NCBI GenBank assembly: GCA_001769385.1 | Contig: MEPB01000008.1 | Coordinates: 1 to 63,848, forward strand | DNA from: Bacteroidetes bacterium RIFCSPLOWO2_12_FULL_35_15 | Lineage (GTDB): Bacteria; Bacteroidota; Bacteroidia; 2-12-FULL-35-15 | Length of the DNA stretch: 63,848 bases | Direction: 5' to 3' | Shown here: piece after piece, positions 1-63,848 of the stretch | Position numbering within the stretch: the first letter of the stretch is position 1 | Layout of the letters: every line of letters starts with the position of its first letter | Program-made: the position numbers and the translations under genes | The notes under the pieces: generated by a model | Databases searched by the model: none | What the model was told of the DNA's origin: nothing | Seen by the model: only the letters and a program-made list of their open reading frames with translations

Positions 1-1355
1 TAATATTTTTATCTGTTATTAAAACTTGGGGACAAGTAACTAAGTTTGAAATCAAATTTTCGGAACCGTTGGCTGTTTTTGTTTTTGTGGAAAATCTTTC
101 TGCAAACTACCCTGACAATCCTTTTAAAAAGTTATTTAGTAGTTCGAAATTCAATCAAGATAAATATAAAAACCTTATTGCCGAATTTGATACTCTGAAA
201 ATAGACTATTCTTATGAATATTCAGAATATCCTTATGGACAGAAATTTCCGGGTATGACAGGTTCATTATTAAAAAGAAACTTAATAAAATGTGACTCTT
301 TGGATGAATTTAAATTAAGTTCAGTCGGTCTTATTCCTAATATGGAATTAATCAAGCTGACTTCAATACTAACATGTTTTGAACCTGTTTATCAGGAATT
401 GGTTTACCAACCCAATAAGGAAAAATTTGAGAAACAATTAAACGATATTTCAAGTTTTATAACTTCTAAAAATATTGCATCCTATTTTGAAATTGGGCAG
501 AAATTTTATAATTCATCCTGGGATAACTCTATTCCTTTTGAAATTGCTCTTTATCCATTGCCAAACTCAAAATCCTTTACTGCCGAGGCTTTCTGTAATA
601 ATGCTGCCAGTGCTATTCCAACAGACTTTAAGGATTATAATCTGTTGCTAAGTATAATGCTTCACGAAATTTTTCACATTTTATATAATGAACAATCTCT
701 TTCAGTAAAAAAAGATATTGATAAATGGTTTAATTCCAATCCTTCTATACATACTACTTACGCTTATTTGTTATTAAATGAAGCAGTAGCAACTGCGTTA
801 GGTAATGGATATGTTTATGAACAATTGAGCGAGAAAGAAGACAGTACAGAATGGTATAATCAAAAATACATTAACCTCATGGCAAAGAAAATTTATCCTA
901 TGATTAAAGAATATATATATAATCATAAATCGTTAGACAAATCATTTGTAGATAATTATATTAAAATATACGACATCGACTTCTCATATTGGATTTCAGA
1001 GCTAGACAATATAATGACCTATCGTTATGTTCTTACTGAAAATTCAGATGATTTCAATTATATAAATCAATTTTTCCCTTATAAGTCAATGACTCAATAT
1101 GAAGATAATATTTCTGAAAACTCTATTGAAAAAATGATGAAGACCCCGATTACAAAAATCGTTATTATATCAAAAGACCATAAAAACAAACTTCAATTAA
1201 TAAAACAGAAATTTATTGAGTTAAAAAATTGGAATCCCAATTGTAAAATTGACTTTACATATTCGGTCTTTATAGCTGACAAAACATATTTAACTATAAT
1301 TAATTCTGTACAAAATAAGACAAGCAAACAAATTGAAACATTAACAATAAAATAA
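1..1355 (+). CDS. Putative HExxH zinc metallopeptidase, 5'-partial
   Basis: The frame is open from base 3, so the gene starts left of the window and the first candidate start inside (TTG at 69) is not to be trusted. Counting from that TTG, the protein has an HEIFH motif at about residues 199-203 inside a hydrophobic stretch (MLHEIFHILY), the zinc-binding and catalytic signature of zincin peptidases. A second acidic motif, NEAVATALG, lies about 35 residues later, with Glu near residue 238 as a possible third zinc ligand (gluzincin-like arrangement). The rest is not recognised. A signal peptide cannot be judged because the N-terminus is missing. It is followed by a noncoding gap and then the divergent-purpose his operon on the same strand. 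Function beyond likely metallopeptidase is unknown. Confidence 0.6.
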   Translation, partial: IFLSVIKTWGQVTKFEIKFSEPLAVFVFVENLSANYPDNPFKKLFSSSKFNQDKYKNLIAEFDTLKIDYSYEYSEYPYGQKFPGMTGSLLKRNLIKCDSLDEFKLSSVGLIPNMELIKLTSILTCFEPVYQELVYQPNKEKFEKQLNDISSFITSKNIASYFEIGQKFYNSSWDNSIPFEIALYPLPNSKSFTAEAFCNNAASAIPTDFKDYNLLLSIMLHEIFHILYNEQSLSVKKDIDKWFNSNPSIHTTYAYLLLNEAVATALGNGYVYEQLSEKEDSTEWYNQKYINLMAKKIYPMIKEYIYNHKSLDKSFVDNYIKIYDIDFSYWISELDNIMTYRYVLTENSDDFNYINQFFPYKSMTQYEDNISENSIEKMMKTPITKIVIISKDHKNKLQLIKQKFIELKNWNPNCKIDFTYSVFIADKTYLTIINSVQNKTSKQIETLTIK

Positions 1356-1468
1356 TACATCAGTTGCAATCGGTAGAGCGGACATCAATACATGAAAACG
1401 TATTCTAATTTGTTCTTCATTTTGCAAACAGATTCTTCTGCCTAAATGCAGAAAGAAAGAAAAAAAAC

Positions 1469-1498
1469 TTGTAGAATAAAAAAAACGTATTACCTTTG
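1469..1498 (+). promoter_or_regulatory. Bacteroidota-type promoter of the his operon
   Basis: TTG at 1469-1471 and TACCTTTG at 1491-1498 are separated by 19 bases. This fits the Bacteroidota primary sigma factor consensus (-33 TTTG, -7 TAnnTTTG). The predicted transcript starts near 1505, a few bases before the leader peptide ORF at 1519. Confidence 0.75.
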
Positions 1499-1518
1499 TG
1501 CAGAAACAAATCGAAAAA

Positions 1519-1581
1519 ATGGATTTAAAGCAATTACATCATCATCATTTCAATACTGACTTTCAGGCGAGAAGGAAATGA
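1519..1581 (+). CDS. his operon leader peptide (HisL-like), 20 aa
   Basis: A 20-codon ORF starts with ATG just downstream of the promoter and contains four consecutive CAT histidine codons at 1537-1548 (LHHHHF). It ends with TGA at 1579-1581. Histidine runs in a short ORF ahead of hisG are the hallmark of ribosome-mediated attenuation: scarcity of charged tRNA-His stalls the ribosome on the His codons. The stalled ribosome would leave 1562-1569 free to pair with the 5' arm of the downstream terminator. The peptide itself probably has no function. Confidence 0.85.
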   Translation: MDLKQLHHHHFNTDFQARRK

Positions 1582-1638
1582 TATGTGTAAAAACTAAAAT
1601 ATTTCAAAACCCGTCTGAGTAAAACAGACGGGTTTTTT
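1562..1638 (+). terminator. his attenuator: antiterminator/terminator pair
   Basis: The terminator stem is CCCGTCTG (1610-1617) with CAGACGGG (1625-1632), loop of seven, followed by six T (1633-1638); four A before and T after can extend it. The competing antiterminator is TTCAGGCG (1562-1569), inside the leader ORF, pairing with CGTCTGAG (1612-1619) through eight pairs including G-U wobbles. A ribosome stalled at His codons 1537-1548 leaves 1562-1569 free (read-through); one that reaches the stop codon masks it (termination). Confidence 0.8.
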
Positions 1639-1682
1639 GTTTCATCATCCCACAGTTTACTCAGACTCAAAAAACAAAAACA

Positions 1683-2540
1683 ATGAGTAAACTAAAAATT
1701 GCGATTCAAAAAAGCGGAAGATTAAGTGAAAAGTCTTTGGAACTCCTAAAAAATTGTGGAATTAAACTCTCTAATGACGACCGTAAACTAAAAACGGAAG
1801 CTCAAAATTTCCCAATAGAAGTATTATTTTTGCGTGATGATGATATTCCACAATATGTAGAACAAGGTGTTGCCGATATTGGAATATTAGGTGAGAACGA
1901 AGTATGGGAAAAAGAGAAAAATGTGCAAATGGTAGAAAAGTTGGGTTTCGCAAGCTGTAAACTTTCTTTAGCTATTCCAAAGGATGAAGACTATCCGGGT
2001 TTATTATACTTCAATAATAAAAAGGTAGCGACCAGCTATCCCAAGATCCTGAAAAAATATTTTAATGAAAAAAATATCAAGGCCGAAATAGAAGAGATTG
2101 GAGGAAGCGTTGAAATTGCTCCAGGTATTGGTTTGGCAAATGCCATTTTTGATATTGTAAGCACAGGTAGTACACTTTTAATGAATGGGTTAAAAGAAGT
2201 ACATGTAGTAACAAAAAGTACTGCGGTTTTAATTGCAAATAAAAATTTAAACCAAGAAAATGGACAGATTTTAGAAAAACTTTTATTCCGGATAAAAGCT
2301 GTCAGAACGGCTAGTGAGAACAAATATATTTTACTAAATGCTCCAGCCGGTGCCATTCCACAAATTTCATCCATTTTGCCAGGGATGAAGGCTCCAACTG
2401 TTTTGCCTCTGGCAGCAGAAGGGTGGGTAAGTATTCACTCAGTTGTAAAAGAAGATGAGTTTTGGGAAGTAATTGATCAGCTCAAAACTGTTGGAGCACA
2501 AGGGATTTTAGTCGTGCCAATAGAAAAAATGGTTTTATAA
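1683..2540 (+). CDS. hisG: ATP phosphoribosyltransferase (HisG, long form)
   Basis: Catalyses the first step of histidine synthesis, ATP + PRPP to phosphoribosyl-ATP, in the cytoplasm. At 285 aa it is the long HisG form, with two periplasmic-binding-protein-like catalytic lobes and a C-terminal regulatory (ferredoxin-like) domain that in this family mediates histidine feedback inhibition; no HisZ partner is needed. The PRPP-binding loop is visible as DIVSTGST from residue 157. The C-terminus (VSIHSVVKEDEFWEVI) fits the regulatory domain. The ATG lies 45 bases past the attenuator terminator, in a stretch that can pair with the leader (see findings). First gene of a tightly packed eight-gene operon. 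Confidence 0.97.
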   Translation: MSKLKIAIQKSGRLSEKSLELLKNCGIKLSNDDRKLKTEAQNFPIEVLFLRDDDIPQYVEQGVADIGILGENEVWEKEKNVQMVEKLGFASCKLSLAIPKDEDYPGLLYFNNKKVATSYPKILKKYFNEKNIKAEIEEIGGSVEIAPGIGLANAIFDIVSTGSTLLMNGLKEVHVVTKSTAVLIANKNLNQENGQILEKLLFRIKAVRTASENKYILLNAPAGAIPQISSILPGMKAPTVLPLAAEGWVSIHSVVKEDEFWEVIDQLKTVGAQGILVVPIEKMVL

Positions 2541-2566
2541 ATTAATTTGTAAAGGAAAGATTCAAA

Positions 2567-3847
2567 ATGAAAACAATAATATATCCAAATAGAAAGGACT
2601 GGCTAAAACTAACACAACGGCCAACCTTTGAAAAAAAAGAACTGAATGAATTAGTTCTAAAAATTTTCAATGCAATAAAAAAGGATGGTGATAAAGGAGT
2701 AAAAAAATACAGCTCTCTTTTCGATAAGATAGATTTAAAATCTTTAAAAGTGAATGAAAAAATTATTTCCGATGCATCAAAAGAGGTTTCAAAAGAATTG
2801 AAATCGGCCATTCAAGAGGCGAAACGGAATATTGAAAAGTTTCATGCTTCACAAAAAGAATTATCAAAAGTAATTGAAACTACTAGTGGAGTATATTGTT
2901 GGCGTGAAACTAGAGGGATTGAAAAAGTTGGGATTTATATTCCGGCAGGAACGGCACCTTTGTTTTCAACCGTATTGATGTTGGGTATTCCAGCAAAATT
3001 AGCACGTTGTAAAGAAATTATTTTATGTACGCCTCCAAACAAAAAAGGCGAAATTAACCCTGTAATACTTTATGCAGCAAGTTTGGTAGGAATAACTTCT
3101 ATTTTTTTTGTTGGTGGTATTCAAGCTATTGCAGCCATGACGCTGGGTACAAAAAGTATTCCTAAAGTGGATAAGATCTTTGGACCTGGTAATCAATATG
3201 TGACTGCAGCAAAACTGAGGGCTCAAAATTTAGGTGCTGCTATTGATATGCCGGCAGGACCAAGTGAAATATTAATAATTGCAGATAAAACGTGTAAGCC
3301 ATCTTTTGTGGCAGCTGATTTACTTTCGCAGGCGGAACATGGGGAAGACAGCCAGGTAATCTTATTATCTGATAATGAAAAGGTGCTTGAGGAGATTTTA
3401 TTAGAATTGAAACAACAACTAAAAGCATTGCCACGAAAAACCATTACAGAAAAGACCTTGAAAAATAGTAAAGCAATTGTTTTGAAGAACATAAATGAAT
3501 GTATTGAATTTAGCAATGAATATGCTCCTGAACATTTAATTCTGGCAATTGATAAAGCAAATAAAGTTATTCCAAAGATCATTAATGCAGGTTCAGTTTT
3601 CTTAGGAAACTACAGTTGTGAAAGTGCCGGTGATTATGCAAGTGGAACAAACCACACACTCCCAACAAATGGCTATGCTAGAGCATATAGCGGTGTTTCT
3701 TTGGATAGTTTCGTAAAGAAAATTACCTTTCAGGAATTGACAATAGAGGGAATAAAAAATATAGGACCGACTATTGAATTGATGGCAGAAGCGGAGCATT
3801 TGTTTGCTCACAAAAATGCAGTTTCTATTCGACTAAAAAATTTGTAA
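2567..3847 (+). CDS. hisD: Histidinol dehydrogenase
   Basis: Performs the last two steps of the pathway, oxidising L-histidinol to histidinal and then to histidine with 2 NAD+, using zinc. Length (426 aa) is normal. Family motifs are present: FGPGNQYVTAAK, AGPSEILIIAD, the EHGEDSQ segment, the catalytic Glu-His pair in YAPEHLIL, and the zinc-site region SAGDYASGTNHTLPT. It begins 26 bases after hisG and ends one base before the hisC start codon, consistent with one transcript. Confidence 0.97.
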   Translation: MKTIIYPNRKDWLKLTQRPTFEKKELNELVLKIFNAIKKDGDKGVKKYSSLFDKIDLKSLKVNEKIISDASKEVSKELKSAIQEAKRNIEKFHASQKELSKVIETTSGVYCWRETRGIEKVGIYIPAGTAPLFSTVLMLGIPAKLARCKEIILCTPPNKKGEINPVILYAASLVGITSIFFVGGIQAIAAMTLGTKSIPKVDKIFGPGNQYVTAAKLRAQNLGAAIDMPAGPSEILIIADKTCKPSFVAADLLSQAEHGEDSQVILLSDNEKVLEEILLELKQQLKALPRKTITEKTLKNSKAIVLKNINECIEFSNEYAPEHLILAIDKANKVIPKIINAGSVFLGNYSCESAGDYASGTNHTLPTNGYARAYSGVSLDSFVKKITFQELTIEGIKNIGPTIELMAEAEHLFAHKNAVSIRLKNL

Positions 3848-3848
3848 A

Positions 3849-4868
3849 ATGTTTGAGTTAGAAAATATAGTACGTAAAAATATACTTTGTCTCAAGCCTT
3901 ATTCAAGCGCAAGAGATGAGTTCTCCGGAAAAGATGGCGTGTTCTTAGATGCGAATGAAAATCCATTTGGCATATTTAATCGTTATCCAGATCCTTATCA
4001 AAAGGAACTAAAGAAAAAGTTAAGTGAATTGAAATCAATTGCCCCTGAAAACATATTTGTTGGAAACGGCAGTGATGAAGTGATTGATCTTGCCTTTCGG
4101 ATATTTTGTAATCCTGGTAAAGATAAGGCACTTACATTTTCACCAACTTATGGAATGTATGATGTTTCAGCTGAGATCAATGAGGTCGAGTTGATAAAAA
4201 TTCCATTAAACGAATCTTTTCAAATTGATCTGAAGGGGGTGAAGAAATACTTGAACGATAAAAAATTAAAACTAATTTTCATTTGCTCACCTAATAACCC
4301 AACTGGAAATATCCTGATCAATATTGAATGGGTTTTGCAACGATTCAAAGGAATCGTAATTGTTGATGAAGCCTATATTGATTTTAGCAATACAGAATCT
4401 TTTATTTCAAAAATTGAAACCAATCCTAATTTAATTGTTTCACAAACATTTAGCAAAGCATGGGGGCTAGCTGCTGCAAGAGTAGGTACAGCATACTCAA
4501 CCAGTAAAATTATCTCTTTGTTCAGCAAAGTGAAAGCTCCCTATAATGTAAGTGAGCTCAATCAAAAAGCTGCTTTACAAGTATTGAACAACACTAAAGA
4601 ATTTGAAAAAAGAAAATTCATTATTCTGGAGCAAAAAGATTGGTTAGAAAAAGAGTTAAATCTAGTGCCGATTGTAAAAAAAGTTTATCCTTCGGATGCG
4701 AATTTTATGTTAATTGAAACGACTAATGCTAACAAGATCTATACTGCATTGGTAGCTCAAAAAGTAATTACCAGAAACAGAAATAGTTTAGTGAAGAACT
4801 GTATTCGAATCACTGTAGGAAGACCGGACGAAAATCAAAAACTCATTAGTGCATTAAACAATTTATAA
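3849..4868 (+). CDS. hisC: Histidinol-phosphate aminotransferase
   Basis: PLP-dependent class I/II aminotransferase converting imidazole acetol-phosphate and glutamate to L-histidinol phosphate and 2-oxoglutarate. The PLP lysine is K203 in the [11 protein letters not shown] motif; the upstream SPNNPTGN and VDEAYIDF motifs (cofactor ring and pyridine N contacts) are clear. 339 aa, usual size. It starts one base after hisD and hisB follows one base later, so translation is probably coupled. HisC can also act on aromatic amino acid precursors in some species; that cannot be judged here. Confidence 0.96.
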
Positions 4869-4869
4869 C

Positions 4870-5961
4870 ATGAAAAAAATATTATTTATTGACAGAGATG
4901 GTACTATGGTGATTGAACCACAAATCGATCTTCAGTTAAATAGTTTGGAGAAACTGGAATATTATCCGGGTGTTTTCCAAAATCTTTCGCTCATTGCTAA
5001 AGAATTGGATTATAAACTGGTTATGGTAACAAACCAAGATGGGCTTGGTACGACTTCTTTTCCGGAAGATACATTTTGGCCCGTACAAAAAAAAATTATT
5101 CAGGCATTTAAAAATGAAGGTGTTGAGTTTTTGGAAGTGCTGATCGACAAATCGTTCCCTCACGAGAATTTACCAACACGTAAACCTGGAACGGCCATGC
5201 TTACTCATTATATGAATGGTGATTATGATTTAAGTAATTCCTTTGTCATTGGAGATAGATTAACGGATGTACAATTAGCAAAGAACCTTGGATGTAAAGC
5301 AATTTATCTTAGTAAGGAAAAATGTGAGGATGTCGTTTTATCAACCCTCAATTGGGCAGATATTTATCAAAAACTGAAATCAGAACCGCGCAAGTTTAAA
5401 GTGGAACGAATAACATTGGAAACAAAAATTGAAGTAGAAATTAATTTAGATGGTTCAGGGAAAAGTTCTATTTCAACCGGATTAGGTTTTTTTAATCACA
5501 TGTTGGAACAGGTCGCCAAGCATGGAAATTTAGATTTAGTCATTAATGTGAAAGGGGATCTTCACATTGACGAACACCACACCATTGAAGATGTGGCCAT
5601 TACTCTCGGAGAAGCATTTTTAAAGGCATTAGGAAATAAAAAAGGAATTGAACGTTATGGATTTTTATTGCCGATGGATGAATGCCTTGCTCAGGTTGCT
5701 ATTGATTTCGGAGGAAGGCCATGGCTCGTATGGGATGCAGAATTTGGGCGCGAAAAAATAGGAGAGATGCCAACAGAAATGTTCATGCATTTTTTTAAAT
5801 CTTTCAGCGATAATGCAAAATGTAATTTGAACATTAAAGCAGAAGGAGAGAATGAACATCACAAGATCGAAGCAGTATTCAAAGCTTTTGCAAAAACAAT
5901 AAAAATGGCAGTAAGCAAAACAAATAATTACTCAATACCGAGTACTAAAGGAACATTATGA
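4870..5961 (+). CDS. hisB: Bifunctional histidinol-phosphatase / imidazoleglycerol-phosphate dehydratase
   Basis: Fusion of an N-terminal HAD-type phosphatase (residues about 1-165) and a C-terminal IGP dehydratase (about 178-363). The phosphatase nucleophile motif is DRDGT (D8, D10). The dehydratase shows the manganese-binding DEHHTIED motif from residue 234 and a second [14 protein letters not shown] copy near the end. It carries out two non-consecutive steps, as in enterobacterial HisB; the fused form with the E. coli-like gene order is known from Bacteroidota as well. The stop overlaps the hisH start by four bases. Confidence 0.96.
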
Positions 5962-6536
5962 TCGCAATTATAAAATACAATGCAGGCAATGTCAGATCTG
6001 TTGAAAATGCTATACGAAGAATAGGATTCGATTGTGTTGTGACGGATGATAAAGAAAAAATCAATGCAGCAGATAAAGTGATCTTCCCTGGTGTTGGGGA
6101 GGCAAGTTCGGCAATGAGCTATTTAAAAAAATATCAGTTGGATGATTTGATAAGATCATTAAAACAACCCATGTTAGGAATTTGCCTTGGGCAACAATTG
6201 ATGTGTAATCATTCGGAAGAAGGGAATACAGATTGTTTGCGGGTTTTTAATGCAAATGTTAAACTGTTTCCACCAAAAGAATTGGTTCCACACATGGGGT
6301 GGAACAATTTACTTGACTTGAAAGGTGATTTGTTTAAAGGAATAACTAACCTTGATAATGTATATTTTGTACATAGTTATTATGCAGAAATCTGCGAATC
6401 AACAAAGGCTGTCTGCGATTATATTTTACCATTTAGTGCTGCTATGCAAAAAAATAATTTTTATGCTACTCAGTTTCATCCTGAAAAATCAGCAAGTGTG
6501 GGAGAGAAAATTTTAAAAAATTTTTTGGAGCTATGA
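5958..6536 (+). CDS. hisH: Imidazole glycerol phosphate synthase, glutaminase subunit
   Basis: Class I glutamine amidotransferase that supplies ammonia to HisF through an internal tunnel. The nucleophile is C76 in [10 protein letters not shown]; the His-Glu of the triad are in TQFHPEKSA near the C-terminus. The oxyanion-strand motif FPGVGEA is present. 192 aa, normal. Start overlaps hisB by four bases (ATGA-type) and its stop overlaps hisA by four, so it is probably translationally coupled to both. Confidence 0.96.
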
Positions 6537-7246
6537 GAATAATTCCAGCAATTGATATTATCAATGGAAAGTGTGTACGATTATCTCAGGGAGATTATAT
6601 TACGCAAAAAATATATAATGAAAATCCTTTGGAAGTAGCGAAGGAATGTGAAGCAAATGGAATTCGTTTTCTGCATTTAGTGGACCTTGATGGTGCAAGA
6701 TCAAAACGAATTGTTAATTACAAAGTCTTGAATGAGATCACATCCAAAACAAATTTAAAAGTTGATTTTGGTGGTGGATTAAAAAGTAATGAAGATATTA
6801 AAATTGCTTTTGATAATGGGGCTTCACAAATAACAGGTGGAAGTATTGCTGTTGCTGATCCATCACTTTTTATGGAATGGTTGGCAATTTATGGTACAGA
6901 AAAAATAATTTTAGGAGCAGATTGTAACAATAGAAAAATTGCCACACAAGGTTGGTTGAATAGTTCTGAATTGGATGTGATTGAATTCATAAAAGAGTAT
7001 GAACAAAAAGGGATTCACTATGTAATTAGTACCGATATTAGTAAAGACGGAATGTTGCAGGGCACCTCTAATGAATTATATGTGGAGATATTAAACAAAA
7101 CAAAAATAAAACTAATTGCAAGTGGCGGAGTTTCTTCAATTACTGATCTCAAACTATTAAAAGAAATTGGTTGTGAAGGAGCAATTGTTGGGAAAGCGAT
7201 TTATGAGAAAAAAATTACTTTAAAAGAATTAAGCAAACTATGTTGA
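6533..7246 (+). CDS. hisA: ProFAR isomerase (HisA)
   Basis: (beta/alpha)8-barrel enzyme isomerising ProFAR to PRFAR. Catalytic Asp is in the first strand ([16 protein letters not shown]8), with phosphate-binding motifs VDFGGGLKS in the first half and LIASGGVSS in the second half, the two-fold repeat typical of HisA/His[10 protein letters not shown] carries the second catalytic region. 237 aa. Overlaps hisH by four bases and hisF by seven. Confidence 0.95.
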
Positions 7247-7992
7247 AGAAAAGAATCATTCCTTGTTTAGATATTAAAAACGGACGCACCGTAAAAGGTG
7301 TCAATTTTGTTGATATACGTGATGCGGGGGATCCGATCGAGTTGGCAAAAAAATATGTGGAGGAGGGCGCTGATGAATTGGTTTTTTTAGACATCACAGC
7401 TACTATTGAAAAAAGGAAAACACTTGCTGAATTGGTAGAAAAAATTGCTAGAGAGATCAACATCCCTTTTACCGTTGGAGGGGGAATAAATTCTATTAAA
7501 GATGTATCTATAATAATAAAAGCAGGTGCTGATAAAGTTAGTATCAATTCTTCAGCGGTTAAGCGTCCCGAATTAATTTCGGAAATCGCAATGCAGTTTG
7601 GCAGTCAGTGTGTGGTAGTGGCAATTGATACAAAATTTAAAAACAACGAATGGTTAGTTTATAGGAATGGTGGAAAAATTCCAACGACTTTTAAAACTCT
7701 TGATTGGGCAATTAAAGCGGAAAAATTGGGTGCTGGAGAAATATTATTGACTTCCATGAACAATGATGGAACAAAAAATGGTTTTGCTGTAGATATTACA
7801 AACACTATAAGTCAAGCAGTCAATATTCCTGTGATTGCTTCGGGTGGAGCAGGAGCGAAGGAACATTTCAAAGAGATATTTGAAAAAGCAAAAGCGAGTG
7901 GCGCGTTGGCTGCGAGTATATTTCATTTTGGTGAAATTCCCATCCCTGAATTAAAAAAATATTTAAAAACTCAAAATATTCCCATACGATGA
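7240..7992 (+). CDS. hisF: Imidazole glycerol phosphate synthase, cyclase subunit
   Basis: Barrel subunit that uses ammonia from HisH to convert PRFAR to IGP and AICAR. The general acid/base pair D11 ([12 protein letters not shown]) and D130 (VVVAIDTK) are both present, as are the two phosphate-binding loops (FTVGGGINS and VIASGGAG). 250 aa. The start overlaps the end of hisA, and the end overlaps hisIE by four bases. Confidence 0.96.
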
Positions 7993-8576
7993 ATATAGAT
8001 TTTAATAAAACGAACGGACTTGTTCCTGTAATTATACAAAATTACCTGAACCAACAAGTGCTTATGTTGGGCTATATGAACGAAGAAGCATTTCTTAAAA
8101 CAAAAAATGAAGGCAAGATTATTTTTTTTAGTAGAAGTAAAAATAGGTTGTGGATGAAAGGAGAGTCGTCCGGTAATTTTTTATTTGTAAAAGGGATTCA
8201 GATTGATTGTGACAACGATACTATCCTTATACAAGCTGACCCAGTCGGCCCAGCATGTCACACAGGTTCTAACTCCTGTTTCAGAGAAGAAACCAGTAAA
8301 GGTTTTTTATATGAATTGGAACAAACCATTTCGCAACGGATTGAAGAGGATGACGAAAATTCGTACACGAATAAACTTTATAAACGTGGCATCAATAAAG
8401 TAGCTCAAAAAGTGGGCGAAGAAGCTGTGGAACTTGTTATTGAAGCAAAAGACAATAATAAAGAACTTTTCAAAAACGAAGCAGCAGATTTGTTATATCA
8501 CTTTTTAATTTTACTAAAAGCTAAAAATATAAGATTAGAGGACATCGAACAAGTATTAAAAAAAAGAGAAAAGTAG
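7989..8576 (+). CDS. hisI: Bifunctional phosphoribosyl-AMP cyclohydrolase / phosphoribosyl-ATP pyrophosphatase
   Basis: HisIE fusion for steps 2 and 3 of the pathway. The N-terminal cyclohydrolase (about 1-110) has the [11 protein letters not shown] motif and the metal-binding region [21 protein letters not shown] with conserved Cys and His; the C-terminal pyrophosphohydrolase (about 115-195) has the MazG-like [14 protein letters not shown] helix and [14 protein letters not shown]. Last gene of the operon. I see no clear terminator immediately after it; IS debris starts about 30 bases downstream. Confidence 0.95.
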
Positions 8577-8608
8577 TTCGACATATACTAGTATCATGTC
8601 AAATATAG

Positions 8609-8689
8609 TATGAGGCTTTCCCGGATCAAGAAGCCAAATATATTTTGGATAGATTTAATTTTGTTGACACTCCAAAACTTGGAAGTTAA
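8609..8689 (+). pseudogene. IS630-family transposase fragment
   Basis: The 26-codon open stretch reads YEAFPDQEAKYILDRF then FVDTPKLGS and a stop. In IS630-type transposases this segment (YE.F..EEA...LD...F..TPKHGSWLN) lies just before the final catalytic Glu. The frame is bounded by TAG upstream and TAA downstream, so only a scrap of the C-terminal half survives. It sits directly behind hisIE and next to an IS5-type fragment, showing repeated insertions at this point. Confidence 0.5.
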
Positions 8690-8703
8690 TATTCGGATAT
8701 TAT

Positions 8704-8758
8704 TGCAATTTATTTCCTCAAAAATTAAAGTCGACTTTTTGAGGTTCGACTAATTATT
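8704..8758 (+). repeat. 55-bp direct repeat, left copy
   Basis: Identical to 9356-9410 in the same orientation. Each copy contains a 9-bp inverted repeat (CCTCAAAAA / TTTTTGAGG) around the palindrome AAAGTCGACTTT. The repeats flank the IS5-type transposase fragment and look like two copies of one IS end. Confidence 0.85.
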
Positions 8759-8773
8759 CTTAACAAATACGCT

Positions 8774-9394
8774 ATGGATTTAGAGTGGTTCGCCAAAGTT
8801 TTATTACAAAAAAGAGGTGACAGCAATAAAATTTACAGTCTGTATGAGCCTCATGTAAAATGCTACACCAAAGGAAAGGAGCATAAGAAATTTGAATTTG
8901 GAGGTAAAGTGTTAATACTTATTACACAGAAAACAGGAGTAATTGTAGGAGCATTAAACTTTAATGAAACATTACACGATTCGAAAACATTACCTGATGC
9001 ATTGCAACAATATGAACGACTTACCGGCAAACAGGCGAAAAATATATTTTTTGACAGAGGTTACAGAGGACCGAAAACAATAAACCAAACCAATTTACAT
9101 ACGCCTAAACCAAATCCAAACATAACAAAAGCAAAACGAAGAAAACACAAACGAAGAGCAGCAATTGAGCCAACAATAGGACATCTAAAGCACGACTACA
9201 GAATGATACGCAACTATCTCAAAGGAGCCATTGGTGATGAAATGAATGTGATGTTATCGGCTGCTGCAATGAACTTTAAACGGATAATGAATCTCTGGAA
9301 ACAGGGACTTAAATTTTTTATTGAAAATTTATGCTTGTTATTACTTGGCTACTACTGCAATTTATTTCCTCAAAAATTAAAGTCGACTTTTTGA
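8774..9394 (+). pseudogene. IS5-family transposase, 5'-truncated
   Basis: The 206-aa ORF matches the middle and C-terminal part of IS5-type DDE transposases: KIYSLYEPHVKCYTKGK, the second catalytic Asp in FFDRGYRG and the catalytic Glu in AAIEPTIGHLKHDYRM, then NYLKGAIGDEMNVML. The N-terminal third, including DNA binding and the first catalytic Asp region, is absent, so it should be inactive. Its C-terminus reads through the right copy of the 55-bp repeat. TATGAGGCTTT-like inverted ends at 8609-8619 and 9411-9421 bracket the remnant. Confidence 0.75.
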
Positions 9395-9410
9395 GGTTCG
9401 ACTAATTATT
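9356..9410 (+). repeat. 55-bp direct repeat, right copy
   Basis: Exact copy of 8704-8758; contains the last codons and stop of the truncated IS5-type transposase plus the IS end. Immediately followed by AAAGCCTCAT (9411-9420), the reverse complement of ATGAGGCTTT at 8610-8619. Confidence 0.85.
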
Positions 9411-9420
9411 AAAGCCTCAT

Positions 9421-9726
9421 AATTTCCTTATTTTTATTTAAAACCTAACTTAATTATTCTTTAATCATTTCATAAGATGTACTTCATATAGGTCGCTTAA
9501 TTTTGCTGCGCTTGCAAGAGAAACCTCTTAGGTGTATTTGAAAAACGCCTATCATTATATGACGCTTATCATTTTTTTTGCCCTAAATAGGGAATTGTTT
9601 TCTAATTTATAAACAAAGTTATCAACATTCGATCGATTAGTATTATATATTATTATATATTTACTACACAAGAAAACAAAATTCATCTATACTATTACAA
9701 GATTAATCTAAAAAAAAACAAAAAAA
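9421..9726. other. Noncoding stretch upstream of the phasin/PHB genes
   Basis: About 300 bases without a supported gene. AT-rich, with no convincing TAnnTTTG promoter, hairpin or repeat that I could find. It must carry the promoter of the phasin genes if these are expressed separately from the IS region. Confidence 0.5.
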
Positions 9727-10470
9727 ATGACGACAAATAAATTAACAGAAGGAGCGGAAACATTGAATAAAAATGTTAATGATGCAATGAAATGGTTTCA
9801 GGATACCACTTCAACAATTATGATGGTCCAAAGCAAACAATTAGAGTACGCAAATGAGATGTATTCCAAAATGATGAACAACTATCTTGGCGAAATCAAA
9901 AAGGATAATTTTAATGATTCATTTGATTTGTCGAAAAAGATGATGGATCTGATGCAAAAAAACATAGAAAGTTTTATTAAAACTTCCGGTGATGCAATGA
10001 AAACAATTATGGAATCCGGCAACTATGGCGAAGATCCTACTCCTTATTCAAAGGAAATGTTGAACAAAATGACCAAAAATTTCAATGAGCAAGTGGACAT
10101 GATTACAAATGTTAATAAAAATACTTTTGACACCTTATCTAAACAATTTAATATATCAAAAACATCATTTAGTCCAACATTTGAAAAATCAAAGAAAGAA
10201 TTCGAAGCAAATTTTAAATTGTCGAAAGAAACAATTCAAAAAATTGTTGATTCTTATGCCAAGCTTAAAACTCCAACATTAGAAGCAAACAAAAAGGTAG
10301 TAGATGATTTGAATAAAAATATGAATTCAATGGCACAGAATAATTTTAAATTATGGTCTGAATTATTAAACAAGTATGACGGATCTGGATCAAAAAGTGA
10401 TAGCGGGCTTTTAAAAAAGCAGCCACACCATAGCGGTAATGGTAAAGTGAAAACATCAGAAATGAAATAA
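9727..10470 (+). CDS. Phasin-like PHB granule-associated protein
   Basis: A 247-aa protein made almost wholly of amphipathic helices rich in Lys, Met, Asn and Phe, without signal peptide or membrane segments, ending in a disordered Ser/Gly/Lys tail. Repeated patterns such as NKKVVDDLNKNMNSMAQNNFKLW resemble phasin-family proteins that coat polyhydroxyalkanoate granules. The strongest support is the context: first of phasin-phasin-phaC-phaB on one strand, and similarity in pattern to the paralogue at 22403-23158. The start ATG follows a run of A. Assignment to the phasin family is by composition and neighbours, not by a catalytic motif. Confidence 0.75.
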   Translation: MTTNKLTEGAETLNKNVNDAMKWFQDTTSTIMMVQSKQLEYANEMYSKMMNNYLGEIKKDNFNDSFDLSKKMMDLMQKNIESFIKTSGDAMKTIMESGNYGEDPTPYSKEMLNKMTKNFNEQVDMITNVNKNTFDTLSKQFNISKTSFSPTFEKSKKEFEANFKLSKETIQKIVDSYAKLKTPTLEANKKVVDDLNKNMNSMAQNNFKLWSELLNKYDGSGSKSDSGLLKKQPHHSGNGKVKTSEMK

Positions 10471-10505
10471 ATAAAATAATAATAACTATAAAAAATCAAA
10501 ACAAG

Positions 10506-11099
10506 ATGAAAAGTACATTAAATGAAAAGGCTGAAAAAATCAAAAGCAGTATTAAAGGAACAGCAGAAAAGTCAAAAGAAACAATAAGAGAGTTTATTGA
10601 TTCTAATACAAAAAATATTGGTGCTGCAATGGATTCAAATAAAAAAATATTTGATTCGATAAAAGAAAAACTGGATCAGCAAGAAATGGAAGATACAGTA
10701 ACATCTACTATTAAAAACACTTTTGGGAAATCAGTAGAACTTGCTGAAGATGCACTTGACAGCATCATAAATTCATATACAAGACAAATGGAATTGAATG
10801 TTGATTTCAATACCAAATTAGTAGATGCGATCAAAGAATCAAATAGTGAAAACCCTGAAAAAGTATTGACATTGATTCATGATAATTTTGAAGCAACTCG
10901 TCAATTAACTATTAACAATACAAAAGAGATTCTCGATTTTTACAATAAGCATACTAATCTTGCTTTAAATTTCAATGAAAAATTCGGTGAAAACATTAAG
11001 TCGCAATTGGATTCTATGTTTGCTATACAGAATAAAGGTTTAAATAAATTCACAGACTGGGCATCCGATTGGTGGAAACAACAAAACGATAAAAAGTAA
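10506..11099 (+). CDS. Phasin-like protein, second type
   Basis: A 197-aa all-helical protein with repeated KSSIKGTAEKSKETI and DSNKKIFDSIKEKLDQQ segments and a Trp-rich C-terminus (GLNKFTDWASDWWKQQ). Probably granule-associated or an adaptor of PhaC, because it lies 35 bases after the first phasin and 98 bases before phaC, with a terminator between. A near-identical C-terminal motif survives as a relic at 28423-28539 (GLDKFTNWASEWWKQ), so this is a recognisable subfamily with at least two members in this genome. Exact role unknown. Confidence 0.65.
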   Translation: MKSTLNEKAEKIKSSIKGTAEKSKETIREFIDSNTKNIGAAMDSNKKIFDSIKEKLDQQEMEDTVTSTIKNTFGKSVELAEDALDSIINSYTRQMELNVDFNTKLVDAIKESNSENPEKVLTLIHDNFEATRQLTINNTKEILDFYNKHTNLALNFNEKFGENIKSQLDSMFAIQNKGLNKFTDWASDWWKQQNDKK

Positions 11100-11118
11100 T
11101 AATTATCTCATATTTAGG

Positions 11119-11166
11119 ACATTGTGAATTAAGTAATCAACGTACTTGATTTACAATGTTTTTTTC
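11119..11166 (+). terminator. Intrinsic terminator between phasin and phaC
   Basis: Imperfect hairpin ACATTGTGAATTAAGTA / TACTTGATTTACAATGT followed by a T-run. It probably lets the abundant phasins be expressed above phaC, with partial read-through. Confidence 0.65.
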
Positions 11167-11197
11167 TTAATAATACAACGGTTAAACAAAAAGCCTT

Positions 11198-13006
11198 ATG
11201 GAAAAAATGAATCAAATAAATTTTCAGGAATTAACAGAAAGCATCACAAAAGCAAGTCAGAAAATCATAAAAAATTATCTCGAAAATAGTACCGGATACG
11301 CCCATGACAACAGGGATATTACAAGCACCTTCAATTCTTTCGGAAGTAAGCTGGTTGCGGATTCGAAAGAAATGAAAAAAGTTCAGGATGTTTATGACAT
11401 TTTTATACAAAGTCAACAGGAATTATGGAAACGAATAACAGAGCGACAATTTGATAAAACCAAAGAATATAAACCGTTAATTTCTCCTGATAAAAACGAT
11501 AAACGATTTCGTGCACCAGAATGGGATGAAGCACCTTACTATTTTGATTTTGTCAAACAGAGCTATCTTTTAGTTTCAAAAATGATGAAAGATATAATTG
11601 AGAATGCAGGAATAGATGAATCTGAAAAGAAAAAATTGAATTTTTATTCCCAACAATATATTGATGCCTTTTCTCCTTCCAATTATATTGCAACTAATCC
11701 GGAAGCAATAAAATTAGCTCAGGAAACTAAAGGACAAAGTTTAATTGATGGATTTAAAAATCTATTGGCAGACATTGAAAAGGGTGGTATTACTCAAACT
11801 GATATGACAGCCTTTGAAGTAGGTGAGAACATTGCTGTTACTCCGGGAGCAGTTATATATGAAAATGAATTAATTCAACTTATTCAATATTCTCCTGCTA
11901 CAAAAAATGTATGTGAAACACCTTTAGTTATTATTCCACCTTGGATTAATAAATTTTATATACTTGATTTGCGTCCAGAAAATTCTCTTACGAAATTTAT
12001 CGTGGATCAGGGAGTAACAACTTTTATCATTTCATGGAAAAACCCAACTTCCAAAATGGGACATATTGCTTTTGAGGATTATGTGGAAATGGGATGTTTA
12101 AAAGCGATTGAAGTTGCCCAATCTATTACAAAATCAAAAAAAGTAAATACATTAGGATATTGTCTTGGCGGAACATTGTTAGGTATTACTCTTTCAATCC
12201 TTGCCAAACAAAAAACCAAACAGGAAAATCCTGTTAATTCCGCAACTTTCTTAGCTACTATGATTGACTTTTCGGATGTTGGACCAATGGGAGATGTAAT
12301 TGACAATGCATTAGTAAAAAAACTGGAGAGAGGCGAATTGACTGAAAAAGGGGTTATGTCAGGACATGATATGGAAAAAGCTTTTAATCTTATCAGGGCG
12401 AATGACTTAGTTTGGAATTTTGTTGTCAATAATTATTTGAAAGGAAAAACGCCTACTCCATTTGATTTACTTTTTTGGACAAATGACAATACAAATCTTC
12501 CTGCCAGTATGTATCTTTTCTATTTACGTTACATGGTTCTGGAAAACAAACTAAGCAGAAAGAACGCATTACGGATTTGCAAAACACCTATTGATATTGG
12601 AAAAATAGAAGTTCCGGTTTATGTTATTGGACTTCAGGAAGATCATATTTCTCCTGCTCATACTACATTCACCATCACAGAATTGGTTAGCGGACCTGTC
12701 GAATTTATACTTGGGGGATCAGGCCATGTAATGGGTGCAGCCAATCCTCCTGCCAAAAAGAAATATGGTTATTACCTAAATGGTACTTTACATGAAGGAT
12801 TTGAAAAATGGACAGAAAGCGCTGATTTTTTTGAAGGAAGCTGGTGGACTCCATGGATAAAACGTATCATTGAAAAATCAGGTAAACAAATTCCTGCTAT
12901 CAAAAATTTAGGTAATACTAAATATAAAAAGATAGAACCTGCTCCAGGCAGATATGTAAAAGAAAAATGTGAGCATTACTCCACAAATAATTCTAATTCA
13001 CATTAA
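11198..13006 (+). CDS. phaC: Polyhydroxyalkanoate synthase, class I PhaC-like
   Basis: Polymerises (R)-3-hydroxyacyl-CoA (mostly 3-hydroxybutyryl-CoA) into PHB at the granule surface. 602 aa, the class I size. Alpha/beta-hydrolase core with the lipase-like box GYCLGG containing the nucleophile C322, acid D482 in LQEDHISP and base H510 in GSGHVMGAANPP; spacing matches class I synthases. The N-terminal 200 residues, poorly conserved in the family, are helical. The C-terminus holds WTESADFFEGSWWTPW, also typical. A decayed IS200-type element separates it from phaB. Confidence 0.95.
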   Translation: MEKMNQINFQELTESITKASQKIIKNYLENSTGYAHDNRDITSTFNSFGSKLVADSKEMKKVQDVYDIFIQSQQELWKRITERQFDKTKEYKPLISPDKNDKRFRAPEWDEAPYYFDFVKQSYLLVSKMMKDIIENAGIDESEKKKLNFYSQQYIDAFSPSNYIATNPEAIKLAQETKGQSLIDGFKNLLADIEKGGITQTDMTAFEVGENIAVTPGAVIYENELIQLIQYSPATKNVCETPLVIIPPWINKFYILDLRPENSLTKFIVDQGVTTFIISWKNPTSKMGHIAFEDYVEMGCLKAIEVAQSITKSKKVNTLGYCLGGTLLGITLSILAKQKTKQENPVNSATFLATMIDFSDVGPMGDVIDNALVKKLERGELTEKGVMSGHDMEKAFNLIRANDLVWNFVVNNYLKGKTPTPFDLLFWTNDNTNLPASMYLFYLRYMVLENKLSRKNALRICKTPIDIGKIEVPVYVIGLQEDHISPAHTTFTITELVSGPVEFILGGSGHVMGAANPPAKKKYGYYLNGTLHEGFEKWTESADFFEGSWWTPWIKRIIEKSGKQIPAIKNLGNTKYKKIEPAPGRYVKEKCEHYSTNNSNSH

Positions 13007-13045
13007 TTAAATTAACACTCTAAATATCTTTAAGCATAATGAATA

Positions 13046-13068
13046 ACCCCGAAGCAGAGCTTCGGGGT
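13046..13068 (+). repeat. IS200-type end hairpin, left
   Basis: ACCCCGAAGCAGAGCTTCGG and the following GGT form a near-perfect hairpin. The same sequence recurs in direct orientation at 13560-13581. Paired subterminal hairpins are the recognition structures of IS200/IS605 TnpA. Confidence 0.75.
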
Positions 13069-13074
13069 ATCGTG

Positions 13075-13527
13075 TTACCCGAATAAACTTAATTGATTTT
13101 TATGCAGTTTTTTATATGTGCCTTTTTCCTCACCTTGATTTTGAATATACATTTGTATAACTTCTTCATTTGCCTATTGCCCAACGGTATTAACGTAATA
13201 ACCTTCGGTCCAAAAATTACCACCCCACAACTTTGTTTTAACTTCTGGATGAAGACGAAACAGTTCTTTTGCCGTAATGCTTTTTACTGCTTGAACAATA
13301 CTTTTTACAGACAACATCGGAACACTTTGTATCAAAAAATGAACATGATTTTCATCCGCACCTATTTTCAACAAAATGTATTTCATACCGTTCCGAAATT
13401 TGCTTACAGATTTCAACCAAACTTTGTTCAACAGCCTCAGACAAAACACTTCTCCGATATTTTATCGGACAAACTATATGATACAGCAACAAACTTTTAT
13501 TATGGTGCTTATGAATATGTTCACTCC
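13075..13527 (-). pseudogene. IS200-family transposase TnpA (HUH/Y1), frameshifted
   Basis: Reading the minus strand across frames gives a near-complete TnpA: HNKSLLLYHIVCPIKYRR, RYEIHFVE, then after a +1 shift (one extra A near 13377) IGADENHVHFLIQS with the HUH metal-binding motif, SITAKELF, KLWGGNFWTEGYYVNTVGQ, and after a second lesion near 13175 NEEVIQMYIQNQ with the catalytic Tyr region and LHKNQLSLF. Two frame lesions mean no active transposase. The element (about 13046-13581) lies between phaC and phaB, so it is either a benign passenger or splits an old phaCB transcript. Confidence 0.8.
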
Positions 13528-13559
13528 TAACACAAATGTACTAAATACTAACCCGACCA

Positions 13560-13581
13560 CCGAAGCAGAGCTTCGGGGTAT
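13560..13581 (+). repeat. IS200-type end hairpin, right
   Basis: CCGAAGCAGAGCTTCGGGGT, matching the left-end hairpin at 13046-13068 in the same orientation; closes the element 20 bases before the phaB start. Confidence 0.75.
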
Positions 13582-13600
13582 TATTTGAATAAAAACGTAT

Positions 13601-14368
13601 ATGAGAAAAAAAAACAATAAAATAGCCTTGGTAACTGGTGGTACAGGAGGAATGGGCACTGCAATTTGCGAAAGATTGTATAAAGATGGTTATACTGTTG
13701 TAGCCAATTACAAAGATTTTACCAAAGCGATGAAATGGAGAGAGGAAGCAAAGAAATGGAGAGAAGATCAGCTAAAAATGGGTTTTGATCTAAAAATTGT
13801 TCAGGGAGATATTGCCAATTTTAAATCTACTGAAAAAATGTTCAAAGAAATAAATGATGAAATTGGGTCAGTGGATATTTTAGTCAATAATGCAGGTATT
13901 ACTCGTGATGCGGCTTTGCACAAGATGACACCTGAGCAGTGGTACGAGGTAATAAACACCAATCTTAACAGCGTTTTTAATTGTTCCAGATGCGCTATTG
14001 AAGGAATGATTGCTAAAGGATGGGGAAGAATTATTTGCATTTCTTCTGTTAACGGACAAAAAGGACAATTCGGTCAAACCAATTATTCAGCAACCAAAGC
14101 AGGCATGTATGGATTTTCAAAAGCATTGGCTTTGGAAGTTGCAAAAAAAGGAATTACGGTAAATACTGTTTCTCCGGGATACATTGGAACAGCAATGGTA
14201 ATGGCTATCCGTGAGGAAATCCGCAACCAGATAATTGCTCAAGTGCCGCAGGGAAGACTTGGTACACCCGAAGAAATAGCCGCAGCTGTTGCCTATTTGG
14301 CTTCTGATGATGCCAGATATATTACCGGTGCAAATATTGCCATCAATGGCGGCTTGCATATGTATTGA
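13601..14368 (+). CDS. phaB: Acetoacetyl-CoA reductase (PhaB)
   Basis: Short-chain dehydrogenase that reduces acetoacetyl-CoA to (R)-3-hydroxybutyryl-CoA with NADPH, feeding PhaC. Rossmann motif TGGTGGMG near residues 13-20, NNAG, catalytic Ser in ICISSVNGQKGQFGQ and Tyr/Lys in YSATKAG. PhaB-specific traits are the KWREDQLKMGFDLKIVQGDI insertion and the GLHMY C-terminus. 255 aa. Presumably co-expressed with phaC before the IS200 insertion. The thiolase PhaA is not in the window. Confidence 0.93.
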   Translation: MRKKNNKIALVTGGTGGMGTAICERLYKDGYTVVANYKDFTKAMKWREEAKKWREDQLKMGFDLKIVQGDIANFKSTEKMFKEINDEIGSVDILVNNAGITRDAALHKMTPEQWYEVINTNLNSVFNCSRCAIEGMIAKGWGRIICISSVNGQKGQFGQTNYSATKAGMYGFSKALALEVAKKGITVNTVSPGYIGTAMVMAIREEIRNQIIAQVPQGRLGTPEEIAAAVAYLASDDARYITGANIAINGGLHMY

Positions 14369-14410
14369 TCCTCAACGCTGATTTTTTGTTACAAAACAGA
14401 GGACTTTTAA

Positions 14411-14444
14411 AAACTAAGTTCAATATCAAATGAACTTAGTTTAT
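14411..14444 (+). terminator. Terminator after phaB
   Basis: Perfect 12-bp stem AAACTAAGTTCA / TGAACTTAGTTT with an 8-base loop, beginning 42 bases after the phaB stop and followed by a T-rich stretch. Confidence 0.75.
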
Positions 14445-14498
14445 TCTGTCTTAAAAAAAAAGAAAAAACTTCAAGAAAACAAAAAGAAAAAATTTCCT

Positions 14499-14536
14499 AA
14501 TACAAGAAGAAAAATCAATTTTTTTCTTCTTGTATT
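14499..14536. terminator. Long A/T-flanked hairpin, possibly bidirectional terminator
   Basis: Inverted repeat AATACAAGAAGAAAAA / TTTTTCTTCTTGTATT followed by T on the plus strand and preceded by A-rich sequence, so it could end transcripts from either side (phaB or the transposase fragment). Confidence 0.55.
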
Positions 14537-14593
14537 TTTTCACACGGATATTGAATTAAACGGATCAAGCAACAAAGTTGAGGGAGAAAAAAA

Positions 14594-14878
14594 TCAAGCA
14601 TAAATATTAGCTAATCGAAAAAGAAAAAAACTAACATTCCGTACTCCTCTAAAAGAAGCTCTAAAAGCCTTTATTTTAGCATTAAATGATTCAGCAGAAG
14701 CATTAGTACTTCTGTTATCAAAGTAATTTAAGATTGTTAAATAATGTTCTTGGATTGATTTTGCTATCGTATTGAAAGATTTAAATTTCGATTTTTCTAC
14801 TTTATCATACCATTTTGCTAATCTAGTAAAAGCAACTCCTTTCACTTTAGAAGTGTGATAAATTCGCCCTAATTCCAT
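14594..14878 (-). pseudogene. ISL3/IS204-like transposase, C-terminal fragment
   Basis: 94 aa resembling the end of ISL3-group (IS204/IS1001/IS1165, ISAon1-like) transposases: LTILNYFDNRSTNASAES followed by FNAKIKAFRASFRGVRN and FFLFRLANIYA, with the presumed catalytic Glu in SAESFNAKIK. Only the C-terminal portion is present and the 5' end abuts unrelated sequence with an IS66-like scrap. Confidence 0.65.
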
Positions 14879-14904
14879 AGATTACCAACCTTTTGTTAAA
14901 TAAA

Positions 14905-14933
14905 TTTGGGTCTCCTTTTTTAGCGTACATTTG
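14905..14933 (+). promoter_or_regulatory. Bacteroidota-type promoter upstream of an IS66-like remnant
   Basis: TTTG (14905-14908), 17 bases, then TACATTTG (14926-14933), an exact match to the TTTG/TAnnTTTG consensus. The start point would be at or next to the GTG start at 14938, implying a leaderless or very short-leader message. Confidence 0.55.
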
Positions 14934-14937
14934 TTTC

Positions 14938-15195
14938 GTGATAGAAACGCTGAAAAAATTATCAAAAGAGGAACTGATTTCAGAAGTTATCAATCTCAAA
15001 CATCAGGTTAGTTTATTCCAAAAAGGCATTATTCGGTGCAAAAAGGAACAGCATATAACTGTAGAAAATCCGGAACAAATAAAAATTGAATACGAAGAAA
15101 AAATTGATCTGGATTTACCACAGGACATTGAACAGCAACAAGTAATGCAACGAAAAGAAAACTTATTGAGATCCCTCACGTTTAACACAATATGA
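14938..15195 (+). pseudogene. IS66-like transposase N-terminal remnant
   Basis: From the GTG at 14938 the protein begins VIETLKKLSKEELISEVI and continues LKHQVSLFQKGI, the coiled-coil N-terminus typical of IS66 TnpC (KEELI..L..L..Q...LQ...FG). The following NPEQIKIEYEE region is also IS66-like, but the DDE domain is missing and the frame ends after 85 codons. Probably a degraded remnant. Confidence 0.5.
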
Positions 15196-15494
15196 TAATC
15201 AGCTTATTACATCATTTATACTTTGTAAATCCAACAGAAATTGGAAATGATACTATAATGATAGGTGTTTGTCCTAATCCAGCCTATGACAAGTTAAATC
15301 TTCTTGTTATGGATAAGTTCGACATTATTGTTTATGAACTTTGTAATGAAAAAAATGTTGTATTAGAGATGAAAGCCTTTAAAACCAAGGAAGAAAGTGT
15401 AAATCTGATAAAACACAAAGGCAAAAATTTTATTTTGAAAGTTTACGATGATAGAAAGCTATTAAAATCATTTCAAATACAAAAAGTATTTTGA
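15192..15494 (+). pseudogene. T9SS C-terminal sorting domain-like tail
   Basis: 100 aa; from residue 22 the sequence follows the T9SS type A sorting-domain pattern: IGVCPNPAYDKLNLLV (compare YPNP..D.L.I), IIVYELCNEKNVVLE, GKNFILKVYDDRKL and a final KSFQIQKVF. The secreted body of the protein is missing; the first 20 residues have no signal peptide of convincing length. Most likely a 3' remnant of a surface protein gene cut by the neighbouring IS events. Confidence 0.55.
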
Positions 15495-15847
15495 ATATAA
15501 TTGCGCCTTTAACTCTGCTGGCCTTAACAATTATTGCAATATGAATCAACATAAAAATTACAGTCATTTCATACCCGGAAATGTTATTTTTCAACTCTTT
15601 GATTTGACCATATGTTTTTTTTTGCCCTCTTATTTTACTTTTAAAGAATATTTGCCGTTTCAGTGAAATAGATGGAGAAATTAAATTGTATTTTAAAATA
15701 AAAGAGTATGAAAAGTTTTAAAACTGACATAGTTACATTTATTAAATAAAAATTATTTCTCAACTTCGCTTATTATTCCAAATTGAAAAGGCCTCATTTT
15801 GAGGAGTTTTTATTATTTTTGTGTAATTTAAATTATTCCTTTTAATA
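15495..15847. other. Noncoding stretch with weak promoter-like site
   Basis: No supported gene in about 350 bases. TATTTTTG at 15814-15821 matches the -7 consensus, but a -33 TTTG at the right distance is lacking (nearest is 12 bases away). A small GGCCTCATTTTGAGG hairpin lies at about 15790-15804. Confidence 0.35.
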
Positions 15848-16117
15848 ATGACCAAAGAAGAAATCGCAGAATCTATTGAACAGGAATTTTTCATAACCTA
15901 TAAATCAGTTATGATTACTTATAAAGACCATAAAATATTTTATGGTTTTTTTCAAAATTTTGAAGACCAGAAAGAATTAAAAAATGATTTTAAGTATCGA
16001 TTTGTTCCTAATAATAATTCTGCTGCATTTTATGCAGAGCTAGGAAACGGGAAATTAAATTTCGAACACAGTATTATTATTGATTGTGCAAAAATAGCAA
16101 AGATCGTATTAGTATAA
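15848..16117 (+). CDS. Hypothetical protein, 89 aa
   Basis: Small soluble protein starting MTKEEIAESIEQEFFITYKS, with an aromatic-rich core (YGFFQNFED, KYRFVPNNN) and a C-terminal hydrophobic strand. No signal peptide or membrane segment. The DG/YKDHKIFYGFF portion resembles short beta-hairpin proteins but I do not recognise a family. It stands alone between relics, so whether it is functional is uncertain. Confidence 0.5.
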   Translation: MTKEEIAESIEQEFFITYKSVMITYKDHKIFYGFFQNFEDQKELKNDFKYRFVPNNNSAAFYAELGNGKLNFEHSIIIDCAKIAKIVLV

Positions 16118-16170
16118 ACAAAAATGAAAAGAAGAAAGATAAATTATTCAGAATAGTGGATCAATTCCGG

Positions 16171-16425
16171 TCATACTTTAAATCCACCCTTTTCAATTGC
16201 CCCCTTATCTATAGTATATTTAATCTTATTCTGATTCAAGGAAAATGAAATATGGCATCCAGATATTTCTGTATCAGTTATCAGTAATGTTTTATGATTT
16301 TTTAAACGATTTTTAATATCTTCCAAACTGGATTTAAAGGAAGAATTAATTCTATTGAGTGATATATCAGTGATTCCCAAAACGAGAATTACTATCAGGG
16401 TATTTCAGTCCTTGTTCAGTTTTTA
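16171..16425 (-). pseudogene. YfiR-like (DUF4154) C-terminal remnant
   Basis: On the minus strand the frame reads LIVILVLGITDISLNRIN, then LKNHKTLLITDTE and ISFSLNQNKIKYTIDKGAIEKG, ending GFKV. This follows the C-terminal half of YfiR-family periplasmic proteins (a TLLITD-type strand, then INFV...NKI.FEIN...A...GLK(V/I)SS), compare the intact gene at 50624-51163. No start codon or N-terminal half; the last helix is also missing. A weak, pattern-based assignment. Confidence 0.35.
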
Positions 16426-16710
16426 GAAATCCGGAAACTCAACAAAAACGGTTGTTCCTCTTATAAAGTTTTCTATTGGGATTAATTATATACTTTTGGA
16501 AAAAAATTCAATTTATCCAAAAATAAGAAAACATTAAGCCTGATTTTCCATGCAAAATATTTCAAAAAAGGATTGCGCATAATCATCATTCTTAGTGACA
16601 AAGTACATATCATTCCCTTGAGAATCGTTATATTTTTGTGGGGTCATAATTGAAGAAATCGTTCTTAAACATAAGTTAAGCTAGATAATAGAAATTGTAA
16701 AAGATTTTAA

Positions 16711-17131
16711 AAACTGGCAGACTCAAAGGCAACGAAGGTTGCTTCTGTTTGAAGGTGAAAATCCTTAAACAGGTAGTTAGATGGTAATGCTTGCATTCCA
16801 CTTTCCAAAGAAACAGCTATTGCTGTAATTTATGAATGATCGGGACATAGTATAGGCGTAGTAGATAAGGTAATATCAGTAATGATGTTGTTTTGTTGAA
16901 ACGCTCAAAGACAGCAACTGTAGCATGTAAGGACCACCTGCATGGTTGGTTGAAGCAGAAATACCCATCATAAAAAATGGCTTAAACTGCCAAACCCGAA
17001 GTCGGTTTAATAAACCGGTTATTTATGTTTCGCTTCTGATTATGAAAGAATAAATACACAGTATAAGTGCTGCAAAGCATGAAAGCTCGTAGAAATCCGG
17101 AAAGCAGGTGCGCAAGCGCCTGTTTTTTTTT
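16711..17131 (+). ncRNA. Candidate structured noncoding RNA, family unassigned
   Basis: A gene-free stretch dense in nested inverted repeats and ending in a strong intrinsic terminator. Pairings seen: TGGCAG (16715-16720) with CTGCCA (16987-16992), closing a domain of about 280 nt; GCAAC/GTTGC around GAAG (16729-16742); a long stem at 16746-16771; CAGC/GCTG (16814-16825); CGGTTT/AAACCG (17003-17017); and the terminator at 17105-17131. A GGTGAAAATCC-type segment recalls domain I of group II introns, but no intron 5' end, reverse transcriptase or domain V is present. It does not carry tmRNA, RNase P or 6S hallmarks. No protein reading is convincing in either strand. Confidence 0.45.
17105..17131 (+). 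terminator. Strong intrinsic terminator with GCAA tetraloop
   Basis: CAGGTGC GCAA GCGCCTG (one G-U pair) followed by nine T. It ends whatever plus-strand RNA is made from 16.7-17.1 kb, just before prs. Confidence 0.85.
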
Positions 17132-17226
17132 AAGCAAACCACAAATATTGACAAAAGTCATTACCATATTTGACAAACAACATTTCCAACACAGAGTTGA
17201 TCTTATATTTTTATTCAAAAAAATTA

Positions 17227-18198
17227 ATGAATATTTTCGCATTAAATAGTAACCGGAATTTTGCCGAACTAATAGCCAAAGAACTTAACATTCCTTTGAG
17301 CGAACATCAGGAAATCGACTTTGAAGATGGAGAACATAAATCAAGGCCATTGGTAAATGTTAGAAATCAAGATGTATTTGTTATTCAATCACTTTATGGA
17401 GATGAACAAAAAACCGTGAATGATAAATTATGTCGTTTGTTATTTTTTATTGGTGCTCTAAAAGATGCATCAGCCAAAAACATTACTGCAATTGTCCCTT
17501 ATCTTTGCTATGCACGAAAAGATCGGAAAACAAAATCAAGAGATCCTGTGACAACGCGTTATTTAGCTTGTCTTTTCGAAGCTGTTGGTGTTGACAGAGT
17601 AGTCACTATTGACGTGCATAATCTGCAAGCGTATCAAAATGCTTTTCGATGCAATACAGAAAACTTAGAGGCGAGAAAATTGTTTGCGGATTATTTTGTC
17701 CCACTTGTTGGCAAAGACGAAATCGTTATCATGTCGCCCGATTTTGGGGGAATTAAACGGGCCGAAAAATTTCAGCAAATACTAAATAAGAGACTTAAGA
17801 AAGAGTTTCCTGTTGCATTTATGGAAAAATATAGAAGTGAAGGAAATGTTTGGGGTGAAATGGTGAGTGGAGAAGTAAAAGATAAAACAGTGATCATTAT
17901 TGATGATCTTGTAAGTTCAGGTACAACCCTTGCCAGATCGTCAGCAGCTTGCAAAAGAATGGGAGCTAAAAAAGTTTTTGCTGTTGTTACACATGGTGTT
18001 TTTACCAGTAAGGCAGATATAGCACTTCAGGAAGAATCGTTAGAACAAATCGTTATAACAAATTCTATCCCGCTCTTCCGGTTAAAAAACCCAAAAGTGT
18101 TGGAAAAGATAAAGGTTTTGGATATTGCGCCTCTTTTTGCCGAAACAATAAAAAGATTGAATAATGGAGGTTCAATTGTTGAATTATTGGAAGAATGA
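17227..18198 (+). CDS. prs: Ribose-phosphate pyrophosphokinase
   Basis: Makes PRPP from ribose 5-phosphate and ATP (or runs in reverse). Start chosen at MNIFALNSN, 19 codons inside the longest frame, because the preceding codons are unlike the family. Motifs: [17 protein letters not shown] for ATP contact, [19 protein letters not shown] flexible loop, VDVHN-like [11 protein letters not shown], and the PRPP loop [17 protein letters not shown]. The divergence from housekeeping Prs (for example [17 protein letters not shown]) and its place next to a COG2187 kinase-like gene and an HDAC-fold gene suggest a specialised second PRPP synthase. Confidence 0.9.
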
Positions 18199-18224
18199 AA
18201 AATTTCAAATGATACAAGAACCAA

Positions 18225-19283
18225 GTGGTAGAAACGAAATTAACAGAACATTCCTGTTCCCTGGAAAAAAAAGTTGCCTTTTTAAAACAGATTAATGCAT
18301 ATTCATTTCCTGTTCAACGGGTAGAAACAAAAGAAACTCACATGTCTTGGATTTTTTTGGTGGATAATTTTGTTTATAAATTAAAAAAAAACAACTGTTA
18401 TCTTCTCCTTGATCTGAGAACTCTGGAATCACGTTATTTTAATTGCCTTGAAGAAGTACGGCTAAACAAACGCTTAGCCCCTGAAATTTATTTAGGAGTA
18501 ATAGCTCTGTGCATTGAAAAAAATGGTGAACTTAAATTGGAAGGGAAGGGAGAAATTATTGATTGGTTGGTAAAAATGAAACGTATTCCTGAGGAAGATA
18601 TGTTGGATCAGGTAATCAAAAAGAAGAAGTTAACTAAAGAAACGATAAGCACTGCTGCCAATTTGCTTGTTAATTTTTACAAACAATCACCACCCATTGA
18701 GATGAATGCAGCACAATTTAAAGAAAAGCTAAAGCAGGAAATTGATATTATTTACAAAGAACTTACAGATCCGTTTTTTCGATTACCTAAGATAACAATA
18801 GATCAGATCAATGAATCTTTAGTAACCTTTCTGAAAGAGAATGCCGCAGTGTTCAATAAGAGGATCATTGAAGGAAGAGTTATTGAAGCTCATGGAGATC
18901 TGAAACCGGAGCATATCTGTATTGGCACTCATCCTGCAATCATTGACTGTCTTGAATTTAGCAGAGATCTGAGACTATTAGATTCCGCAGAAGAACTTTC
19001 CTTCCTTGATATTGAATGTGAACGGCTTGGGGATATTACAACAGGAAAAATATTTTTTGATATCTACAGGGAGGAAATGGGTAATCAGATTCCGGAGGCT
19101 CTTATTTCTTTTTACAAAGCAAAAAGAGCTTTTTTACGAACGTATCTGGTAATCAGACATATTAAAGAGCCGCATTATAAAGACGATCCCAAATGGATCA
19201 ACACTGCGAATATTTATCTTACTCTTTCAGAAAAATATTGTAAACAACTGGAAGCAAAACATAAGGTCTTAGCAATAGTATAA
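18225..19283 (+). CDS. Aminoglycoside phosphotransferase-like protein (COG2187)
   Basis: 352 aa, starting with GTG directly after an in-frame stop. It matches the COG2187 kinase-like family: ETHMSWIFLVDNFVYKLKK (nucleotide-binding strand with Lys), EEVRLNKRLAPEIYLGV, the WLVKMKRIPEEDMLDQ hinge, and the catalytic-loop equivalent VIEAHGDLKPEHICI followed by IIDCLEFSRDLRLLDSAEE, whose Asp would bind metal. Many homologues are fused to an AAA ATP-binding domain; that half is absent here. The substrate is unknown. It begins 26 bases after prs and ends 25 bases before the HDAC-fold gene, so the three are likely one operon. Confidence 0.8.
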   Translation: MVETKLTEHSCSLEKKVAFLKQINAYSFPVQRVETKETHMSWIFLVDNFVYKLKKNNCYLLLDLRTLESRYFNCLEEVRLNKRLAPEIYLGVIALCIEKNGELKLEGKGEIIDWLVKMKRIPEEDMLDQVIKKKKLTKETISTAANLLVNFYKQSPPIEMNAAQFKEKLKQEIDIIYKELTDPFFRLPKITIDQINESLVTFLKENAAVFNKRIIEGRVIEAHGDLKPEHICIGTHPAIIDCLEFSRDLRLLDSAEELSFLDIECERLGDITTGKIFFDIYREEMGNQIPEALISFYKAKRAFLRTYLVIRHIKEPHYKDDPKWINTANIYLTLSEKYCKQLEAKHKVLAIV

Positions 19284-19308
19284 TAAGTCATTTTATTATT
19301 TTATACGG

Positions 19309-20313
19309 ATGAAAATTATTTATAACAAAATATTTTTGGAACACTTCACGGGAAGCGGCCATCCTGAAAACAGGAAAAGACTGGAAGCTTTCGAACCTTT
19401 GCCCGAAAAGAGCATTGAGAGTGCTGAACAATATCTGGAACTTGTACATACAAAACTTTACATAGAACAAGTAAAACAAGCAAGCTTGGAAAGCAGAATG
19501 ATTGATCCGGATACAGCTACTTCCCTGAATAGCTTTAAGGCCGCAATCTGTGCTGCAGGAGCAACGATTTCGGCTTCACAAAGTAATGATTTCGCATTGG
19601 TAAGACCACCGGGCCACCATGCTCATTCTTCTTATGGTAGCGGCTTTTGTTTATTCAATAATATTGCAATTGCTACAAAAAAACTCATTAAAGAAGGCAA
19701 GCGCATTTTCATTCTTGATATTGACGGACATCTGGGAGATGGCACATTGGAAGTATTTTATGATACAGACCAGGTTTTGTTTTGGTCGCTTCATCAATAT
19801 CCGGCCTTTCCGGGTGGAGGCTTTGTTGATGAGATCGGAGTGGGAAAGGGCAAAGGGTATTCCATAAATGTGCCATTGCCAGCAGGAAGCGGAGATGATA
19901 TTTATATGCATGCCATAACTAATTTTATGACTGTTGCCGAACAATTCAAACCTGATATAGTCGCAGTATCAGCCGGATTTGATGCTCACCAGTATGATCC
20001 GTTACTTCAACTTCGTTTAACGTTGAACACGTATTATAATGTCGGACATTTGTTGCAAAGCAAATTCAAAAATATTTTTGCTGTTTTGGAAGGTGGATAT
20101 AATTTAGAATACTTGCCTAAATGTGTTTATAATTTCATTGCAGGAATAAACAATCAGTCAATGCCATTTATGGAAAAGGATACAATTTCAGAAAACGATG
20201 TTGTCAGAGAATATGAAAAACGAACAAAGAGTTTGATCAAATATCTGAGTCCCTATTGGAAACTACAAGGATACAATTTTCCAAATAAGAAGGAACAACA
20301 ACTCTCTTTGTAA
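19309..20313 (+). CDS. Histone deacetylase-fold hydrolase (AcuC/APAH-like)
   Basis: 334-aa arginase/deacetylase-fold enzyme that would remove acetyl groups from polyamines, lysine side chains or small amines. Seen: SGHPENRKRLEA at the N-terminus, catalytic RPPGHHAHSS tandem His, zinc-ligand strand LDIDGHLGDGT (Asp and His of the D-x-H set), SAGFDAHQYDPL with the third ligand Asp, and LEGGYN with the substrate-lining Tyr. The usual DVDVHHG is DIDGHLG here, a small deviation. Third gene of the prs cluster. No eukaryotic-like context, so a metabolic role is more probable than a role in chromatin. Confidence 0.88.
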   Translation: MKIIYNKIFLEHFTGSGHPENRKRLEAFEPLPEKSIESAEQYLELVHTKLYIEQVKQASLESRMIDPDTATSLNSFKAAICAAGATISASQSNDFALVRPPGHHAHSSYGSGFCLFNNIAIATKKLIKEGKRIFILDIDGHLGDGTLEVFYDTDQVLFWSLHQYPAFPGGGFVDEIGVGKGKGYSINVPLPAGSGDDIYMHAITNFMTVAEQFKPDIVAVSAGFDAHQYDPLLQLRLTLNTYYNVGHLLQSKFKNIFAVLEGGYNLEYLPKCVYNFIAGINNQSMPFMEKDTISENDVVREYEKRTKSLIKYLSPYWKLQGYNFPNKKEQQLSL

Positions 20314-20389
20314 AAAAAATAGTATTAAAATATTTTACAATGCAATTTTGATTTTTATCCTGGTGTTAAGTTAAATTTGTTTTGACGCA

Positions 20390-20437
20390 AAACCTGACAG
20401 GTTTAACAGGCTAAATGTTGATAAACCTGTCAGGTTT
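20390..20437. terminator. Bidirectional terminator between convergent genes
   Basis: AAACCTGACAGGTTTA (20390-20405) and TAAACCTGTCAGGTTT (20422-20437) form a 16-bp perfect stem with A/T flanks, between the HDAC-fold gene and the convergent phosphoribosyltransferase. Confidence 0.8.
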
Positions 20438-20452
20438 ATCCTTAACATAGCA

Positions 20453-21109
20453 CTAGTGAACTTTTTCTTTGATCAGTTTTTTTTCCTGTTCCCATTTTTT
20501 CATAAATCCAAGTGCTGCATCATCTGATAAATTAAAAAAGCTTTCGTATCCCTGTGATACAGCATGATAAAACCGGGGCTGTTCAAGAATAATAACTTCA
20601 TCTACCTTCTGTTTTATTTCTTGCTCTATCTCCCTTCCTGAAACAGGTGCTGCAACAATGATTTTGCCGGCTCCTTTATTTTTACACATTGTTATGGAAG
20701 CAAACAAGGTTGCTCCTGTAGCGATACCATCATCAACAAGAATAACTGTTTTTCCTTTTAGTTCAGGTAATGCTTCTCCTTTTCTCAATTTTTGTATTCT
20801 GCGCTGAATCTCTCTTTTCTGTTCTTCAATTACACGATCCATCTCATTGGGTGTAAGTTGATATGTTGCTTCCGGATTCAAATAGGTGCTTCCATCTTCA
20901 GCAATGGCACCAAAGGCATATTCAGGATTATCTGGGTGTCCCAGCTTACGGGATACCAAAAGCGAAAATTCTGAATTCAAATGTTTAGCAACATAATAGG
21001 CTGTTTCGGCACCACCTCTTGGGATACCTAATACAATAACATTTTCATCCTTATACTTTTCCAATGCTTGTGCTAACTTTTGTCCGCCATCTTTTCTGTC
21101 TATGAACAT
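20453..21109 (-). CDS. Phosphoribosyltransferase family protein (COG1926)
   Basis: 218 aa. N-terminal FIDRKDGGQKLAQAL is the hallmark of the COG1926 group, VLGIPRGGAETAYYVAK follows, and the PRPP-binding loop is VILVDDGIATGATLFAS. C-terminal residues FYHAVSQGYESFFNLSDDAAL are also family-typical. The substrate is not known; homologues occur in stress and PHB-linked clusters. Downstream of capA by 32 bases on the same strand, so probably co-transcribed. Confidence 0.88.
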   Translation of the reverse strand: MFIDRKDGGQKLAQALEKYKDENVIVLGIPRGGAETAYYVAKHLNSEFSLLVSRKLGHPDNPEYAFGAIAEDGSTYLNPEATYQLTPNEMDRVIEEQKREIQRRIQKLRKGEALPELKGKTVILVDDGIATGATLFASITMCKNKGAGKIIVAAPVSGREIEQEIKQKVDEVIILEQPRFYHAVSQGYESFFNLSDDAALGFMKKWEQEKKLIKEKVH

Positions 21110-21141
21110 GATTTTGTTTTTTATTGTGAATTAATTTTATG

Positions 21142-22134
21142 CTACACTTGCAATGCTTTTGTTTCAAAGCTTAGCAGAACTTCTCCATTATCTTTTAGTT
21201 TAGTTTTGAATTTTTGGGATAGATTTTTTATTCTTTTCATACTCCATTCCAGATCTATTCCTTCAGCTATATTTGCCTGATAGTTATGAATCTTTATAGG
21301 AATAAGTTTCAATTTTTTTATACCGCTTTTATCAATTTCAATCTGAAAGAAAAACGAAAGATCATTTCTGAGTCCCGGATCAACAACATAATCATCAATA
21401 AAATCACCTGTATCATACAAAATCAACTTGCTTTTATAAATTTCAATCCCCTGAAAAATATGAGCACTGTGTCCATGTATGATATCTGCTCCGGCATCTA
21501 TCATTTCATGAGCAAATTCAATAAAATGGGGCGGTGGTTCTTCAATCATGTTATATCCCCAATGAATGCTGACAATAAGGATATCTACTTGTTTTTTTGA
21601 CGATTTTATATTCTCCAGACATTTTTTTCGATCATCAGTATTTTCGACATCAATATAGTTTGTGCCTGCTTTTTTTTGTCCCGCCTTCCAACCCGGTTCG
21701 TTATCTGTAAATCCTAAAATGCCAATTTGGATACCGTTTTTTTTAACAACCTCCATTTCAGCTGCTTCCTGCGCATTTATACCAGCACCTACATATTTGA
21801 TTCCGGCTTTTTTCAGCACCATAATTGTTTCTATAAGTCCTTCTTCAGAATAGTCAAGTATGTGATTGTTTGCAATATTTACCAGGGTAATACGAGCTTC
21901 CGACAATGTTTGTATTTTGTCGGGTTGAGCTTTAAAATTAAATACTTTACACGTTTTTTTGTCGCTTTTAGTCAATGTTGTTTCAAGATTTATGATATTC
22001 AAATCTGTTTTTTCAAATAGCGACAATGTATTTCCCCAAGGATATTTATAACCTTTCTGTGAAATTATTTCATCTAAACTCCTGCCTATCATTACATCCC
22101 CACATAATCCAATAGTGATGTTGTTGCTATCCAT
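21142..22134 (-). CDS. CapA-family metallophosphatase-like protein
   Basis: 330 aa of the CapA/YwtB (PGA_cap) family, calcineurin-like fold. Motifs: GLCGDVMIGRSLDE (metal site), INLETTLT, IANNHILDYSEEGL, SIHWGYNM and IIHGHSAHIFQGIEIYKSKLILYDTGDFIDD. The classic CapA is membrane-anchored for poly-gamma-glutamate synthesis; this one has no signal peptide or membrane segment, so it is likely a cytoplasmic phosphoesterase of unknown substrate. In line with the upstream phasin pair and the downstream phosphoribosyltransferase. Confidence 0.88.
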   Translation of the reverse strand: MDSNNITIGLCGDVMIGRSLDEIISQKGYKYPWGNTLSLFEKTDLNIINLETTLTKSDKKTCKVFNFKAQPDKIQTLSEARITLVNIANNHILDYSEEGLIETIMVLKKAGIKYVGAGINAQEAAEMEVVKKNGIQIGILGFTDNEPGWKAGQKKAGTNYIDVENTDDRKKCLENIKSSKKQVDILIVSIHWGYNMIEEPPPHFIEFAHEMIDAGADIIHGHSAHIFQGIEIYKSKLILYDTGDFIDDYVVDPGLRNDLSFFFQIEIDKSGIKKLKLIPIKIHNYQANIAEGIDLEWSMKRIKNLSQKFKTKLKDNGEVLLSFETKALQV

Positions 22135-22169
22135 TTGCGTATATTTTATTTTGTAAGGATAAAGTTGAT

Positions 22170-22373
22170 TTAATCCGATGTGAGAGGATATATCATGCCA
22201 TCCGAAGGGTCTTCAATTCCGCACGGTGCAAACATGCTGGTCAGGGATTTCTGTTCGCTATTATTTATACTTTTACAAAGCAGCGTAGACAATTCTTCAT
22301 ATTGCACTCCCTTAGAATGAAGGCCTTTAGCTGTTTCAGCAAATACTTCTTTTAGGTTTTTTGTTTTTTCCAT
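22170..22373 (-). CDS. Small protein downstream of phasin, 67 aa
   Basis: MEKTKNLKEVFAETAKGL at the start, then SLTSMFAPCGIEDPSDGM near the end. No signal or membrane segment. A decayed copy (starting MEKTKNLKKVFAET) follows the duplicated phasin at 38567-39256, so the phasin plus this ORF moved as a unit, which supports it as a real gene. Function unknown; possibly a phasin partner. Confidence 0.6.
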   Translation of the reverse strand: MEKTKNLKEVFAETAKGLHSKGVQYEELSTLLCKSINNSEQKSLTSMFAPCGIEDPSDGMIYPLTSD

Positions 22374-22402
22374 TATTTCGTTATTTTAATAGTAATTAAT
22401 AA

Positions 22403-23158
22403 TTATACATTTTGCATTTTCAGTTGCTTTTTAATTTTATCGATTTCAATTCCTGGGCTTGGTTCTTTTGCTATCTTCACCCCTTCCTCCTTTTTAACCC
22501 CAAATGCTTTCATTACATCTTTCCACAATTCTTTATTACTCTCCATGACATTTTCAATTTGCTTATTTATGCCTTGAATAAGTTTTTTATTTGAGTCCAA
22601 AGAAAAATCGGTTTTTGTACTATAAGTTTCTAAAATTTTTTTCATCGCGTTTCTTGATGTCTCAAAATCATTTTTCATCTTTTCTTCAAACTTTTCATTA
22701 TAAGCACCCATCTCCAAATGCTGTGCACCAAAATCTTTTCTTAGTGTAAAGTATAATTGTTTATTGTAATCAACCATTTGTCCAACTTGCTTTTCGAACG
22801 TTTCCATAACTGCATCAAATGAACCTTTTGTGTAGCCTGTTTGTTTGCTATAATCATTGAAAGAGTTAAACATCGTATTCATCATTTTCTGAGATATTTC
22901 TGAAAATGATTTTAAATTTTTGAAAAATAGTTCACCATTCTTTGTATATAATTCAGTAAGATTTTCTCCTGGCATCCATCCTGTTTTTCTAACGCTCATA
23001 GCTGGATTAAAAAACTTAGTGACCATATCAATTGTCTGGCTCATTTGTTTTTGGAATGTATCTGCCGCCATTTTGGTGTTTTCATTTACCCATTTTGTGG
23101 CCAGATTAATACCCTCATCGAGTGTTTCATTTTGGTCTGTGTTTTTTTCAGTTTTCAT
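22403..23158 (-). CDS. Phasin family protein, 251 aa
   Basis: All-helical protein with a clear phasin core: LATKWVNENTKMAADTFQKQ, LYTKNGELFFKNLKSFSEIS, NTMFNSFNDYSKQTGY and MKKILETYSTKTDF. Ends with a charged tail (KIAKEPSPGIEIDKIKKQLK). It would bind PHB granules made by PhaC. Duplicated in inverted orientation at 38567-39256. First of a likely minus-strand operon with the 67-aa ORF, CapA and the phosphoribosyltransferase. Confidence 0.78.
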   Translation of the reverse strand: MKTEKNTDQNETLDEGINLATKWVNENTKMAADTFQKQMSQTIDMVTKFFNPAMSVRKTGWMPGENLTELYTKNGELFFKNLKSFSEISQKMMNTMFNSFNDYSKQTGYTKGSFDAVMETFEKQVGQMVDYNKQLYFTLRKDFGAQHLEMGAYNEKFEEKMKNDFETSRNAMKKILETYSTKTDFSLDSNKKLIQGINKQIENVMESNKELWKDVMKAFGVKKEEGVKIAKEPSPGIEIDKIKKQLKMQNV

Positions 23159-23331
23159 AGTGTTCCTTTTTAGTGAAAATTAGTATTATTAATAATTCAC
23201 AAAATTCATAAAATATATTGCTTATCTGAATAATTTCAATCACGCCAAGCGGTGAAATTTATCACACCATAAATAAAGTAATACCACTCAATTGCGCCAA
23301 ATCACTACCCTAAGCGAATTGCGTCATTTGA

Positions 23332-23814
23332 TTGCCTAAGATAAAACGAAACCCATCTTTTGTTACTTCAAATAATATGAAGGTCTATATAGATTCAAAG
23401 AAGATTGATCCAAACAGCATTGATTGGAATAGTGTTGATCCTTATAGCTTCCCTTATAGAATAGTTCAAAGTCCAGGACAAAAAAATCCAATGGGAAAAC
23501 TTAAATTTTCCTTTCCTAACAGGTACTATGTTTATATGCATGATACACCTGATACTGCCTTATTAAATAAATCTATCAGGGCTTTTAGTTCGGGATGCAT
23601 CAGGTTGGCAAATGCCAAAGGTTTAGCTGACTATTTACTTAAGCAAGATAAAGGGTGGGCTTCGAATACTGTTGATAGTTTAATAATTTCAGGGCAAAAT
23701 ATAAAGGTTGACATGGATAAACCTGTGAAAGTCATGGTTGGTTATTATACAGCTTGGGTTAACGACAACGGCATCTTACAATTTACGCGGGATATCTACA
23801 GGAAAGACAATTAA
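23332..23814 (+). pseudogene. L,D-transpeptidase (YkuD), 5'-truncated
   Basis: 160 codons beginning in the middle of the YkuD domain (LPKIKRNPSFV), directly after an in-frame TGA at 23329-23331; the signal peptide and N-terminal part are gone. The catalytic part is intact: YYVYMHDTPD and FSSGCIRLANAKGL with nucleophile Cys (S-x-G-C-I-R). C-terminal strand VMVGYYTAWVNDNGILQF is typical. Without secretion signal it could not crosslink periplasmic peptidoglycan. A truncation breakpoint lies near 23330. Confidence 0.8.
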
Positions 23815-23976
23815 AGTCCAATAAAATGTTATTTAAATTTCTCAATTATTTTTTCTTTTTCTTCCATACTCTCCTTGTTTTTTTATTCATTCGGCTGGAT
23901 TTTCCAAAAACTCAAAATGGAATCTTATCATCCTTCTGCTTACGATTTTAATTTGACGAATAAACAATTCAGAAAA

Positions 23977-24026
23977 AAACACCTTCTTCTTTAATTATTA
24001 ATGTCGTAATAAAGAAGAGGATGTTT
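23977..24026 (-). terminator. Terminator after the BON-domain gene
   Basis: Stem AAACATCCTCTTCTTTA / TAAAGAAGAAGGTGTTT with a run of T on the minus strand, just after the stop at 24038. Confidence 0.65.
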
Positions 24027-24037
24027 TAAATAATATA

Positions 24038-24706
24038 TTAAAATGCGTAAACTTCGGTATCTATCACAAGTTTGTTTTCAACCATATTCACACCGGGAGC
24101 AAGCCAAGCTGCGTTCTCTGCATCTCTTTTTTCTACGTAGGAACGAACTTTTCCTGAAAGGGTTACTTTACTTCCTTCAGCCGAAATAGTTATTCTTTCA
24201 GAATCTATGGTTGCACTGCGTTGAAAAGCTGCGGCAATCTTGTTTTTCACATCCGCTGTTTTGAGTGTTGGCACAATTTTGATGTTGTTTGAAATCCCAA
24301 CAACACCTGTTAGATTTGTCACAGCAGTTCTTGCTGAATTACGCTGAAACTCCCATTCCACCTCACCATAAAGTGTAACCCATCCATCTTCCACTTTCAC
24401 TTTTATTTTTTCGTCCGGTACAGATCCATGCCATTTGAGTGAGTTCACCACGGCTTGTGCAATATCCGCATCGTTTTTTTTACCGAGTATGGAAATTTTA
24501 ACTTCAATGTCTTCGGCAACTGCTTTTACGCCTATAACTCTTTTTGCAGCTTCTTCAGCAGCAAGTTTTTTACTGTACATATTTACTGTTCCTGCAAGTG
24601 TTACAATTCCATTTGTTACAGCTACGCCAATTTCACTGGCATTAAGTAATGGCTCCCAACGAAGTTCTTCCATTACATTTTTTTTGATTTCTGAATCTGA
24701 TTTCAT
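24038..24706 (-). CDS. Triple BON-domain protein (OsmY-like)
   Basis: From MKSDSEIKK (start preferred over the longer frame because the first BON domain begins here) the protein holds three BON repeats: about 3-70 (VAVTNGIVTLAGTV), 75-145 (VKVEDGWVTLYGEVEW) and 150-220 (ISAEGSKVTLSGKVRSY). BON domains bind phospholipids or other envelope surfaces and are common in osmotic/stress proteins. No signal peptide is seen, as in many cytoplasmic BON proteins found near PHB and CapA-like stress genes. Has its own terminator. Confidence 0.85.
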   Translation of the reverse strand: MKSDSEIKKNVMEELRWEPLLNASEIGVAVTNGIVTLAGTVNMYSKKLAAEEAAKRVIGVKAVAEDIEVKISILGKKNDADIAQAVVNSLKWHGSVPDEKIKVKVEDGWVTLYGEVEWEFQRNSARTAVTNLTGVVGISNNIKIVPTLKTADVKNKIAAAFQRSATIDSERITISAEGSKVTLSGKVRSYVEKRDAENAAWLAPGVNMVENKLVIDTEVYAF

Positions 24707-24864
24707 GAATGTTTTGATTTTAAGATTTACAAATAAATTTTTCAGGTACAAAGAAACTGCAAGCAATATTTTTCCTCAATGATTATAATTAAATCAATGA
24801 GTGATTTCTGTCACTTAGTGCAAAATATTTCTATTAAAGCTGGAGTTGGAAAGGATTTCCTTTA

Positions 24865-24902
24865 AAAAATAAACATCCCGTAATTTGCAGGATGTTTATT
24901 TC
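24865..24902 (-). terminator. Terminator after the 68-aa ORF
   Basis: AAATAAACATCC / GGATGTTTATTT hairpin with a T-run on the minus strand (TTTATTTTTTAAA). Confidence 0.7.
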
Positions 24903-24928
24903 CAAAGTTCTTACACCAAAACTTAATT

Positions 24929-25135
24929 TTAAGTGGTCTCAGTACCTTTAGCGGTGGAGTTTTCAAATCTGTGCAAATCCACAAATGCTTTTGGATAAGC
25001 GTTGCTGAATGAAAATTCTCCTTCCAAGTCAATAATTGGTGTAATTTCAGCAATAGAAAATTCCATATCATTTAAAAGTTTATGTACATCTGTTATATAT
25101 TCTTTAACAGCAATGATCGTTGGTACAAAAGTCAT
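24929..25135 (-). CDS. Small hypothetical protein, 68 aa
   Basis: MTFVPTIIAVKEYITDVHK followed by LLNDMEFSIAEITPIIDL and a Ser/Thr-rich end. The open frame runs back without stop to the stop codon of the 149-aa gene upstream, in the same frame, so the pair could be one longer protein split by a nonsense codon. No motif recognised. A terminator follows closely, marking the end of a short operon. Confidence 0.45.
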   Translation of the reverse strand: MTFVPTIIAVKEYITDVHKLLNDMEFSIAEITPIIDLEGEFSFSNAYPKAFVDLHRFENSTAKGTETT

Positions 25136-25183
25136 TATATTGAAATTACTGAACTTTCTCTTGTATTCATTATTAACAAATCG

Positions 25184-25633
25184 TTAATTGTCTGTACTGT
25201 TCTTTTCATTTAGAATCCATTTTGTGGCCAATTCTTCGGAATTGAACAATTTACACGGATATTTTGGTTTGTTTTTCTTTAATGCGAGATATAACTTACC
25301 TAATATCCGTTGATGGAGCCCATGCACAACAATTGCTAATGAATTTTGATTTCGGAAAGCATTTGTTTCAAATATTTCCATTTCTCTGGCTTCTTTTGTT
25401 ATACTCCCATATAACCCGGGCACTACAAGTATATGGTATGGAACATGTCCATTGTTGGTCAGTTTCAGAAAAGCATCATGTATTTCTAATTGATCATTTA
25501 CGTCAACTTCATACTCATTTAGCTTGAATCTAATTTCAATTATTCCATCTTTTCGAACGCCAATTATTGTAAGTGAAGTTTCAACCGAATTTATATGTTC
25601 AGTAGTCTTTACGTTATTGGTTTCTTGTTGCAT
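25184..25633 (-). CDS. STAS/SpoIIAA-like hypothetical protein (DUF7793-like)
   Basis: 149 aa with the alternating strand-helix pattern of SpoIIAA/STAS-like folds: IEIRFKLNEYEVDVNDQLEI, HVPYHILVVPGLYGSITKEA, SLAIVVHGLHQRILGKLYLA, FNSEELATKWILNE. Such domains occur as small cytoplasmic regulators in Bacteroidota. The start overlaps the end of an upstream zinc-ribbon-like ORF by 20 bases in another frame. Family name is by pattern; function unknown. Confidence 0.6.
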   Translation of the reverse strand: MQQETNNVKTTEHINSVETSLTIIGVRKDGIIEIRFKLNEYEVDVNDQLEIHDAFLKLTNNGHVPYHILVVPGLYGSITKEAREMEIFETNAFRNQNSLAIVVHGLHQRILGKLYLALKKNKPKYPCKLFNSEELATKWILNEKNSTDN

Positions 25634-25775
25634 AATTATTTTTTTTTGTTATGTGCTTTTTCAATTCTTCATAATGCTGGAAACACAGATTAATTCGACT
25701 GCCGTCTAAAAAAGTTAATTGGAATACACTAGGCCTTTGGCAAATTACACTATCACATTGTTTTTTTGTTCCCAT
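25614..25775 (-). CDS. Small zinc-ribbon-like protein, 53 aa
   Basis: MGTKKQCDSVICQRPSVFQL, then a strand segment TFLDGSRINLCFQHYEELKK. The C-x4-C and C-x2-H pairs look like a compact zinc-binding fold (compare the LCEEH-type ends of treble-clef proteins). A paralogue with the same four ligands lies at 39358-39561, which strongly supports that this is a real gene although it is short and overlaps the next ORF by 20 bases. Function unknown, perhaps a regulator of the 149-aa gene. Confidence 0.6.
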   Translation of the reverse strand: MGTKKQCDSVICQRPSVFQLTFLDGSRINLCFQHYEELKKHITKKNNYATRNQ

Positions 25776-25822
25776 ACTACCAATACTATATTTTAAGGGT
25801 ATTACACTAAGTATTTGTTGTT

Positions 25823-26698
25823 TTATTCTTCAATCACAGCATCTCCAACATATTTTCTATCTTTATAAACAGCTATACGTATTAATATGCCATCACTGCT
25901 ATAATAATATACTTTCCCATCAATCAGGCGATTTTTGCTGAATGTGCCATCTTTTGATACTTGTTTGTTCGAGTTATATAATTTCCAATAACCTTCACCA
26001 TTAAATACTTTCCCGAGATTATCTTTTTCATTTTTCTGCGGAATTATAGGTGGAGCCTCCACTTTCTCTTCCTGTTTTTTTATTCCAATTGTTTTTTTAG
26101 GCTCATATGTTTTTGTTGTTGCAGGATCAATATTCCCATCATTAAAATTCTTTTCTGATTTAATATCACCATTTTCATAATATTCTTTTACAAGACCAGC
26201 TTCTCTACCTCCCGCCCAGTTTCCTTCAATCATAGTTTGACCGTTCTCATAAAAATATTTTTGTGAACCTTCACGTTTTCCGGTTGCATTGAATTTAAAT
26301 TCTTGCTGAACCTGACCATTTTCATAATATAATTTATAGTCCCCAACCCAACGATTATTTTTCCATAAACCTTCCTCTTTGATTTTTCCATTATCATGGT
26401 ACATAATTGCATAACCGCTAGGACGATTATTTTCATAAGTGATTTTGCTTTTTAAATTGTTGTTAGGGTAATATTCCTTCCAGATACCAATCTTTTTGCT
26501 ATCAAGATATTTCCCTTCTTCCACTTTTTGGTTATCTGTGTAGTCAGATTTATGAATCATACTATTTAAAATGATCCATTTGCCTTGTCTTTTGCCTGTA
26601 GCATCTGTAAAATTATGAGTAGTATCATTATTGACTAAAGACTGAGCATTTGCAGTTTTACAAACGAGGAATAACATTATTAAAATATATTTTTTCAT
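25823..26698 (-). CDS. Secreted MORN-repeat / YwqK-like protein
   Basis: Start set at MKKYILIMLFLVCKTANAQS, an N-terminal signal peptide with cleavage after AQA-like NAQ; the longer frame upstream adds non-signal sequence. The body carries repeated strands such as WKEYYPNNNLKSKITYENN, LYYENGQVQQEFKFN, KYFYENGQTMIEGNW and EYYENGDIKSEKNF, the MORN-variant repeats of the YwqK family. About 292 aa. In Bacteroidota these are common exported proteins of unknown function; the name 'antitoxin' used for some YwqK proteins is not supported here. Confidence 0.78.
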   Translation of the reverse strand: MKKYILIMLFLVCKTANAQSLVNNDTTHNFTDATGKRQGKWIILNSMIHKSDYTDNQKVEEGKYLDSKKIGIWKEYYPNNNLKSKITYENNRPSGYAIMYHDNGKIKEEGLWKNNRWVGDYKLYYENGQVQQEFKFNATGKREGSQKYFYENGQTMIEGNWAGGREAGLVKEYYENGDIKSEKNFNDGNIDPATTKTYEPKKTIGIKKQEEKVEAPPIIPQKNEKDNLGKVFNGEGYWKLYNSNKQVSKDGTFSKNRLIDGKVYYYSSDGILIRIAVYKDRKYVGDAVIEE

Positions 26699-26759
26699 TG
26701 GAGTAGATAATTTTATTCTATTATGTTCTTTCACAATACTGTAGATTTTAAATTTAATC

Positions 26760-27092
26760 TTACTTTTTGCAATATTTTCCGATTGTTTCACCGCCATCTA
26801 AACAACTATCATCATCGATAATAAATGTAAAACGCTGTATTCCCACAGATGCTTTACCGGATAAAATTATCTCAACTTCATTATCCTCTGTTGTATAAGT
26901 GCCTTCCAATATATCATTTTTTGTGAAAATTTGCACTGTATTGTCTGAATAAAATATTAATTGTTGCGAGTATACTCCATGGGATAAGAAGATTCCTTTA
27001 TTGCTTGGTTCATATGTACCATTCACCTTGCCTGTGCAAGAGGCAAGAAATAGGACGAACATAATTATTAAAAACAGGTTTATTATTTTCAA
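26760..27092 (-). CDS. Lipoprotein, 110 aa
   Basis: Signal peptide MKIINLFLIIMFVLFLASC with a lipobox LASC, so the mature protein is lipid-anchored at Cys19. The rest is a small beta-sheet protein (TYEPSNKGIF, YSDNTVQIFTKNDILEGTYT, VEIILSGKASVG) resembling lipocalin-like small lipoproteins. It ends 61 bases before the start of the YwqK-like gene. Confidence 0.72.
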   Translation of the reverse strand: MKIINLFLIIMFVLFLASCTGKVNGTYEPSNKGIFLSHGVYSQQLIFYSDNTVQIFTKNDILEGTYTTEDNEVEIILSGKASVGIQRFTFIIDDDSCLDGGETIGKYCKK

Positions 27093-27194
27093 TTGCTGTA
27101 TTTCGGTGCAATATTTAATTTCGTAGGTTTATTTATTTTCGCCTATTTTTTATCGGATTTTCGGCTTGCTCCGTTTTTAAAATTGATGAAAAAA

Positions 27195-27479
27195 TTATTG
27201 ACCACAAGTTTCCTTTACATTTGCAGAAACTAATATACAGTTATCTAAAATTTCTAATTCTCCTGCACTTTTATTGTGTGTATTGCATAATGGTATAATA
27301 TACCAACTCATATCTGAGGTAGTGTTTTGCACATGTGCACCAACTAAATCTGTATTAGTACAATTTTTCTCAACACAATAATTCGTTTTTTGCTTGCTAT
27401 GTATTTTCCAATGATCTATCCAACTTCCGCATTTACATATATTACCAGAAGTGCCATTAATGTTTTTAATTTTTGCCAT
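27195..27479 (-). CDS. HNH-like zinc-binding small protein, 94 aa
   Basis: CKCGSWIDHWKIHS, YCVEKNCTNTDLVGAHVQ and WYIIPLCNTHNKSAGEL form a Cys/His framework like that of HNH/treble-clef nucleases (GAHV, then P-L-C-x2-H-N). No signal peptide. The layout is that of an HNH fold that may or may not be catalytic. Stands alone with the C-terminus ending in SANVKETCGQ. Role unknown; HNH-like proteins of this size occur as accessory or defence genes. Confidence 0.6.
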   Translation of the reverse strand: MAKIKNINGTSGNICKCGSWIDHWKIHSKQKTNYCVEKNCTNTDLVGAHVQNTTSDMSWYIIPLCNTHNKSAGELEILDNCILVSANVKETCGQ

Positions 27480-27559
27480 TGTTTTTTAGTTGTTAGAAGC
27501 CATCACAACCTCCCAAAAGGGAAGGAGTTGCAAGACCTGTTATTTATCAATGATTAGCT

Positions 27560-27814
27560 TTATTGTTGCTGTTCCTTTATAAGTGTTTTCTTGTCAATTA
27601 AAAAACAGTAAATCATGGGAAGAATCCCGAGTGTATTTAAAATGGCAAGTGCCACGAACCAGCCTAGATGATTGTTACGTGCAGCTTTCCACATTGAAAT
27701 CAATTTCCATACTGCATCCCATAAACAGAGAATGATAATAACCCAAAACAGCCAGTGGTTTAGGTGAAGGATTTCTTTCATCTGATGAATACTTTCTTTA
27801 AGTTGTTCTTTCAC
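27560..27814 (-). CDS. DUF5652-like membrane protein, 84 aa
   Basis: Two transmembrane helices (about HWLFWVIIILCLWDAVWKLI and GWFVALAILNTLGILPMIYC) joined by a short basic loop SMWKAARNNH, with charged termini. This is the DUF5652 layout. Function unknown. Followed downstream by the 94-aa HNH-like gene after 80 bases. Confidence 0.7.
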   Translation of the reverse strand: MKEQLKESIHQMKEILHLNHWLFWVIIILCLWDAVWKLISMWKAARNNHLGWFVALAILNTLGILPMIYCFLIDKKTLIKEQQQ

Positions 27815-27857
27815 GGTGTTTTTTGGTTTTATTATTTATTTGAAATAGATTTTAAAA

Positions 27858-28358
27858 CTATTTTTTCTTCTTTCCTTTTATAGTTCCTGTAAAATTATAT
27901 TCTTTTTTCGTTTTACCTTTTTTGTTAGTCCAAACAGCAGTGCCTTCAATATCCTCTCCTGTTATTTTACCCGACCATTTTATAAGTTCCTCATCCGGAT
28001 TTTTCATTTCAGTTTCAAAATTAATTACAATACTTGCAGTGTTAGACGAGTCAATAGTTGCAGTATAAGGTGATGGAATAAATTTGTTATCGGTCTTCAT
28101 TAATTTTGAAGTGAACTTATCAGATTTAAAAGTTAGTTCATCACTCTCCGGTGCTGCCGCTTTTTTACCGCCTTGTGAAGTAAGTTCGATAGTAAACACT
28201 TTTCCTGCAAGAAGTTTATCAGATGGTGCTTTTTTTTCAGGTGCATCTTTCTTTTGAGCATAAGCACAGTTTGATAGTGTAAAAAATACACAAATACTAA
28301 GGAAACACAATAAACTTCGGTTGCTTTTTGATGTGAATTCGGTGGTTGTTTTTTTCAT
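27858..28358 (-). CDS. Secreted hypothetical protein, 166 aa
   Basis: N-terminal signal sequence (LLCFLSICVFFTLSNCAYAQ) and then a Lys-rich soluble domain with beta-strand pattern (KVFTIELTSQGG, DELTFKSDKFTSKLM, SIVINFETEM, WSGKITGEDIEGTAVW) and a Lys-only tail KGKKKK. Exported to periplasm or outside. Possibly a small beta-barrel of the lipocalin type; not recognised with confidence. Confidence 0.65.
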   Translation of the reverse strand: MKKTTTEFTSKSNRSLLCFLSICVFFTLSNCAYAQKKDAPEKKAPSDKLLAGKVFTIELTSQGGKKAAAPESDELTFKSDKFTSKLMKTDNKFIPSPYTATIDSSNTASIVINFETEMKNPDEELIKWSGKITGEDIEGTAVWTNKKGKTKKEYNFTGTIKGKKKK

Positions 28359-28422
28359 AATAGCTTTTGGGGTTTCATATTTGTTAGTTGAAAGTTGAAA
28401 AGTTCAATTTTGGTATTTAAAA

Positions 28423-28539
28423 TTATTTGTCAATTGATTTAAGTAGTTTTTTTTTATTCTCCTGTTTCCACCATTCCGAAGCCCAGTTTGTAAATTTATC
28501 CAAACCTTTACTCTGAATAATTAATGTTGTAAGAATTAT
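28423..28539 (-). pseudogene. Phasin C-terminal relic
   Basis: The minus strand reads IIQSKGLDKFTNWASEWWKQ then ENKKK and a stop, closely matching the C-terminus of the phasin-like protein at 10506-11099 (IQNKGLNKFTDWASDWWKQQ). The rest of that gene is missing. It sits in an otherwise gene-free gap, and shows that the second phasin type once had another copy here. Confidence 0.7.
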
Positions 28540-28649
28540 CAAAAAAATATAGTTCGTTTCAGTCAAGATTATAAAAGACTAAACCATAAAAGCTGTCGAT
28601 ATTCATAACGAATATACAATAATTTTCCATTTTGCCAAATATATTAGTG

Positions 28650-29030
28650 CTAAAGTCGAATTAGTTTTTCAACTGTTAATGGTTTTTCAATATAGCCAAA
28701 GTAATTGTTTTTTCTTTTTAACATTTCTATGTCAAATGGAAATAAAAAGGCTGAAAGTATATATATTGCAGTGCGCTTTTTTTCGATGTCCATTTTTTCA
28801 AATGCTTCCATGAACTCAAAACCGCTATTTTCCGGTAAATATAAGTTCAAAAAAATTAGTTGAGGCACTACCTTATTTTTCCTGAGAGACTCCAAAGCAT
28901 CTGTACTACTATAAAAAGAAACTATTTTACATTCATCAAAGAAATTTTCTAATATTCTTTGATGAATGTAATTATCGTTTCCATTATTGTCAATTAACAT
29001 AACTGCATTGCATTTTGGCGGAGTTGATTT
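28650..29030 (-). CDS. Stand-alone receiver-domain protein with altered phospho-site
   Basis: Start taken at MKSTPPKCNAVMLIDNNG, as the upstream frame is poorly supported. 127-aa CheY-like domain: VMLIDNNGND acidic pocket (partly lost, D-N-N), QLIFLNLYLPENSG at the phospho-acceptor, IYILSA and YIEKPLT (Lys). The acceptor Asp is replaced by Asn (FLN instead of FLD), and the acidic pair is weakened, so it probably cannot be phosphorylated normally. Paralogue of 29658-30065. Confidence 0.7.
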   Translation of the reverse strand, partial: KSTPPKCNAVMLIDNNGNDNYIHQRILENFFDECKIVSFYSSTDALESLRKNKVVPQLIFLNLYLPENSGFEFMEAFEKMDIEKKRTAIYILSAFLFPFDIEMLKRKNNYFGYIEKPLTVEKLIRL

Positions 29031-29130
29031 CATTCTATTAAGAGTGTTAATTTTATTTGAATAAACGCAGAATAAAATTAAACCAATTGCGGTTGCTGAA
29101 AAAAATCGGGCGTGAAACAATACCTACAAC

Positions 29131-29239
29131 CACTTCAGGAACCGCCAAGTCCCATCCACAGCATAAGCAAGTCCACGCCCTTTTCGGAGCGTTTCTCTTG
29201 CGTAGCTGTGGATTAAAATTAGTTGGCGGTTTTGAAGTG
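29131..29239. repeat. Long imperfect palindrome 1
   Basis: CACTTCAGGAACCGCCAA (29131-29148) pairs with TTGGCGGTTTTGAAGTG (29223-29239), and inside it ATCCACAGC (29154-29162) with GCTGTGGAT (29205-29213), plus weaker inner pairs. The folded shape recalls attC-like or REP-like extrahairpins. It lies upstream of the minus-strand receiver gene and shares architecture, not sequence, with palindromes 2 and 3. Confidence 0.7.
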
Positions 29240-29394
29240 ATTTCCAGCGAAACGCAATATGTTATTTAATTTTTTTCTCTATATTTTTTTGATAGTTTAA
29301 GCAAATGTATCTCATTTTTTTGTACGAAACAATTTTTAGTAAGCAGCGATCAGGAAGCTAATTGTGCAGTACCTGATCCGTTTTCCCTTTCTTT

Positions 29395-29668
29395 TATTAA
29401 TTTTACAAAAAAATCAGTATAAAAAAAGATATAGGGACATTATTCGATGAACTTTTAATCCGGTATATCAAAACCGTTGAGCAGAACATAAAAAAAAGAA
29501 TAAAAACGGCAAGGGATAAACCGCACATTCAGGCAGAGATCAGATCAGAAATAAATTTCAGTATACGTTGGGTGAAAATCGATACAACTAAAGCCAAACT
29601 ATCGGAAGTGTTTTTGGAGAGGTATAAACGAGGAGAAGAAACCGGAAAAATATTCGCTCATATCCCGT
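29395..29668 (+). pseudogene. Unassigned coding relic
   Basis: Open frame of about 90 codons after a TAA, without start codon: IGTLFDELLIRYIKTVEQ, IKTARDKPHIQAEIRSEI, WVKIDTTKAKLSEVFLE and KIFAHIP before the stop. It looks like real protein sequence (helical, charged) but no family is recognised. It overlaps the decayed 3' end of the receiver gene on the other strand, suggesting a junction near 29.69 kb. Confidence 0.3.
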
Positions 29669-30065
29669 AAAGTTTTTGGCGAAGACGTAGAGGATATTTT
29701 ACCTTTTCAAAGAATTGAGAATGGCAAAAGAATAACCCAACAAGGTTTTTATGTGTTTCTGCTTTGCCCTTGTCTTCGGGATTTACAGAAGCGGTAAGAA
29801 CAATAACTTTACAATCAAAAGGCAAGTTTAATTTCTCAAATCCTTTCAGAAAACCAAACCCATCCATCAAAGGCATATTAATATCTAAAAAAATATAATC
29901 GGGAATAAATATAGATGGAATGTTTTCCATCTTTTTTATATTTTTAAAATATTCCAAAGCATTGTTTGCATTTGTATGAACAAAAACATTTTCAGAAAAA
30001 AAATAATTCCTGATTAATCGTTCATTAATGAAATTGTCGATTGTTTGGTCGTCAATAAGCATCAC
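29658..30065 (-). pseudogene. Receiver-domain protein with lesions at both ends
   Basis: CheY-like core with VMLIDDQTID, DYIFLDINMPLMDGFGF and VIVLTASVNPEDKGKA, so the phospho-site is normal here. The expected N-terminus (MTPTNQTFKCNSVMLID, matching the paralogue's MKSTPPKCNAVMLID) is out of frame by one tetranucleotide unit in a CCAA repeat right after the ATG at 30103-ish; the frame listed uses an internal GTG. The last 30 residues (GLFFCHSQFFEKVK...) do not match a receiver C-terminus, indicating another lesion. Probably a pseudogene or phase-variable gene. Confidence 0.6.
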
Positions 30066-30077
30066 AGAATTACACTT

Positions 30078-30098
30078 GAAAGTTTGGTTGGTTGGTTG
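30078..30098 (-). repeat. Tetranucleotide repeat at the start of the receiver gene
   Basis: On the minus strand, ATGACT is followed by CCAACCAACCAACCAAAC. With the present number of CCAA units the ATG is out of frame with the receiver domain; with one unit fewer it is in frame. Such short repeats in start regions can switch genes on and off by slippage. Confidence 0.55.
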
Positions 30099-30160
30099 GA
30101 GTCATTTTTTAGGGTTTAAAACCCACCTAAAAAATGGTGGGTGCGGTAACTGAACTTGTC

Positions 30161-30272
30161 TAAGTCCACAGGTACCGCGAAGCACCCTAACCTAAAGCAA
30201 GACAGCCCGCACCCATATAAGGGAATCGGGCTGCATCTTTAGGTTAGTTTGAAATTCGCGGTTTCGTGGACT
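30161..30272. repeat. Long imperfect palindrome 2
   Basis: TAAGTCCAC, ACCGCGAA, CTAACCTAAAG and GCCCG in the left arm pair in register with CGGGC, CTTTAGGTTAG, TTCGCGGT and GTGGACT in the right arm. Arms of roughly 45 bases each around a CACCCATATAAGGG loop. A second hairpin (ACCCACC/GGTGGGT, 30121-30142) is next to it. Lies just past the end of the B12 operon, so it may also stop its transcription. Confidence 0.75.
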
Positions 30273-30424
30273 AAGAGGCAGCTATTAAAAGCTATTTATA
30301 AATTTCTTTGCTGTTTCGTATTTAATTTTTGTTTAGGTAAAACTACAAAAAATAGATTATCTCGTTTTTTAATTATTCCAAATCGGCTAGTTCTTTTAAA
30401 TATGCGTTGTAATGTTGCTTACTG

Positions 30425-30949
30425 TCAATAGCTCTTAAATTTAATAATTTCCCCATATTCGACATTTTCAAACATTATTTTTTCAAGAGGTACACTATTT
30501 AGTACATTCATTGCACAACGAATTATGCCAGCATGTGTAATAATCAGAACTTTTGTGAAATTTTGTTTTTTAAGTTCGTTTAAAAAAGCGGAAACCCTGT
30601 CCACTAAATCAATTAAACTTTCACCTCTAGGTGGTGCGATTGTTATGTAATTTTCCATCCAATTGCTTAAATCCATTTGGTTGATGTCATCCCATTTTTT
30701 TCCTTCCCAATCGCCAAAACTGATCTCCATTAATCGGTCATCAAAATTAACATTCTCAGAAATTTGTTCGGCTAATAGTTTACATCTTTTAAGTGGGCTA
30801 GAAAAAACAAGGTCGTAATTATTTTCTAAGCTGTTTATAATCTGTTCATGGTGTGCCTTATAATCATCAGGAATTCCGACATCTAATTGCCCATAACAGA
30901 TTCCTTTTTCTGCACTCGTTTCAATATGTCTTACGAAATGAATTTCCAT
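30425..30949 (-). CDS. cobC: Alpha-ribazole phosphatase (CobC), histidine phosphatase family
   Basis: Removes the phosphate of alpha-ribazole-5'-phosphate (or of adenosylcobalamin 5'-phosphate) in the nucleotide loop pathway. Histidine phosphatase motif FVRHIETSAEKGICYGQ with the phospho-His at H7, SSPLKRC, the GDWEGKKW region and the second catalytic His in IITHAGIIRC. 174 aa. Overlaps the end of cobS by 19 bases, so it is co-translated with it. Last gene of the B12 operon. Confidence 0.9.
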   Translation of the reverse strand: MEIHFVRHIETSAEKGICYGQLDVGIPDDYKAHHEQIINSLENNYDLVFSSPLKRCKLLAEQISENVNFDDRLMEISFGDWEGKKWDDINQMDLSNWMENYITIAPPRGESLIDLVDRVSAFLNELKKQNFTKVLIITHAGIIRCAMNVLNSVPLEKIMFENVEYGEIIKFKSY

Positions 30950-31698
30950 AATAGAATATAGAAAAGATAAAATCCTACTTCACAAATTTGCTGAGTAGCG
31001 CCTAAACAATCGCCTGTATAACCACCTATCCATTTTTTATAATAACGACCGAGAAAGATTTTAATAATATAAACTGGTATAATAAGAATGAAAACAAAAA
31101 TGTTTTTGAATACCAGTAAAGCTGAAACACCAAAGAAAAGGGTTAACATAAAATTGCCAACGCCTAGTGATTTTGCAATAGGTTTAGCTTTACTGTCTTC
31201 ATTTTCCCTAACATAGTCATGCGTTAAAATAAAAGAAGCAGCACAAAAACGACTGTATGCATGAGCCGAAAAAATAACAAACGGAATTGCTTTACTTTCT
31301 ATGCTTAATAAAAGGTAAAACTTAAATAAGAATAAACAAATCAATCCAATAACACCGTAAGCCCCTACACGACTATCTTTCATGATGTCGAGAATTTTTT
31401 GTTTTGTCCAACCGCCACCAAAGCCATCACAGACATCTGCAAAACCGTCTTCATGAAACGCTCCTGTCATTAATATTCCAGTTATAAAAGATATTATAAG
31501 CGCAAGCTCTTTGGTTAAAAAAAACGAAGTTGCATAAAAGACTAAAGCACATGATCCGCCAACTATCCAACCAATCAATGGAAAATAGCGAGTTGACTTA
31601 TTTAAATACGCTGCCTCATGATTAACCCATTTGGGGCAAGGAATGCGTGTATAAAACATTACAGCAGTAAAAAATATTTTCAGTTCATTTTTAAGCAT
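30931..31698 (-). CDS. cobS: Adenosylcobinamide-GDP ribazoletransferase (CobS)
   Basis: Integral membrane enzyme that joins adenosylcobinamide-GDP with alpha-ribazole(-phosphate). Typical start (FFTAVMFYTRIPCP), Asp-rich active site GAFHEDGFADVCDGFGGGWT and several transmembrane helices (for example LALIISFITGILM and FMLTLFFGVSALLVF). The C-terminal GDCLGATQQICEVGFYLF is also diagnostic. 255 aa. Overlaps cobT by eight bases. Confidence 0.95.
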   Translation of the reverse strand: MLKNELKIFFTAVMFYTRIPCPKWVNHEAAYLNKSTRYFPLIGWIVGGSCALVFYATSFFLTKELALIISFITGILMTGAFHEDGFADVCDGFGGGWTKQKILDIMKDSRVGAYGVIGLICLFLFKFYLLLSIESKAIPFVIFSAHAYSRFCAASFILTHDYVRENEDSKAKPIAKSLGVGNFMLTLFFGVSALLVFKNIFVFILIIPVYIIKIFLGRYYKKWIGGYTGDCLGATQQICEVGFYLFYILLWKFIS

Positions 31699-32746
31699 TT
31701 ACCGAAACTTCTTCTTTGTTACTTACTCCTGCCCTTTCAAAACTTGCCATTTCATTTAAAAAGGCTACAGCGGATTGAATAACAGGGTAGGCAATAGCGC
31801 AGCCTGTTCCTTCTCCCAATCTCATATCCAATTTCATCAAAGGATCTGCTCCAAGATGACCTAACATTAAAGCATGTCCCTTTTCGTTTGATTGATGACA
31901 AAAAATAGCATAATCTAAAATACCGGAATTGATTTTACTTGCAACTAAAAATGCTGATGTAGCAATAAATCCGTCAACTAATATTGTCATTTTATTCTCA
32001 GCTGCCTGCAACATAGCCCCACAAATTTGAGCAATTTCAAACCCTCCGTAGGTAGCAAGTGTTTTTAATATTGTATCAGGGTTTCCTTGTTTTTTTATTG
32101 CCAATGAGAGAATTTCTATTTTTTTATTTATTCCTTCGGAGTCAAGCCCTGTTCCTTTTCCAACACAATTATCTATTGGAATATTGCACAAAAGACTCAT
32201 TAGTACGCTTGCAGATGATGTATTGCCGATTCCCATTTCGCCAAAGCCAATTACATTACAGCCGCTTTTATATATTTCATTAACGATAACAGATCCTCTA
32301 TCAATACATTTTTGAGCTTCTTTAATGGTCATCGCAGGTTCTTGTAGAAAGCTTTTGGTTCCCATTCCAATTTTTGAATCTACAACATTCAACCCATGAG
32401 GAAATATATAGTTTACTCCTGCATCAACAACTTTTAAATTGATCTTATTTTGTTTGCAAAATACATTTATCGCTGCGCCTCCATTAATGAAATTCATCAC
32501 CATTTGAAAGGTAACTTCCTGCGGATATGCACTCACACCTTCATTCGTGATTCCGTGATCGCCAGCAAAGACAACAATATGCGGATTTTTTAATTCAGGT
32601 GATAATGTGTTTTGGACAAGTCCGATTTGCAAAGCAATTTTTTCTAATTGTCCTAGAGCACCAAGAGGCTTTGTTTTAAAGCCAATTTTATGTTTTAACC
32701 CTTCTTCAATATTTTTTGACAAAGGTTCAATGTTAAATGTTTTCAT
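31691..32746 (-). CDS. cobT: Nicotinate-nucleotide:DMB phosphoribosyltransferase (CobT)
   Basis: Activates the lower ligand by making alpha-ribazole 5'-phosphate from dimethylbenzimidazole and nicotinate mononucleotide. Motifs: KTKPLGALGQLE at the N-terminus, VVFAGDHGITNEGVSAYPQ, GEMGIGNTSSAS, and the catalytic Glu region MRLGEGTGCAIAYP. 351 aa, usual length. Next to bluB, which supplies DMB. Confidence 0.95.
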   Translation of the reverse strand: MKTFNIEPLSKNIEEGLKHKIGFKTKPLGALGQLEKIALQIGLVQNTLSPELKNPHIVVFAGDHGITNEGVSAYPQEVTFQMVMNFINGGAAINVFCKQNKINLKVVDAGVNYIFPHGLNVVDSKIGMGTKSFLQEPAMTIKEAQKCIDRGSVIVNEIYKSGCNVIGFGEMGIGNTSSASVLMSLLCNIPIDNCVGKGTGLDSEGINKKIEILSLAIKKQGNPDTILKTLATYGGFEIAQICGAMLQAAENKMTILVDGFIATSAFLVASKINSGILDYAIFCHQSNEKGHALMLGHLGADPLMKLDMRLGEGTGCAIAYPVIQSAVAFLNEMASFERAGVSNKEEVSVNA

Positions 32747-33401
32747 GTTTTTGTATTTTATATTTATTGTTAATGATAACGTTGTTCATTAGTTTGCGGC
32801 TTTCCCATTTTATAATTTCAAGTTCCGGTTTTTCAAGAAACTCTACTACATGCCCTATGCAGAGATAGGCTACAAGTTGATTTTCTGCCGGAGCATTTAA
32901 AATCCGTTTTATCTTTCTTGGATTTATAAGACTTACCCATCCAATTCCTATATTTAAAGCACGTGCCATCAACCACATATTTTGTACGGCACACACCACG
33001 CTGTATAATCCCGTTTCTTTCATACTGGTTTGACCAAGCACAGGGTCTTTGGATTTTTTATAAAAAACGGCAATGTTAACAGGAGCTTCTGTAATACCTT
33101 CTAATTTTAATTGTAAGTATTGCTTTTGTTTTTTACCTTTAAAATAGGTAGCGCCCTTCTGATTTTCTTCATTAAAACTTTGCTTAACTTGTTCTTTAAT
33201 ACTTTGCTCTTTTACTATTACAAATTCCCAGGGCTGTGAAAACCCTACAGAAGGAGCGTTTAATGCAGCATATAGAATTTTTTCAATTACAGCATCACTT
33301 AGCGGAGTTTGCAAAAATTTATTCCCTCTAATATCTCTACGATGAAGAATTATTTCTTCTAGTACTTTAGCTTCGTCTTTGTTGAATATTCTTTGTTTCA
33401 T
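32733..33401 (-). CDS. bluB: 5,6-dimethylbenzimidazole synthase (BluB)
   Basis: Flavin-destructase that turns reduced FMN and O2 into 5,6-dimethylbenzimidazole, the lower ligand of B12. Nitroreductase fold with BluB-specific segments: LHRRDIRGNKFLQTPL, AALNAPSVGFSQPWEFV, GQTSMKETGLYSVVCAVQN, GIGWVSLINPRKI and the YLCIGHVVEF strand. 222 aa. Its presence implies the organism sees oxygen. The gene overlaps the start of cobT by 14 bases. Confidence 0.92.
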   Translation of the reverse strand: MKQRIFNKDEAKVLEEIILHRRDIRGNKFLQTPLSDAVIEKILYAALNAPSVGFSQPWEFVIVKEQSIKEQVKQSFNEENQKGATYFKGKKQKQYLQLKLEGITEAPVNIAVFYKKSKDPVLGQTSMKETGLYSVVCAVQNMWLMARALNIGIGWVSLINPRKIKRILNAPAENQLVAYLCIGHVVEFLEKPELEIIKWESRKLMNNVIINNKYKIQKHENI

Positions 33402-33432
33402 TTGATATTTGAAGTAGGTTCTTTCTCTTTTC

Positions 33433-33939
33433 TTAACTTTTTATAATAACTGGAATTCCAGACACCATTAAAACAACCTGATTTGCTTTTGCCGCGATAT
33501 ATTGATTCATCCATCCCTGAATCTCAACAAATTTTCTTCCTATTTCTGTTTGGGCATGAACTCCCATTCCAATTTCATTTGAAATGATGATAAGCGTAGA
33601 ATCTGTTTTTATTAACTTTTCAAACTCCTCTTTTGCCTTTTTTAACGATTCTTCAACGTTGTATTTAGAATCTATGTAAAAATTAGTAAGCCAAAGAGTA
33701 ACACAATCAATCACTGCTACTTTATCTTTCAAATCAATTTTACTAAGTTCTTTTTCTTCTTCTATGCTTGTCCATCTTTCATCACGTTCGTTTTTATGAC
33801 GTTGAATTCTTTTTTCAAAATCTTGATCCCAAGACCTTGCTGTAGCAACATAAACAGGTGCATCAGATAAGGAAAGAGCAAGCTGTTGTGCATACCTGCT
33901 TTTCCCGGAACGTTCTCCCCCTGTGATGAAATAAATCAT
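33433..33939 (-). CDS. cobU: Adenosylcobinamide kinase / guanylyltransferase (CobU)
   Basis: Bifunctional enzyme that phosphorylates adenosylcobinamide and transfers GMP to it. P-loop GGERSGKSRYAQ at residues 7-18, guanylylated-His region QRHKNERDERWTSIEE, VIDCVTLWLTNF and SNEIGMGVHAQTEIGRKFVE. 168 aa. Its ATG overlaps the stop codon of a 50-aa ORF upstream (ATGA), pointing to coupled translation. Confidence 0.95.
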   Translation of the reverse strand: MIYFITGGERSGKSRYAQQLALSLSDAPVYVATARSWDQDFEKRIQRHKNERDERWTSIEEEKELSKIDLKDKVAVIDCVTLWLTNFYIDSKYNVEESLKKAKEEFEKLIKTDSTLIIISNEIGMGVHAQTEIGRKFVEIQGWMNQYIAAKANQVVLMVSGIPVIIKS

Positions 33940-34088
33940 TTTATTTTTTTGAGATTTCGTTTATTTGTTTTCGCTTTTTCGTACAGTTGAATTAATTCAT
34001 CATCAGAAAACTCACTCATATCAACAAATTCATAGGATGATATGTTTTGTTTGATATAACTTATCAAATATTCACGTGTTAATTTCAT
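33936..34088 (-). CDS. Small ORF in the B12 operon, 50 aa
   Basis: MKLTREYLISYIKQNISSYE, then FVDMSEFSDDELIQLYEKAK and a basic tail. The stop codon overlaps the cobU start (ATGA), and the ORF is in the same direction as all cob genes, so it is very probably translated. The acidic-then-basic helical layout looks like a small protein-binding adaptor. No family recognised. Too short for default gene callers. Confidence 0.65.
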   Translation of the reverse strand: MKLTREYLISYIKQNISSYEFVDMSEFSDDELIQLYEKAKTNKRNLKKIK

Positions 34089-34139
34089 TCATCATCATTT
34101 TTGAAAGTTTACATACACACAAATTTTCCTTTTTTTGAT

Positions 34140-34709
34140 TTACGCATTAGCTAATTGTAAGCTCGGATATTTTTTTTGCGCTAACTCAAACACTCCAAAC
34201 ATTATTCCTCCGAATAATAAATTACCAATCAGCATGTTTCCCAAATAAGGAATTGCTGCAACATAACAAGTAATCAAGCCTTCAACCGTTTTTGGATACA
34301 TCCCACCTTCCAACCACACTCCAAAGTCTGTAATTACCCAATGGCTTACTGCTGCTAATACACTAACGAATAAAACATTTTTGAAATTTACTTTTTTCAC
34401 AAGTCTTCCTATTACTACCATAAGTGCAAAACTTGCGTAAACTAAAATGAATCCATTATAAAACCATTTCCATTCATGGAAATAAATAAAATAATTTAGA
34501 AGCAAATCGCTCAACCATAGTGTTAAGAGAGGCACGATGAATGCCTTCCACTTATCTGCAAAATAGCACCCACCAAATAGAGCCATTGCTCCAATTGGAG
34601 TGAAATTAGTTAATGGAGAATGTCCACTCGAAAAAAGAAGTCGCCATGCTCCTGCTGACAGAATCATTGCTGCCAGCATACCTGTTCTTGGATTAATTAG
34701 TGTTTTCAT
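34140..34709 (-). CDS. DUF6580-type membrane protein (putative transporter)
   Basis: 189-aa protein with about five transmembrane helices: SAGAWRLLFSSG, GAMALFGGCYFADKWKAFIV, LTLWLSDLLLNYFIYF, ILVYASFALMVVIGRLV and PYLGNMLIGNLLFGGIMFGV. The NFTPIGAMALFGG start and VSHWVITDFGVWLEGGMYP loop fit DUF6580, which resembles ECF transporter S components. Located between btuB/btuG-like and cobU, so it probably moves a B12 precursor, cobalt or DMB across the inner membrane. Substrate is inference. Confidence 0.75.
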   Translation of the reverse strand: MKTLINPRTGMLAAMILSAGAWRLLFSSGHSPLTNFTPIGAMALFGGCYFADKWKAFIVPLLTLWLSDLLLNYFIYFHEWKWFYNGFILVYASFALMVVIGRLVKKVNFKNVLFVSVLAAVSHWVITDFGVWLEGGMYPKTVEGLITCYVAAIPYLGNMLIGNLLFGGIMFGVFELAQKKYPSLQLANA

Positions 34710-34735
34710 TTTGAGTTTAATTTTAAGTTTGTTTA

Positions 34736-35818
34736 TTAATTAAAGAAAAATCCACCGGGAATGACACCTACTTGCATGCTATCAACTTTCACTCCGGCTG
34801 TGTTGTAACGAATTACATAACCATTGCTGCTATAATTACCTGCATCAGCTCCATAAACATAATCTGTCGTTGGATCAACTCCTAAACCATAAAAACTTCT
34901 ATTGATAAATCCTGTACTACTTAAATTAGTAGCAGAAATATCCTGTGTATATACACTTCCTTGGTAATTGTAATACAATTTATTTTTAGCCCCATTAATG
35001 TTCAGGTTAGATGGCGAGGATGTAGTTGAACTAAAAGTAAATGTTTGCTCAACAGTATTTGTAGTTGGGTTAATACGAACTAATTTACTTGCTTTAACCA
35101 ATGCAGTATATCCTGAATTCCATTCTCCTCCGCATAATACCCATATTTTTCCATTGGCATCTACTTGAAGACTACCCGGATTAGAACCCACATTGATGTT
35201 AGTTGTGACTGCATCAGTTGTTGTATTGATTACTGTAACAACGCTGTCATTAGCATATCCACCTTTACAAGCCACGTAAACAAAATTATTTACTTTAACC
35301 ATATTTTCCGCACCTGCACCGGTTGTGATCGTTGATGAAATGGTATTGTTTGTGAGATTAATAACTCTTACTGCACCATTAGTACCAGTTGATCCCCATT
35401 CAGTAACATATCCTTTGTTATTATCAATGCCTAAAAAATATCGAGGCTGATTTAAACCTGTAATGCTGGCAGTTGATTTAAAATCACTGATATTTACTAC
35501 TTCCATTTTACTCGCATTGTTTACAACAACATATCCTTTTCCATTGAATACACTCATTGATTGAACAATATTTCCCAAAGGAACGCTGTTAGCTGTTTGG
35601 AAAATATCATTGCTAACGGCACCAGGACTTCTGTTATAAAAGCTTACTGTTCCTGTACCTGAACCATAAGGGCCTTCATTGGTAATAAATATACCTGATG
35701 AATATCCTCCAGCAGGAGCGGGGGTGTTATCAACTGGTTTTGGGTTGTCCTTTTTGCAACCGGCAGCGAAAAAAATTAAGGCAAGGCCTAATACTAAGTA
35801 ATGTTTTGTTGTTTTCAT
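34736..35818 (-). CDS. Beta-propeller lipoprotein, BtuG-like
   Basis: Start chosen at MKTTKHYLVLGLALIFFAAG with lipobox FAAGC; the longer frame upstream overlaps btuB. Mature protein of about 340 aa with repeated blades of the YncE type (NAVRVINLTNNTISSTI, VTVINTTTDAVTTNINVGSN, LVRINPTTNTVEQTF). In Bacteroides, BtuG is a seven-bladed surface lipoprotein that sits on BtuB and captures B12; this gene directly follows btuB behind a cobalamin riboswitch, so a BtuG-like role is likely. Confidence 0.8.
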   Translation of the reverse strand: MKTTKHYLVLGLALIFFAAGCKKDNPKPVDNTPAPAGGYSSGIFITNEGPYGSGTGTVSFYNRSPGAVSNDIFQTANSVPLGNIVQSMSVFNGKGYVVVNNASKMEVVNISDFKSTASITGLNQPRYFLGIDNNKGYVTEWGSTGTNGAVRVINLTNNTISSTITTGAGAENMVKVNNFVYVACKGGYANDSVVTVINTTTDAVTTNINVGSNPGSLQVDANGKIWVLCGGEWNSGYTALVKASKLVRINPTTNTVEQTFTFSSTTSSPSNLNINGAKNKLYYNYQGSVYTQDISATNLSSTGFINRSFYGLGVDPTTDYVYGADAGNYSSNGYVIRYNTAGVKVDSMQVGVIPGGFFFN

Positions 35819-35825
35819 TTTTATT

Positions 35826-37754
35826 TTATTTATTGTTTGGTTGATTATAATTAATTGTAATTCCGATCTGATAATACCTTCCCGGCATAGGGTAGTATGC
35901 AATAATTTGATATGATTCATTCCAAATGTTATTTACCTGAAGTGAAGTCCTTATTTTCATATTTGTCAATGTAAACTCCTTTCCAAAATCAAGGTTGCCA
36001 ATCTGATGCGGCTTAAGATATTGGTTGTTATCTGAAGTGGTATAGCTATATCCTACATAGTTGTAATTGAAGGAAACTTTGTATCCCTTGTATTCTACTC
36101 CGAAGCTTCCCTGAGCTTTTTCGGCAGGCACATAAATCAATTGCTTTTGCAATGCGGCTTCACTTCCCGGATTTGTTTTTTCGTTAGTGGATAATATGAA
36201 CTGATACCTAGCAGCAAGTTGTAATTTTACTTTGCCTACATTATAGTGGATTTTTAAATCATACTCCAATCCTCTTGACCATACTGTTAAAACATTTTTT
36301 GGAGACCATGTGCCAAAATTATCAGGCACCCACATAATCCAATTATTTACTTTATTACTAAAACCGGAAACTTCTGCTTCTATCGAAAATTTATCTGAAT
36401 AATGTATCACAGCAATACCTGCTTCTTCGCTCCATCCGCTTTCAGGTAAAAGATTTGGATTACCGCCCGGAGTCCAATACAAATCGTTAAAAGTTGGTAA
36501 GCGATAATTCTTTGATGCATTACCTTTCAACCTGATTATTTTAAATAACCACTCTTCAAGCCCTGCTGAAGCAGTAAAAGGATTAACTCCATTACTAATA
36601 AATTCTTTTCGAACAGAGGTAGTCCCTCTCCAAGTATCTTTTTTATTATTGATTCGATACGAAGCAAATAATGCTGTTCGGTCTTGCACGGGATTTTTAA
36701 GATAATTTTTTGTTATAGCTTCATTGTATGTGTTGTTTAATCCCACATTAAATGATTGGTTGGTTGAAATTTTTATTTTACTTTCAGCTTCATTGATGAA
36801 TGATTTTGAACGGCTATTGGAAACAAGGCTAATTGAAGGATCGGTATAATTAAGAGATTCATCAAAATAGGCGGAGCGTATAAATACAGAAAATTTATTT
36901 TTCGTAAGTTGCCATTCAAGTGTTGAGCGATAAAATTCATCTTTTTGATTCGATTGGCTTTTACCAATTGTCATGCTTGGTGGAATATTTCTGTCGTTGG
37001 ACTGATACCAAAACCGGAAGCTCAGTTTTTGATTCTCTGTAATTTTAAAATAATTCTCCTGTAACAAACCGTATTGTTTTAATTCAGCATTTGTCAGCTT
37101 TTGCTCAGGCTTTCCAAACTGCGCAATATTGATAAAAGAGAAATCATTTTTTGCATCGTGATTAAACAGTTTCGTAGAAGAAATAAATTTCTTTTTACTA
37201 ATCGTCCATTCAAAATTTTGCTGTTTATCTTCAAAACTTCCATAATTTAATCCTGCGCTAATTACAATGCCTTTGTCAAATTCAGACACATTAGTTAAAT
37301 GGATAGTTCCTCCAACTGCTCCACTTCCCCATAATGCTCCTGAACCTCCGAATTGTAATTTTACATTACTCAGAAAATTTACAGGAACTAGCGCAAAATC
37401 AAGTTGTCCGCTCATAGGACTTGACAAATTAAATCCATTCCACAAAACTGCTGTATGGGGCGCTCCTGAGCCTCTAAAAGAGGGTGTTGCCAATCCTGCA
37501 ATACCGTAGGTGCGAATAAAAACTTGTGATTCGGAAGCTAGTAAGTCGGCTAGGGTATTAGCAGAATAATTTTGAAGAGCACTGCTATCAATATTTTCAA
37601 CTTTATTTCCTGAAGTGAAATACTGTAAACGGTTTGCTGTTACTTCAACTTCCTTTAGATGTTTTGTGGAATCAGTCAAACTCTTTTGTGCCTGACAATA
37701 AAGCGAAACAGAAAAAGTAAATAGTGTACTAAATATTTTGATCCAGCAGCTCAT
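35826..37754 (-). CDS. btuB: TonB-dependent cobalamin receptor (BtuB-like)
   Basis: Outer-membrane receptor for corrinoid uptake powered by TonB. Signal peptide (IKIFSTLFTFSVSLYCQAQ), plug domain with LKEVEVTANRLQYF (TonB-box-like region), TLADLLASESQVFIRTYG, PSFRGSGAPHTAVLWNG, GAVGGTIHLTN, then a 22-strand barrel region ending MPGRYYQIGITINYNQ. 642 aa, small like BtuB and unlike SusC. The riboswitch 330 bases upstream and the cob genes downstream argue for B12 over iron siderophores. Confidence 0.88.
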   Translation of the reverse strand: MSCWIKIFSTLFTFSVSLYCQAQKSLTDSTKHLKEVEVTANRLQYFTSGNKVENIDSSALQNYSANTLADLLASESQVFIRTYGIAGLATPSFRGSGAPHTAVLWNGFNLSSPMSGQLDFALVPVNFLSNVKLQFGGSGALWGSGAVGGTIHLTNVSEFDKGIVISAGLNYGSFEDKQQNFEWTISKKKFISSTKLFNHDAKNDFSFINIAQFGKPEQKLTNAELKQYGLLQENYFKITENQKLSFRFWYQSNDRNIPPSMTIGKSQSNQKDEFYRSTLEWQLTKNKFSVFIRSAYFDESLNYTDPSISLVSNSRSKSFINEAESKIKISTNQSFNVGLNNTYNEAITKNYLKNPVQDRTALFASYRINNKKDTWRGTTSVRKEFISNGVNPFTASAGLEEWLFKIIRLKGNASKNYRLPTFNDLYWTPGGNPNLLPESGWSEEAGIAVIHYSDKFSIEAEVSGFSNKVNNWIMWVPDNFGTWSPKNVLTVWSRGLEYDLKIHYNVGKVKLQLAARYQFILSTNEKTNPGSEAALQKQLIYVPAEKAQGSFGVEYKGYKVSFNYNYVGYSYTTSDNNQYLKPHQIGNLDFGKEFTLTNMKIRTSLQVNNIWNESYQIIAYYPMPGRYYQIGITINYNQPNNK

Positions 37755-38087
37755 AAAGAAATCTCCCCTCCAATTTCTAAAAGATTTTTCTTGCTACAAA
37801 TGGCGATAAATGAGACTTGTTTTAAGTCCTTTGTTTTTAAGATGTCAAAATGCGGTATATGGCTTGATCGCGAAGCCCCCGACATTGTAACCACAAAAAT
37901 TGTTTTTGGGTACACTGTTTTTGGTTTTTTAAATTAATAATACAATAAACATGTATTGTTCAAATACAATTATTGCAAACCAAAAAATAGAATTAGAAAG
38001 GAAATATAAGGAAGGAGGAAACTCCAAAAAACTCAATATAACCTGACTAAGCTCCATTTCGCGGAAGCATAAAAGTCATCAAATAAA
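37755..38087 (-). other. Leader between cobalamin riboswitch and btuB
   Basis: About 330 bases without a gene. Contains a GC-richer stretch around 37870-37890 (TCGCGAAGCCCCCGAC) that may be the expression platform of the riboswitch; I could not draw a clean terminator. Confidence 0.35.
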
Positions 38088-38270
38088 TTTGGCAGGTTTC
38101 CTGACTTTCCCGACTTCTGATTACCTTCCCATTCTTTTTTAGAACAGTGGTATAAATTTATCAGAAGCGCTTTCTCAACGAATTGAGACGAGATTACAGT
38201 TGCGCGACAGCCCGTGATTTTCACACGGTTTCCTATTATCTCCGATTTGAAATCGGAGCACCTAAATCAT
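38088..38270 (-). promoter_or_regulatory. Cobalamin (AdoCbl) riboswitch
   Basis: On the minus strand the order is AGGTGC..., AATAGGAAACCGTGTGAAAA, TCACGGGCTGTCGCGCAACT, GTAAT, CCACTG, GGGAAGGTAATCAGAAGTCG, GGAAAGTCAGGAAACCTGCC. These are the conserved blocks of class I cobalamin riboswitches (P3 to P6 core, the B12-box GCTGTCGCGCAACTG and the AGTCAGGA-ACCTGCC 3' end). It would shut the btu-cob operon down when AdoCbl is plentiful. Confidence 0.96.
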
Positions 38271-38304
38271 ACATAATTGAACAAAAAAAGAACGAATACT
38301 CGGG

Positions 38305-38335
38305 CAAAACTAGAATAAAAATCTTATAAATCAAA
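38305..38335 (-). promoter_or_regulatory. Bacteroidota-type promoter of the B12 operon
   Basis: On the minus strand TTTG (38335-38332), 19 bases, then TAGTTTTG (38312-38305): an exact fit to TTTG-N19-TAnnTTTG. Transcription would begin near 38298, 28 bases before the riboswitch core. Confidence 0.75.
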
Positions 38336-38435
38336 TTTTTTATAAAAAAACATCATCAGCTAGTTATTTATATATCCTCCAATATAAAACGAAAAAATAT
38401 ATTCATTTATCTATCTTAACTTCTTGTTTCTGGAA

Positions 38436-38558
38436 TCAATAAAAAGTTATAATCGCATAAAATATTAGCGCAATCAGTATTACAATAATTAATGCAATCA
38501 CAAGATCCATTAATACAAACCCATTTTGATCTGCATAAGATTTTTTCTTAAAAACCAT
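38436..38558 (-). CDS. Small single-pass membrane peptide, 40 aa
   Basis: MVFKKKSYADQNGFVLMDLV followed by a hydrophobic helix (IALIIVILIALIFYAIITFY). The basic start, the GFVLMDLVIAL entry into the helix and the length resemble a pilin-like N-terminus or a short membrane peptide. No clear ribosome site. It lies between the B12 promoter and the duplicated phasin. Low certainty that it is a gene. Confidence 0.35.
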   Translation of the reverse strand: MVFKKKSYADQNGFVLMDLVIALIIVILIALIFYAIITFY

Positions 38559-38572
38559 TTCATATTTTGGTG

Positions 38573-39256
38573 ATGTCGAAATTTAATCGGCAGATCCTGG
38601 CGATTAAATGTGTGAAAAAGTATAATGAGGGTATTAATCTCGCAACCAAATGGGCAAATGAAAATACCAAAATGATGGCAGAGACATTCCAAAAACAAAC
38701 GAGCCGTACAATTGATATGTTCACTAATTTTTTTAACCCAACTATGAGCGTTGGAAAAACGGAGTGGATCCCTGGAGAAAATCTTACTGAATTATACACA
38801 AAGAATGGTGAACTATTTTTCAAATATTTTAAATCATTTTCAGAAATGTCTCAGGAAATGTTGAATACGATGTTTGCCTCTTTCAATGATTATAGCAAAC
38901 AAACAGGCTACACCAAAAGTTCATTTGATGCGATTATGGAAACGTTTGAAAAGCAAGTTGGACAAATGATAGATTACAATAAACAATTATACGTTACACT
39001 TGGAAAAAACTTTGGTGGGCCGTATTTGGATATGGCTGCTTTTAATGAAAAGTTTGAAGAAAAGATGAAAAATTATTTTGAGACATCAAGAAACGAGATG
39101 AAAAAAATTTTAGAAACTTATAGTACAAAAACCGATTTTCCTTTGGACTCAAATAAAAAACTTATTCATGGCATAAATAAGCAAATTGAAAATGTCATGG
39201 AGAGTAATAAAGAATTTTGGAAAGATGTAATGAAAACATTTGAGGTTAAAAAGTAG
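38573..39256 (+). pseudogene. Duplicated phasin, decaying copy
   Basis: Highly similar to the phasin at 22403-23158 from YNEGINLATKWANENTK onwards. The first 15-20 residues (MSKFNRQILAIKCVKKY) are unrelated to the parent, so the duplication breakpoint is near 38622 and the start is borrowed. At the end, GTT AAA AAG TAG replaces the parent's GTT AAA AAG GAG, truncating the charged tail, and homologous sequence with further frame lesions continues to about 39420. It may still make a 228-aa phasin. Orientation is inverted relative to the parent. Confidence 0.7.
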
Positions 39257-39357
39257 GAAGGGGTGAACAGAGCAAAAGAACCAACTTAGGAATTGAAACC
39301 GATAAAAATTAAAAAGGAAAATGAAAATAAAAAATGTATAATTATTAAATTCCCAAA

Positions 39358-39561
39358 TTATAAAATCACGATTAAACCAGCGAAATAATGGAAAAAACAA
39401 AAAATCTGAAAAAAGTATTTGCTGAAACAATTAATATGCTTTTTCAATTCGCCACAATGTTGTAAGCATAGGTTAATTCTATAGTGATCAATGAAAGTGA
39501 ATTGAAATACACTAGCCTTAAAACAGATTAGACTATCACATTGTTTCTTTTTGGCTCCCAT
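39358..39561 (-). CDS. Small zinc-ribbon-like protein, second copy, 67 aa
   Basis: MGAKKKQCDSLICFKASVFQ and FTFIDHYRINLCLQHCGELKK match the protein at 25614-25775 with the same Cys/His ligands (C-x4-C, C-x2-H). The C-terminal 25 residues (NCFSKYFFQIFCFFHYFAG) are hydrophobic and unlike the paralogue because the frame runs into the antisense of the decayed 67-aa phasin-linked ORF; the true end has been lost at the junction near 39430. Probably damaged. Confidence 0.45.
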   Translation of the reverse strand: MGAKKKQCDSLICFKASVFQFTFIDHYRINLCLQHCGELKKHINCFSKYFFQIFCFFHYFAGLIVIL

Positions 39562-39734
39562 AACAATACAGAACCAATTCAAATAAATTAAAAATGGTAA
39601 TGGTGCAAAAAACAGTAAGATTTAAGTGTTATTCTAACTATAAGCATTTAAAAATCATCAGTTTTGTTTTACTTAGTTTTTGGCTCTCTCAGATCTTGTA
39701 TAAATGAGGTGAGCTTCCTTGTAAAAGAGCCTGA

Positions 39735-42200
39735 TTATTTTTCAATTTCACTTGATTTAGAAATAATTTCCTTAATAACATTATCGCACATTAGAGACGT
39801 TTTTTTGAGGTGATAAAAGATTTCGATATTTTTAGGATCTTCAGGTTTTTCAAAATTGATAATATCAAGCAAACCAAGTATTGAGGCTATAGGAGCACGC
39901 ACATGATGTGATTGCATAAAGGCAATCTCAGAGAGTTTCTTAATATATTCACTTTGTTTTTCCTCTGCTTCCTTTCGTTCCGTTATGTCTCGAATTATTC
40001 CACAGTAGAATTTTCTTTTTTTGCTTATCCAATAACTTAATGAAAGTTCTATTGGAAACTCTTTGCCATTTTTCTTGAGTCCATTTAGTTCAATCATATT
40101 ATTCTTTACTTGATCCTTATTAGAAGCAACATGTTGTTTAAATCTTTGGACATGTGAATCTCTATATCTTTCGGGCATAATAAAAGTAAGAGGTTTTCCC
40201 AAAACTTCTTTTTCTTTATAACCAAACATTTTTTCTGAACAATGATTCCAAAAAATTATTGTTCCTGCTTCATTTGCGAGTATAATTGAATCTTTTGCCG
40301 ATTGAATAACTGACTCGAATTTATTTTCAGTATCTATCATTTTCTCCTCAATCTTCTTACGTTCAGTAATATCCTGAATAGTCCCCATCATTTTTATTGG
40401 AATATTATTATTATCCAATTCCAATTCACCGATGCCATTTATCCAAAATTCCTTTCGTGTTATTTGATTTATTATTTTATACTCTTTATTAAATCGTACT
40501 TTATTGCCAATTACTTCACGTTCAAGATAATCAGCCATTAGCTTTTTATTTTCAGGGTGAATAAGTGATAGCCATTCTTCAATAGAATGTTCATTACTTG
40601 AAGAAAGCCCAAAAATCCTTTCCATTTCTTCACAACCTGTCCATTTCCCCTTCGAGATATCAAGAATATAACTTCCTATCTTAGAAATTTTTCGTGTTTC
40701 CTTAAGCAGGTTTTCACTCTTTAGTAATTTCTGTTCCGCCAGTTTGTTCTTGGTAATATCTTGTGCACTAATATAAATTATTTCAGAATTATTACTAATT
40801 ATAAATGAAGCGTTCACATATACTTGAATTACCTTACCGTCTTTTCCCTTCCATTCTCGTTCACCAACCTCGTGTTGTTTTAGCTGTATAGTTTGATTGA
40901 CAAAAGAATCAATATTTTCTTTTGAATAGTTAACAAAATCATAAATAGTTATTGATTCTAGTTCTTCCGGCAGATAGCCTGTTAATTTAAAGAATGCAAG
41001 ATTTGCATAAATAATTTTTTTTGTATCAACATTAAAAAAATAGATACTCAGTAAGGAATCATGAATAAAATTTCTTAAACGCTCTTCACTTTGAAGTAAA
41101 TCATTTTTTGTTTTTTTTCTTTCTTCTATATCCGTAAAAAGAAGAATTGAGCCAATTATATTGCCATTGGCATCTAAGTATGGAGAACGAACAATTAAAA
41201 CCCATTTAGTTCCACCCGACTTTGTTATTAACTGCATTTCCTTTTGACTCAATTTTTTATTCTGGCATTTTTCATGTTCTGCCTTAATTAGTTTTTCTTG
41301 CTCCTTCTCTTTCACAAAAAAACTATTTACCTCCTTCCCTTCTATATCTTTAACCTCGTTTTCCGTAAGGTCACAAAACAGTTTATTAGCAAACATAATA
41401 CAACAATCATTGTTCACAATTAATATCCCTTCATTCATGTTTTCAACTATATTATTCCATTGATGTTTTGGAGAATAATCTAACATATTGTATTTTGCTA
41501 TTGCAATAAGAGAAGCAATAGAGAAGGTTGTAATTAATGGTGTAGCAAGTGGAATTCCATCGATGTGAAAAATGAGCGGGAAAATTAATTCTGTTGTAAC
41601 TCCTCCAACAAAAGGTATGGCAAATCCAACAGCTAACAATAGTGCCTGCATTTTTTTTCGATCTGACGTTCTTTCCTTAAAATAATATAGCCAGAGAAGC
41701 GCAAGCATTATTAATCCTATTCCGCTCATCCATAGAAAAATCGAATTTGTAACTGGTGTAGATTCAGGGTTTGCAATCCAGTTCCATCGATCAGATTTTA
41801 CGATGGTATATTTATCAAGCCGGGCAATCATGAGGAATTCTAATAGCATTGGTGGTAAAAATAAAAGCACAAATAACTTTGAATCCCCTATTCTTTTATT
41901 CCATCCCGTAAACCGCAGTGTAAACAATAACCCGAAAGATATCGCAAAAACAAAAGGAGCGGTTGACATGCGACACCATATCATTGCTGTTTCTGCCGAA
42001 TTGCTCATTCGCATGAGCCCGTTAACAGTTTGTGCAATACCCAGTAGAAGAACGAAAAGAAAAAAAGCTTTGTTTACTTTATTTTGTGTCAAGAAAAAAA
42101 CAGCATATGCAAATATTCCTAAATTAATTAATGCAGGAATAATAGAGAGCAAAAACACACCCCAGTGGTTAAAATTTAAACTGAACATTTCATGATCCAT
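39735..42200 (-). CDS. PAS-domain sensor with DHp helix but no ATPase domain
   Basis: 821 aa. Seven hydrophobic helices in the first 230 residues (NHWGVFLLSIIPALINLGI ... IPLATPLITTFSIASLIAI) resemble the 7TM histidine-kinase N-terminal module, then four PAS/PAC domains (around 250-360, 375-490, 500-620, 625-745; e.g. FWNHCSEKMFGYKEKEVLGK). The end holds MQSHHVRAPIASILGLLDII, a HisKA-like H-box, and stops 55 residues later with no N/G boxes. It may dimerise with or be phosphorylated by another kinase. Upstream of unlinked receiver genes. Confidence 0.82.
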   Translation of the reverse strand: MDHEMFSLNFNHWGVFLLSIIPALINLGIFAYAVFFLTQNKVNKAFFLFVLLLGIAQTVNGLMRMSNSAETAMIWCRMSTAPFVFAISFGLLFTLRFTGWNKRIGDSKLFVLLFLPPMLLEFLMIARLDKYTIVKSDRWNWIANPESTPVTNSIFLWMSGIGLIMLALLWLYYFKERTSDRKKMQALLLAVGFAIPFVGGVTTELIFPLIFHIDGIPLATPLITTFSIASLIAIAKYNMLDYSPKHQWNNIVENMNEGILIVNNDCCIMFANKLFCDLTENEVKDIEGKEVNSFFVKEKEQEKLIKAEHEKCQNKKLSQKEMQLITKSGGTKWVLIVRSPYLDANGNIIGSILLFTDIEERKKTKNDLLQSEERLRNFIHDSLLSIYFFNVDTKKIIYANLAFFKLTGYLPEELESITIYDFVNYSKENIDSFVNQTIQLKQHEVGEREWKGKDGKVIQVYVNASFIISNNSEIIYISAQDITKNKLAEQKLLKSENLLKETRKISKIGSYILDISKGKWTGCEEMERIFGLSSSNEHSIEEWLSLIHPENKKLMADYLEREVIGNKVRFNKEYKIINQITRKEFWINGIGELELDNNNIPIKMMGTIQDITERKKIEEKMIDTENKFESVIQSAKDSIILANEAGTIIFWNHCSEKMFGYKEKEVLGKPLTFIMPERYRDSHVQRFKQHVASNKDQVKNNMIELNGLKKNGKEFPIELSLSYWISKKRKFYCGIIRDITERKEAEEKQSEYIKKLSEIAFMQSHHVRAPIASILGLLDIINFEKPEDPKNIEIFYHLKKTSLMCDNVIKEIISKSSEIEK

Positions 42201-42342
42201 AGTATTTAAAGATAAGGATTAAAAAAACAATTGGAAATATTGTAACACCAATTTAGTAGGTTTATAAATTAAATTTTATAAAGAGCTGTTCCCTGTTATT
42301 TAGTTTCTTAAAACAACTATTTATTTTTTATTTGAAAAAACA

Positions 42343-42666
42343 CTAATGAGGGGTTTTTTCAATTTGATTGCCACTACTACTGTTATTTACCACTATGGGT
42401 AAATCGGAACAATCTGCTCTAAACTGATTATACTGTGCAATACAACTTTGAATCTGACCTGGAGGAGGGTTACCTTGTGTAACAATGAAAACAATCCCAC
42501 TCTCATCTGTTGTCATATCATAAAGGATATTGTTTGACGACAGACAAGAAGTAAGTTCATTCATTGCATAGGTGGCACAATCGCTACCCTTTCCTCCAGT
42601 AGTCATTTGTGCATTTACACCCTGAAGCCAACCGATTAGAATGGCTAGTAAAAATAATTTTTTCAT
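42343..42666 (-). CDS. Secreted Cys-containing small protein, 107 aa
   Basis: Signal peptide MKKLFLLAILIGWLQGVNAQ, then a short mature domain with four Cys (GSDCATYAMNELTSCLSS, IQSCIAQYNQF, ADCSDLPI) likely forming two disulfides. A strong Shine-Dalgarno (AAAGGAGGATCC) precedes the ATG, unusual in Bacteroidota. Directly downstream of the T9SS cargo gene on the same strand, so possibly its partner. Function unknown. Confidence 0.65.
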   Translation of the reverse strand: MKKLFLLAILIGWLQGVNAQMTTGGKGSDCATYAMNELTSCLSSNNILYDMTTDESGIVFIVTQGNPPPGQIQSCIAQYNQFRADCSDLPIVVNNSSSGNQIEKTPH

Positions 42667-42754
42667 GATTTGGATCCTCCTTTATGATTAAGTTAAATAT
42701 ATATTTTCCTTCTTTTTATTACTTCATTGTAAAATTAAAAACAACTCCTTTCAA

Positions 42755-45700
42755 TTATTTCATAATAATTTTTCGCTTGATTAATTTATTCTCATCTTGA
42801 ATAGTGATAAAATGTACACCAGCACCTATTTGTGTTGTATTAATACTTATTTCGTTATTTCCCTTTGATAAATTATATTGTGAACTCAGTATTTTTCGTC
42901 CTATAACGTCATAAATAATAATTTTATAGTTTTGATCAAGACCAGAGTATATGGTAAGTGTCAAAACACCGAAATCACTGTATGCATTGACAATTTCTGT
43001 TTCACGAGTACCACACTCATTTAACGAAACTATATTTGAATAGCTATAACCACCGTTAAAATCATTTTGTTTAAGCCTGTAATAGGTTGTTCCAGAATAA
43101 GGGTTTGCATCAATAAATGAATATTTTATTATTGATGAACTATTTCCTGCTCCAATAACTGTTCCTATTGATTCAAAATAATTTGCATTGCTACTCTTTT
43201 CGATAGTGAAATAATCATTATTAGTTTCACTTGCTGTTACCCATCTCAATTCAATTTCATTTTTACCGCATTTTGCATCAAAATTAAGAAGTTCAATAGG
43301 TAAAGGATTATTCCCTAATTTCGAAGAAAAGGTAAAGGGACTGAATGATGAAACTAATGCAGTAGTTACAATGTTTCCGCTTTGTGTCGTAGGACTTATT
43401 GGAATGCTACATCCACCAAAGGTTGTAGTAACATTCTCATTATTATTTTCCCAACCACCGGCACCCGAATTGCATGATGAACACCAATGCGCAATCCTTA
43501 AATCAGAACAAATGACAATCCCACTTGTTGCTGCATTTTCTGAAAATAATTGCACAGTTGCATTTGCACTACCCGCTCTCTCTAATGTCCAATATTCGGT
43601 ACTACTGACATGATCAAGCGGATTGGGAGTTGTTGATGAAATTGCATAACTTCCATATCCTGTATTAAAATACTGAGCCGTGAAAGTCTCTGATGAGGAA
43701 GGTGTTCCGATAGCAATACGAGCCCAAGTTGAGCCATTTCCGGTCGGAAAAGTAAATGCGGTTGTGCCAATTTTAGCTATTGGACCATCCACGAAACTAG
43801 GTCCGGTATTATTACCAGAAGTTGCTGTTGCTCCTGCATTCAATGTTAGAAGATAAGTTGGAGTCGTTAATACAATCCCATTTGTAAGAGTTAAGGCACC
43901 TGCAATAGTTATAACTTTATTCAATATTATTATATCATTACTTGAAACTCCAGTATTATTTGCTGTCAGGTCATAAAAATTTGTAATTGATGTTCCTCCT
44001 ATTGTTTGGTTAGCTGCACCATTAAAAGTAATTTTACCGCTTGTGCTAAAAGTAAATGATCCATTATTTGTCCAATTACCAGCCACACTATGCGATAAAC
44101 TACTACCACTTGCAAATGTGGTATAGGCATCACTCACTGTCAAATTCCCGGCAATAGTAAGATTGCCTCCTGCTGTTTTAGTACTACTGCCAGATCCTGT
44201 TTTATTTGTAAGTGTTAGATTTCCATAAGTTGGAGTAGCGAATATTGTCTGGTTAACTCCATTGGGAGCGTTGTATTCAACTGTACTGTTTACAGTAAAT
44301 GCAAATACAGTAAAATTAGAAGGGAAATTATTTCCCGTTTGTCCACCAGAACTTGCTGCTAATTTCAATGTTGATCCGGCAGCCATATTTATGGAACCTC
44401 CAGATGCATATCGATTAAGCGTGTTGGTTGAAATATCTAGCGTTGAAGCACCATTTATATTAAGATTACCATACGGAGTACTATAAGTGCTACCAGTTAT
44501 AATAACGGTAGGCGTATTTTGACTTCCAATTTCAGTTGATAACTTTCCTAAAAAAACATAATAACCGGTATTGTTACAAGTAACTGTTTGTGTGCCATTG
44601 GCATCAAAAACAACCGTATTGGGTTGGTCAACAGTACCGGCTGCACACCCTGAACCAAAAGTCACATTTCCTTTAAATTTTACTGTGCCGGTAGTCCCGC
44701 CAATTCCAAGAATTGGGAAAGTGGTTCCGGCTGTTGCAGAAAAAGTGGCACTTTTATTATAAACAATTGTTCCTCCGTTTTGCACATTTACTTGCATTTG
44801 TGTGTTTCCATTTCCACTCAGTATATTAAATGTAGCAGTTTGATTAATGACAAAGATATATGCTCCCGTATTCAATCGAAACACATTGTTTACACCACTT
44901 ATTGATGCTCGTATTGCGCCTATTTCTATAGAGGCACTTAGGGATATTGTTGCAGCACCAGTTAAAGGAAGATATAAACTATCGGCACAAGTAGGAGAAC
45001 CTAACGGACTCCAATTGGCTGCTGCATTAAAATCAGTTCCTGCCCCCCCATTACCAACTCCAACCCATGTTCTGGTGGTTACTGAACTCGTACAAACTGT
45101 AGTAGTTTGGCTGCCACTTACAAAATTTGTGCTTAAAGCTCCTTCAGTTACCGCATATACTTTCCAATAATACGTGGAACTTGATAGTAATCCGGATTGC
45201 ACCGAAGATGTGGAATTCGCGGCAGTTTGACTCATAAAAGTATATGTAACTCCATTATCATCGGAACGGTATATTAAATACCCAACTTCATTTGAAGCAT
45301 TGTCTGTCCAGTTTAATGTCATGGAAGAGCTTGTAACGCCAGTAAAACTCAAGCCGCTTGGATCTACTGGAACTGGGGGGGTAAATGTATATGTTTGACC
45401 ATTAACTGGGGTTGAACTTAAATTGGTTGTTTCACTTGTTGAACTAGCTATGGGGCTTGTTCCTGTTCCATTTAATGAAAGATATGTTCCAGATACATTT
45501 CCGGTAATTCCAATTGAAGCGGTAGGAGTAGAAAGTGATCCCGATTCAGGTCTGTAAACATATTCAACTTTTCCGGTTCCCTCATATAGTCTTACCTGAA
45601 ACGAAATACATGATAATGCTGCCCCATATTGCCACTTTTCATTTAAATATTCAGCTGTAAAGACTCGACTTCCTATTGTACCATTTGTTTGATATGTAAA

Positions 45701-46114
45701 CCCTGTCGCAGAATTAATCGCTAAATCATCCCAAAGTGGTGCTATAATCGGGCGCAAAGTCGTTGCGTTAGATGTTCCAGTACTTGTTAAGCTATTAACA
45801 TACCCATAAGAAGAAATGGACGCCCCAAAAGCTAACCATCCATTAGTGGATGCAGAGATAGTGGTGTAACGTGTTCCCATATACCAGAAATCAAATCCGA
45901 TAGGATTACTATTCCAAGCTCCATCGTCTACAGTACCTTGTCCGGAATTAGTGGTTCCTGAAACTAAAGGAGTAAATGTTCCATTAGTGGAAGAAAAGGC
46001 ATAATTTGTTACATTTTGAGCAAAACAATTTAGAATATTATTAAACAAAAACAATAACACACATATTCTCAATTTTGATATGTAATTTGGCGTTTTCACT
46101 TGTTTTTTATTCAT
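42755..46114 (-). CDS. Large secreted T9SS cargo protein with FN3 domain
   Basis: 1119 aa. Signal peptide (CVLLFLFNNILNCFAQ), an N-terminal beta-sandwich (GFDFWYMGTRYTTISAST, IIAPLWDDLAINSAT) , a fibronectin type III domain (DPSGLSFTGVTSSSMTLNWT), a long low-complexity region of Ser/Thr/Asn/Gly beta-solenoid-like repeats, and a FN3-like FDAKCGKNEIELRWVTASE near residue 930. The C-terminus (YKIIIYDVIGRKILSSQ, IGAGVHFITIQDENKLIKRK) is a type A sorting domain for the type IX secretion system. Surface adhesin or structural protein. Confidence 0.82.
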   Translation of the reverse strand: MNKKQVKTPNYISKLRICVLLFLFNNILNCFAQNVTNYAFSSTNGTFTPLVSGTTNSGQGTVDDGAWNSNPIGFDFWYMGTRYTTISASTNGWLAFGASISSYGYVNSLTSTGTSNATTLRPIIAPLWDDLAINSATGFTYQTNGTIGSRVFTAEYLNEKWQYGAALSCISFQVRLYEGTGKVEYVYRPESGSLSTPTASIGITGNVSGTYLSLNGTGTSPIASSTSETTNLSSTPVNGQTYTFTPPVPVDPSGLSFTGVTSSSMTLNWTDNASNEVGYLIYRSDDNGVTYTFMSQTAANSTSSVQSGLLSSSTYYWKVYAVTEGALSTNFVSGSQTTTVCTSSVTTRTWVGVGNGGAGTDFNAAANWSPLGSPTCADSLYLPLTGAATISLSASIEIGAIRASISGVNNVFRLNTGAYIFVINQTATFNILSGNGNTQMQVNVQNGGTIVYNKSATFSATAGTTFPILGIGGTTGTVKFKGNVTFGSGCAAGTVDQPNTVVFDANGTQTVTCNNTGYYVFLGKLSTEIGSQNTPTVIITGSTYSTPYGNLNINGASTLDISTNTLNRYASGGSINMAAGSTLKLAASSGGQTGNNFPSNFTVFAFTVNSTVEYNAPNGVNQTIFATPTYGNLTLTNKTGSGSSTKTAGGNLTIAGNLTVSDAYTTFASGSSLSHSVAGNWTNNGSFTFSTSGKITFNGAANQTIGGTSITNFYDLTANNTGVSSNDIIILNKVITIAGALTLTNGIVLTTPTYLLTLNAGATATSGNNTGPSFVDGPIAKIGTTAFTFPTGNGSTWARIAIGTPSSSETFTAQYFNTGYGSYAISSTTPNPLDHVSSTEYWTLERAGSANATVQLFSENAATSGIVICSDLRIAHWCSSCNSGAGGWENNNENVTTTFGGCSIPISPTTQSGNIVTTALVSSFSPFTFSSKLGNNPLPIELLNFDAKCGKNEIELRWVTASETNNDYFTIEKSSNANYFESIGTVIGAGNSSSIIKYSFIDANPYSGTTYYRLKQNDFNGGYSYSNIVSLNECGTRETEIVNAYSDFGVLTLTIYSGLDQNYKIIIYDVIGRKILSSQYNLSKGNNEISINTTQIGAGVHFITIQDENKLIKRKIIMK

Positions 46115-46160
46115 TTCTGATTCAATGCATTTATTAGTTATAGAGTAATTTCAAATAAAT

Positions 46161-46532
46161 TTAATTCTTGTCTTTTGAATTTGTTAATTGCTCAATTTTT
46201 AGGAATAGATGTCCAAAATTTATTGGCTTTACAATGAAATCATCCGCCCCTAAACCAAGTGATTTTGAAATTAAATTTGTTTGATCTAATGATGAAATAA
46301 AAATGAGTGGAATTTTATGAAAATGAAATTCTTTTAATACGCTCAAAAGGGACAAGCCACTGAGCCCTGACATCATAATATCACTAATTATAAAGTTAAT
46401 ATTCTGATCCTGAAGAATTCCAAGAGCATCTATAACATTATCTGCACTAATAATTTCATATCCTTTTGTTTTTAACTTTGAAGACAATACAGTAAGTATT
46501 AATTTGTCATCATCTACGATTAAAATTTTCAT
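46161..46532 (-). CDS. Stand-alone response regulator (receiver only)
   Basis: 123-aa CheY-like protein: KILIVDDDKLI acidic pocket, INFIISDIMMSGLSG with phospho-Asp, LIFISS and DDFIVKPINF with the conserved Lys. No output domain. Strong Shine-Dalgarno AAGGAGGATATT before ATG. Third of three receiver genes in a row; likely a phosphoryl shuttle or target of the hybrid kinase upstream in the cluster. Confidence 0.85.
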   Translation of the reverse strand: MKILIVDDDKLILTVLSSKLKTKGYEIISADNVIDALGILQDQNINFIISDIMMSGLSGLSLLSVLKEFHFHKIPLIFISSLDQTNLISKSLGLGADDFIVKPINFGHLFLKIEQLTNSKDKN

Positions 46533-46546
46533 AATATCCTCCTTTT

Positions 46547-47050
46547 TTATGATAGTATATTTCTTAAAAAAATAATTATTACAAGAATAATAATAACAAC
46601 TGTGCCTATTATCCTGTCTCTTTTTGATTCCTTATTCACATTTTCCGAATACAAAATTTCATCCGTGATGTGTCTAATAATATTTTGAATCTTTATAAAG
46701 CAACTTTCACCTTTAGCGATATAATCATATGCTCCATTCCTCAAAGTATCCATTGCAACTTCTATATTATCCTGTGATGACAGCATGATTACTTCAGTAT
46801 CGGGAGCTTTTTGTTTTATTTTTTTCAACACCTCTATTCCGTCCATTGCATCAGGATAATTGCTGTTCAAATTATAGTCTAATACAATAAGTGCTGGCTT
46901 CTGGTGCAAATTTTGAACACACTCTTCACCTGTTGGAAAAGCAATTATTTCAATATTTGTTTTTCCCTTTGATAGCTGATGTTTAAGCGCTTTGATAAAC
47001 ATATTGTCATCATCTACTAAAAACACCTTTATTTTTTCTTTTGTTTCCAT
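46547..47050 (-). CDS. Receiver protein with C-terminal membrane anchor
   Basis: Receiver domain (residues about 7-130: VFLVDDDNMFIK, PALIVLDYNLNSNYPDAMDG, VIMLSSQDN, YDYIAKGESC) followed by a short linker (SENVNKESKRDR) and a single C-terminal transmembrane helix (IIGTVVIIILVIIIFLRNIL). A tail-anchored response regulator would act at the inner membrane. Overlaps the upstream receiver gene by 22 bases and is a paralogue of it. Confidence 0.82.
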   Translation of the reverse strand: METKEKIKVFLVDDDNMFIKALKHQLSKGKTNIEIIAFPTGEECVQNLHQKPALIVLDYNLNSNYPDAMDGIEVLKKIKQKAPDTEVIMLSSQDNIEVAMDTLRNGAYDYIAKGESCFIKIQNIIRHITDEILYSENVNKESKRDRIIGTVVIIILVIIIFLRNILS

Positions 47051-47490
47051 GACGCAGTTTGTTTCTTTGTTTGTATATATGATATTGTTTTTTGTATTGC
47101 AGAAAATGCTTCCCTGTCTTTTGGAATGTATGTAAATGCGCCCGCTTTTAATGTTTTAAGAGCAACACTAAGATCTTTCTGCCCTGACAGCATAATTATT
47201 ATAGTGTTTGGGGAGATTCGTTTTATTCTCTTTAATGTTTCTATACCATTCAAGGCATCGGGCTTATCTTCATTCAAATAATAATCTAAGAGAATCACAT
47301 CAGGTTTTAAATTCATATTTTTTAAACACTCTTCTCCTGATTTGAAACAATAGATTTTATCATTCGTGTTTTTTTTTAGAAAATATCCCAATGCCTGTAG
47401 ATACATTTGATCATCATCAGCAATAAATATTTTTATATCATTACTTCTGCTATCTGAATCATCATTCCTCAATATAGTCAACGTTTTCAT
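47029..47490 (-). CDS. Receiver-domain protein, 153 aa
   Basis: Paralogue of the tail-anchored receiver downstream: IFIADDDQMYLQALGYFLKK, PDVILLDYYLNEDKPDALNG, IIMLSGQKDLSVALKTLKAG, TYIPKDREAF. The conserved Lys of beta5 is present (PKD). It ends in a basic tail (YIQTKKQTASWKQKKK) instead of a membrane helix and overlaps the next gene by 22 bases, which may mean that it lost its own anchor by truncation. No output domain. Confidence 0.8.
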   Translation of the reverse strand: MKTLTILRNDDSDSRSNDIKIFIADDDQMYLQALGYFLKKNTNDKIYCFKSGEECLKNMNLKPDVILLDYYLNEDKPDALNGIETLKRIKRISPNTIIIMLSGQKDLSVALKTLKAGAFTYIPKDREAFSAIQKTISYIQTKKQTASWKQKKK

Positions 47491-47641
47491 AGCATTTGTC
47501 TTTATAGATTCCAGTATTTTATACGGAACTTATATAACCAACATCGTAATTTTCGGTCAACGGAAGGAATTATTCGGTAAGCGGGGTAAAATATTTAGTT
47601 GGAAGAAATTTCAGAAAACGGGACATGGCCAACATTGAACC

Positions 47642-48334
47642 TTAAATCATGCGTAGTCGTTTATATACCTCATCGCGATATGTTTTGCCAATAGGTATTA
47701 TTTTTTCATTAAAGGAAATGGTATCGTCTTCTATTGTATCAATTTTATCTATTCGTATAATATAGGAGCGATGCACCCTCATATAATCGCTTGGTGATAA
47801 CTTTGTCTCCATTGCATTCATAGTGGAATGGATAACAATTTTTTCTTTTTCAGTGTTAAGAGTAATGTAATCTCCCAAAGCTTCAACCCACAAAATATCC
47901 GATTTCTTGATTCTTATTATGCTAACTCCTTTTTTTACAAATACATTATCATCATTTATGTGGTGAAAGGTCTGTTTAGCAACTATATCCTTAGCCCGAC
48001 TAATTGCCTTATAAAATCTTGAAAAGTCCAATGGCTTAACCAGATAGTCAGTTACATTATATTCAAAGGCTTCAAGTGCAAACTCTTTATGAGATGTAGT
48101 TAAAATTATTTGTGGTATTTTATGTTCTATTATTTGAATGAATTTGATGCCATTCATTTCAGGCATTTCAATGTCTAGGAATATCAAATCAACGCTATTC
48201 TCTGAAAGGAAAGACAAGGCAGTTATAGGATCTGGGAATGAGTGAACTAAGTTCAAAAAATCAACTTTTTTAATATAGCTTTCAATTAACTTCCTTGATA
48301 ATAACTCGTCCTCTATAACAATACAATTCATCAT
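47642..48334 (-). CDS. LytTR response regulator
   Basis: Start set at MMNCIVIEDELLSRK; the longer frame overlaps the kinase gene. N-terminal receiver (CIVIEDE, VDLIFLDIEMPEMNG with phospho-Asp, ILTTSHKEFALEAFE, DYLVKPLDF) and C-terminal LytTR DNA-binding domain (FVKKGVSIIRIKKSDILWVE, DYITLNTEKEKIVIHSTM, YMRVHRSYIIRIDKI). About 230 aa. Transcription regulator, next to the hybrid kinase and so its probable output. Confidence 0.9.
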   Translation of the reverse strand: MMNCIVIEDELLSRKLIESYIKKVDFLNLVHSFPDPITALSFLSENSVDLIFLDIEMPEMNGIKFIQIIEHKIPQIILTTSHKEFALEAFEYNVTDYLVKPLDFSRFYKAISRAKDIVAKQTFHHINDDNVFVKKGVSIIRIKKSDILWVEALGDYITLNTEKEKIVIHSTMNAMETKLSPSDYMRVHRSYIIRIDKIDTIEDDTISFNEKIIPIGKTYRDEVYKRLRMI

Positions 48335-48339
48335 ATTAC

Positions 48340-50631
48340 TTAATTTTTTATTTTTTCTCTTAATTCTATTATCGCAACTGAGCATGCTTGTATTATGCTA
48401 GCGACCATATCAGGAAGCAATTCAAAATTTATTTGTTCCCCTGCATATTTTTCAACAGCATTAACAGTATCTTTAACACTGTGTATTCCCATAAAATCGA
48501 TACTAGGCTTCATTTTGTGAGCAACGCCCCGCAATTCTGGCCATTTTTTTTCATTTAAATATCTGGCCATTTTTTCAAGCATTTCAGGTGTTTGTTCGAG
48601 AAATCCGTTTATCATCTCAAGTACAAATTCATTACTTCCTTCTGAAAGCTCTTTTAGATATGTCAAGTCTGTATATGATTGGCTTGCACTATCTGAATTT
48701 TCGGTAGTTATTACAAATGTAGATTCTTGGGAACTACCAATATTTGTATCCTTTTTAGTTAGCTGTTTTATTTTTTCATATAAAGTTCTTTGATTAAATG
48801 GCTTTGATATATAATCGTCCATGCCCAATGTTATACACTTTTCGGCTTCGCCAACAAGTGCATGAGCCGTCATAGCAATGATTGCGGTTTTTGATTTTGG
48901 CAATGACATGTTGTTACGAATGTATTTTGTAGCTTCGTACCCATCCATCTCAGGCATTTGCATATCCATTAATATAATGTCATAATCTGCTTTCGATAGT
49001 TTATCCACCGCAATCCTTCCATTATCAGCTATATCAAGTTTACATTTCCACTTTTTGAATATTTTTTTTGCTAACATTTGATTCATTATATTATCTTCTG
49101 CCAAAAGAATTTTCAAATCCTGTAATTCTGAATATGAACTACTTTTATCTTCTGTTTTTACTTCAATATTTTGCAAATTACTTTTTTTAAATGTTAATGT
49201 AAAATAAAAACAGGAACCATTATTGATTTCACTATTTACGGAAATTGTTCCTCCTTGCAATTCTATCAATTGCTTAGCAATCGTTAATCCAAGTCCCGTT
49301 CCTCCATATTTTCGAGTAGTCTCACTACTTGCCTGAGTAAAGCTATCAAAAATGCCAGACAATTTATCGTTAGAAATTCCCACACCAGTATCTGTAACTT
49401 TAAACTGTATAGTATAAAAATCATCCTTTTGATCATTTAACTGTATATCTATTTTTACACTTCCTTTTTCGGTAAATTTTATAGAGTTGCTCGCAAGGTT
49501 TAAAAGTATTTGCCGCAGCCGGGTCGTATCTCCGATAATTACTTTGGGAATTTCATTTGATATGGAATAGGTCAATACAAGACTTTTTTTACTAGCGGTG
49601 AAATGAAGTGTTTGAACAATGCCTTCTATAACTTCTTCGAGTTTGAAGGGTAGATTTTCAAATGTTATTTTACCTGATTCAATTTTCGAAAAGTCAAGAA
49701 TATCGTTAATAATGGTCAATAAATTATCAGCAGATAACTTAATGGCATCAACGCATTCTTTTTGCTCTATAGGTAGATCCTCTTCCTGTAAAATATCAGC
49801 CATCCCTATAATGGCATTCATTGGGGTTCGTATTTCATGACTCATATTTGCAAGAAATTGTTCCTTAACTTTTCTAGAATGCTCAGCAATCTCTTTTGCA
49901 TTTAAAAGCTCGGTGTTTTGTTTTTCAATTTGCGAAAGCATATCATTAAAACAAATGAATAGTTTACCTATTTCATCCGTTCCTTTTGTACACATTCTTA
50001 TAGAATAATCTTTTTTCATGCTTACATATTTTGCAGTTTCAGCCAGTTTAAGAATTGGTTTAGAAATGATATGCTGAAGTTTGGAAGAAATTAAAAATGC
50101 TATTATCAAGGAGGAAAGCAGTACGGCAATAGCAACTTTTAAAAAGTCTTTAATACTGGAATAAAGTTCCTTTAAATCGGACTTAATATAAATCAGACCA
50201 GTTGATTCTCCGTTCAGTTTTATATTTTGAAATAGCTCCAGATAATCTTTGGTAAAAAAAAGACCTTTTTTAGGTGCTGTTGGAAAAGAAATTTTTCCTT
50301 TCATTTCGTCCCTTACGTATGTTGCAAATAAATCTCCATTTTTGAGATAAATACAGGCGACTATAATATTTTTATTTACTTTCAATGAATTGAGTGAGCC
50401 TTTGGCTGCATCGGCATCCATAAAGGTGATGGCAGCAGTGTTGTTTTCTCCAATAATTTCAGCTACCGATTGTAATTGTTCTGCAATCTTTTTCTTAAAA
50501 TTTATTTCATCATAAATTACAAAAACAAGACAGGCAAACGACAAAGCAATAGTCGTAATCAACATAATGATAAGTATCATTTTATGTTTTATTGGAACGT
50601 TTCGTATATTTATGATTTTCATACTATTCAA
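48340..50631 (-). CDS. Hybrid histidine kinase with CHASE8-like sensor, receiver and HPt
   Basis: 763 aa. Two membrane helices (MILIIMLITTIALSFACLVF, AIAVLLSSLIIAFLI) enclose a periplasmic CHASE8-like domain (SVAEIIGENNTAAITFMDAD, NKNIIVACIYLKNGDLFATY) as in the diguanylate cyclase YfiN. Then HAMP (KPILKLAETAKYVS), HisKA H-box FLANMSHEIRTPMNAIIGMA, HATPase with NASNSIKFTEK-like ILLNLASNSIKF and GGTGLGLTIAKQLIE, receiver DIILMDMQMPEMDGYEA and a C-terminal HPt (RGVAHKMKPSIDFMG). Starts by overlapping yfiR by eight bases. Confidence 0.93.
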   Translation of the reverse strand: MNSMKIINIRNVPIKHKMILIIMLITTIALSFACLVFVIYDEINFKKKIAEQLQSVAEIIGENNTAAITFMDADAAKGSLNSLKVNKNIIVACIYLKNGDLFATYVRDEMKGKISFPTAPKKGLFFTKDYLELFQNIKLNGESTGLIYIKSDLKELYSSIKDFLKVAIAVLLSSLIIAFLISSKLQHIISKPILKLAETAKYVSMKKDYSIRMCTKGTDEIGKLFICFNDMLSQIEKQNTELLNAKEIAEHSRKVKEQFLANMSHEIRTPMNAIIGMADILQEEDLPIEQKECVDAIKLSADNLLTIINDILDFSKIESGKITFENLPFKLEEVIEGIVQTLHFTASKKSLVLTYSISNEIPKVIIGDTTRLRQILLNLASNSIKFTEKGSVKIDIQLNDQKDDFYTIQFKVTDTGVGISNDKLSGIFDSFTQASSETTRKYGGTGLGLTIAKQLIELQGGTISVNSEINNGSCFYFTLTFKKSNLQNIEVKTEDKSSSYSELQDLKILLAEDNIMNQMLAKKIFKKWKCKLDIADNGRIAVDKLSKADYDIILMDMQMPEMDGYEATKYIRNNMSLPKSKTAIIAMTAHALVGEAEKCITLGMDDYISKPFNQRTLYEKIKQLTKKDTNIGSSQESTFVITTENSDSASQSYTDLTYLKELSEGSNEFVLEMINGFLEQTPEMLEKMARYLNEKKWPELRGVAHKMKPSIDFMGIHSVKDTVNAVEKYAGEQINFELLPDMVASIIQACSVAIIELREKIKN

Positions 50632-51163
50632 TTATTGTTGCTAAGCCCAATAATTTCGAGCTTATTTTTATACCTGCCCGCTTTGTGGAATTAACATTTA
50701 TTTCAAAACCAAACTTGTTTTTGCTTTTTGAAAAATTAATCATTCCTTTTAACTGACAAAATCCTATTGTTTCACTAACTGTTAAAACAGGAAACTCTGA
50801 TACTTTTTTTAAAATTTCGGGAAGCTGGTCTTTTTCCGAAGGACTTATGTATAAGATATGACAATGTGTTGCTTGTTCGATACTATTGTATTGAATAATT
50901 TGCAGTTTTCTTCCGCCAATATTCATATTAGAAGCAAGTTTTTCAGTAACCTTTGCCACCACAGAATCATTTAAAACCCCTATAATTATTGGCGAAATAC
51001 TTGAAGGAAATGAATTTGAAGGCCACTCAACAAATTTTGAAAAATTACATAAAAACGCAGCTTTCACTTCATTCTCACTAAATTGTTGGGCACGTGCATT
51101 ATCAAGCATTAAAAACCAGATAACACCTGAAAAGAGCACACAATATTTGATTTTTCTGATCAT
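50624..51163 (-). CDS. YfiR-family periplasmic protein (DUF4154)
   Basis: 179 aa with signal peptide (CVLFSGVIWFLMLDNARAQ). Family motifs: NEVKAAFLCNFSKFVEWP, IIIGVLNDSVV, HCHILYISPSE, VLTVSETIGFCQLKGMINF and INVNSTKRAGIKISSKLLGLA. YfiR normally represses the periplasmic domain of YfiN; here the neighbour is a kinase with the same type of periplasmic domain. Overlaps the kinase by eight bases and starts one base after the OmpA-family gene stop. Confidence 0.9.
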   Translation of the reverse strand: MIRKIKYCVLFSGVIWFLMLDNARAQQFSENEVKAAFLCNFSKFVEWPSNSFPSSISPIIIGVLNDSVVAKVTEKLASNMNIGGRKLQIIQYNSIEQATHCHILYISPSEKDQLPEILKKVSEFPVLTVSETIGFCQLKGMINFSKSKNKFGFEINVNSTKRAGIKISSKLLGLATIIE

Positions 51164-51164
51164 G

Positions 51165-53579
51165 TTAATTCACAATTCGCTGTTTTATAATAATTTCATT
51201 TATCCGAATTTCAACTCTTCTATTGGCCTTTCGTCCAAACTCTGTTTCATTTGTTTGTAAGGGTTCAGATTGCCCTTTTCCGTAAAAAAGTATTTTCATT
51301 TTTTGCACACCGTTTTCATTTAAGAATCCCGCAACTGAACCTGCACGTTGTTCCGATAATTTTTGATTGTATTCTTCCGACCCTCTATTATCGGTATGAC
51401 CAATTATTTCAACTTTTAGGTTCGAATACTTATTTAATAGAACTGCTATTTTATTAAGTGTGTCTTTATATTGTTTAGAAATTGCTGTAATATTAAAATC
51501 GAATGGAATATTTCTGCTGAGGATTGTTTTGATTGTAACCTCATCTATTTTTTCTGTTACTGAAGATCTTTCATTAACAATTAAATTAGCCGACTCAGAA
51601 AATAAATCAGGAGGTATAAGATAAATAGTATCATTTCCTATTACCAACGGCTCTAAATCAGATGTTTTTTTATCACCATAAAAGAAAATATTTTGGTCAG
51701 CTTTCTCAATAAATCCCTGACTAGTAATTTTCTCGATATTTTTTAATGCAACCGAATCTGTATTTTCTATAATCTGGTCTACTAAGGTTGTTAATGGAGC
51801 ATAATCTTTATTATCTGTATATAAATATTCAAGTTTTTTTAATTTAACAGAATCTGTTGTTTCTATAATTTTATCAATAAGAGATAATAAAAGTGAATCG
51901 TGTCCTTTAGTTTCAACATTATTTTTTACTGAATCCCGCAAATCATAAAATGAATTCTCGATACTAAGACCCTGTCCTATTGGTTTATCAAATGGAGCAA
52001 TCGACTTCAGGTACATTGTTTGGTATAATTCATAAAAATAAGTTTGATTCGGAATATATAGGTTAAAAACAAATGACGAATATCCTTCGGCATCCACAAG
52101 CATCTGGTAATTTTTTCCGGGAGGGAAAATCATTAAATATTTCCCTGTTTCAGGATTTGGGTTGTAAACATATTTCACTTCATTATTCGTTTCTTTATCA
52201 ATGATTTTTATTTTAACATTTAACTTCTTTTTGCCATCGGTAATTATCGAGCCTCTTATCATTGTTAAAGGAATATTGGGTTTTGGAAAAATAACCATGT
52301 AGAGATCTTCTTCTCCATATCCTCCTGAACGATTTGAGGCATAATATCCTTTTCCTCCTCTGGCAGATAAAACAAAGTGTATCTCATCTGCCGAAGTGTT
52401 AATGGGATACCCCATGTTTTGAGGTTCTGTCCATTGATTATTTATAAACTCCGCTTTGAAAATATCAAAGCCCCCCATACTGTTATTACCTTGTGAGCTA
52501 AAATAGAGTGTTTTGTTGTCAGGATGGATGAAAGGAGACTCTTCATCGTAAGGAGTATTTATTGCGGCACCTAAGTTAATTGCCGTCCCCCATTCCCCAT
52601 TTTCCATCATTTCTGATTTATAAATATCTTTACCACCATATCCTCCTTGACGAGAACTTACAAAATAAAGTGTTTTCCCATCGGAAGATAGACTGGCGCT
52701 TGTTTCCGAATTCCCACTGTTAATGTTTTTTTCAAGTTTTTTTGGTTCATTCCAATTGATTCCGTTTTTATCTGAAACCCAGATTTCGCCTTTTTTACCT
52801 CTGTATAAAAATAATTTTTCTCCATCAACAGAAAGAGCAATTGTTGCATCGTTGTCAATTGAATTTACGGGAGAACCGATATTTTCTGGAAGTGACCATT
52901 TATTTGTTTCATCTTTTTTAATAAAATAAATATCTTCCAAATACTGACCATCTTCACCAATAATACCACCAGTACTTTCCGACCTTTTTGAGGTAAACAT
53001 CAACATTGATTCGTCAGCCATTATTAATGGTGCATAATCTGAATATTTGGAATTTACACCACTCCCTAAATTTTCAACTGTTACTTTAACCGGATTCTGG
53101 ATAAGCATTTTTGCGTTTTTGCATTCTTCAATTTCATGTTTTATTTCATCTATAAATGTCTCATCAAAAAGCCTATCCGATAATATTTTCTCGAAGACTG
53201 TAATAGCTTCATCAAAACGATTATTGAGATGGTAAGCTTTCCCGAGATTTAAATAGGCTTGAGGAAGAATGTCTGTTTCTTTGTTATTAATGTATTTTAT
53301 TGTAAATTCAAGAGTTTCAATTGCCTTTGTATAATTTGATTTGGTATTTATATAGCAAATTCCGAGAAAAAAATTGTAATAGGCATTTTGGGGTTCAATG
53401 CTATCTAATTGTTTGAAGAGTTCAAGAGCAGTATTAAAATGCCCGATATCAAGGGCATTTTGAGCTTTCTGAAACAATTGATTTTTATTTTGGCTGAATG
53501 CATTCGAGGTTAAAAGGCAAAGGGAATTTATCAATACAAAAAGTATTTGCAATTTTAATTTATGAAGTTGCGTTCTCAT
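51165..53579 (-). CDS. OmpA-family protein with TPR and PD40 repeats
   Basis: 804 aa. Signal peptide (FVLINSLCLLTSNAFSQ), TPR helices (ALDIGHFNTALELFKQL, YLNLGKAYHLNNRFDEAITV), a WD40-like PD40 propeller (LMFTSKRSES, ETSASLSSDGKTLYFVSSRQ, ESPFIHPDNKTLYFSSQGNN), a carboxypeptidase-regulatory-like region, and a C-terminal OmpA peptidoglycan-binding domain (VEIIGHTDNRGSEEYNQKLS followed by EQRAGSVAGFL). Same build as PorE/T9SS-linked OmpA proteins. In YfiBNR the OmpA-like YfiB relieves YfiR; this would be the analogue. Confidence 0.9.
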   Translation of the reverse strand: MRTQLHKLKLQILFVLINSLCLLTSNAFSQNKNQLFQKAQNALDIGHFNTALELFKQLDSIEPQNAYYNFFLGICYINTKSNYTKAIETLEFTIKYINNKETDILPQAYLNLGKAYHLNNRFDEAITVFEKILSDRLFDETFIDEIKHEIEECKNAKMLIQNPVKVTVENLGSGVNSKYSDYAPLIMADESMLMFTSKRSESTGGIIGEDGQYLEDIYFIKKDETNKWSLPENIGSPVNSIDNDATIALSVDGEKLFLYRGKKGEIWVSDKNGINWNEPKKLEKNINSGNSETSASLSSDGKTLYFVSSRQGGYGGKDIYKSEMMENGEWGTAINLGAAINTPYDEESPFIHPDNKTLYFSSQGNNSMGGFDIFKAEFINNQWTEPQNMGYPINTSADEIHFVLSARGGKGYYASNRSGGYGEEDLYMVIFPKPNIPLTMIRGSIITDGKKKLNVKIKIIDKETNNEVKYVYNPNPETGKYLMIFPPGKNYQMLVDAEGYSSFVFNLYIPNQTYFYELYQTMYLKSIAPFDKPIGQGLSIENSFYDLRDSVKNNVETKGHDSLLLSLIDKIIETTDSVKLKKLEYLYTDNKDYAPLTTLVDQIIENTDSVALKNIEKITSQGFIEKADQNIFFYGDKKTSDLEPLVIGNDTIYLIPPDLFSESANLIVNERSSVTEKIDEVTIKTILSRNIPFDFNITAISKQYKDTLNKIAVLLNKYSNLKVEIIGHTDNRGSEEYNQKLSEQRAGSVAGFLNENGVQKMKILFYGKGQSEPLQTNETEFGRKANRRVEIRINEIIIKQRIVN

Positions 53580-53838
53580 TGCAAACTATATAAATTGGTA
53601 ACGATTAGATTGACATTTCTATAAGCTGGATGCAAAATTATCAAAGATCAAAACCATACTTAATTATTGTATCTAAATTAGATATATCAAATAAAATAAG
53701 ATAACCCAATTAAGGGTTATGCATACACATGTAAGTTTTTTGATCTTTTTGGGTTATTTAAAGTGGTAGGTGGCTGTATTAAAATAGAATTCTAAAGAAA
53801 AGAAAATCAATTTTTTGATTCAAGTGGTATTTTACTAT

Positions 53839-54225
53839 TTAGGATACCTTGTTGTTTATGATTTTTTTGGGCAATTCAACAAAAACAGATGTCCCACTTG
53901 TTCCATCGCTTTCTATTCTTATTTCTCCATTTAAGGAGTTTATTATTTGTTTGACAATATGCATTCCTAAACCGTTTGCCTTCTCTCCATTTAACCCTGT
54001 TCGCTTGGATTTTGTAAATTTATCAAAAATGTTTTTTTGTAATTCTAAAGGAATTCCAATCCCATTATCGCAAATTTTTATAATAATTTTATTTTTAAGA
54101 TTTATGGTTGAAATGGTTATTTGACCCGCATTGGGTGTAAATTTTATAGCATTAGAAATAATATTATTAAAAACACGAACTAATTTTTCAGGATTTGCCT
54201 CCAATCGAGCTATCAAAAATCCCAC
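53839..54225 (-). pseudogene. Histidine kinase ATPase domain, 5'-truncated
   Basis: 128 codons with the HATPase_c domain: NPEKLVRVFNNIISNAIKF (N box), KICDNGIGIPLELQKNIFDK (G1/F) and GEKANGLGMHIVKQIINSL (G2). The phosphoacceptor half and sensor are missing; the first residues (MGFLIARL) do not fit and come from the adjoining accessory element. The breakpoint is near 54.2 kb. Confidence 0.75.
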
Positions 54226-54717
54226 AAAAAATTACAATGGCGGAAGAAGCCAAACCATTATGGAAAAAAATCTACACAGACCTTTCCCGCGCTGATTTTG
54301 GGGCTATTAGGAGCAATCACAAGCAGAGGAGAGGCGCAAGTGGTTAGGCTGGCTCTGATATATGCTCTGCTCGACATTTCATTAGAAATAAAGATAACTC
54401 ACCTTGAAGCTGCACTTGCAGTTTGGAAATATTGTGAGGATTCCGCAAAATATATTTTTGGAGAAAAATTCGGTAACGATACAATTGATACTATTTTTCA
54501 ACATTTTTCAGATAACAAGATGGTAGGAATAACTTCGACAGCACTTCATAAACTTTTCGGAAATAACAAACCCGCAAGCGAAATAGAAAGGGCTTTATCG
54601 GAATTATTAAAGTGTGGGAAAATAAGGATGAGAAAAGAATCAGGCATAGGCAGACCAACTTTGATATACGAATTTAACGAATTAATCATGGCTAACGCAA
54701 CAGACCTTTTTCGTTAA
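54193..54717 (+). pseudogene. DUF3987 (D5-like helicase-primase) C-terminal part, frameshifted
   Basis: Reads DLPPIELSKIPQ, MAEEAKPLWKKIYTDLSR, then shifts by one base near 54295 into GLLGAITSRGEAQVVRLALI and YALLDISLEIKITHLEAALA, VWKYCEDSAKYIFGEKF. These are the hallmarks of the C-terminal end of DUF3987 proteins used for replication by phages and integrative elements of Bacteroidota. Truncated in 5' at the junction with the kinase and frameshifted, so not functional. Confidence 0.75.
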
Positions 54718-54818
54718 TTCGTTTAATTCGTTCTAAAACACCAGTTAAATGAGCGTATTAAACCAATACATAAACTATTTTCCAAGTGCTTTAGCGAAAG
54801 AAGGCACGGTAGCTTATT

Positions 54819-55649
54819 ATGGAACAAAGTTTATTTTACGAGATATACTATAAAATGCACACATCTCCAAAACACTTAGCACTTATTTCTGCACTTCGCA
54901 GTTTACCTAAAGAAAAGCAGAGTAAATATAAAAACACTTTCCTTCCTTGTTTTACTATTTCCGGCTACTTTGAAAGTAATGGAAAAGGAAGTCGAAATGC
55001 ACAGGATAAAATTTACCACACGGGGTTAATATGTCTTGATTTGGATGCTAAAGATGCGAACGTGAATTTGAAAGATTTGAAAAATAAAATTATCAACGAA
55101 CCTTTTGTAGCATATTGTGGCGATAGTTGCAGAGGTGAGGGGATTTTTGCGATCATTCATATTTCAGAGCCTGAAAACCACATGGAGTATTTTGATTTTT
55201 TCAAAACTTGGTTAGACTTAAATGGATGCCTTTCAGCATTTGACAAAAGCACTAAGAATATTAATCGGCTTCGCTTTATTGCTCCCGATAACAATTTTTA
55301 TATAAATGACAACGCAAAACCTTTACCATTACCGATCAGGGATCGAAAAATCGCTCCTGTTCTGTTTGGAAAAAAAATAACACCTGAAAATGTTTATGGT
55401 AATAATTTCCAATGGTGTGTTGAACAAACAAACAAAAAACTTTTATTCATTGAGTTTCAACGACATGAATATATAATTCAATTAGCAAGGTATTGCAATA
55501 TTAAAGGGCTTTCAATAAACGACACCATGTGTGGATGCCTTTCCTTTCAATCAGATGATTTTGAAGAAACGGAAATAAAAAGCATAGTAAATTACATTTA
55601 TGAAAAACAGATCGACAGTTTCAATAAAATCCCATTCAAATTAAAGTAA
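54819..55649 (+). CDS. VirE_N (primase-like) protein of mobile element
   Basis: 276 aa with the VirE N-terminal domain: LALISALRSLPKEKQSKYKN, LPCFTISGYFES, HTGLICLDLDAKDAN, VAYCGDSCRGEGIFAIIHI and KNINRLRFIAPDNNFYIN. In Bacteroidota elements VirE_N is paired with DUF3987 in a primase/helicase set; here the order is reversed and its partner is broken. A short ORF (54749-54853, MSVLNQYINYFPS...) precedes and overlaps it in another frame; it is probably not real. Likely vestigial replication protein. Confidence 0.78.
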   Translation: MEQSLFYEIYYKMHTSPKHLALISALRSLPKEKQSKYKNTFLPCFTISGYFESNGKGSRNAQDKIYHTGLICLDLDAKDANVNLKDLKNKIINEPFVAYCGDSCRGEGIFAIIHISEPENHMEYFDFFKTWLDLNGCLSAFDKSTKNINRLRFIAPDNNFYINDNAKPLPLPIRDRKIAPVLFGKKITPENVYGNNFQWCVEQTNKKLLFIEFQRHEYIIQLARYCNIKGLSINDTMCGCLSFQSDDFEETEIKSIVNYIYEKQIDSFNKIPFKLK

Positions 55650-55672
55650 TCAATAACAAAAAAAATAACTCA

Positions 55673-55918
55673 ATGGACTCTAACCTAACCGAAATATTAA
55701 AAAAAATTCTAAATGATCTTAGAACACTAAAAAATGAAAGATTGCAATCCATCCAATTGGGAGATTATATTGGATTCTATCAATTTAAAATTTTTATGGA
55801 TTTAGGTACTACTCAATCCTTAACCTTTTTAAAAGAATCAGGAATAATTGTAAAAAAAGTAAAAAGAAGAAAATTCGTTAAAGTATCAAGTTTAATAGAA
55901 TATTTGGAGAAACATTGA
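55673..55918 (+). CDS. Small DNA-binding protein, 81 aa
   Basis: MDSNLTEILKKILNDLRTLK and a C-terminal winged/HTH-like half (IFMDLGTTQSLTFLKESGI, VKKVKRRKFVKVSSLIEYL) resembling excisionase-type helix-turn-helix proteins that go with VirE_N genes in Bacteroidota elements. Starts 23 bases after the VirE_N gene, with a terminator behind it, so it closes the replication operon. Confidence 0.65.
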   Translation: MDSNLTEILKKILNDLRTLKNERLQSIQLGDYIGFYQFKIFMDLGTTQSLTFLKESGIIVKKVKRRKFVKVSSLIEYLEKH

Positions 55919-55935
55919 CTTCTTTAGATTTAATA

Positions 55936-55964
55936 AAACCTTCAAATTTGAAGGTTTTTTAATT
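55936..55964 (+). terminator. Terminator of the VirE_N operon
   Basis: AAACCTTCAAATTTGAAGGTTT (55936-55957) as perfect inverted repeat followed by TTT AATTTT. Confidence 0.8.
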
Positions 55965-56052
55965 TTCACTACATTTGATTAAATATAAACTGAAAATGTA
56001 AAAAAAACAGCACAACATATTTAATACAGGCAACTGCTTTTAGTTTTCCTTA

Positions 56053-56166
56053 ACCAAGCGAAACAACCACAATTACAAGGACAAGAGGAAAAGTAAACGG
56101 AAGCACCCGAAAGGGGGCGACTCTGTTTTACTTTCCTTTTTGCGGACGTGGTTGTTCGTGCTTGGT
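56053..56166. repeat. Long imperfect palindrome 3
   Basis: ACCAAGCGAAACAACCAC (56053-56070) pairs with GTGGTTGTTCGTGCTTGGT (56148-56166) and AGGAAAAGTAAAC (56086-56098) with GTTTTACTTTCCT (56125-56137), around a CACCCGAAAGGGGGCG apex. Same build as palindromes 1 and 2 at 29.2 and 30.2 kb, different sequence. GGGGCGA in the apex matches TCGCCCC just downstream (56181-56187). Confidence 0.75.
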
Positions 56167-56217
56167 AGTACTACGGATGTTCGCCCCTGATTTATTTTAA
56201 CCTTAAAAACTTTCAAA

Positions 56218-56901
56218 ATGACAACAGAAGAAATTAAAACTGAACTTGCAAGACAAGAAAGAGCATTAAAAAATAAAAGACTTATTGGATTAGGGTTTAA
56301 GGAGAAAATTGAGGCTAAAATAAGTGTACTAAAAAAACAACTTTCTGAAATAGAAAGTAAAAAGGAGTTAAAATCATTAAAGATAAGTAAAGCAAAGGTT
56401 GATTCTTTAGCAAAGAAGGTAGAAAAAATAAAACAAATGTCTTATCAAAAGCCAATAAAAAAATTAACAACGGGATTATTTGAATTGTTGTTTAATAAAG
56501 ATTTTTATCTCGACAGCATAAGGATTGATAACATTACAAAAACACTTAACTATTTTGAAAAACCGCATTTATACTCAGCTTCGATTAAATTAATCGCAAC
56601 TGAAAATTACGATGATGGTAATATGGATTCTGTTTCAATTGTTATAGAAAAAAATAGAATTTTGATAGAAGAAACATATAGGGTTGAAGGAGAGCGTGGC
56701 ACTTCATTCAGCGAAAAGTTTTATATCTTAGACGACCATAGCGACAAAAGTTATGAGTATGAAAGGTTAATAGAAGATGCTAACAGATGTATTTCAATGT
56801 TTTCGGGTTACTCCTTAAATAGGTTAGCAATGAGTTTAAACATTATAAAGAGGGGTAAAAAAATTATTAAAAGAAAAATTAAAACAAATAACAATAAATG
56901 A
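56218..56901 (+). CDS. Coiled-coil hypothetical protein, 227 aa
   Basis: N-terminal coiled coil of about 75 residues (EIKTELARQERALKNKRLIG, KISVLKKQLSEIESKKELK) and a C-terminal alpha/beta part (IKLIATENYDDGNMDSVSIV, IEETYRVEGERGTSFSEKFY). Basic end KRGKKIIKRKIKTNNNK may bind nucleic acid. Not recognised. Followed after 16 bases by a 73-aa ORF in the same direction. Confidence 0.6.
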   Translation: MTTEEIKTELARQERALKNKRLIGLGFKEKIEAKISVLKKQLSEIESKKELKSLKISKAKVDSLAKKVEKIKQMSYQKPIKKLTTGLFELLFNKDFYLDSIRIDNITKTLNYFEKPHLYSASIKLIATENYDDGNMDSVSIVIEKNRILIEETYRVEGERGTSFSEKFYILDDHSDKSYEYERLIEDANRCISMFSGYSLNRLAMSLNIIKRGKKIIKRKIKTNNNK

Positions 56902-56917
56902 GATAAATCTATTAAAG

Positions 56918-57139
56918 ATGGCAAAAACAGATTTTAAAAAGGTATCTATCAAACAAGGTAGAGAGTTAAGGGTAGTAAATGAAAAGCCTGTAAAATATAT
57001 AACGGTTAAAACCCATAATAATAAATCTTTTGGCATTAGTTGGGATAACAATTATAACGAGTTTTGCATAACAGCAAGTGGTACGCTCGATGATATAATT
57101 GTTGAACAAAATGCCTTATACTTCAAAATAAAGAGGTAA
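56918..57139 (+). CDS. Hypothetical protein, 73 aa
   Basis: Small beta-rich protein: MAKTDFKKVSIKQGRELRVV, NEKPVKYITVKTHNNKSFGI and SGTLDDIIVEQNALYFKIK. No signal or membrane segment. Likely co-transcribed with the coiled-coil gene. Unknown function. Confidence 0.5.
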   Translation: MAKTDFKKVSIKQGRELRVVNEKPVKYITVKTHNNKSFGISWDNNYNEFCITASGTLDDIIVEQNALYFKIKR

Positions 57140-57229
57140 GTTATTAACAATTTCGAGTTTCATGTAAACAAAAATAATCGTGTTTGCAATTTTTCGTCCT
57201 CCCTCTACACTTCAATAATAGCGCATAAA

Positions 57230-57277
57230 AAAATCAAGTTGAAAAATCAAGATTAATCAAGTTGAAAAATCAAGATG
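57230..57277 (+). repeat. Tandem 19-bp repeat
   Basis: ATCAAGTTGAAAAATCAAG occurs twice, separated by ATTA, in the gap before the DUF2786-like gene; possible operator or scar of slippage. Confidence 0.65.
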
Positions 57278-57370
57278 GGAATTAACAATTTTTTTAACAT
57301 ATCAACACCCCATCCTTAGTGCTTTTTAAAGGCTAATTAATGTTTTAAATTTGTTTAAAGCATTTACATT

Positions 57371-57892
57371 ATGCCGAAAAGAAACAATAACAATCTGTTT
57401 GAATTGATAGCAAAGCTCCGTACTATGGCAACAAGGGGAGGAACTCCTGCGGAGAGAGCCATCGCTTCAATTAAACTGCAAGAGCTTTCGGTGAAATACA
57501 ACATTAACCTTGATGAATATTTCATCCCTGTTCCGAAGAAGAAGCGAGTGATTAAAGTTGCAGATTGGAGCGATTCCAAAAATATAATGGTGCATTGTAT
57601 CCTTGATACTGTTCCATCGGCACATATTGAAGGAAATGACTATGGAAAAAAGCTAATTGTATCGCTTTCTGATAAAGAATACAATGAGGTGATTGCAAAG
57701 TTTGCACATTACCATGAATCGTTTCTGAAAGAGAAGGATGCTTTGTTACAGGCTTTTATTTTGAAAAACAATTTAGGTGTCGAAAATTGTGAAGCATCGG
57801 ATGAAGAAAAGGATGGAGATATTGATGCTATCCTAAAGTATATTTCGATAATTGAAAACAATCAACTCAATAAAAACAAAATGCTATGGTAA
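57371..57892 (+). CDS. DUF2786-like protein, 173 aa
   Basis: N-terminal 45 residues match the DUF2786 pattern: LFELIAKLRTMATRGGTPAE, then RAIASIKLQELSVKYNINLDEY. This unit (usual form KI..LLALA...GTPEEA..A..KAQEL..KY.I) is common in phage and plasmid accessory proteins. C-terminal part acidic (EASDEEKDGDIDAI). A TAAATTTG -7-like box sits at 57346-57353 without a good -33. Its last codons overlap the next ORF start by seven bases. Confidence 0.65.
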   Translation: MPKRNNNNLFELIAKLRTMATRGGTPAERAIASIKLQELSVKYNINLDEYFIPVPKKKRVIKVADWSDSKNIMVHCILDTVPSAHIEGNDYGKKLIVSLSDKEYNEVIAKFAHYHESFLKEKDALLQAFILKNNLGVENCEASDEEKDGDIDAILKYISIIENNQLNKNKMLW

Positions 57893-58650
57893 TAAATATT
57901 AAAGAACTAAATAAGTTTGCTCAGGAGAAAATGAGCATAAATACCAAAGAAAGCTGGTTGGCAATTAAACTGATGATTGAAAAATATAAAGCCCACTTTG
58001 ATTTACAGCCTTATAACTTTAGAGAGATTGATTTTAGTGATTTTTCAGATGATTGCAAGGGTATTTTATCTGAAATTGAAGTAGTTAATAATGAAAAATT
58101 GAGTGCCGTAAAATCCAATGAGCATAATGCGGTTATTGATTTACGAGCAAAAGAACGAATGTTAATCGAAAAACTTAACAATAAAATTGATTTTAAATTT
58201 TCTAATGGCTCTTATTTCAAACTAAACAATAAAGGAGCTGTTCAGCATCTGTTTTACTTTAAGCTCTTACCTATTACTGAGAACACTAATGTTGATGTAA
58301 TAAGAGGGATAGTAAAGACTTATTATGGGAAGAATACTGCTAATATTTTAGCTGAAACACCCACCCATGCTTATCAAATTGAGGAAGCCTTTCTTCCAAT
58401 AAAAATAAAAGAAGAAGATAAAATCTTAGGCGTAGTACAAGATGAAAAGTATAAAATTTGTTTTGAAATATGCTTGAATAATGAGGAAAAGCTATTTGGT
58501 TTTATAGTTGAAAAAGACGATAGCGAAAATTATTTGTTTCAGTTAATTGATGGATTTAATAGGCAAACCTACAATCCATTTGAAACTGTATATCCACAGG
58601 GAAAGAGGATTGGCATCAATGAAGCCGACATTAAAAGTATTTCAATTTAG
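57886..58650 (+). CDS. Hypothetical protein, 254 aa
   Basis: Soluble alpha/beta protein: WLAIKLMIEKYKAHFDLQPY, FSNGSYFKLNNKGAVQHLFY, GVVQDEKYKICFEICLNNEE, LFQLIDGFNRQTYNPFETVY. Overlaps the preceding gene by seven bases, suggesting an operon. I recognise no family. Confidence 0.6.
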   Translation: MVINIKELNKFAQEKMSINTKESWLAIKLMIEKYKAHFDLQPYNFREIDFSDFSDDCKGILSEIEVVNNEKLSAVKSNEHNAVIDLRAKERMLIEKLNNKIDFKFSNGSYFKLNNKGAVQHLFYFKLLPITENTNVDVIRGIVKTYYGKNTANILAETPTHAYQIEEAFLPIKIKEEDKILGVVQDEKYKICFEICLNNEEKLFGFIVEKDDSENYLFQLIDGFNRQTYNPFETVYPQGKRIGINEADIKSISI

Positions 58651-58672
58651 TAAAATCATAAAAAACAGTAGC

Positions 58673-59080
58673 ATGAATACACATAAGAAATTTAAACAAC
58701 AATCTCTCGTTGGAGTTAAAAATAAAAATGATGGAAGCATTGTTATTCCTGCCATTTATAAAACAATAGAAATCTATTTAGACCGATATTTTGATTGCGA
58801 ATCAGAAAATGGAAGGGTGGTTTTAAACACTAAAAATAAAGTTCTTTTTGGTTTTGAAAATCCGCAGAAGTTCAACCAAATCCTTGTGGATGGTAAACTC
58901 TACACCATAATTACTGTTGAAGAAAACGAAGTTGAAAATATTCTTTCTTATTACGGTAAAATTTGTACAGGTACTGTAATGGAACATAAAGTGTATTGCA
59001 AAATCAGTATTGATGGGAATAAGGTAAAAAAACAGTATTTAAAGGAATCAGAAATGGATGAAATTTTGCACCCGTTTTAA
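58673..59080 (+). CDS. Hypothetical protein, 135 aa
   Basis: Start at MNTHKKFKQQSL is preferred over the longer frame, which overlaps the upstream gene by 100 bases. Body is beta-rich (YKTIEIYLDRYFDCESENGR, LFGFENPQKFNQILVDGKLY, YYGKICTGTVMEHKVYCKIS). No recognised domain. In line with the 254-aa gene (22-base gap). A 29-codon ORF follows at 59083-59172 (MSCKVECYC...). Confidence 0.5.
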   Translation: MNTHKKFKQQSLVGVKNKNDGSIVIPAIYKTIEIYLDRYFDCESENGRVVLNTKNKVLFGFENPQKFNQILVDGKLYTIITVEENEVENILSYYGKICTGTVMEHKVYCKISIDGNKVKKQYLKESEMDEILHPF

Positions 59081-59082
59081 AA

Positions 59083-59172
59083 ATGAGTTGCAAAGTTGAA
59101 TGTTATTGTACGTTATCGGGATTAGACGGGGGTGGTGTTAAAATTGATGAAAAGATAGTGGAAACTGAATAA
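59083..59172 (+). CDS. Possible micro-ORF, 29 aa
   Basis: MSCKVECYCTLSGLDGGGVK and a short acidic end. Three Cys near the start. Two bases after the preceding stop, so it could be translated by reinitiation, but there is no other support. The stretch up to 59273 holds nothing else. Confidence 0.25.
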   Translation: MSCKVECYCTLSGLDGGGVKIDEKIVETE

Positions 59173-59273
59173 TGATAGTTATAAAATCCTAATTGGCTAT
59201 GAGCGTCTGGCTTGTTACTTGGCTACCTCCGAAGCCTTTTAGGTACTTTTAATTTACGTTATGAGTATAAAAA

Positions 59274-59780
59274 ATGAAAATAAAAACGTCAAAAAAAAAT
59301 AAGTTAGTCAAAACGACAACTGTTGAAAAGAAAAAAATCGAAAAAATGATTCACGACTTATTTCGTGTTTGTGATTGCTGGGTTGATATTGACTGTTTTG
59401 TTCGTTTTGAAAACGACTTTTGCAAAGCAGTTAAGAAACATGGCTTCGACCTTCATCAAATATATTACGGTAAGTCATTTGCAGAAATGAAAAGAACTTA
59501 TAAAAGATACGATGAACTCAAAAAGAAAATTAAATTTCCATATTCAGATATAATTGCTCCCCAAAAATCAAAAAGCGGAACAAAGTATGTTGTATTTAGT
59601 ATGTTGCCGAAAGACCAACAAAAAGCATGGTTGGAGGGCGAACAGAGTTTTTTTACTTCTCCAATTTGTAAAGAAGAACCCGAAAATGCTGTTTGTATTT
59701 ACTATCACGACTACGAAAAGTTTTATGATAATAGGGTTACGGGAATAATGGTGGCTCATATAAATAAAAAAAACTCTTGA
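59274..59780 (+). CDS. Hypothetical protein, 168 aa
   Basis: Basic N-terminus (KIKTSKKNKLVKTTTVEKKK), then DLFRVCDCWVDIDCFVRFEN, GFDLHQIYYGKSFAEMKRTY, and VFSMLPKDQQKAWLEGEQSF with a Cys pair region (SPICKEEPENAVCIYYHDYE). The Asp/His-rich middle might be metal-binding. Not recognised. Overlaps or abuts the next ORF (its TTG), whose ATG is 59783. Confidence 0.5.
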   Translation: MKIKTSKKNKLVKTTTVEKKKIEKMIHDLFRVCDCWVDIDCFVRFENDFCKAVKKHGFDLHQIYYGKSFAEMKRTYKRYDELKKKIKFPYSDIIAPQKSKSGTKYVVFSMLPKDQQKAWLEGEQSFFTSPICKEEPENAVCIYYHDYEKFYDNRVTGIMVAHINKKNS

Positions 59781-59782
59781 AA

Positions 59783-60145
59783 ATGGTTGAAAAATTAACT
59801 AACAGACAATTAAATGAGAACTCGTTAGAGGTTTTATTAGAGGATTTTACTAAGCGCAATAGTAGAAAGAAAACAGCACCTAAAACAGAGATTAACTACA
59901 AATTGTCATTAAAGGAGCGGGCAATACGAGGCATGGAGTTATTAGCAAAGCAAGAGCCATGTACATTAAGTCAAATGAGGGCGCAAGCTCTCATTGTAAA
60001 GATGTTTAGCGGAGAATATATAGGACAAAAATTAGACGAAACAATTAAGTATGATTTAAGAATGTATTTTCCTGAATTTTCGAAGAAGCAAATTGATAAC
60101 GTCATAATTAAATTATATAGCATTTATAACGAATCTTTAAAATGA
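59783..60145 (+). CDS. Paralogue A1 of a small helical protein, 120 aa
   Basis: MVEKLTNRQLNENSLEVLLE then DFTKRNSRKK, LSLKERAIRGMELLAKQEPC, TLSQMRAQALIVKMFSGEY and DLRMYFPEFSKKQIDNVIIK. Clearly related over its whole length to 62516-62866 (LEILIEDFTKRRKTIQ, TLSQARAQALLVELWSG, YNLRIYFPELSEVQIN). The TTG codon two codons upstream is conserved in both. All-helical, cytoplasmic. Unknown function; the two copies bracket the MWKAEKIE gene pair. Confidence 0.6.
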   Translation: MVEKLTNRQLNENSLEVLLEDFTKRNSRKKTAPKTEINYKLSLKERAIRGMELLAKQEPCTLSQMRAQALIVKMFSGEYIGQKLDETIKYDLRMYFPEFSKKQIDNVIIKLYSIYNESLK

Positions 60146-60173
60146 AAATATTTATACACCAAATGTTAAAGTA

Positions 60174-61451
60174 ATGTGGAAGGCAGAGAAAATAGAATAT
60201 ACTAAAAACCCGAGAGATGAATTTGAAGAGGAGGAGGATAATTATATCACTCTTGAAATAGATGGTAAAAGTGTTCGGTTTAAAAATGGTTCATCAGACG
60301 ATACGTTCACGCTAAATATAAATGGAGAAACAATTTCAAGCGACCATTTGGATGGGTATTCATTATGCACAAGATATAATTTTCAATGTGTTGTTTGTAG
60401 CTGTGGAACAGAGGGATGCAATACAGAAGGTTATGTACTGATTAGAAAACAAGGTTCATCCATTTTAATCCTTCCTGCATTTGATTTGATAGAATCTATT
60501 AAAGAGCTTGATTTAGATACAGCAGGAGCAGAATTAGAGTGTCCACCTGATAAATGGTATGAAGAAGGGATATTGCTAATTGAAGAGCCACAGCTTTCTG
60601 AATTAATATCACTTAAACTGATAGATTTAGATGAAACTCCTGAAATATCAGAAAAAGAAATTAATCTAATGTTGGATTGGGAATCAATGGTTATAAAAAA
60701 TAAAGGTGTAATTAAAAAACCTTGCATAGAGAAAGTGGAGGACACAATTAAAATATCAGATAAACAATGGTCTTTAAATTCATCAATTGTCCATTATACC
60801 GAAAGGCTTGATATTTATAATGTAATGAGTATGATGATAGGTGGTGCAGATGTTCATTCTATGGATGATGAAAACGAAACACTTTTAACTGTTGCTGCAA
60901 AAACTTGTAAATTTCATTACGTCATAAACTATTTGCCAGAATATTTAAATCTGATAAAAGATGAAGAAATATTGACGAAAGTATTAACGATGAAAAAAAA
61001 ACTTGAAAAAACAGGTTGTGATTATAGTGATGGCGATTGCGGAAAAGGTATGCTTGATGCCTATATAATGAGCGTAGCGGATTACACTTCTGAATCAAGA
61101 ATTGAAATGATGAAATTGCTTCTTAAAAGCGGAGTAGATATAAATCTTTGTGGTAAAGATGGACTAAATGCGTTGTATTATGCAACAAATCGAGCGGATG
61201 TTAAAGTAGTTGAGTTTTTAATTAGAAATGGCGCAGATATAAATATCAATTATTATCCTGATGAAGAACCTGTAATATTTGAAAACATTTTAGATAAATT
61301 ATATATATACCTTCAAATTGAGAAAAGTGATTTAGCTGAGATGAAGTTTTATGACTACCTGCTTATGGGTGGTATGGATAAAGAATTGTTAGAAAAACGC
61401 ATTGCTGATATGGAAAAGATTATCGAATTATTTGAAAACAAAAAAAATTAA
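60174..61451 (+). CDS. Ankyrin-repeat protein with MWKAEKIE domain, 425 aa
   Basis: N-terminal 190-residue domain shared with the next gene: MWKAEKIEYTKNP, TLNINGETISSDHL, VVCSCGTEGCNTEGYVLIRK (Cys cluster, C-x-C...GC, possibly zinc-binding), AFDLIESIKEL, ECPPDKWYEEGILLIEE. C-terminal half has ankyrin-like repeats: GGADVHSMDDENETLLTVAA, SGVDINLCGKDGLNALYYAT, NGADININYYPDEEPVIFE. No signal peptide. Ankyrin proteins of this kind are common immunity or interaction modules in accessory regions. Specific role unknown. Confidence 0.65.
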   Translation: MWKAEKIEYTKNPRDEFEEEEDNYITLEIDGKSVRFKNGSSDDTFTLNINGETISSDHLDGYSLCTRYNFQCVVCSCGTEGCNTEGYVLIRKQGSSILILPAFDLIESIKELDLDTAGAELECPPDKWYEEGILLIEEPQLSELISLKLIDLDETPEISEKEINLMLDWESMVIKNKGVIKKPCIEKVEDTIKISDKQWSLNSSIVHYTERLDIYNVMSMMIGGADVHSMDDENETLLTVAAKTCKFHYVINYLPEYLNLIKDEEILTKVLTMKKKLEKTGCDYSDGDCGKGMLDAYIMSVADYTSESRIEMMKLLLKSGVDINLCGKDGLNALYYATNRADVKVVEFLIRNGADININYYPDEEPVIFENILDKLYIYLQIEKSDLAEMKFYDYLLMGGMDKELLEKRIADMEKIIELFENKKN

Positions 61452-61455
61452 AACG

Positions 61456-61965
61456 ATGTGGAAAGCAGAAAAAATAGAATTAACGAAAAACAGTGATACA
61501 TACTGGAAAGATGCGAATTATTTAAGTGATACTTATACACTAAGCATTAACGGAGTTACTATTTACAATAGAGTCAATCCTAAATTGCTGCTTCCGTCAG
61601 GGTGCTTTCAAAATGAAGTTTGCACTTATTGTGCGCAAGAAGGATGTGAATCAGGAGGTATGTTAAGGATTGTACGACATCAAGATTCATTGTTTTTTAT
61701 CCCTTGTTTCGATGAAATGGAAAATTATCTTGAACACGATGGCAATGCAGCAGACAATGATTACGGAGATACCGAATGTCCTCCTCACGAATGGTACGAA
61801 AATGGAATATTGGAAGTGGATGAAACTATGTTACCTAAATTTTTGGAATTGCTAACTGGCTTTAATATGCAAGAAATACCCTTTGTTAAAGATGAAGAAA
61901 TGACTAAAGTTGAGGAATGGGAAAAGCTCGTAAAGGAAAAACCTAATGTTGGATTTATGAGATAA
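61456..61965 (+). CDS. MWKAEKIE-domain protein without ankyrins, 169 aa
   Basis: Tandem paralogue of the N-terminal domain of the previous protein: MWKAEKIELTKNSDTYWKDA, TYTLSINGVTIYNRV, VCTYCAQEGCESGGMLRIVR, FFIPCFDEMENYLEHDG, ECPPHEWYENGILEVDETML. Cys positions (C-x2-C, GC) are conserved. It starts four bases after the preceding stop. A domain-only copy next to a domain-plus-ankyrin copy recalls immunity-gene arrays, but there is no toxin in the window. Confidence 0.6.
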   Translation: MWKAEKIELTKNSDTYWKDANYLSDTYTLSINGVTIYNRVNPKLLLPSGCFQNEVCTYCAQEGCESGGMLRIVRHQDSLFFIPCFDEMENYLEHDGNAADNDYGDTECPPHEWYENGILEVDETMLPKFLELLTGFNMQEIPFVKDEEMTKVEEWEKLVKEKPNVGFMR

Positions 61966-62049
61966 GATTAATGTACACAATACAATATAATTCATATCCA
62001 ATGGTCATAGTATCGTATCCTAAAACACCTAAACTTAACAAGCAATAGA

Positions 62050-62490
62050 ATGAAGATAATTTTCTTGGATATAGATGGCGTATTAGCTACTGACGAATCG
62101 GCTGAAATGCCTAATCACGAATTATATTCGTACCCCTTCGACAAGGATTGTGTAAATATATTCAACGAAATACTTACACAAACAGGTGCAGAAATAGTTT
62201 TAAGTTCGGACTGGAGGTTTATGTATAACGAAGATTTTGCAATGTTAGATGCGTTATTTAAGCACAACGGAATCATAAAAAGTCCGGTAGATACAACACC
62301 TAATTTGAGTAACCGCCAAAAGGAAATAGAATCTTATATCAGCAGCAATGGACATAAATTTGAAAAATATGTTGTTCTTGATGATGCCAATTTAAAAATG
62401 CCTGAAACTGTATTTGTAAAATGTGGTGCGGTTGAAGGATTAAAAGAGGTTGGATTGAAAGAAAAGGCAATAGCTATATTGGTGGCATAA
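62050..62490 (+). CDS. HAD-superfamily protein (HAD_SAK_2-like)
   Basis: 146 aa with HAD motif I FLDIDGVLAT (nucleophile D7, D9), motif II IVLSSDWRFMYNEDF and motif IV VVLDDANLKM. The SSDWR signature and compact length match the HAD domain found in 'Swiss Army Knife' RNA-repair proteins and their stand-alone relatives. A phosphatase on nucleic acid ends or small substrates is possible. Lies between the MWKAEKIE pair and the second A-type paralogue; a 25-codon ORF at 61971-62048 before it is not supported. Confidence 0.78.
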   Translation: MKIIFLDIDGVLATDESAEMPNHELYSYPFDKDCVNIFNEILTQTGAEIVLSSDWRFMYNEDFAMLDALFKHNGIIKSPVDTTPNLSNRQKEIESYISSNGHKFEKYVVLDDANLKMPETVFVKCGAVEGLKEVGLKEKAIAILVA

Positions 62491-62515
62491 AACTGAAATA
62501 TTAAAAGTATTGAAA

Positions 62516-62866
62516 ATGGGTAAACAATCACAAGAGAAAACATTGGAGATTTTGATAGAAGATTTTACTAAACGCAGAAAAACAATACAAAAATCTTCTG
62601 TAAAGAAACAGATGAACTACACTATGTCCTTACAAGAAAGGGCTAAGATAGGAATGGAGGCGTTAAAAAAACAAGAACCAGTTACGCTAAGCCAAGCAAG
62701 GGCGCAGGCTCTTTTAGTAGAGCTGTGGAGCGGTTCAAACAATAAGCAACAAAATGAAGCAATTAAATACAATCTAAGAATTTATTTTCCTGAATTGTCG
62801 GAGGTGCAAATTAATGACGGGTTAATAAAAATTTACAACATTTATAACGAATTTGCAATAAAATAA
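62516..62866 (+). CDS. Paralogue A2 of a small helical protein, 116 aa
   Basis: Starts MGKQSQEKTLEILIEDFTKR; matches 59783-60145 throughout, including SLQERAKIGMEALKKQEPV, TLSQARAQALLVELWSG and IYFPELSEVQINDGLIKIYN. Last plus-strand gene of the cluster; its end meets the convergent gene at 62879. Unknown function. Confidence 0.6.
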   Translation: MGKQSQEKTLEILIEDFTKRRKTIQKSSVKKQMNYTMSLQERAKIGMEALKKQEPVTLSQARAQALLVELWSGSNNKQQNEAIKYNLRIYFPELSEVQINDGLIKIYNIYNEFAIK

Positions 62867-62878
62867 AATTCCTATTTA

Positions 62879-63328
62879 TTACTCAAGGAGGGAATAGTTG
62901 CGGTGAATTAATAAATTATTGAGTTTGGGATAAGTCTTATGAATTTTCATTCCTTTTTTTAGTAAATCTTTTTGTGATTCAAGATTGTTTTTAAAAAATG
63001 GAGGACGTCCTTTTGAATTTAGCAACTGAACCATCATCTCATCAAAAGTATATTTAAAACAAGGGTAATATTTAACCTTCACACCTTTTCTCCAAAACTT
63101 AACCAGAGTAACATCAATTATTTCATTGTCTTTCTCAATCCATCCATGTTCGGTAAATAAGCTTAAATCAAAATCAACAATAATACCTTCAACATATAAC
63201 CCATTTTTAACATCCGAAAGACGGTTAACCTCCGAAAGACAGATGGTTGAGTTATAATAACAGTCTTGTTCTTTTATCTTTATATTTTTCGCTGCTATAT
63301 CTAACGAAAGTTTTAAATTTATTTTCAT
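62879..63328 (-). CDS. Hypothetical protein with VEG..HGW motif, 149 aa
   Basis: MKINLKLSLDIAAKNIKIKE then NGLYVEGIIVDFDLSLFTEH, GWIEKDNEIIDVTLVKFW, YYPCFKYTFDEMMVQLLNS. The EG...EHGW.E.DG.IID.T pattern is recurrent in small phage/plasmid proteins, perhaps of papain-like fold (His as base). Its start overlaps the end of the next upstream gene by four bases (ATGA), so the two are coupled. Confidence 0.55.
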   Translation of the reverse strand: MKINLKLSLDIAAKNIKIKEQDCYYNSTICLSEVNRLSDVKNGLYVEGIIVDFDLSLFTEHGWIEKDNEIIDVTLVKFWRKGVKVKYYPCFKYTFDEMMVQLLNSKGRPPFFKNNLESQKDLLKKGMKIHKTYPKLNNLLIHRNYSLLE

Positions 63329-63585
63329 ATTTTTGTTTCTGTTATTTGAAATCCTTTTTCAACAGCCTTTTCCCGTATATTATCCAAACTGCTTTCAGGA
63401 AAACCGCAATAAAATATGTCTTGCTTTACCTTTTTGATATGCTTACGAATTATTTTAAGCGGTTTCAAATTATTCACAAACCGCATTGCCGATTGGTTAT
63501 ACGCTCTCCAAAAAATGCCTTCTTTGAGAAGATATATCGAATTTTCATTGTTTAATTCCTGTGCTATTTTTTCTTTTACTCCCAT
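63325..63585 (-). CDS. MutS domain I-like protein, 86 aa
   Basis: Start set at MGVKEKIAQELNN; the longer frame translates the upstream repeat array. SIYLLKEGIFWRAYNQSAMR resembles the mismatch-recognition domain of MutS (LFRVGDFYE.F..DA), and FYCGFPESSLDNIREKAVEK then GFQI resembles its GVPYHALD.Y...L...GY.VAI. The Phe-x-Glu mismatch wedge is not conserved. Stand-alone MutS-like proteins are recorded as accessory genes of diversity-generating retroelements. Coupled to the 149-aa gene by ATGA. Confidence 0.55.
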   Translation of the reverse strand: MGVKEKIAQELNNENSIYLLKEGIFWRAYNQSAMRFVNNLKPLKIIRKHIKKVKQDIFYCGFPESSLDNIREKAVEKGFQITETKI

Positions 63586-63592
63586 TGGTTTA

Positions 63593-63690
63593 GTTTGTAA
63601 AGTTTTTAAAGTTATAAAGTTCATAAAGTTGCGAAACTATTTTTTTACTTTACAAACTTTACAAACTTTACAACTTTATGAACTTTCAAC
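63593..63690. repeat. Symmetrical array of 8-10-bp repeats
   Basis: Left half: TTTGTAAAG, TTTTTAAAG, TTATAAAG, TTCATAAAG, TTGCGAAAC. Right half: CTTTACAAA, CTTTACAAA, CTTTACAA, CTTTATGAA, CTTTCAA. The halves are reverse complements around an A/T-rich centre (about 63640-63650). It contains GTTCATAAAGTTG and its inverse CAACTTTATGAAC. Upstream of the MutS-like gene; could be operators or iterons. Confidence 0.75.
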
Positions 63691-63804
63691 TCTTAATTTA
63701 CTCCCATTTTTTACAAAAAAATTTTTCGACCGCTTCGCGGTTAATCAAACAAAAAAATTAAAAAAAATAATCGAAAAAAAATTGTCAAATAGTCAAATAA
63801 ATCA

Positions 63805-63848
63805 AAGAAGTAGAGTAGGCAAAGGCATTTCAGCCTAAGCCTCTCACA
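63805..63848 (-). other. Possible 3' end of a group II intron (domain VI)
   Basis: The minus strand at the window edge reads TGTGAGAGGCTTAGGCTGAA, then ATGCCTTTGCCTACTCTAC. AGGCTTAGGC and GCCTTTGCCT fold into a stem with a TGAAAT loop, as in intron domain VI, and GTGTGAGAGG commonly follows intron domain V. Only 44 bases are visible, so this is tentative. Confidence 0.35.

Follow-up and report, generated by a model that had tools for sequence, protein, structure and literature searches.

The his operon and its leader ORF

The stretch of DNA analyzed here, referred to as the window, comprises 63,848 nucleotides of contig MEPB01000008.1 from Bacteroidetes bacterium RIFCSPLOWO2_12_FULL_35_15. 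It carries a complete his operon at 1683–8576 on the forward strand (hisG, hisD, hisC, a bifunctional hisB, hisH, hisA, hisF, and hisIE), and all eight genes match the NCBIfam model of the same name above its cut-off. The leader directly precedes hisG, which starts at 1683. A previous sequence-only reading had described this leader as a histidine attenuator; its coordinates were correct to within two bases, and corrections of one or two bases have been made here. The promoter that it named, TTG-N19-TACCTTTG, is present on the forward strand at 1469–1498, with TTG at 1469–1471, a spacer of 19 nt, and TACCTTTG at 1491–1498, a box that we take to be of the Bacteroidota TAnnTTTG promoter type. By itself, the promoter pattern is weak evidence because the genome of this organism contains 114 sites with the pattern compared with 60 for the reversed pattern. 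A TAnnTTTG box was found in the 60 nt before the leader ATG for 86 of 94 leaders (4–10 in shuffled sequences), and since the end of the box mostly lies 16–20 nt before this ATG, the leader ORF begins near the predicted transcript start.

The leader ORF MDLKQLHHHHFNTDFQARRK (1519–1581, forward strand) consists of 20 codons and includes four consecutive CAT codons for His at 1537–1548, as had been claimed. With these four His codons it is rich in codons for the amino acid that the operon produces, which is one of the features by which attenuators are recognized. The sequence CAYCAYCAYCAY occurs once in the window compared with 0.12 expected occurrences, yet 11 of 100 shuffles also contained one. 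For 74 relatives, the available sequence extends 200 nt or more beyond the start of hisG on the upstream side. A short ORF with three or more His in seven codons precedes hisG in 69 of these relatives (four on the reverse strand and 3–7 in shuffles), and one with four or more His in seven codons does so in 56 (none on the reverse strand and 0–1 in shuffles). The leader peptides often end in Gln-Ala-Arg/Ser, with QA followed by R, S, W, G, K, or C in 59 of 96 leaders, apparently because CAGGCGAG is constrained as RNA.

Terminator and antiterminator

Folding of the leader RNA (1500–1645) yielded a z score of -5.05. An intrinsic terminator hairpin of 12 pairs with a 7-nt loop lies at 1606–1636 on the forward strand (5' arm 1606–1617, loop 1618–1624, and 3' arm 1625–1636, the last referred to as strand 4) and ends in a U tract of six T (1633–1638), the predicted 3' end of the attenuated RNA. 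The terminator plus six T that had been read before hisG (1606–1638) is therefore present, and it exceeds chance: three terminator-like sites were found in 1200–2000 compared with 0.2 in shuffles, although two of the three are the same hairpin on each strand. In an alignment of 60 sequences, the terminator core has nine pairs and 99.1% of its cells are paired. A search with HisG returned 76 named loci, nearly all of them from Bacteroidota metagenome bins or strains, and an intrinsic terminator before the first structural gene was parsed in 66. The terminator was not parsed in L015, L026, L033, L054, L056, L064, L066, L067, L068, and L072; among these, L033 and L056 possess a terminator with a mismatch, and in L015 the leader and terminator lie far upstream.

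The antiterminator strand, strand 2 (TTCAGGCG, 1562–1569, forward strand), is located within the last leader codons and pairs with 1612–1619 in eight pairs, two of them G-U. Its target belongs to strand 3 (1612–1623, forward strand), a segment of the 5' arm and loop that is common to three partners, namely strands 2, 4, and 5. The competing pairing proposed by the sequence-only reading thus exists, and its support comes from relatives, as the pairing is weak in the window itself (p = 0.035 versus shuffles) and reaches p ≤ 0.05 in just 55 of 96 leaders when tested locus by locus. In 60 aligned leaders, 95.2% of the cells of the 2:3 helix are paired, compared with 27.7%–46.3% for slid versions and 92.7% when letters were dealt anew (0/500). 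Because most of these pairs vary little, the test across arm types is the stronger one. Over 96 leaders, strand 2 pairs better with its own arm than with a swapped arm (-13.17 versus -10.65 kcal/mol, 0/5000), and the same holds across 11 arm families, grouped by rough patterns (-12.75 for own and -8.90 for swapped arms, 0/20000). The leaders of L009 and L023, each the single locus of its arm family, pair slightly better with foreign arms. A compensatory change from CTCAGGCG:CGTCTGAG to CTCAAGCG:CGTTTGAG is seen in L005, L063, L120, L121, and L130, and in L030, L119, L122, and L124 the CGTTTGAG arm is combined with an unchanged strand 2, pairing as G-U. Phylogenetic contrasts between arm and strand 2, with the strand 2 base read by a loose motif, gave five pairs with 2.4 in the same direction and 0.2 in the opposite one, a number that cannot reach significance.

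In the window, 13 nt separate the last His codon from strand 2. With the end of the longest His run as the starting point and a motif list for strand 2, this gap has a median of 13 nt (quartiles 13 and 13, range 7–19) in the 81 of 96 leaders that the measure covers. A looser measure with a median of 8 nt (quartiles 7 and 13, range 1–151, n = 89) was rejected, as the lower value arose because its pattern mis-hit and its starting point was the final His in the densest stretch. When usual ribosome footprint lengths are assumed, a ribosome at the last His codon would leave strand 2 free, and a ribosome parked at the stop codon would cover at least 75% of strand 2 in 75 of 81 leaders; the geometry in relatives thus agrees with the earlier claim that a stalled ribosome exposes this strand and a finishing one hides it. 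Taken together, the pairing, the fit to the own arm, and the geometry (the last on assumed footprint lengths) describe an antiterminator that is mutually exclusive with the terminator. Alignment of Bacteroidota hisG leaders, the check that had been suggested, revealed conservation of the His run, the spacing, the terminator, and the competing pairing, with some compensatory changes. Alternatively, a constitutive terminator might hold basal expression low, with the His run as a coding accident. Considering that His runs, spacing, and arm fit recur in many lineages, we regard this as extremely unlikely.

The antiterminator strand of L049, L055, L002, and L006 is preceded by the leader stop codon or contains it, and because of this position a parked ribosome would cover the strand from upstream. 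The minimum free energy fold of the window also contains a possible hairpin between the His codons (1534–1552) and 1575–1590 (1534–1590 overall, forward strand), with a z score of only -1.46. A duplex between the His codons and the segment after the antiterminator gave p ≤ 0.05 in 41 of 96 leaders (p = 0.18 in the window), and such a duplex is possible in a subset of leaders. Two further candidates were rejected: a consensus 1:2 hairpin acting in pausing or as a protector, of which RNAalifold found none in 60 aligned leaders, and an inner helix lengthening the antiterminator, with p ≤ 0.05 in 8 of 96.

Distribution among relatives

A covariance model, R1, was built from 60 hisG leaders and favors hisG leaders for this reason. 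In the class, R1 matched 31 of 295 genomes, which represent 17 of 155 genera. In the order to which the window belongs, it matched 11 of 36 genomes at E ≤ 0.01, five of them strongly and with this exact leader type; hisG itself was matched in 18 of the 36 genomes. The same layout with another arm pair, of the GGTAAGC:GCTTACC type, occurs in L103–L110 (same order, hisG 61%–65% identical), and arms of this type in the same layout are also found in L115 (same order, hisG 52% identical over part of the gene). A search of the phylum with a strict pattern matched 3 of 395 genomes, the pattern being too strict.

The sample was defined as follows. Matches in which the pattern gave no hisG start were left out (weak R1 hits L086–L092, L094, L096, and L097; class hits L118, L133, and L142), as were L112–L114, and one class match has no assigned locus. 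L072 has no gene start, L029 has no leader, and the leaders of L054 and L061 are masked by N. L008 and L128 are identical and were both counted.

A further strand upstream of hisG

Between the terminator and hisG lies strand 5, GTTTACTCAGAC (1655–1666, forward strand), which is complementary to strand 3 and to the hisG start. With the terminator 5' arm and loop it can form a helix of 11 perfect pairs (1613–1623 with 1656–1666). With the hisG start, referred to as strand 6 (UGAGUAAAC, 1684–1692, forward strand) and consisting of the U and G of the AUG and codons 2–4, it can form 9–10 pairs, by which strand 6 is masked in minimum free energy folds. The leader had been described as a minimal attenuator of two states with a single alternative pairing. 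This description is not supported, since strand 3 has a third partner at 1655–1666 that is itself able to pair with the hisG start; the duplex of the His codons, which beats shuffles in some leaders but not in that of the window, speaks against it as well. To judge from predicted folds, the most likely role of strand 5 would be that of a second, translational lock. The main rival, which we rate as about equally likely and to which we likewise grant somewhat less than an even chance, holds that just 2:3 and 3:4 matter; strand 5 would then be a relic or a strand of an insulating or stabilizing hairpin for read-through mRNA, and it would match the hisG start as a consequence of matching strand 3.

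The complement between strands 3 and 5 is kept in relatives. When 42 loci selected for their longer UTR were aligned, 83.5% of the cells of the 3:5 helix proved to be paired, compared with 15%–45% for slid versions, and 32 cells show double-sided changes compared with 9.6 in shuffles (0/500), affecting 6 of the 11 pairs. The complement was also tested against dinucleotide shuffles in the 101 loci, the window among them, whose terminator had been parsed, with the room in the UTR counted from 5 nt beyond the terminator stem. It reached p ≤ 0.05 in all 43 loci that have at least 26 nt of UTR and an hisG starting with ATGAG, and p ≤ 0.01 in 41 of these (L024 and L032 are weak), a retention that counts against the single-lock rival. 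In these 43 loci, strand 5 pairs better with its own strand 3 than with swapped partners (-17.00 versus -12.95, 0/5000), although the swaps ignore relatedness. Contrasts on the HisG tree point the same way and are not significant: four pairs for arm and strand 5 (2.8 in the same direction, 0 opposite), three for loop and strand 5 (2.3 and 0), and five for an ATGAG start and the presence of strand 5 (3.1 and about none).

Other loci favor the single-lock view. Those with 12–17 nt between the terminator and hisG, including nine ATGAG loci, have no room for strand 5. Its presence and absence alternate among close relatives. The 3:5 complement is also found in 15 of 40 non-ATGAG hisG with at least 20 nt of UTR (L058, L059, L062, and L065 were counted as non-ATGAG because their hisG start was set at the match and not at the ATG), and 5:6 pairing in the non-ATGAG genes with the complement is no better than in shuffles. 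The persistence of 3:5 in some loci without 5:6 argues against the second lock.

At the DNA level, strand 5 is a perfect inverted repeat of the terminator arm over 11 bases, and this repeat could serve as a repressor operator rather than as part of an RNA switch. Inverted repeats are in themselves nothing unusual here, with 28 windowed matches in the window compared with 0–6 per shuffle. Furthermore, the arms co-vary from clade to clade with the loop included, and the distance between them varies, unlike in an operator, which makes this explanation very unlikely.

For the window leader, the predicted fold has the terminator closed and strand 5 paired with the hisG start at 1684–1692. A hairpin that masks the start codon, the feature that marks translational attenuators, is thus predicted for the window and for most of the 43 ATGAG loci. 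Across the latter, the ensembles contain a mean of 7.6 5:6 pairs and the AUG bases are paired with a mean probability of 0.63; when strand 4 is blocked, strand 5 shifts to strand 3 (8.9 pairs) and the pairing of the AUG falls to 0.29. Exceptions occur in both directions, as 3:5 is favored even with strand 4 free in L024, L027, L034, L063, and L071, and 5:6 is kept even with strand 4 blocked in L003, L080, L129, and L130. The 5:6 pairing in the 43 loci is stronger with own than with swapped partners (-9.95 versus -8.44, 0/5000), the swaps again ignoring relatedness.

Positions at which strand 3 differs from the hisG start help to weigh the origin of the match to that start. At 31 of them strand 5 accommodates both by wobble; at 17 it fits strand 3 alone, at 11 hisG alone, and at 7 neither. 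In this count the window row is mis-anchored, L024 and L032 have no anchor, and L030 is read in part. The loop, strand 5, and codon 3 change jointly in L120, L121, L124, and L129; L130 has a loop that differs from the codon, and there strand 5 agrees with the codon. These observations argue against a strand 5 that resembles the hisG start by way of strand 3. The opposite conclusion is favored by the fact that 5:6 beats shuffles at p ≤ 0.05 in just 20 of 43 long-UTR loci of a first mixed set, nearly all of them ATGAG genes, and by the independent contrasts between hisG codon 2 and strand 5, in which two pairs (0 in the same direction and 0.3 opposite), too few to be significant, gave no support for 5:6. 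Energies in the window also agree with it: 3:4 (-17.9 kcal/mol) is more stable than 3:5 (-12.5 kcal/mol) and than the 2:3 helix alone (-7.1 kcal/mol), and the best fold before strand 4 is -13.0 kcal/mol. Because 3:4 wins at equilibrium, antitermination and the 3:5 state would both need kinetic trapping, and the open state of a second lock must accordingly be kinetic.

Comparison with known systems

No Rfam family was detected at its gathering score at the leader or in 20 relatives. The His_leader family RF00514 matched over its full length with 31.9 bits compared with a gathering score of 49 bits, the best of the sub-threshold matches in 1400–1800, and similar sub-threshold scores were obtained among 15 relatives (33.0 bits in L027 and 30.2 bits in L001). 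A T-box or metabolite riboswitch that senses histidine or its tRNA directly would also be compatible with a terminator before an amino acid operon, an arrangement shared with T-boxes. However, besides the lack of an Rfam family at gathering score, in-frame His codons and a 13-nt gap indicate a ribosome, and the T-box is found neither among the gathering-score matches in the window nor among the 16 with E ≤ 5 in 1400–1800; we consider such a sensor extremely unlikely. The Bacteroid-trp motif RF01692 is likewise absent from these 16 matches.

The enterobacterial his attenuator (RF00514) resembles the window leader in possessing a leader ORF with His codons, a terminator, a competing antiterminator, and an operon that starts with hisG. 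The window leader differs in scoring below the gathering threshold, in that no consensus upstream hairpin was found, in the position of its antiterminator strand inside the last leader codons, and in the additional strand 5 with its start-codon pairing. Attenuators of his genes have also been predicted by comparison in Firmicutes (Bacillus cereus group, Eubacteriales, and Erysipelotrichales), with three to five consecutive His codons, a terminator, and an antiterminator as in the window; they belong to another phylum, and a strand after the terminator is not mentioned in the excerpt of the paper that describes them (PMC9413887).

Within the phylum of the window, Vitreschak et al. reportedly predicted attenuators for Bacteroidetes in 2004. 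These and Bacteroid-trp reportedly share the general mechanism with the leader described here. The RF01692 motif is listed for Bacteroidetes in an excerpt of PMC2864571, and a transcript map of B. thetaiotaomicron describes, in part of its text, short ORFs in long 5' UTRs that resemble leader peptides (PMC7366714); hisG is not mentioned in the main text of this map. An attenuator is no novelty in kind for Bacteroidota, and we do not claim that the hisG attenuator is unpublished. In excerpts of nine papers (PMC4833913, PMC8305728, PMC7366714, PMC2965389, PMC3896937, PMC2864571, PMC3766115, PMC9413887, and PMC12121999), we found neither a Bacteroidota hisG attenuator nor a leader in which a terminator and a start-codon hairpin share a strand.

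According to excerpts of PMC9413887 and of PMC12121999, the latter on the topAI uORF, translational attenuators sequester the ribosome-binding site, and masking of the next start depends on a ribosome stalled in the leader, as it would in the proposed second lock. In the case excerpted from PMC9413887, the masking hairpin replaces the terminator, whereas both would act in series in the window, with strand 3 shared between them.

Proposed mechanism

The leader of the window very probably attenuates transcription of the his operon in response to histidine, by way of the ribosome. This part of the sequence-only reading is upheld by the conserved His run, spacing, terminator, and pairing, and strand 5 is what its minimal two-state part did not foresee. 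From the anatomy, conservation, and covariation of the leader, we infer the following course of stalling, termination, and antitermination in the cell. When charged His-tRNA is scarce, the ribosome would stall at the four His codons with its front edge just before strand 2 (1562–1569). Strand 2 could then capture strand 3 (1612–1619) before strand 4 is synthesized, so that no terminator forms and RNA polymerase enters hisG. A ribosome that finishes the leader peptide would park on the stop codon and cover strand 2, allowing the terminator 3:4 to form.

It is possible that control continues beyond the terminator. With the terminator closed, strand 5 would be free to mask the hisG start codon of leaked transcripts, which would stay silent; with strand 3 withheld from strand 4, strand 5 would take strand 3 and the hisG start codon would stay open. 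We tentatively propose, at a little below even odds, that many Bacteroidia his leaders may be two attenuators in series that share one strand, with 2:3 forming first and strand 3 then passing to strand 5. If this reading holds, the terminator loop would double as a copy of the beginning of the following gene. Transcription and translation would then be controlled by one leader through a single shared strand that silences leaky read-through. Natural leaders with and without strand 5 exist even in close relatives, making the second lock directly testable.

Bacteroidota mostly start translation without Shine-Dalgarno sequences. Ribosome-mediated attenuation works only if the ribosome closely trails RNA polymerase. 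A His attenuator operating in many lineages of Bacteroidia, with its near-constant spacing of 13 nt and its matching arms, would thus mean that transcription and translation are closely coupled in this phylum.

Other leaders and features of the window

L135–L139 belong to another arm family (leader CAATAGGTG, terminator CCCGCC...) without a significant strand 5, and L135 has a sub-threshold match to Thr_leader (36.4 bits). The Marivirga loci L064, L066, and L067 contain short ORFs with His codons that end in FHHSSF, approximately 220 to 130 nt upstream of hisG, and complementary TTCCTC/GAGGAA pieces with no intrinsic terminator parsed; these leaders are possibly translational attenuators.

A search of the genome of this organism for other amino acid attenuators returned a match of the trpE/pabB type. 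Within the window, an ORF right behind hisIE (8774–9394, forward strand) matches the C-terminal part of an IS5-family transposase model (positions 241–418 of 419) below the cut-off. A little downstream of the his operon, the region 9727–13006 (forward strand) holds two ORFs that look phasin-like by sequence, followed by a class I polyhydroxyalkanoate synthase (11198–13006, forward strand). The sole Rfam match at gathering score in the window is a cobalamin riboswitch at 38074–38280 on the reverse strand (91.8 bits).
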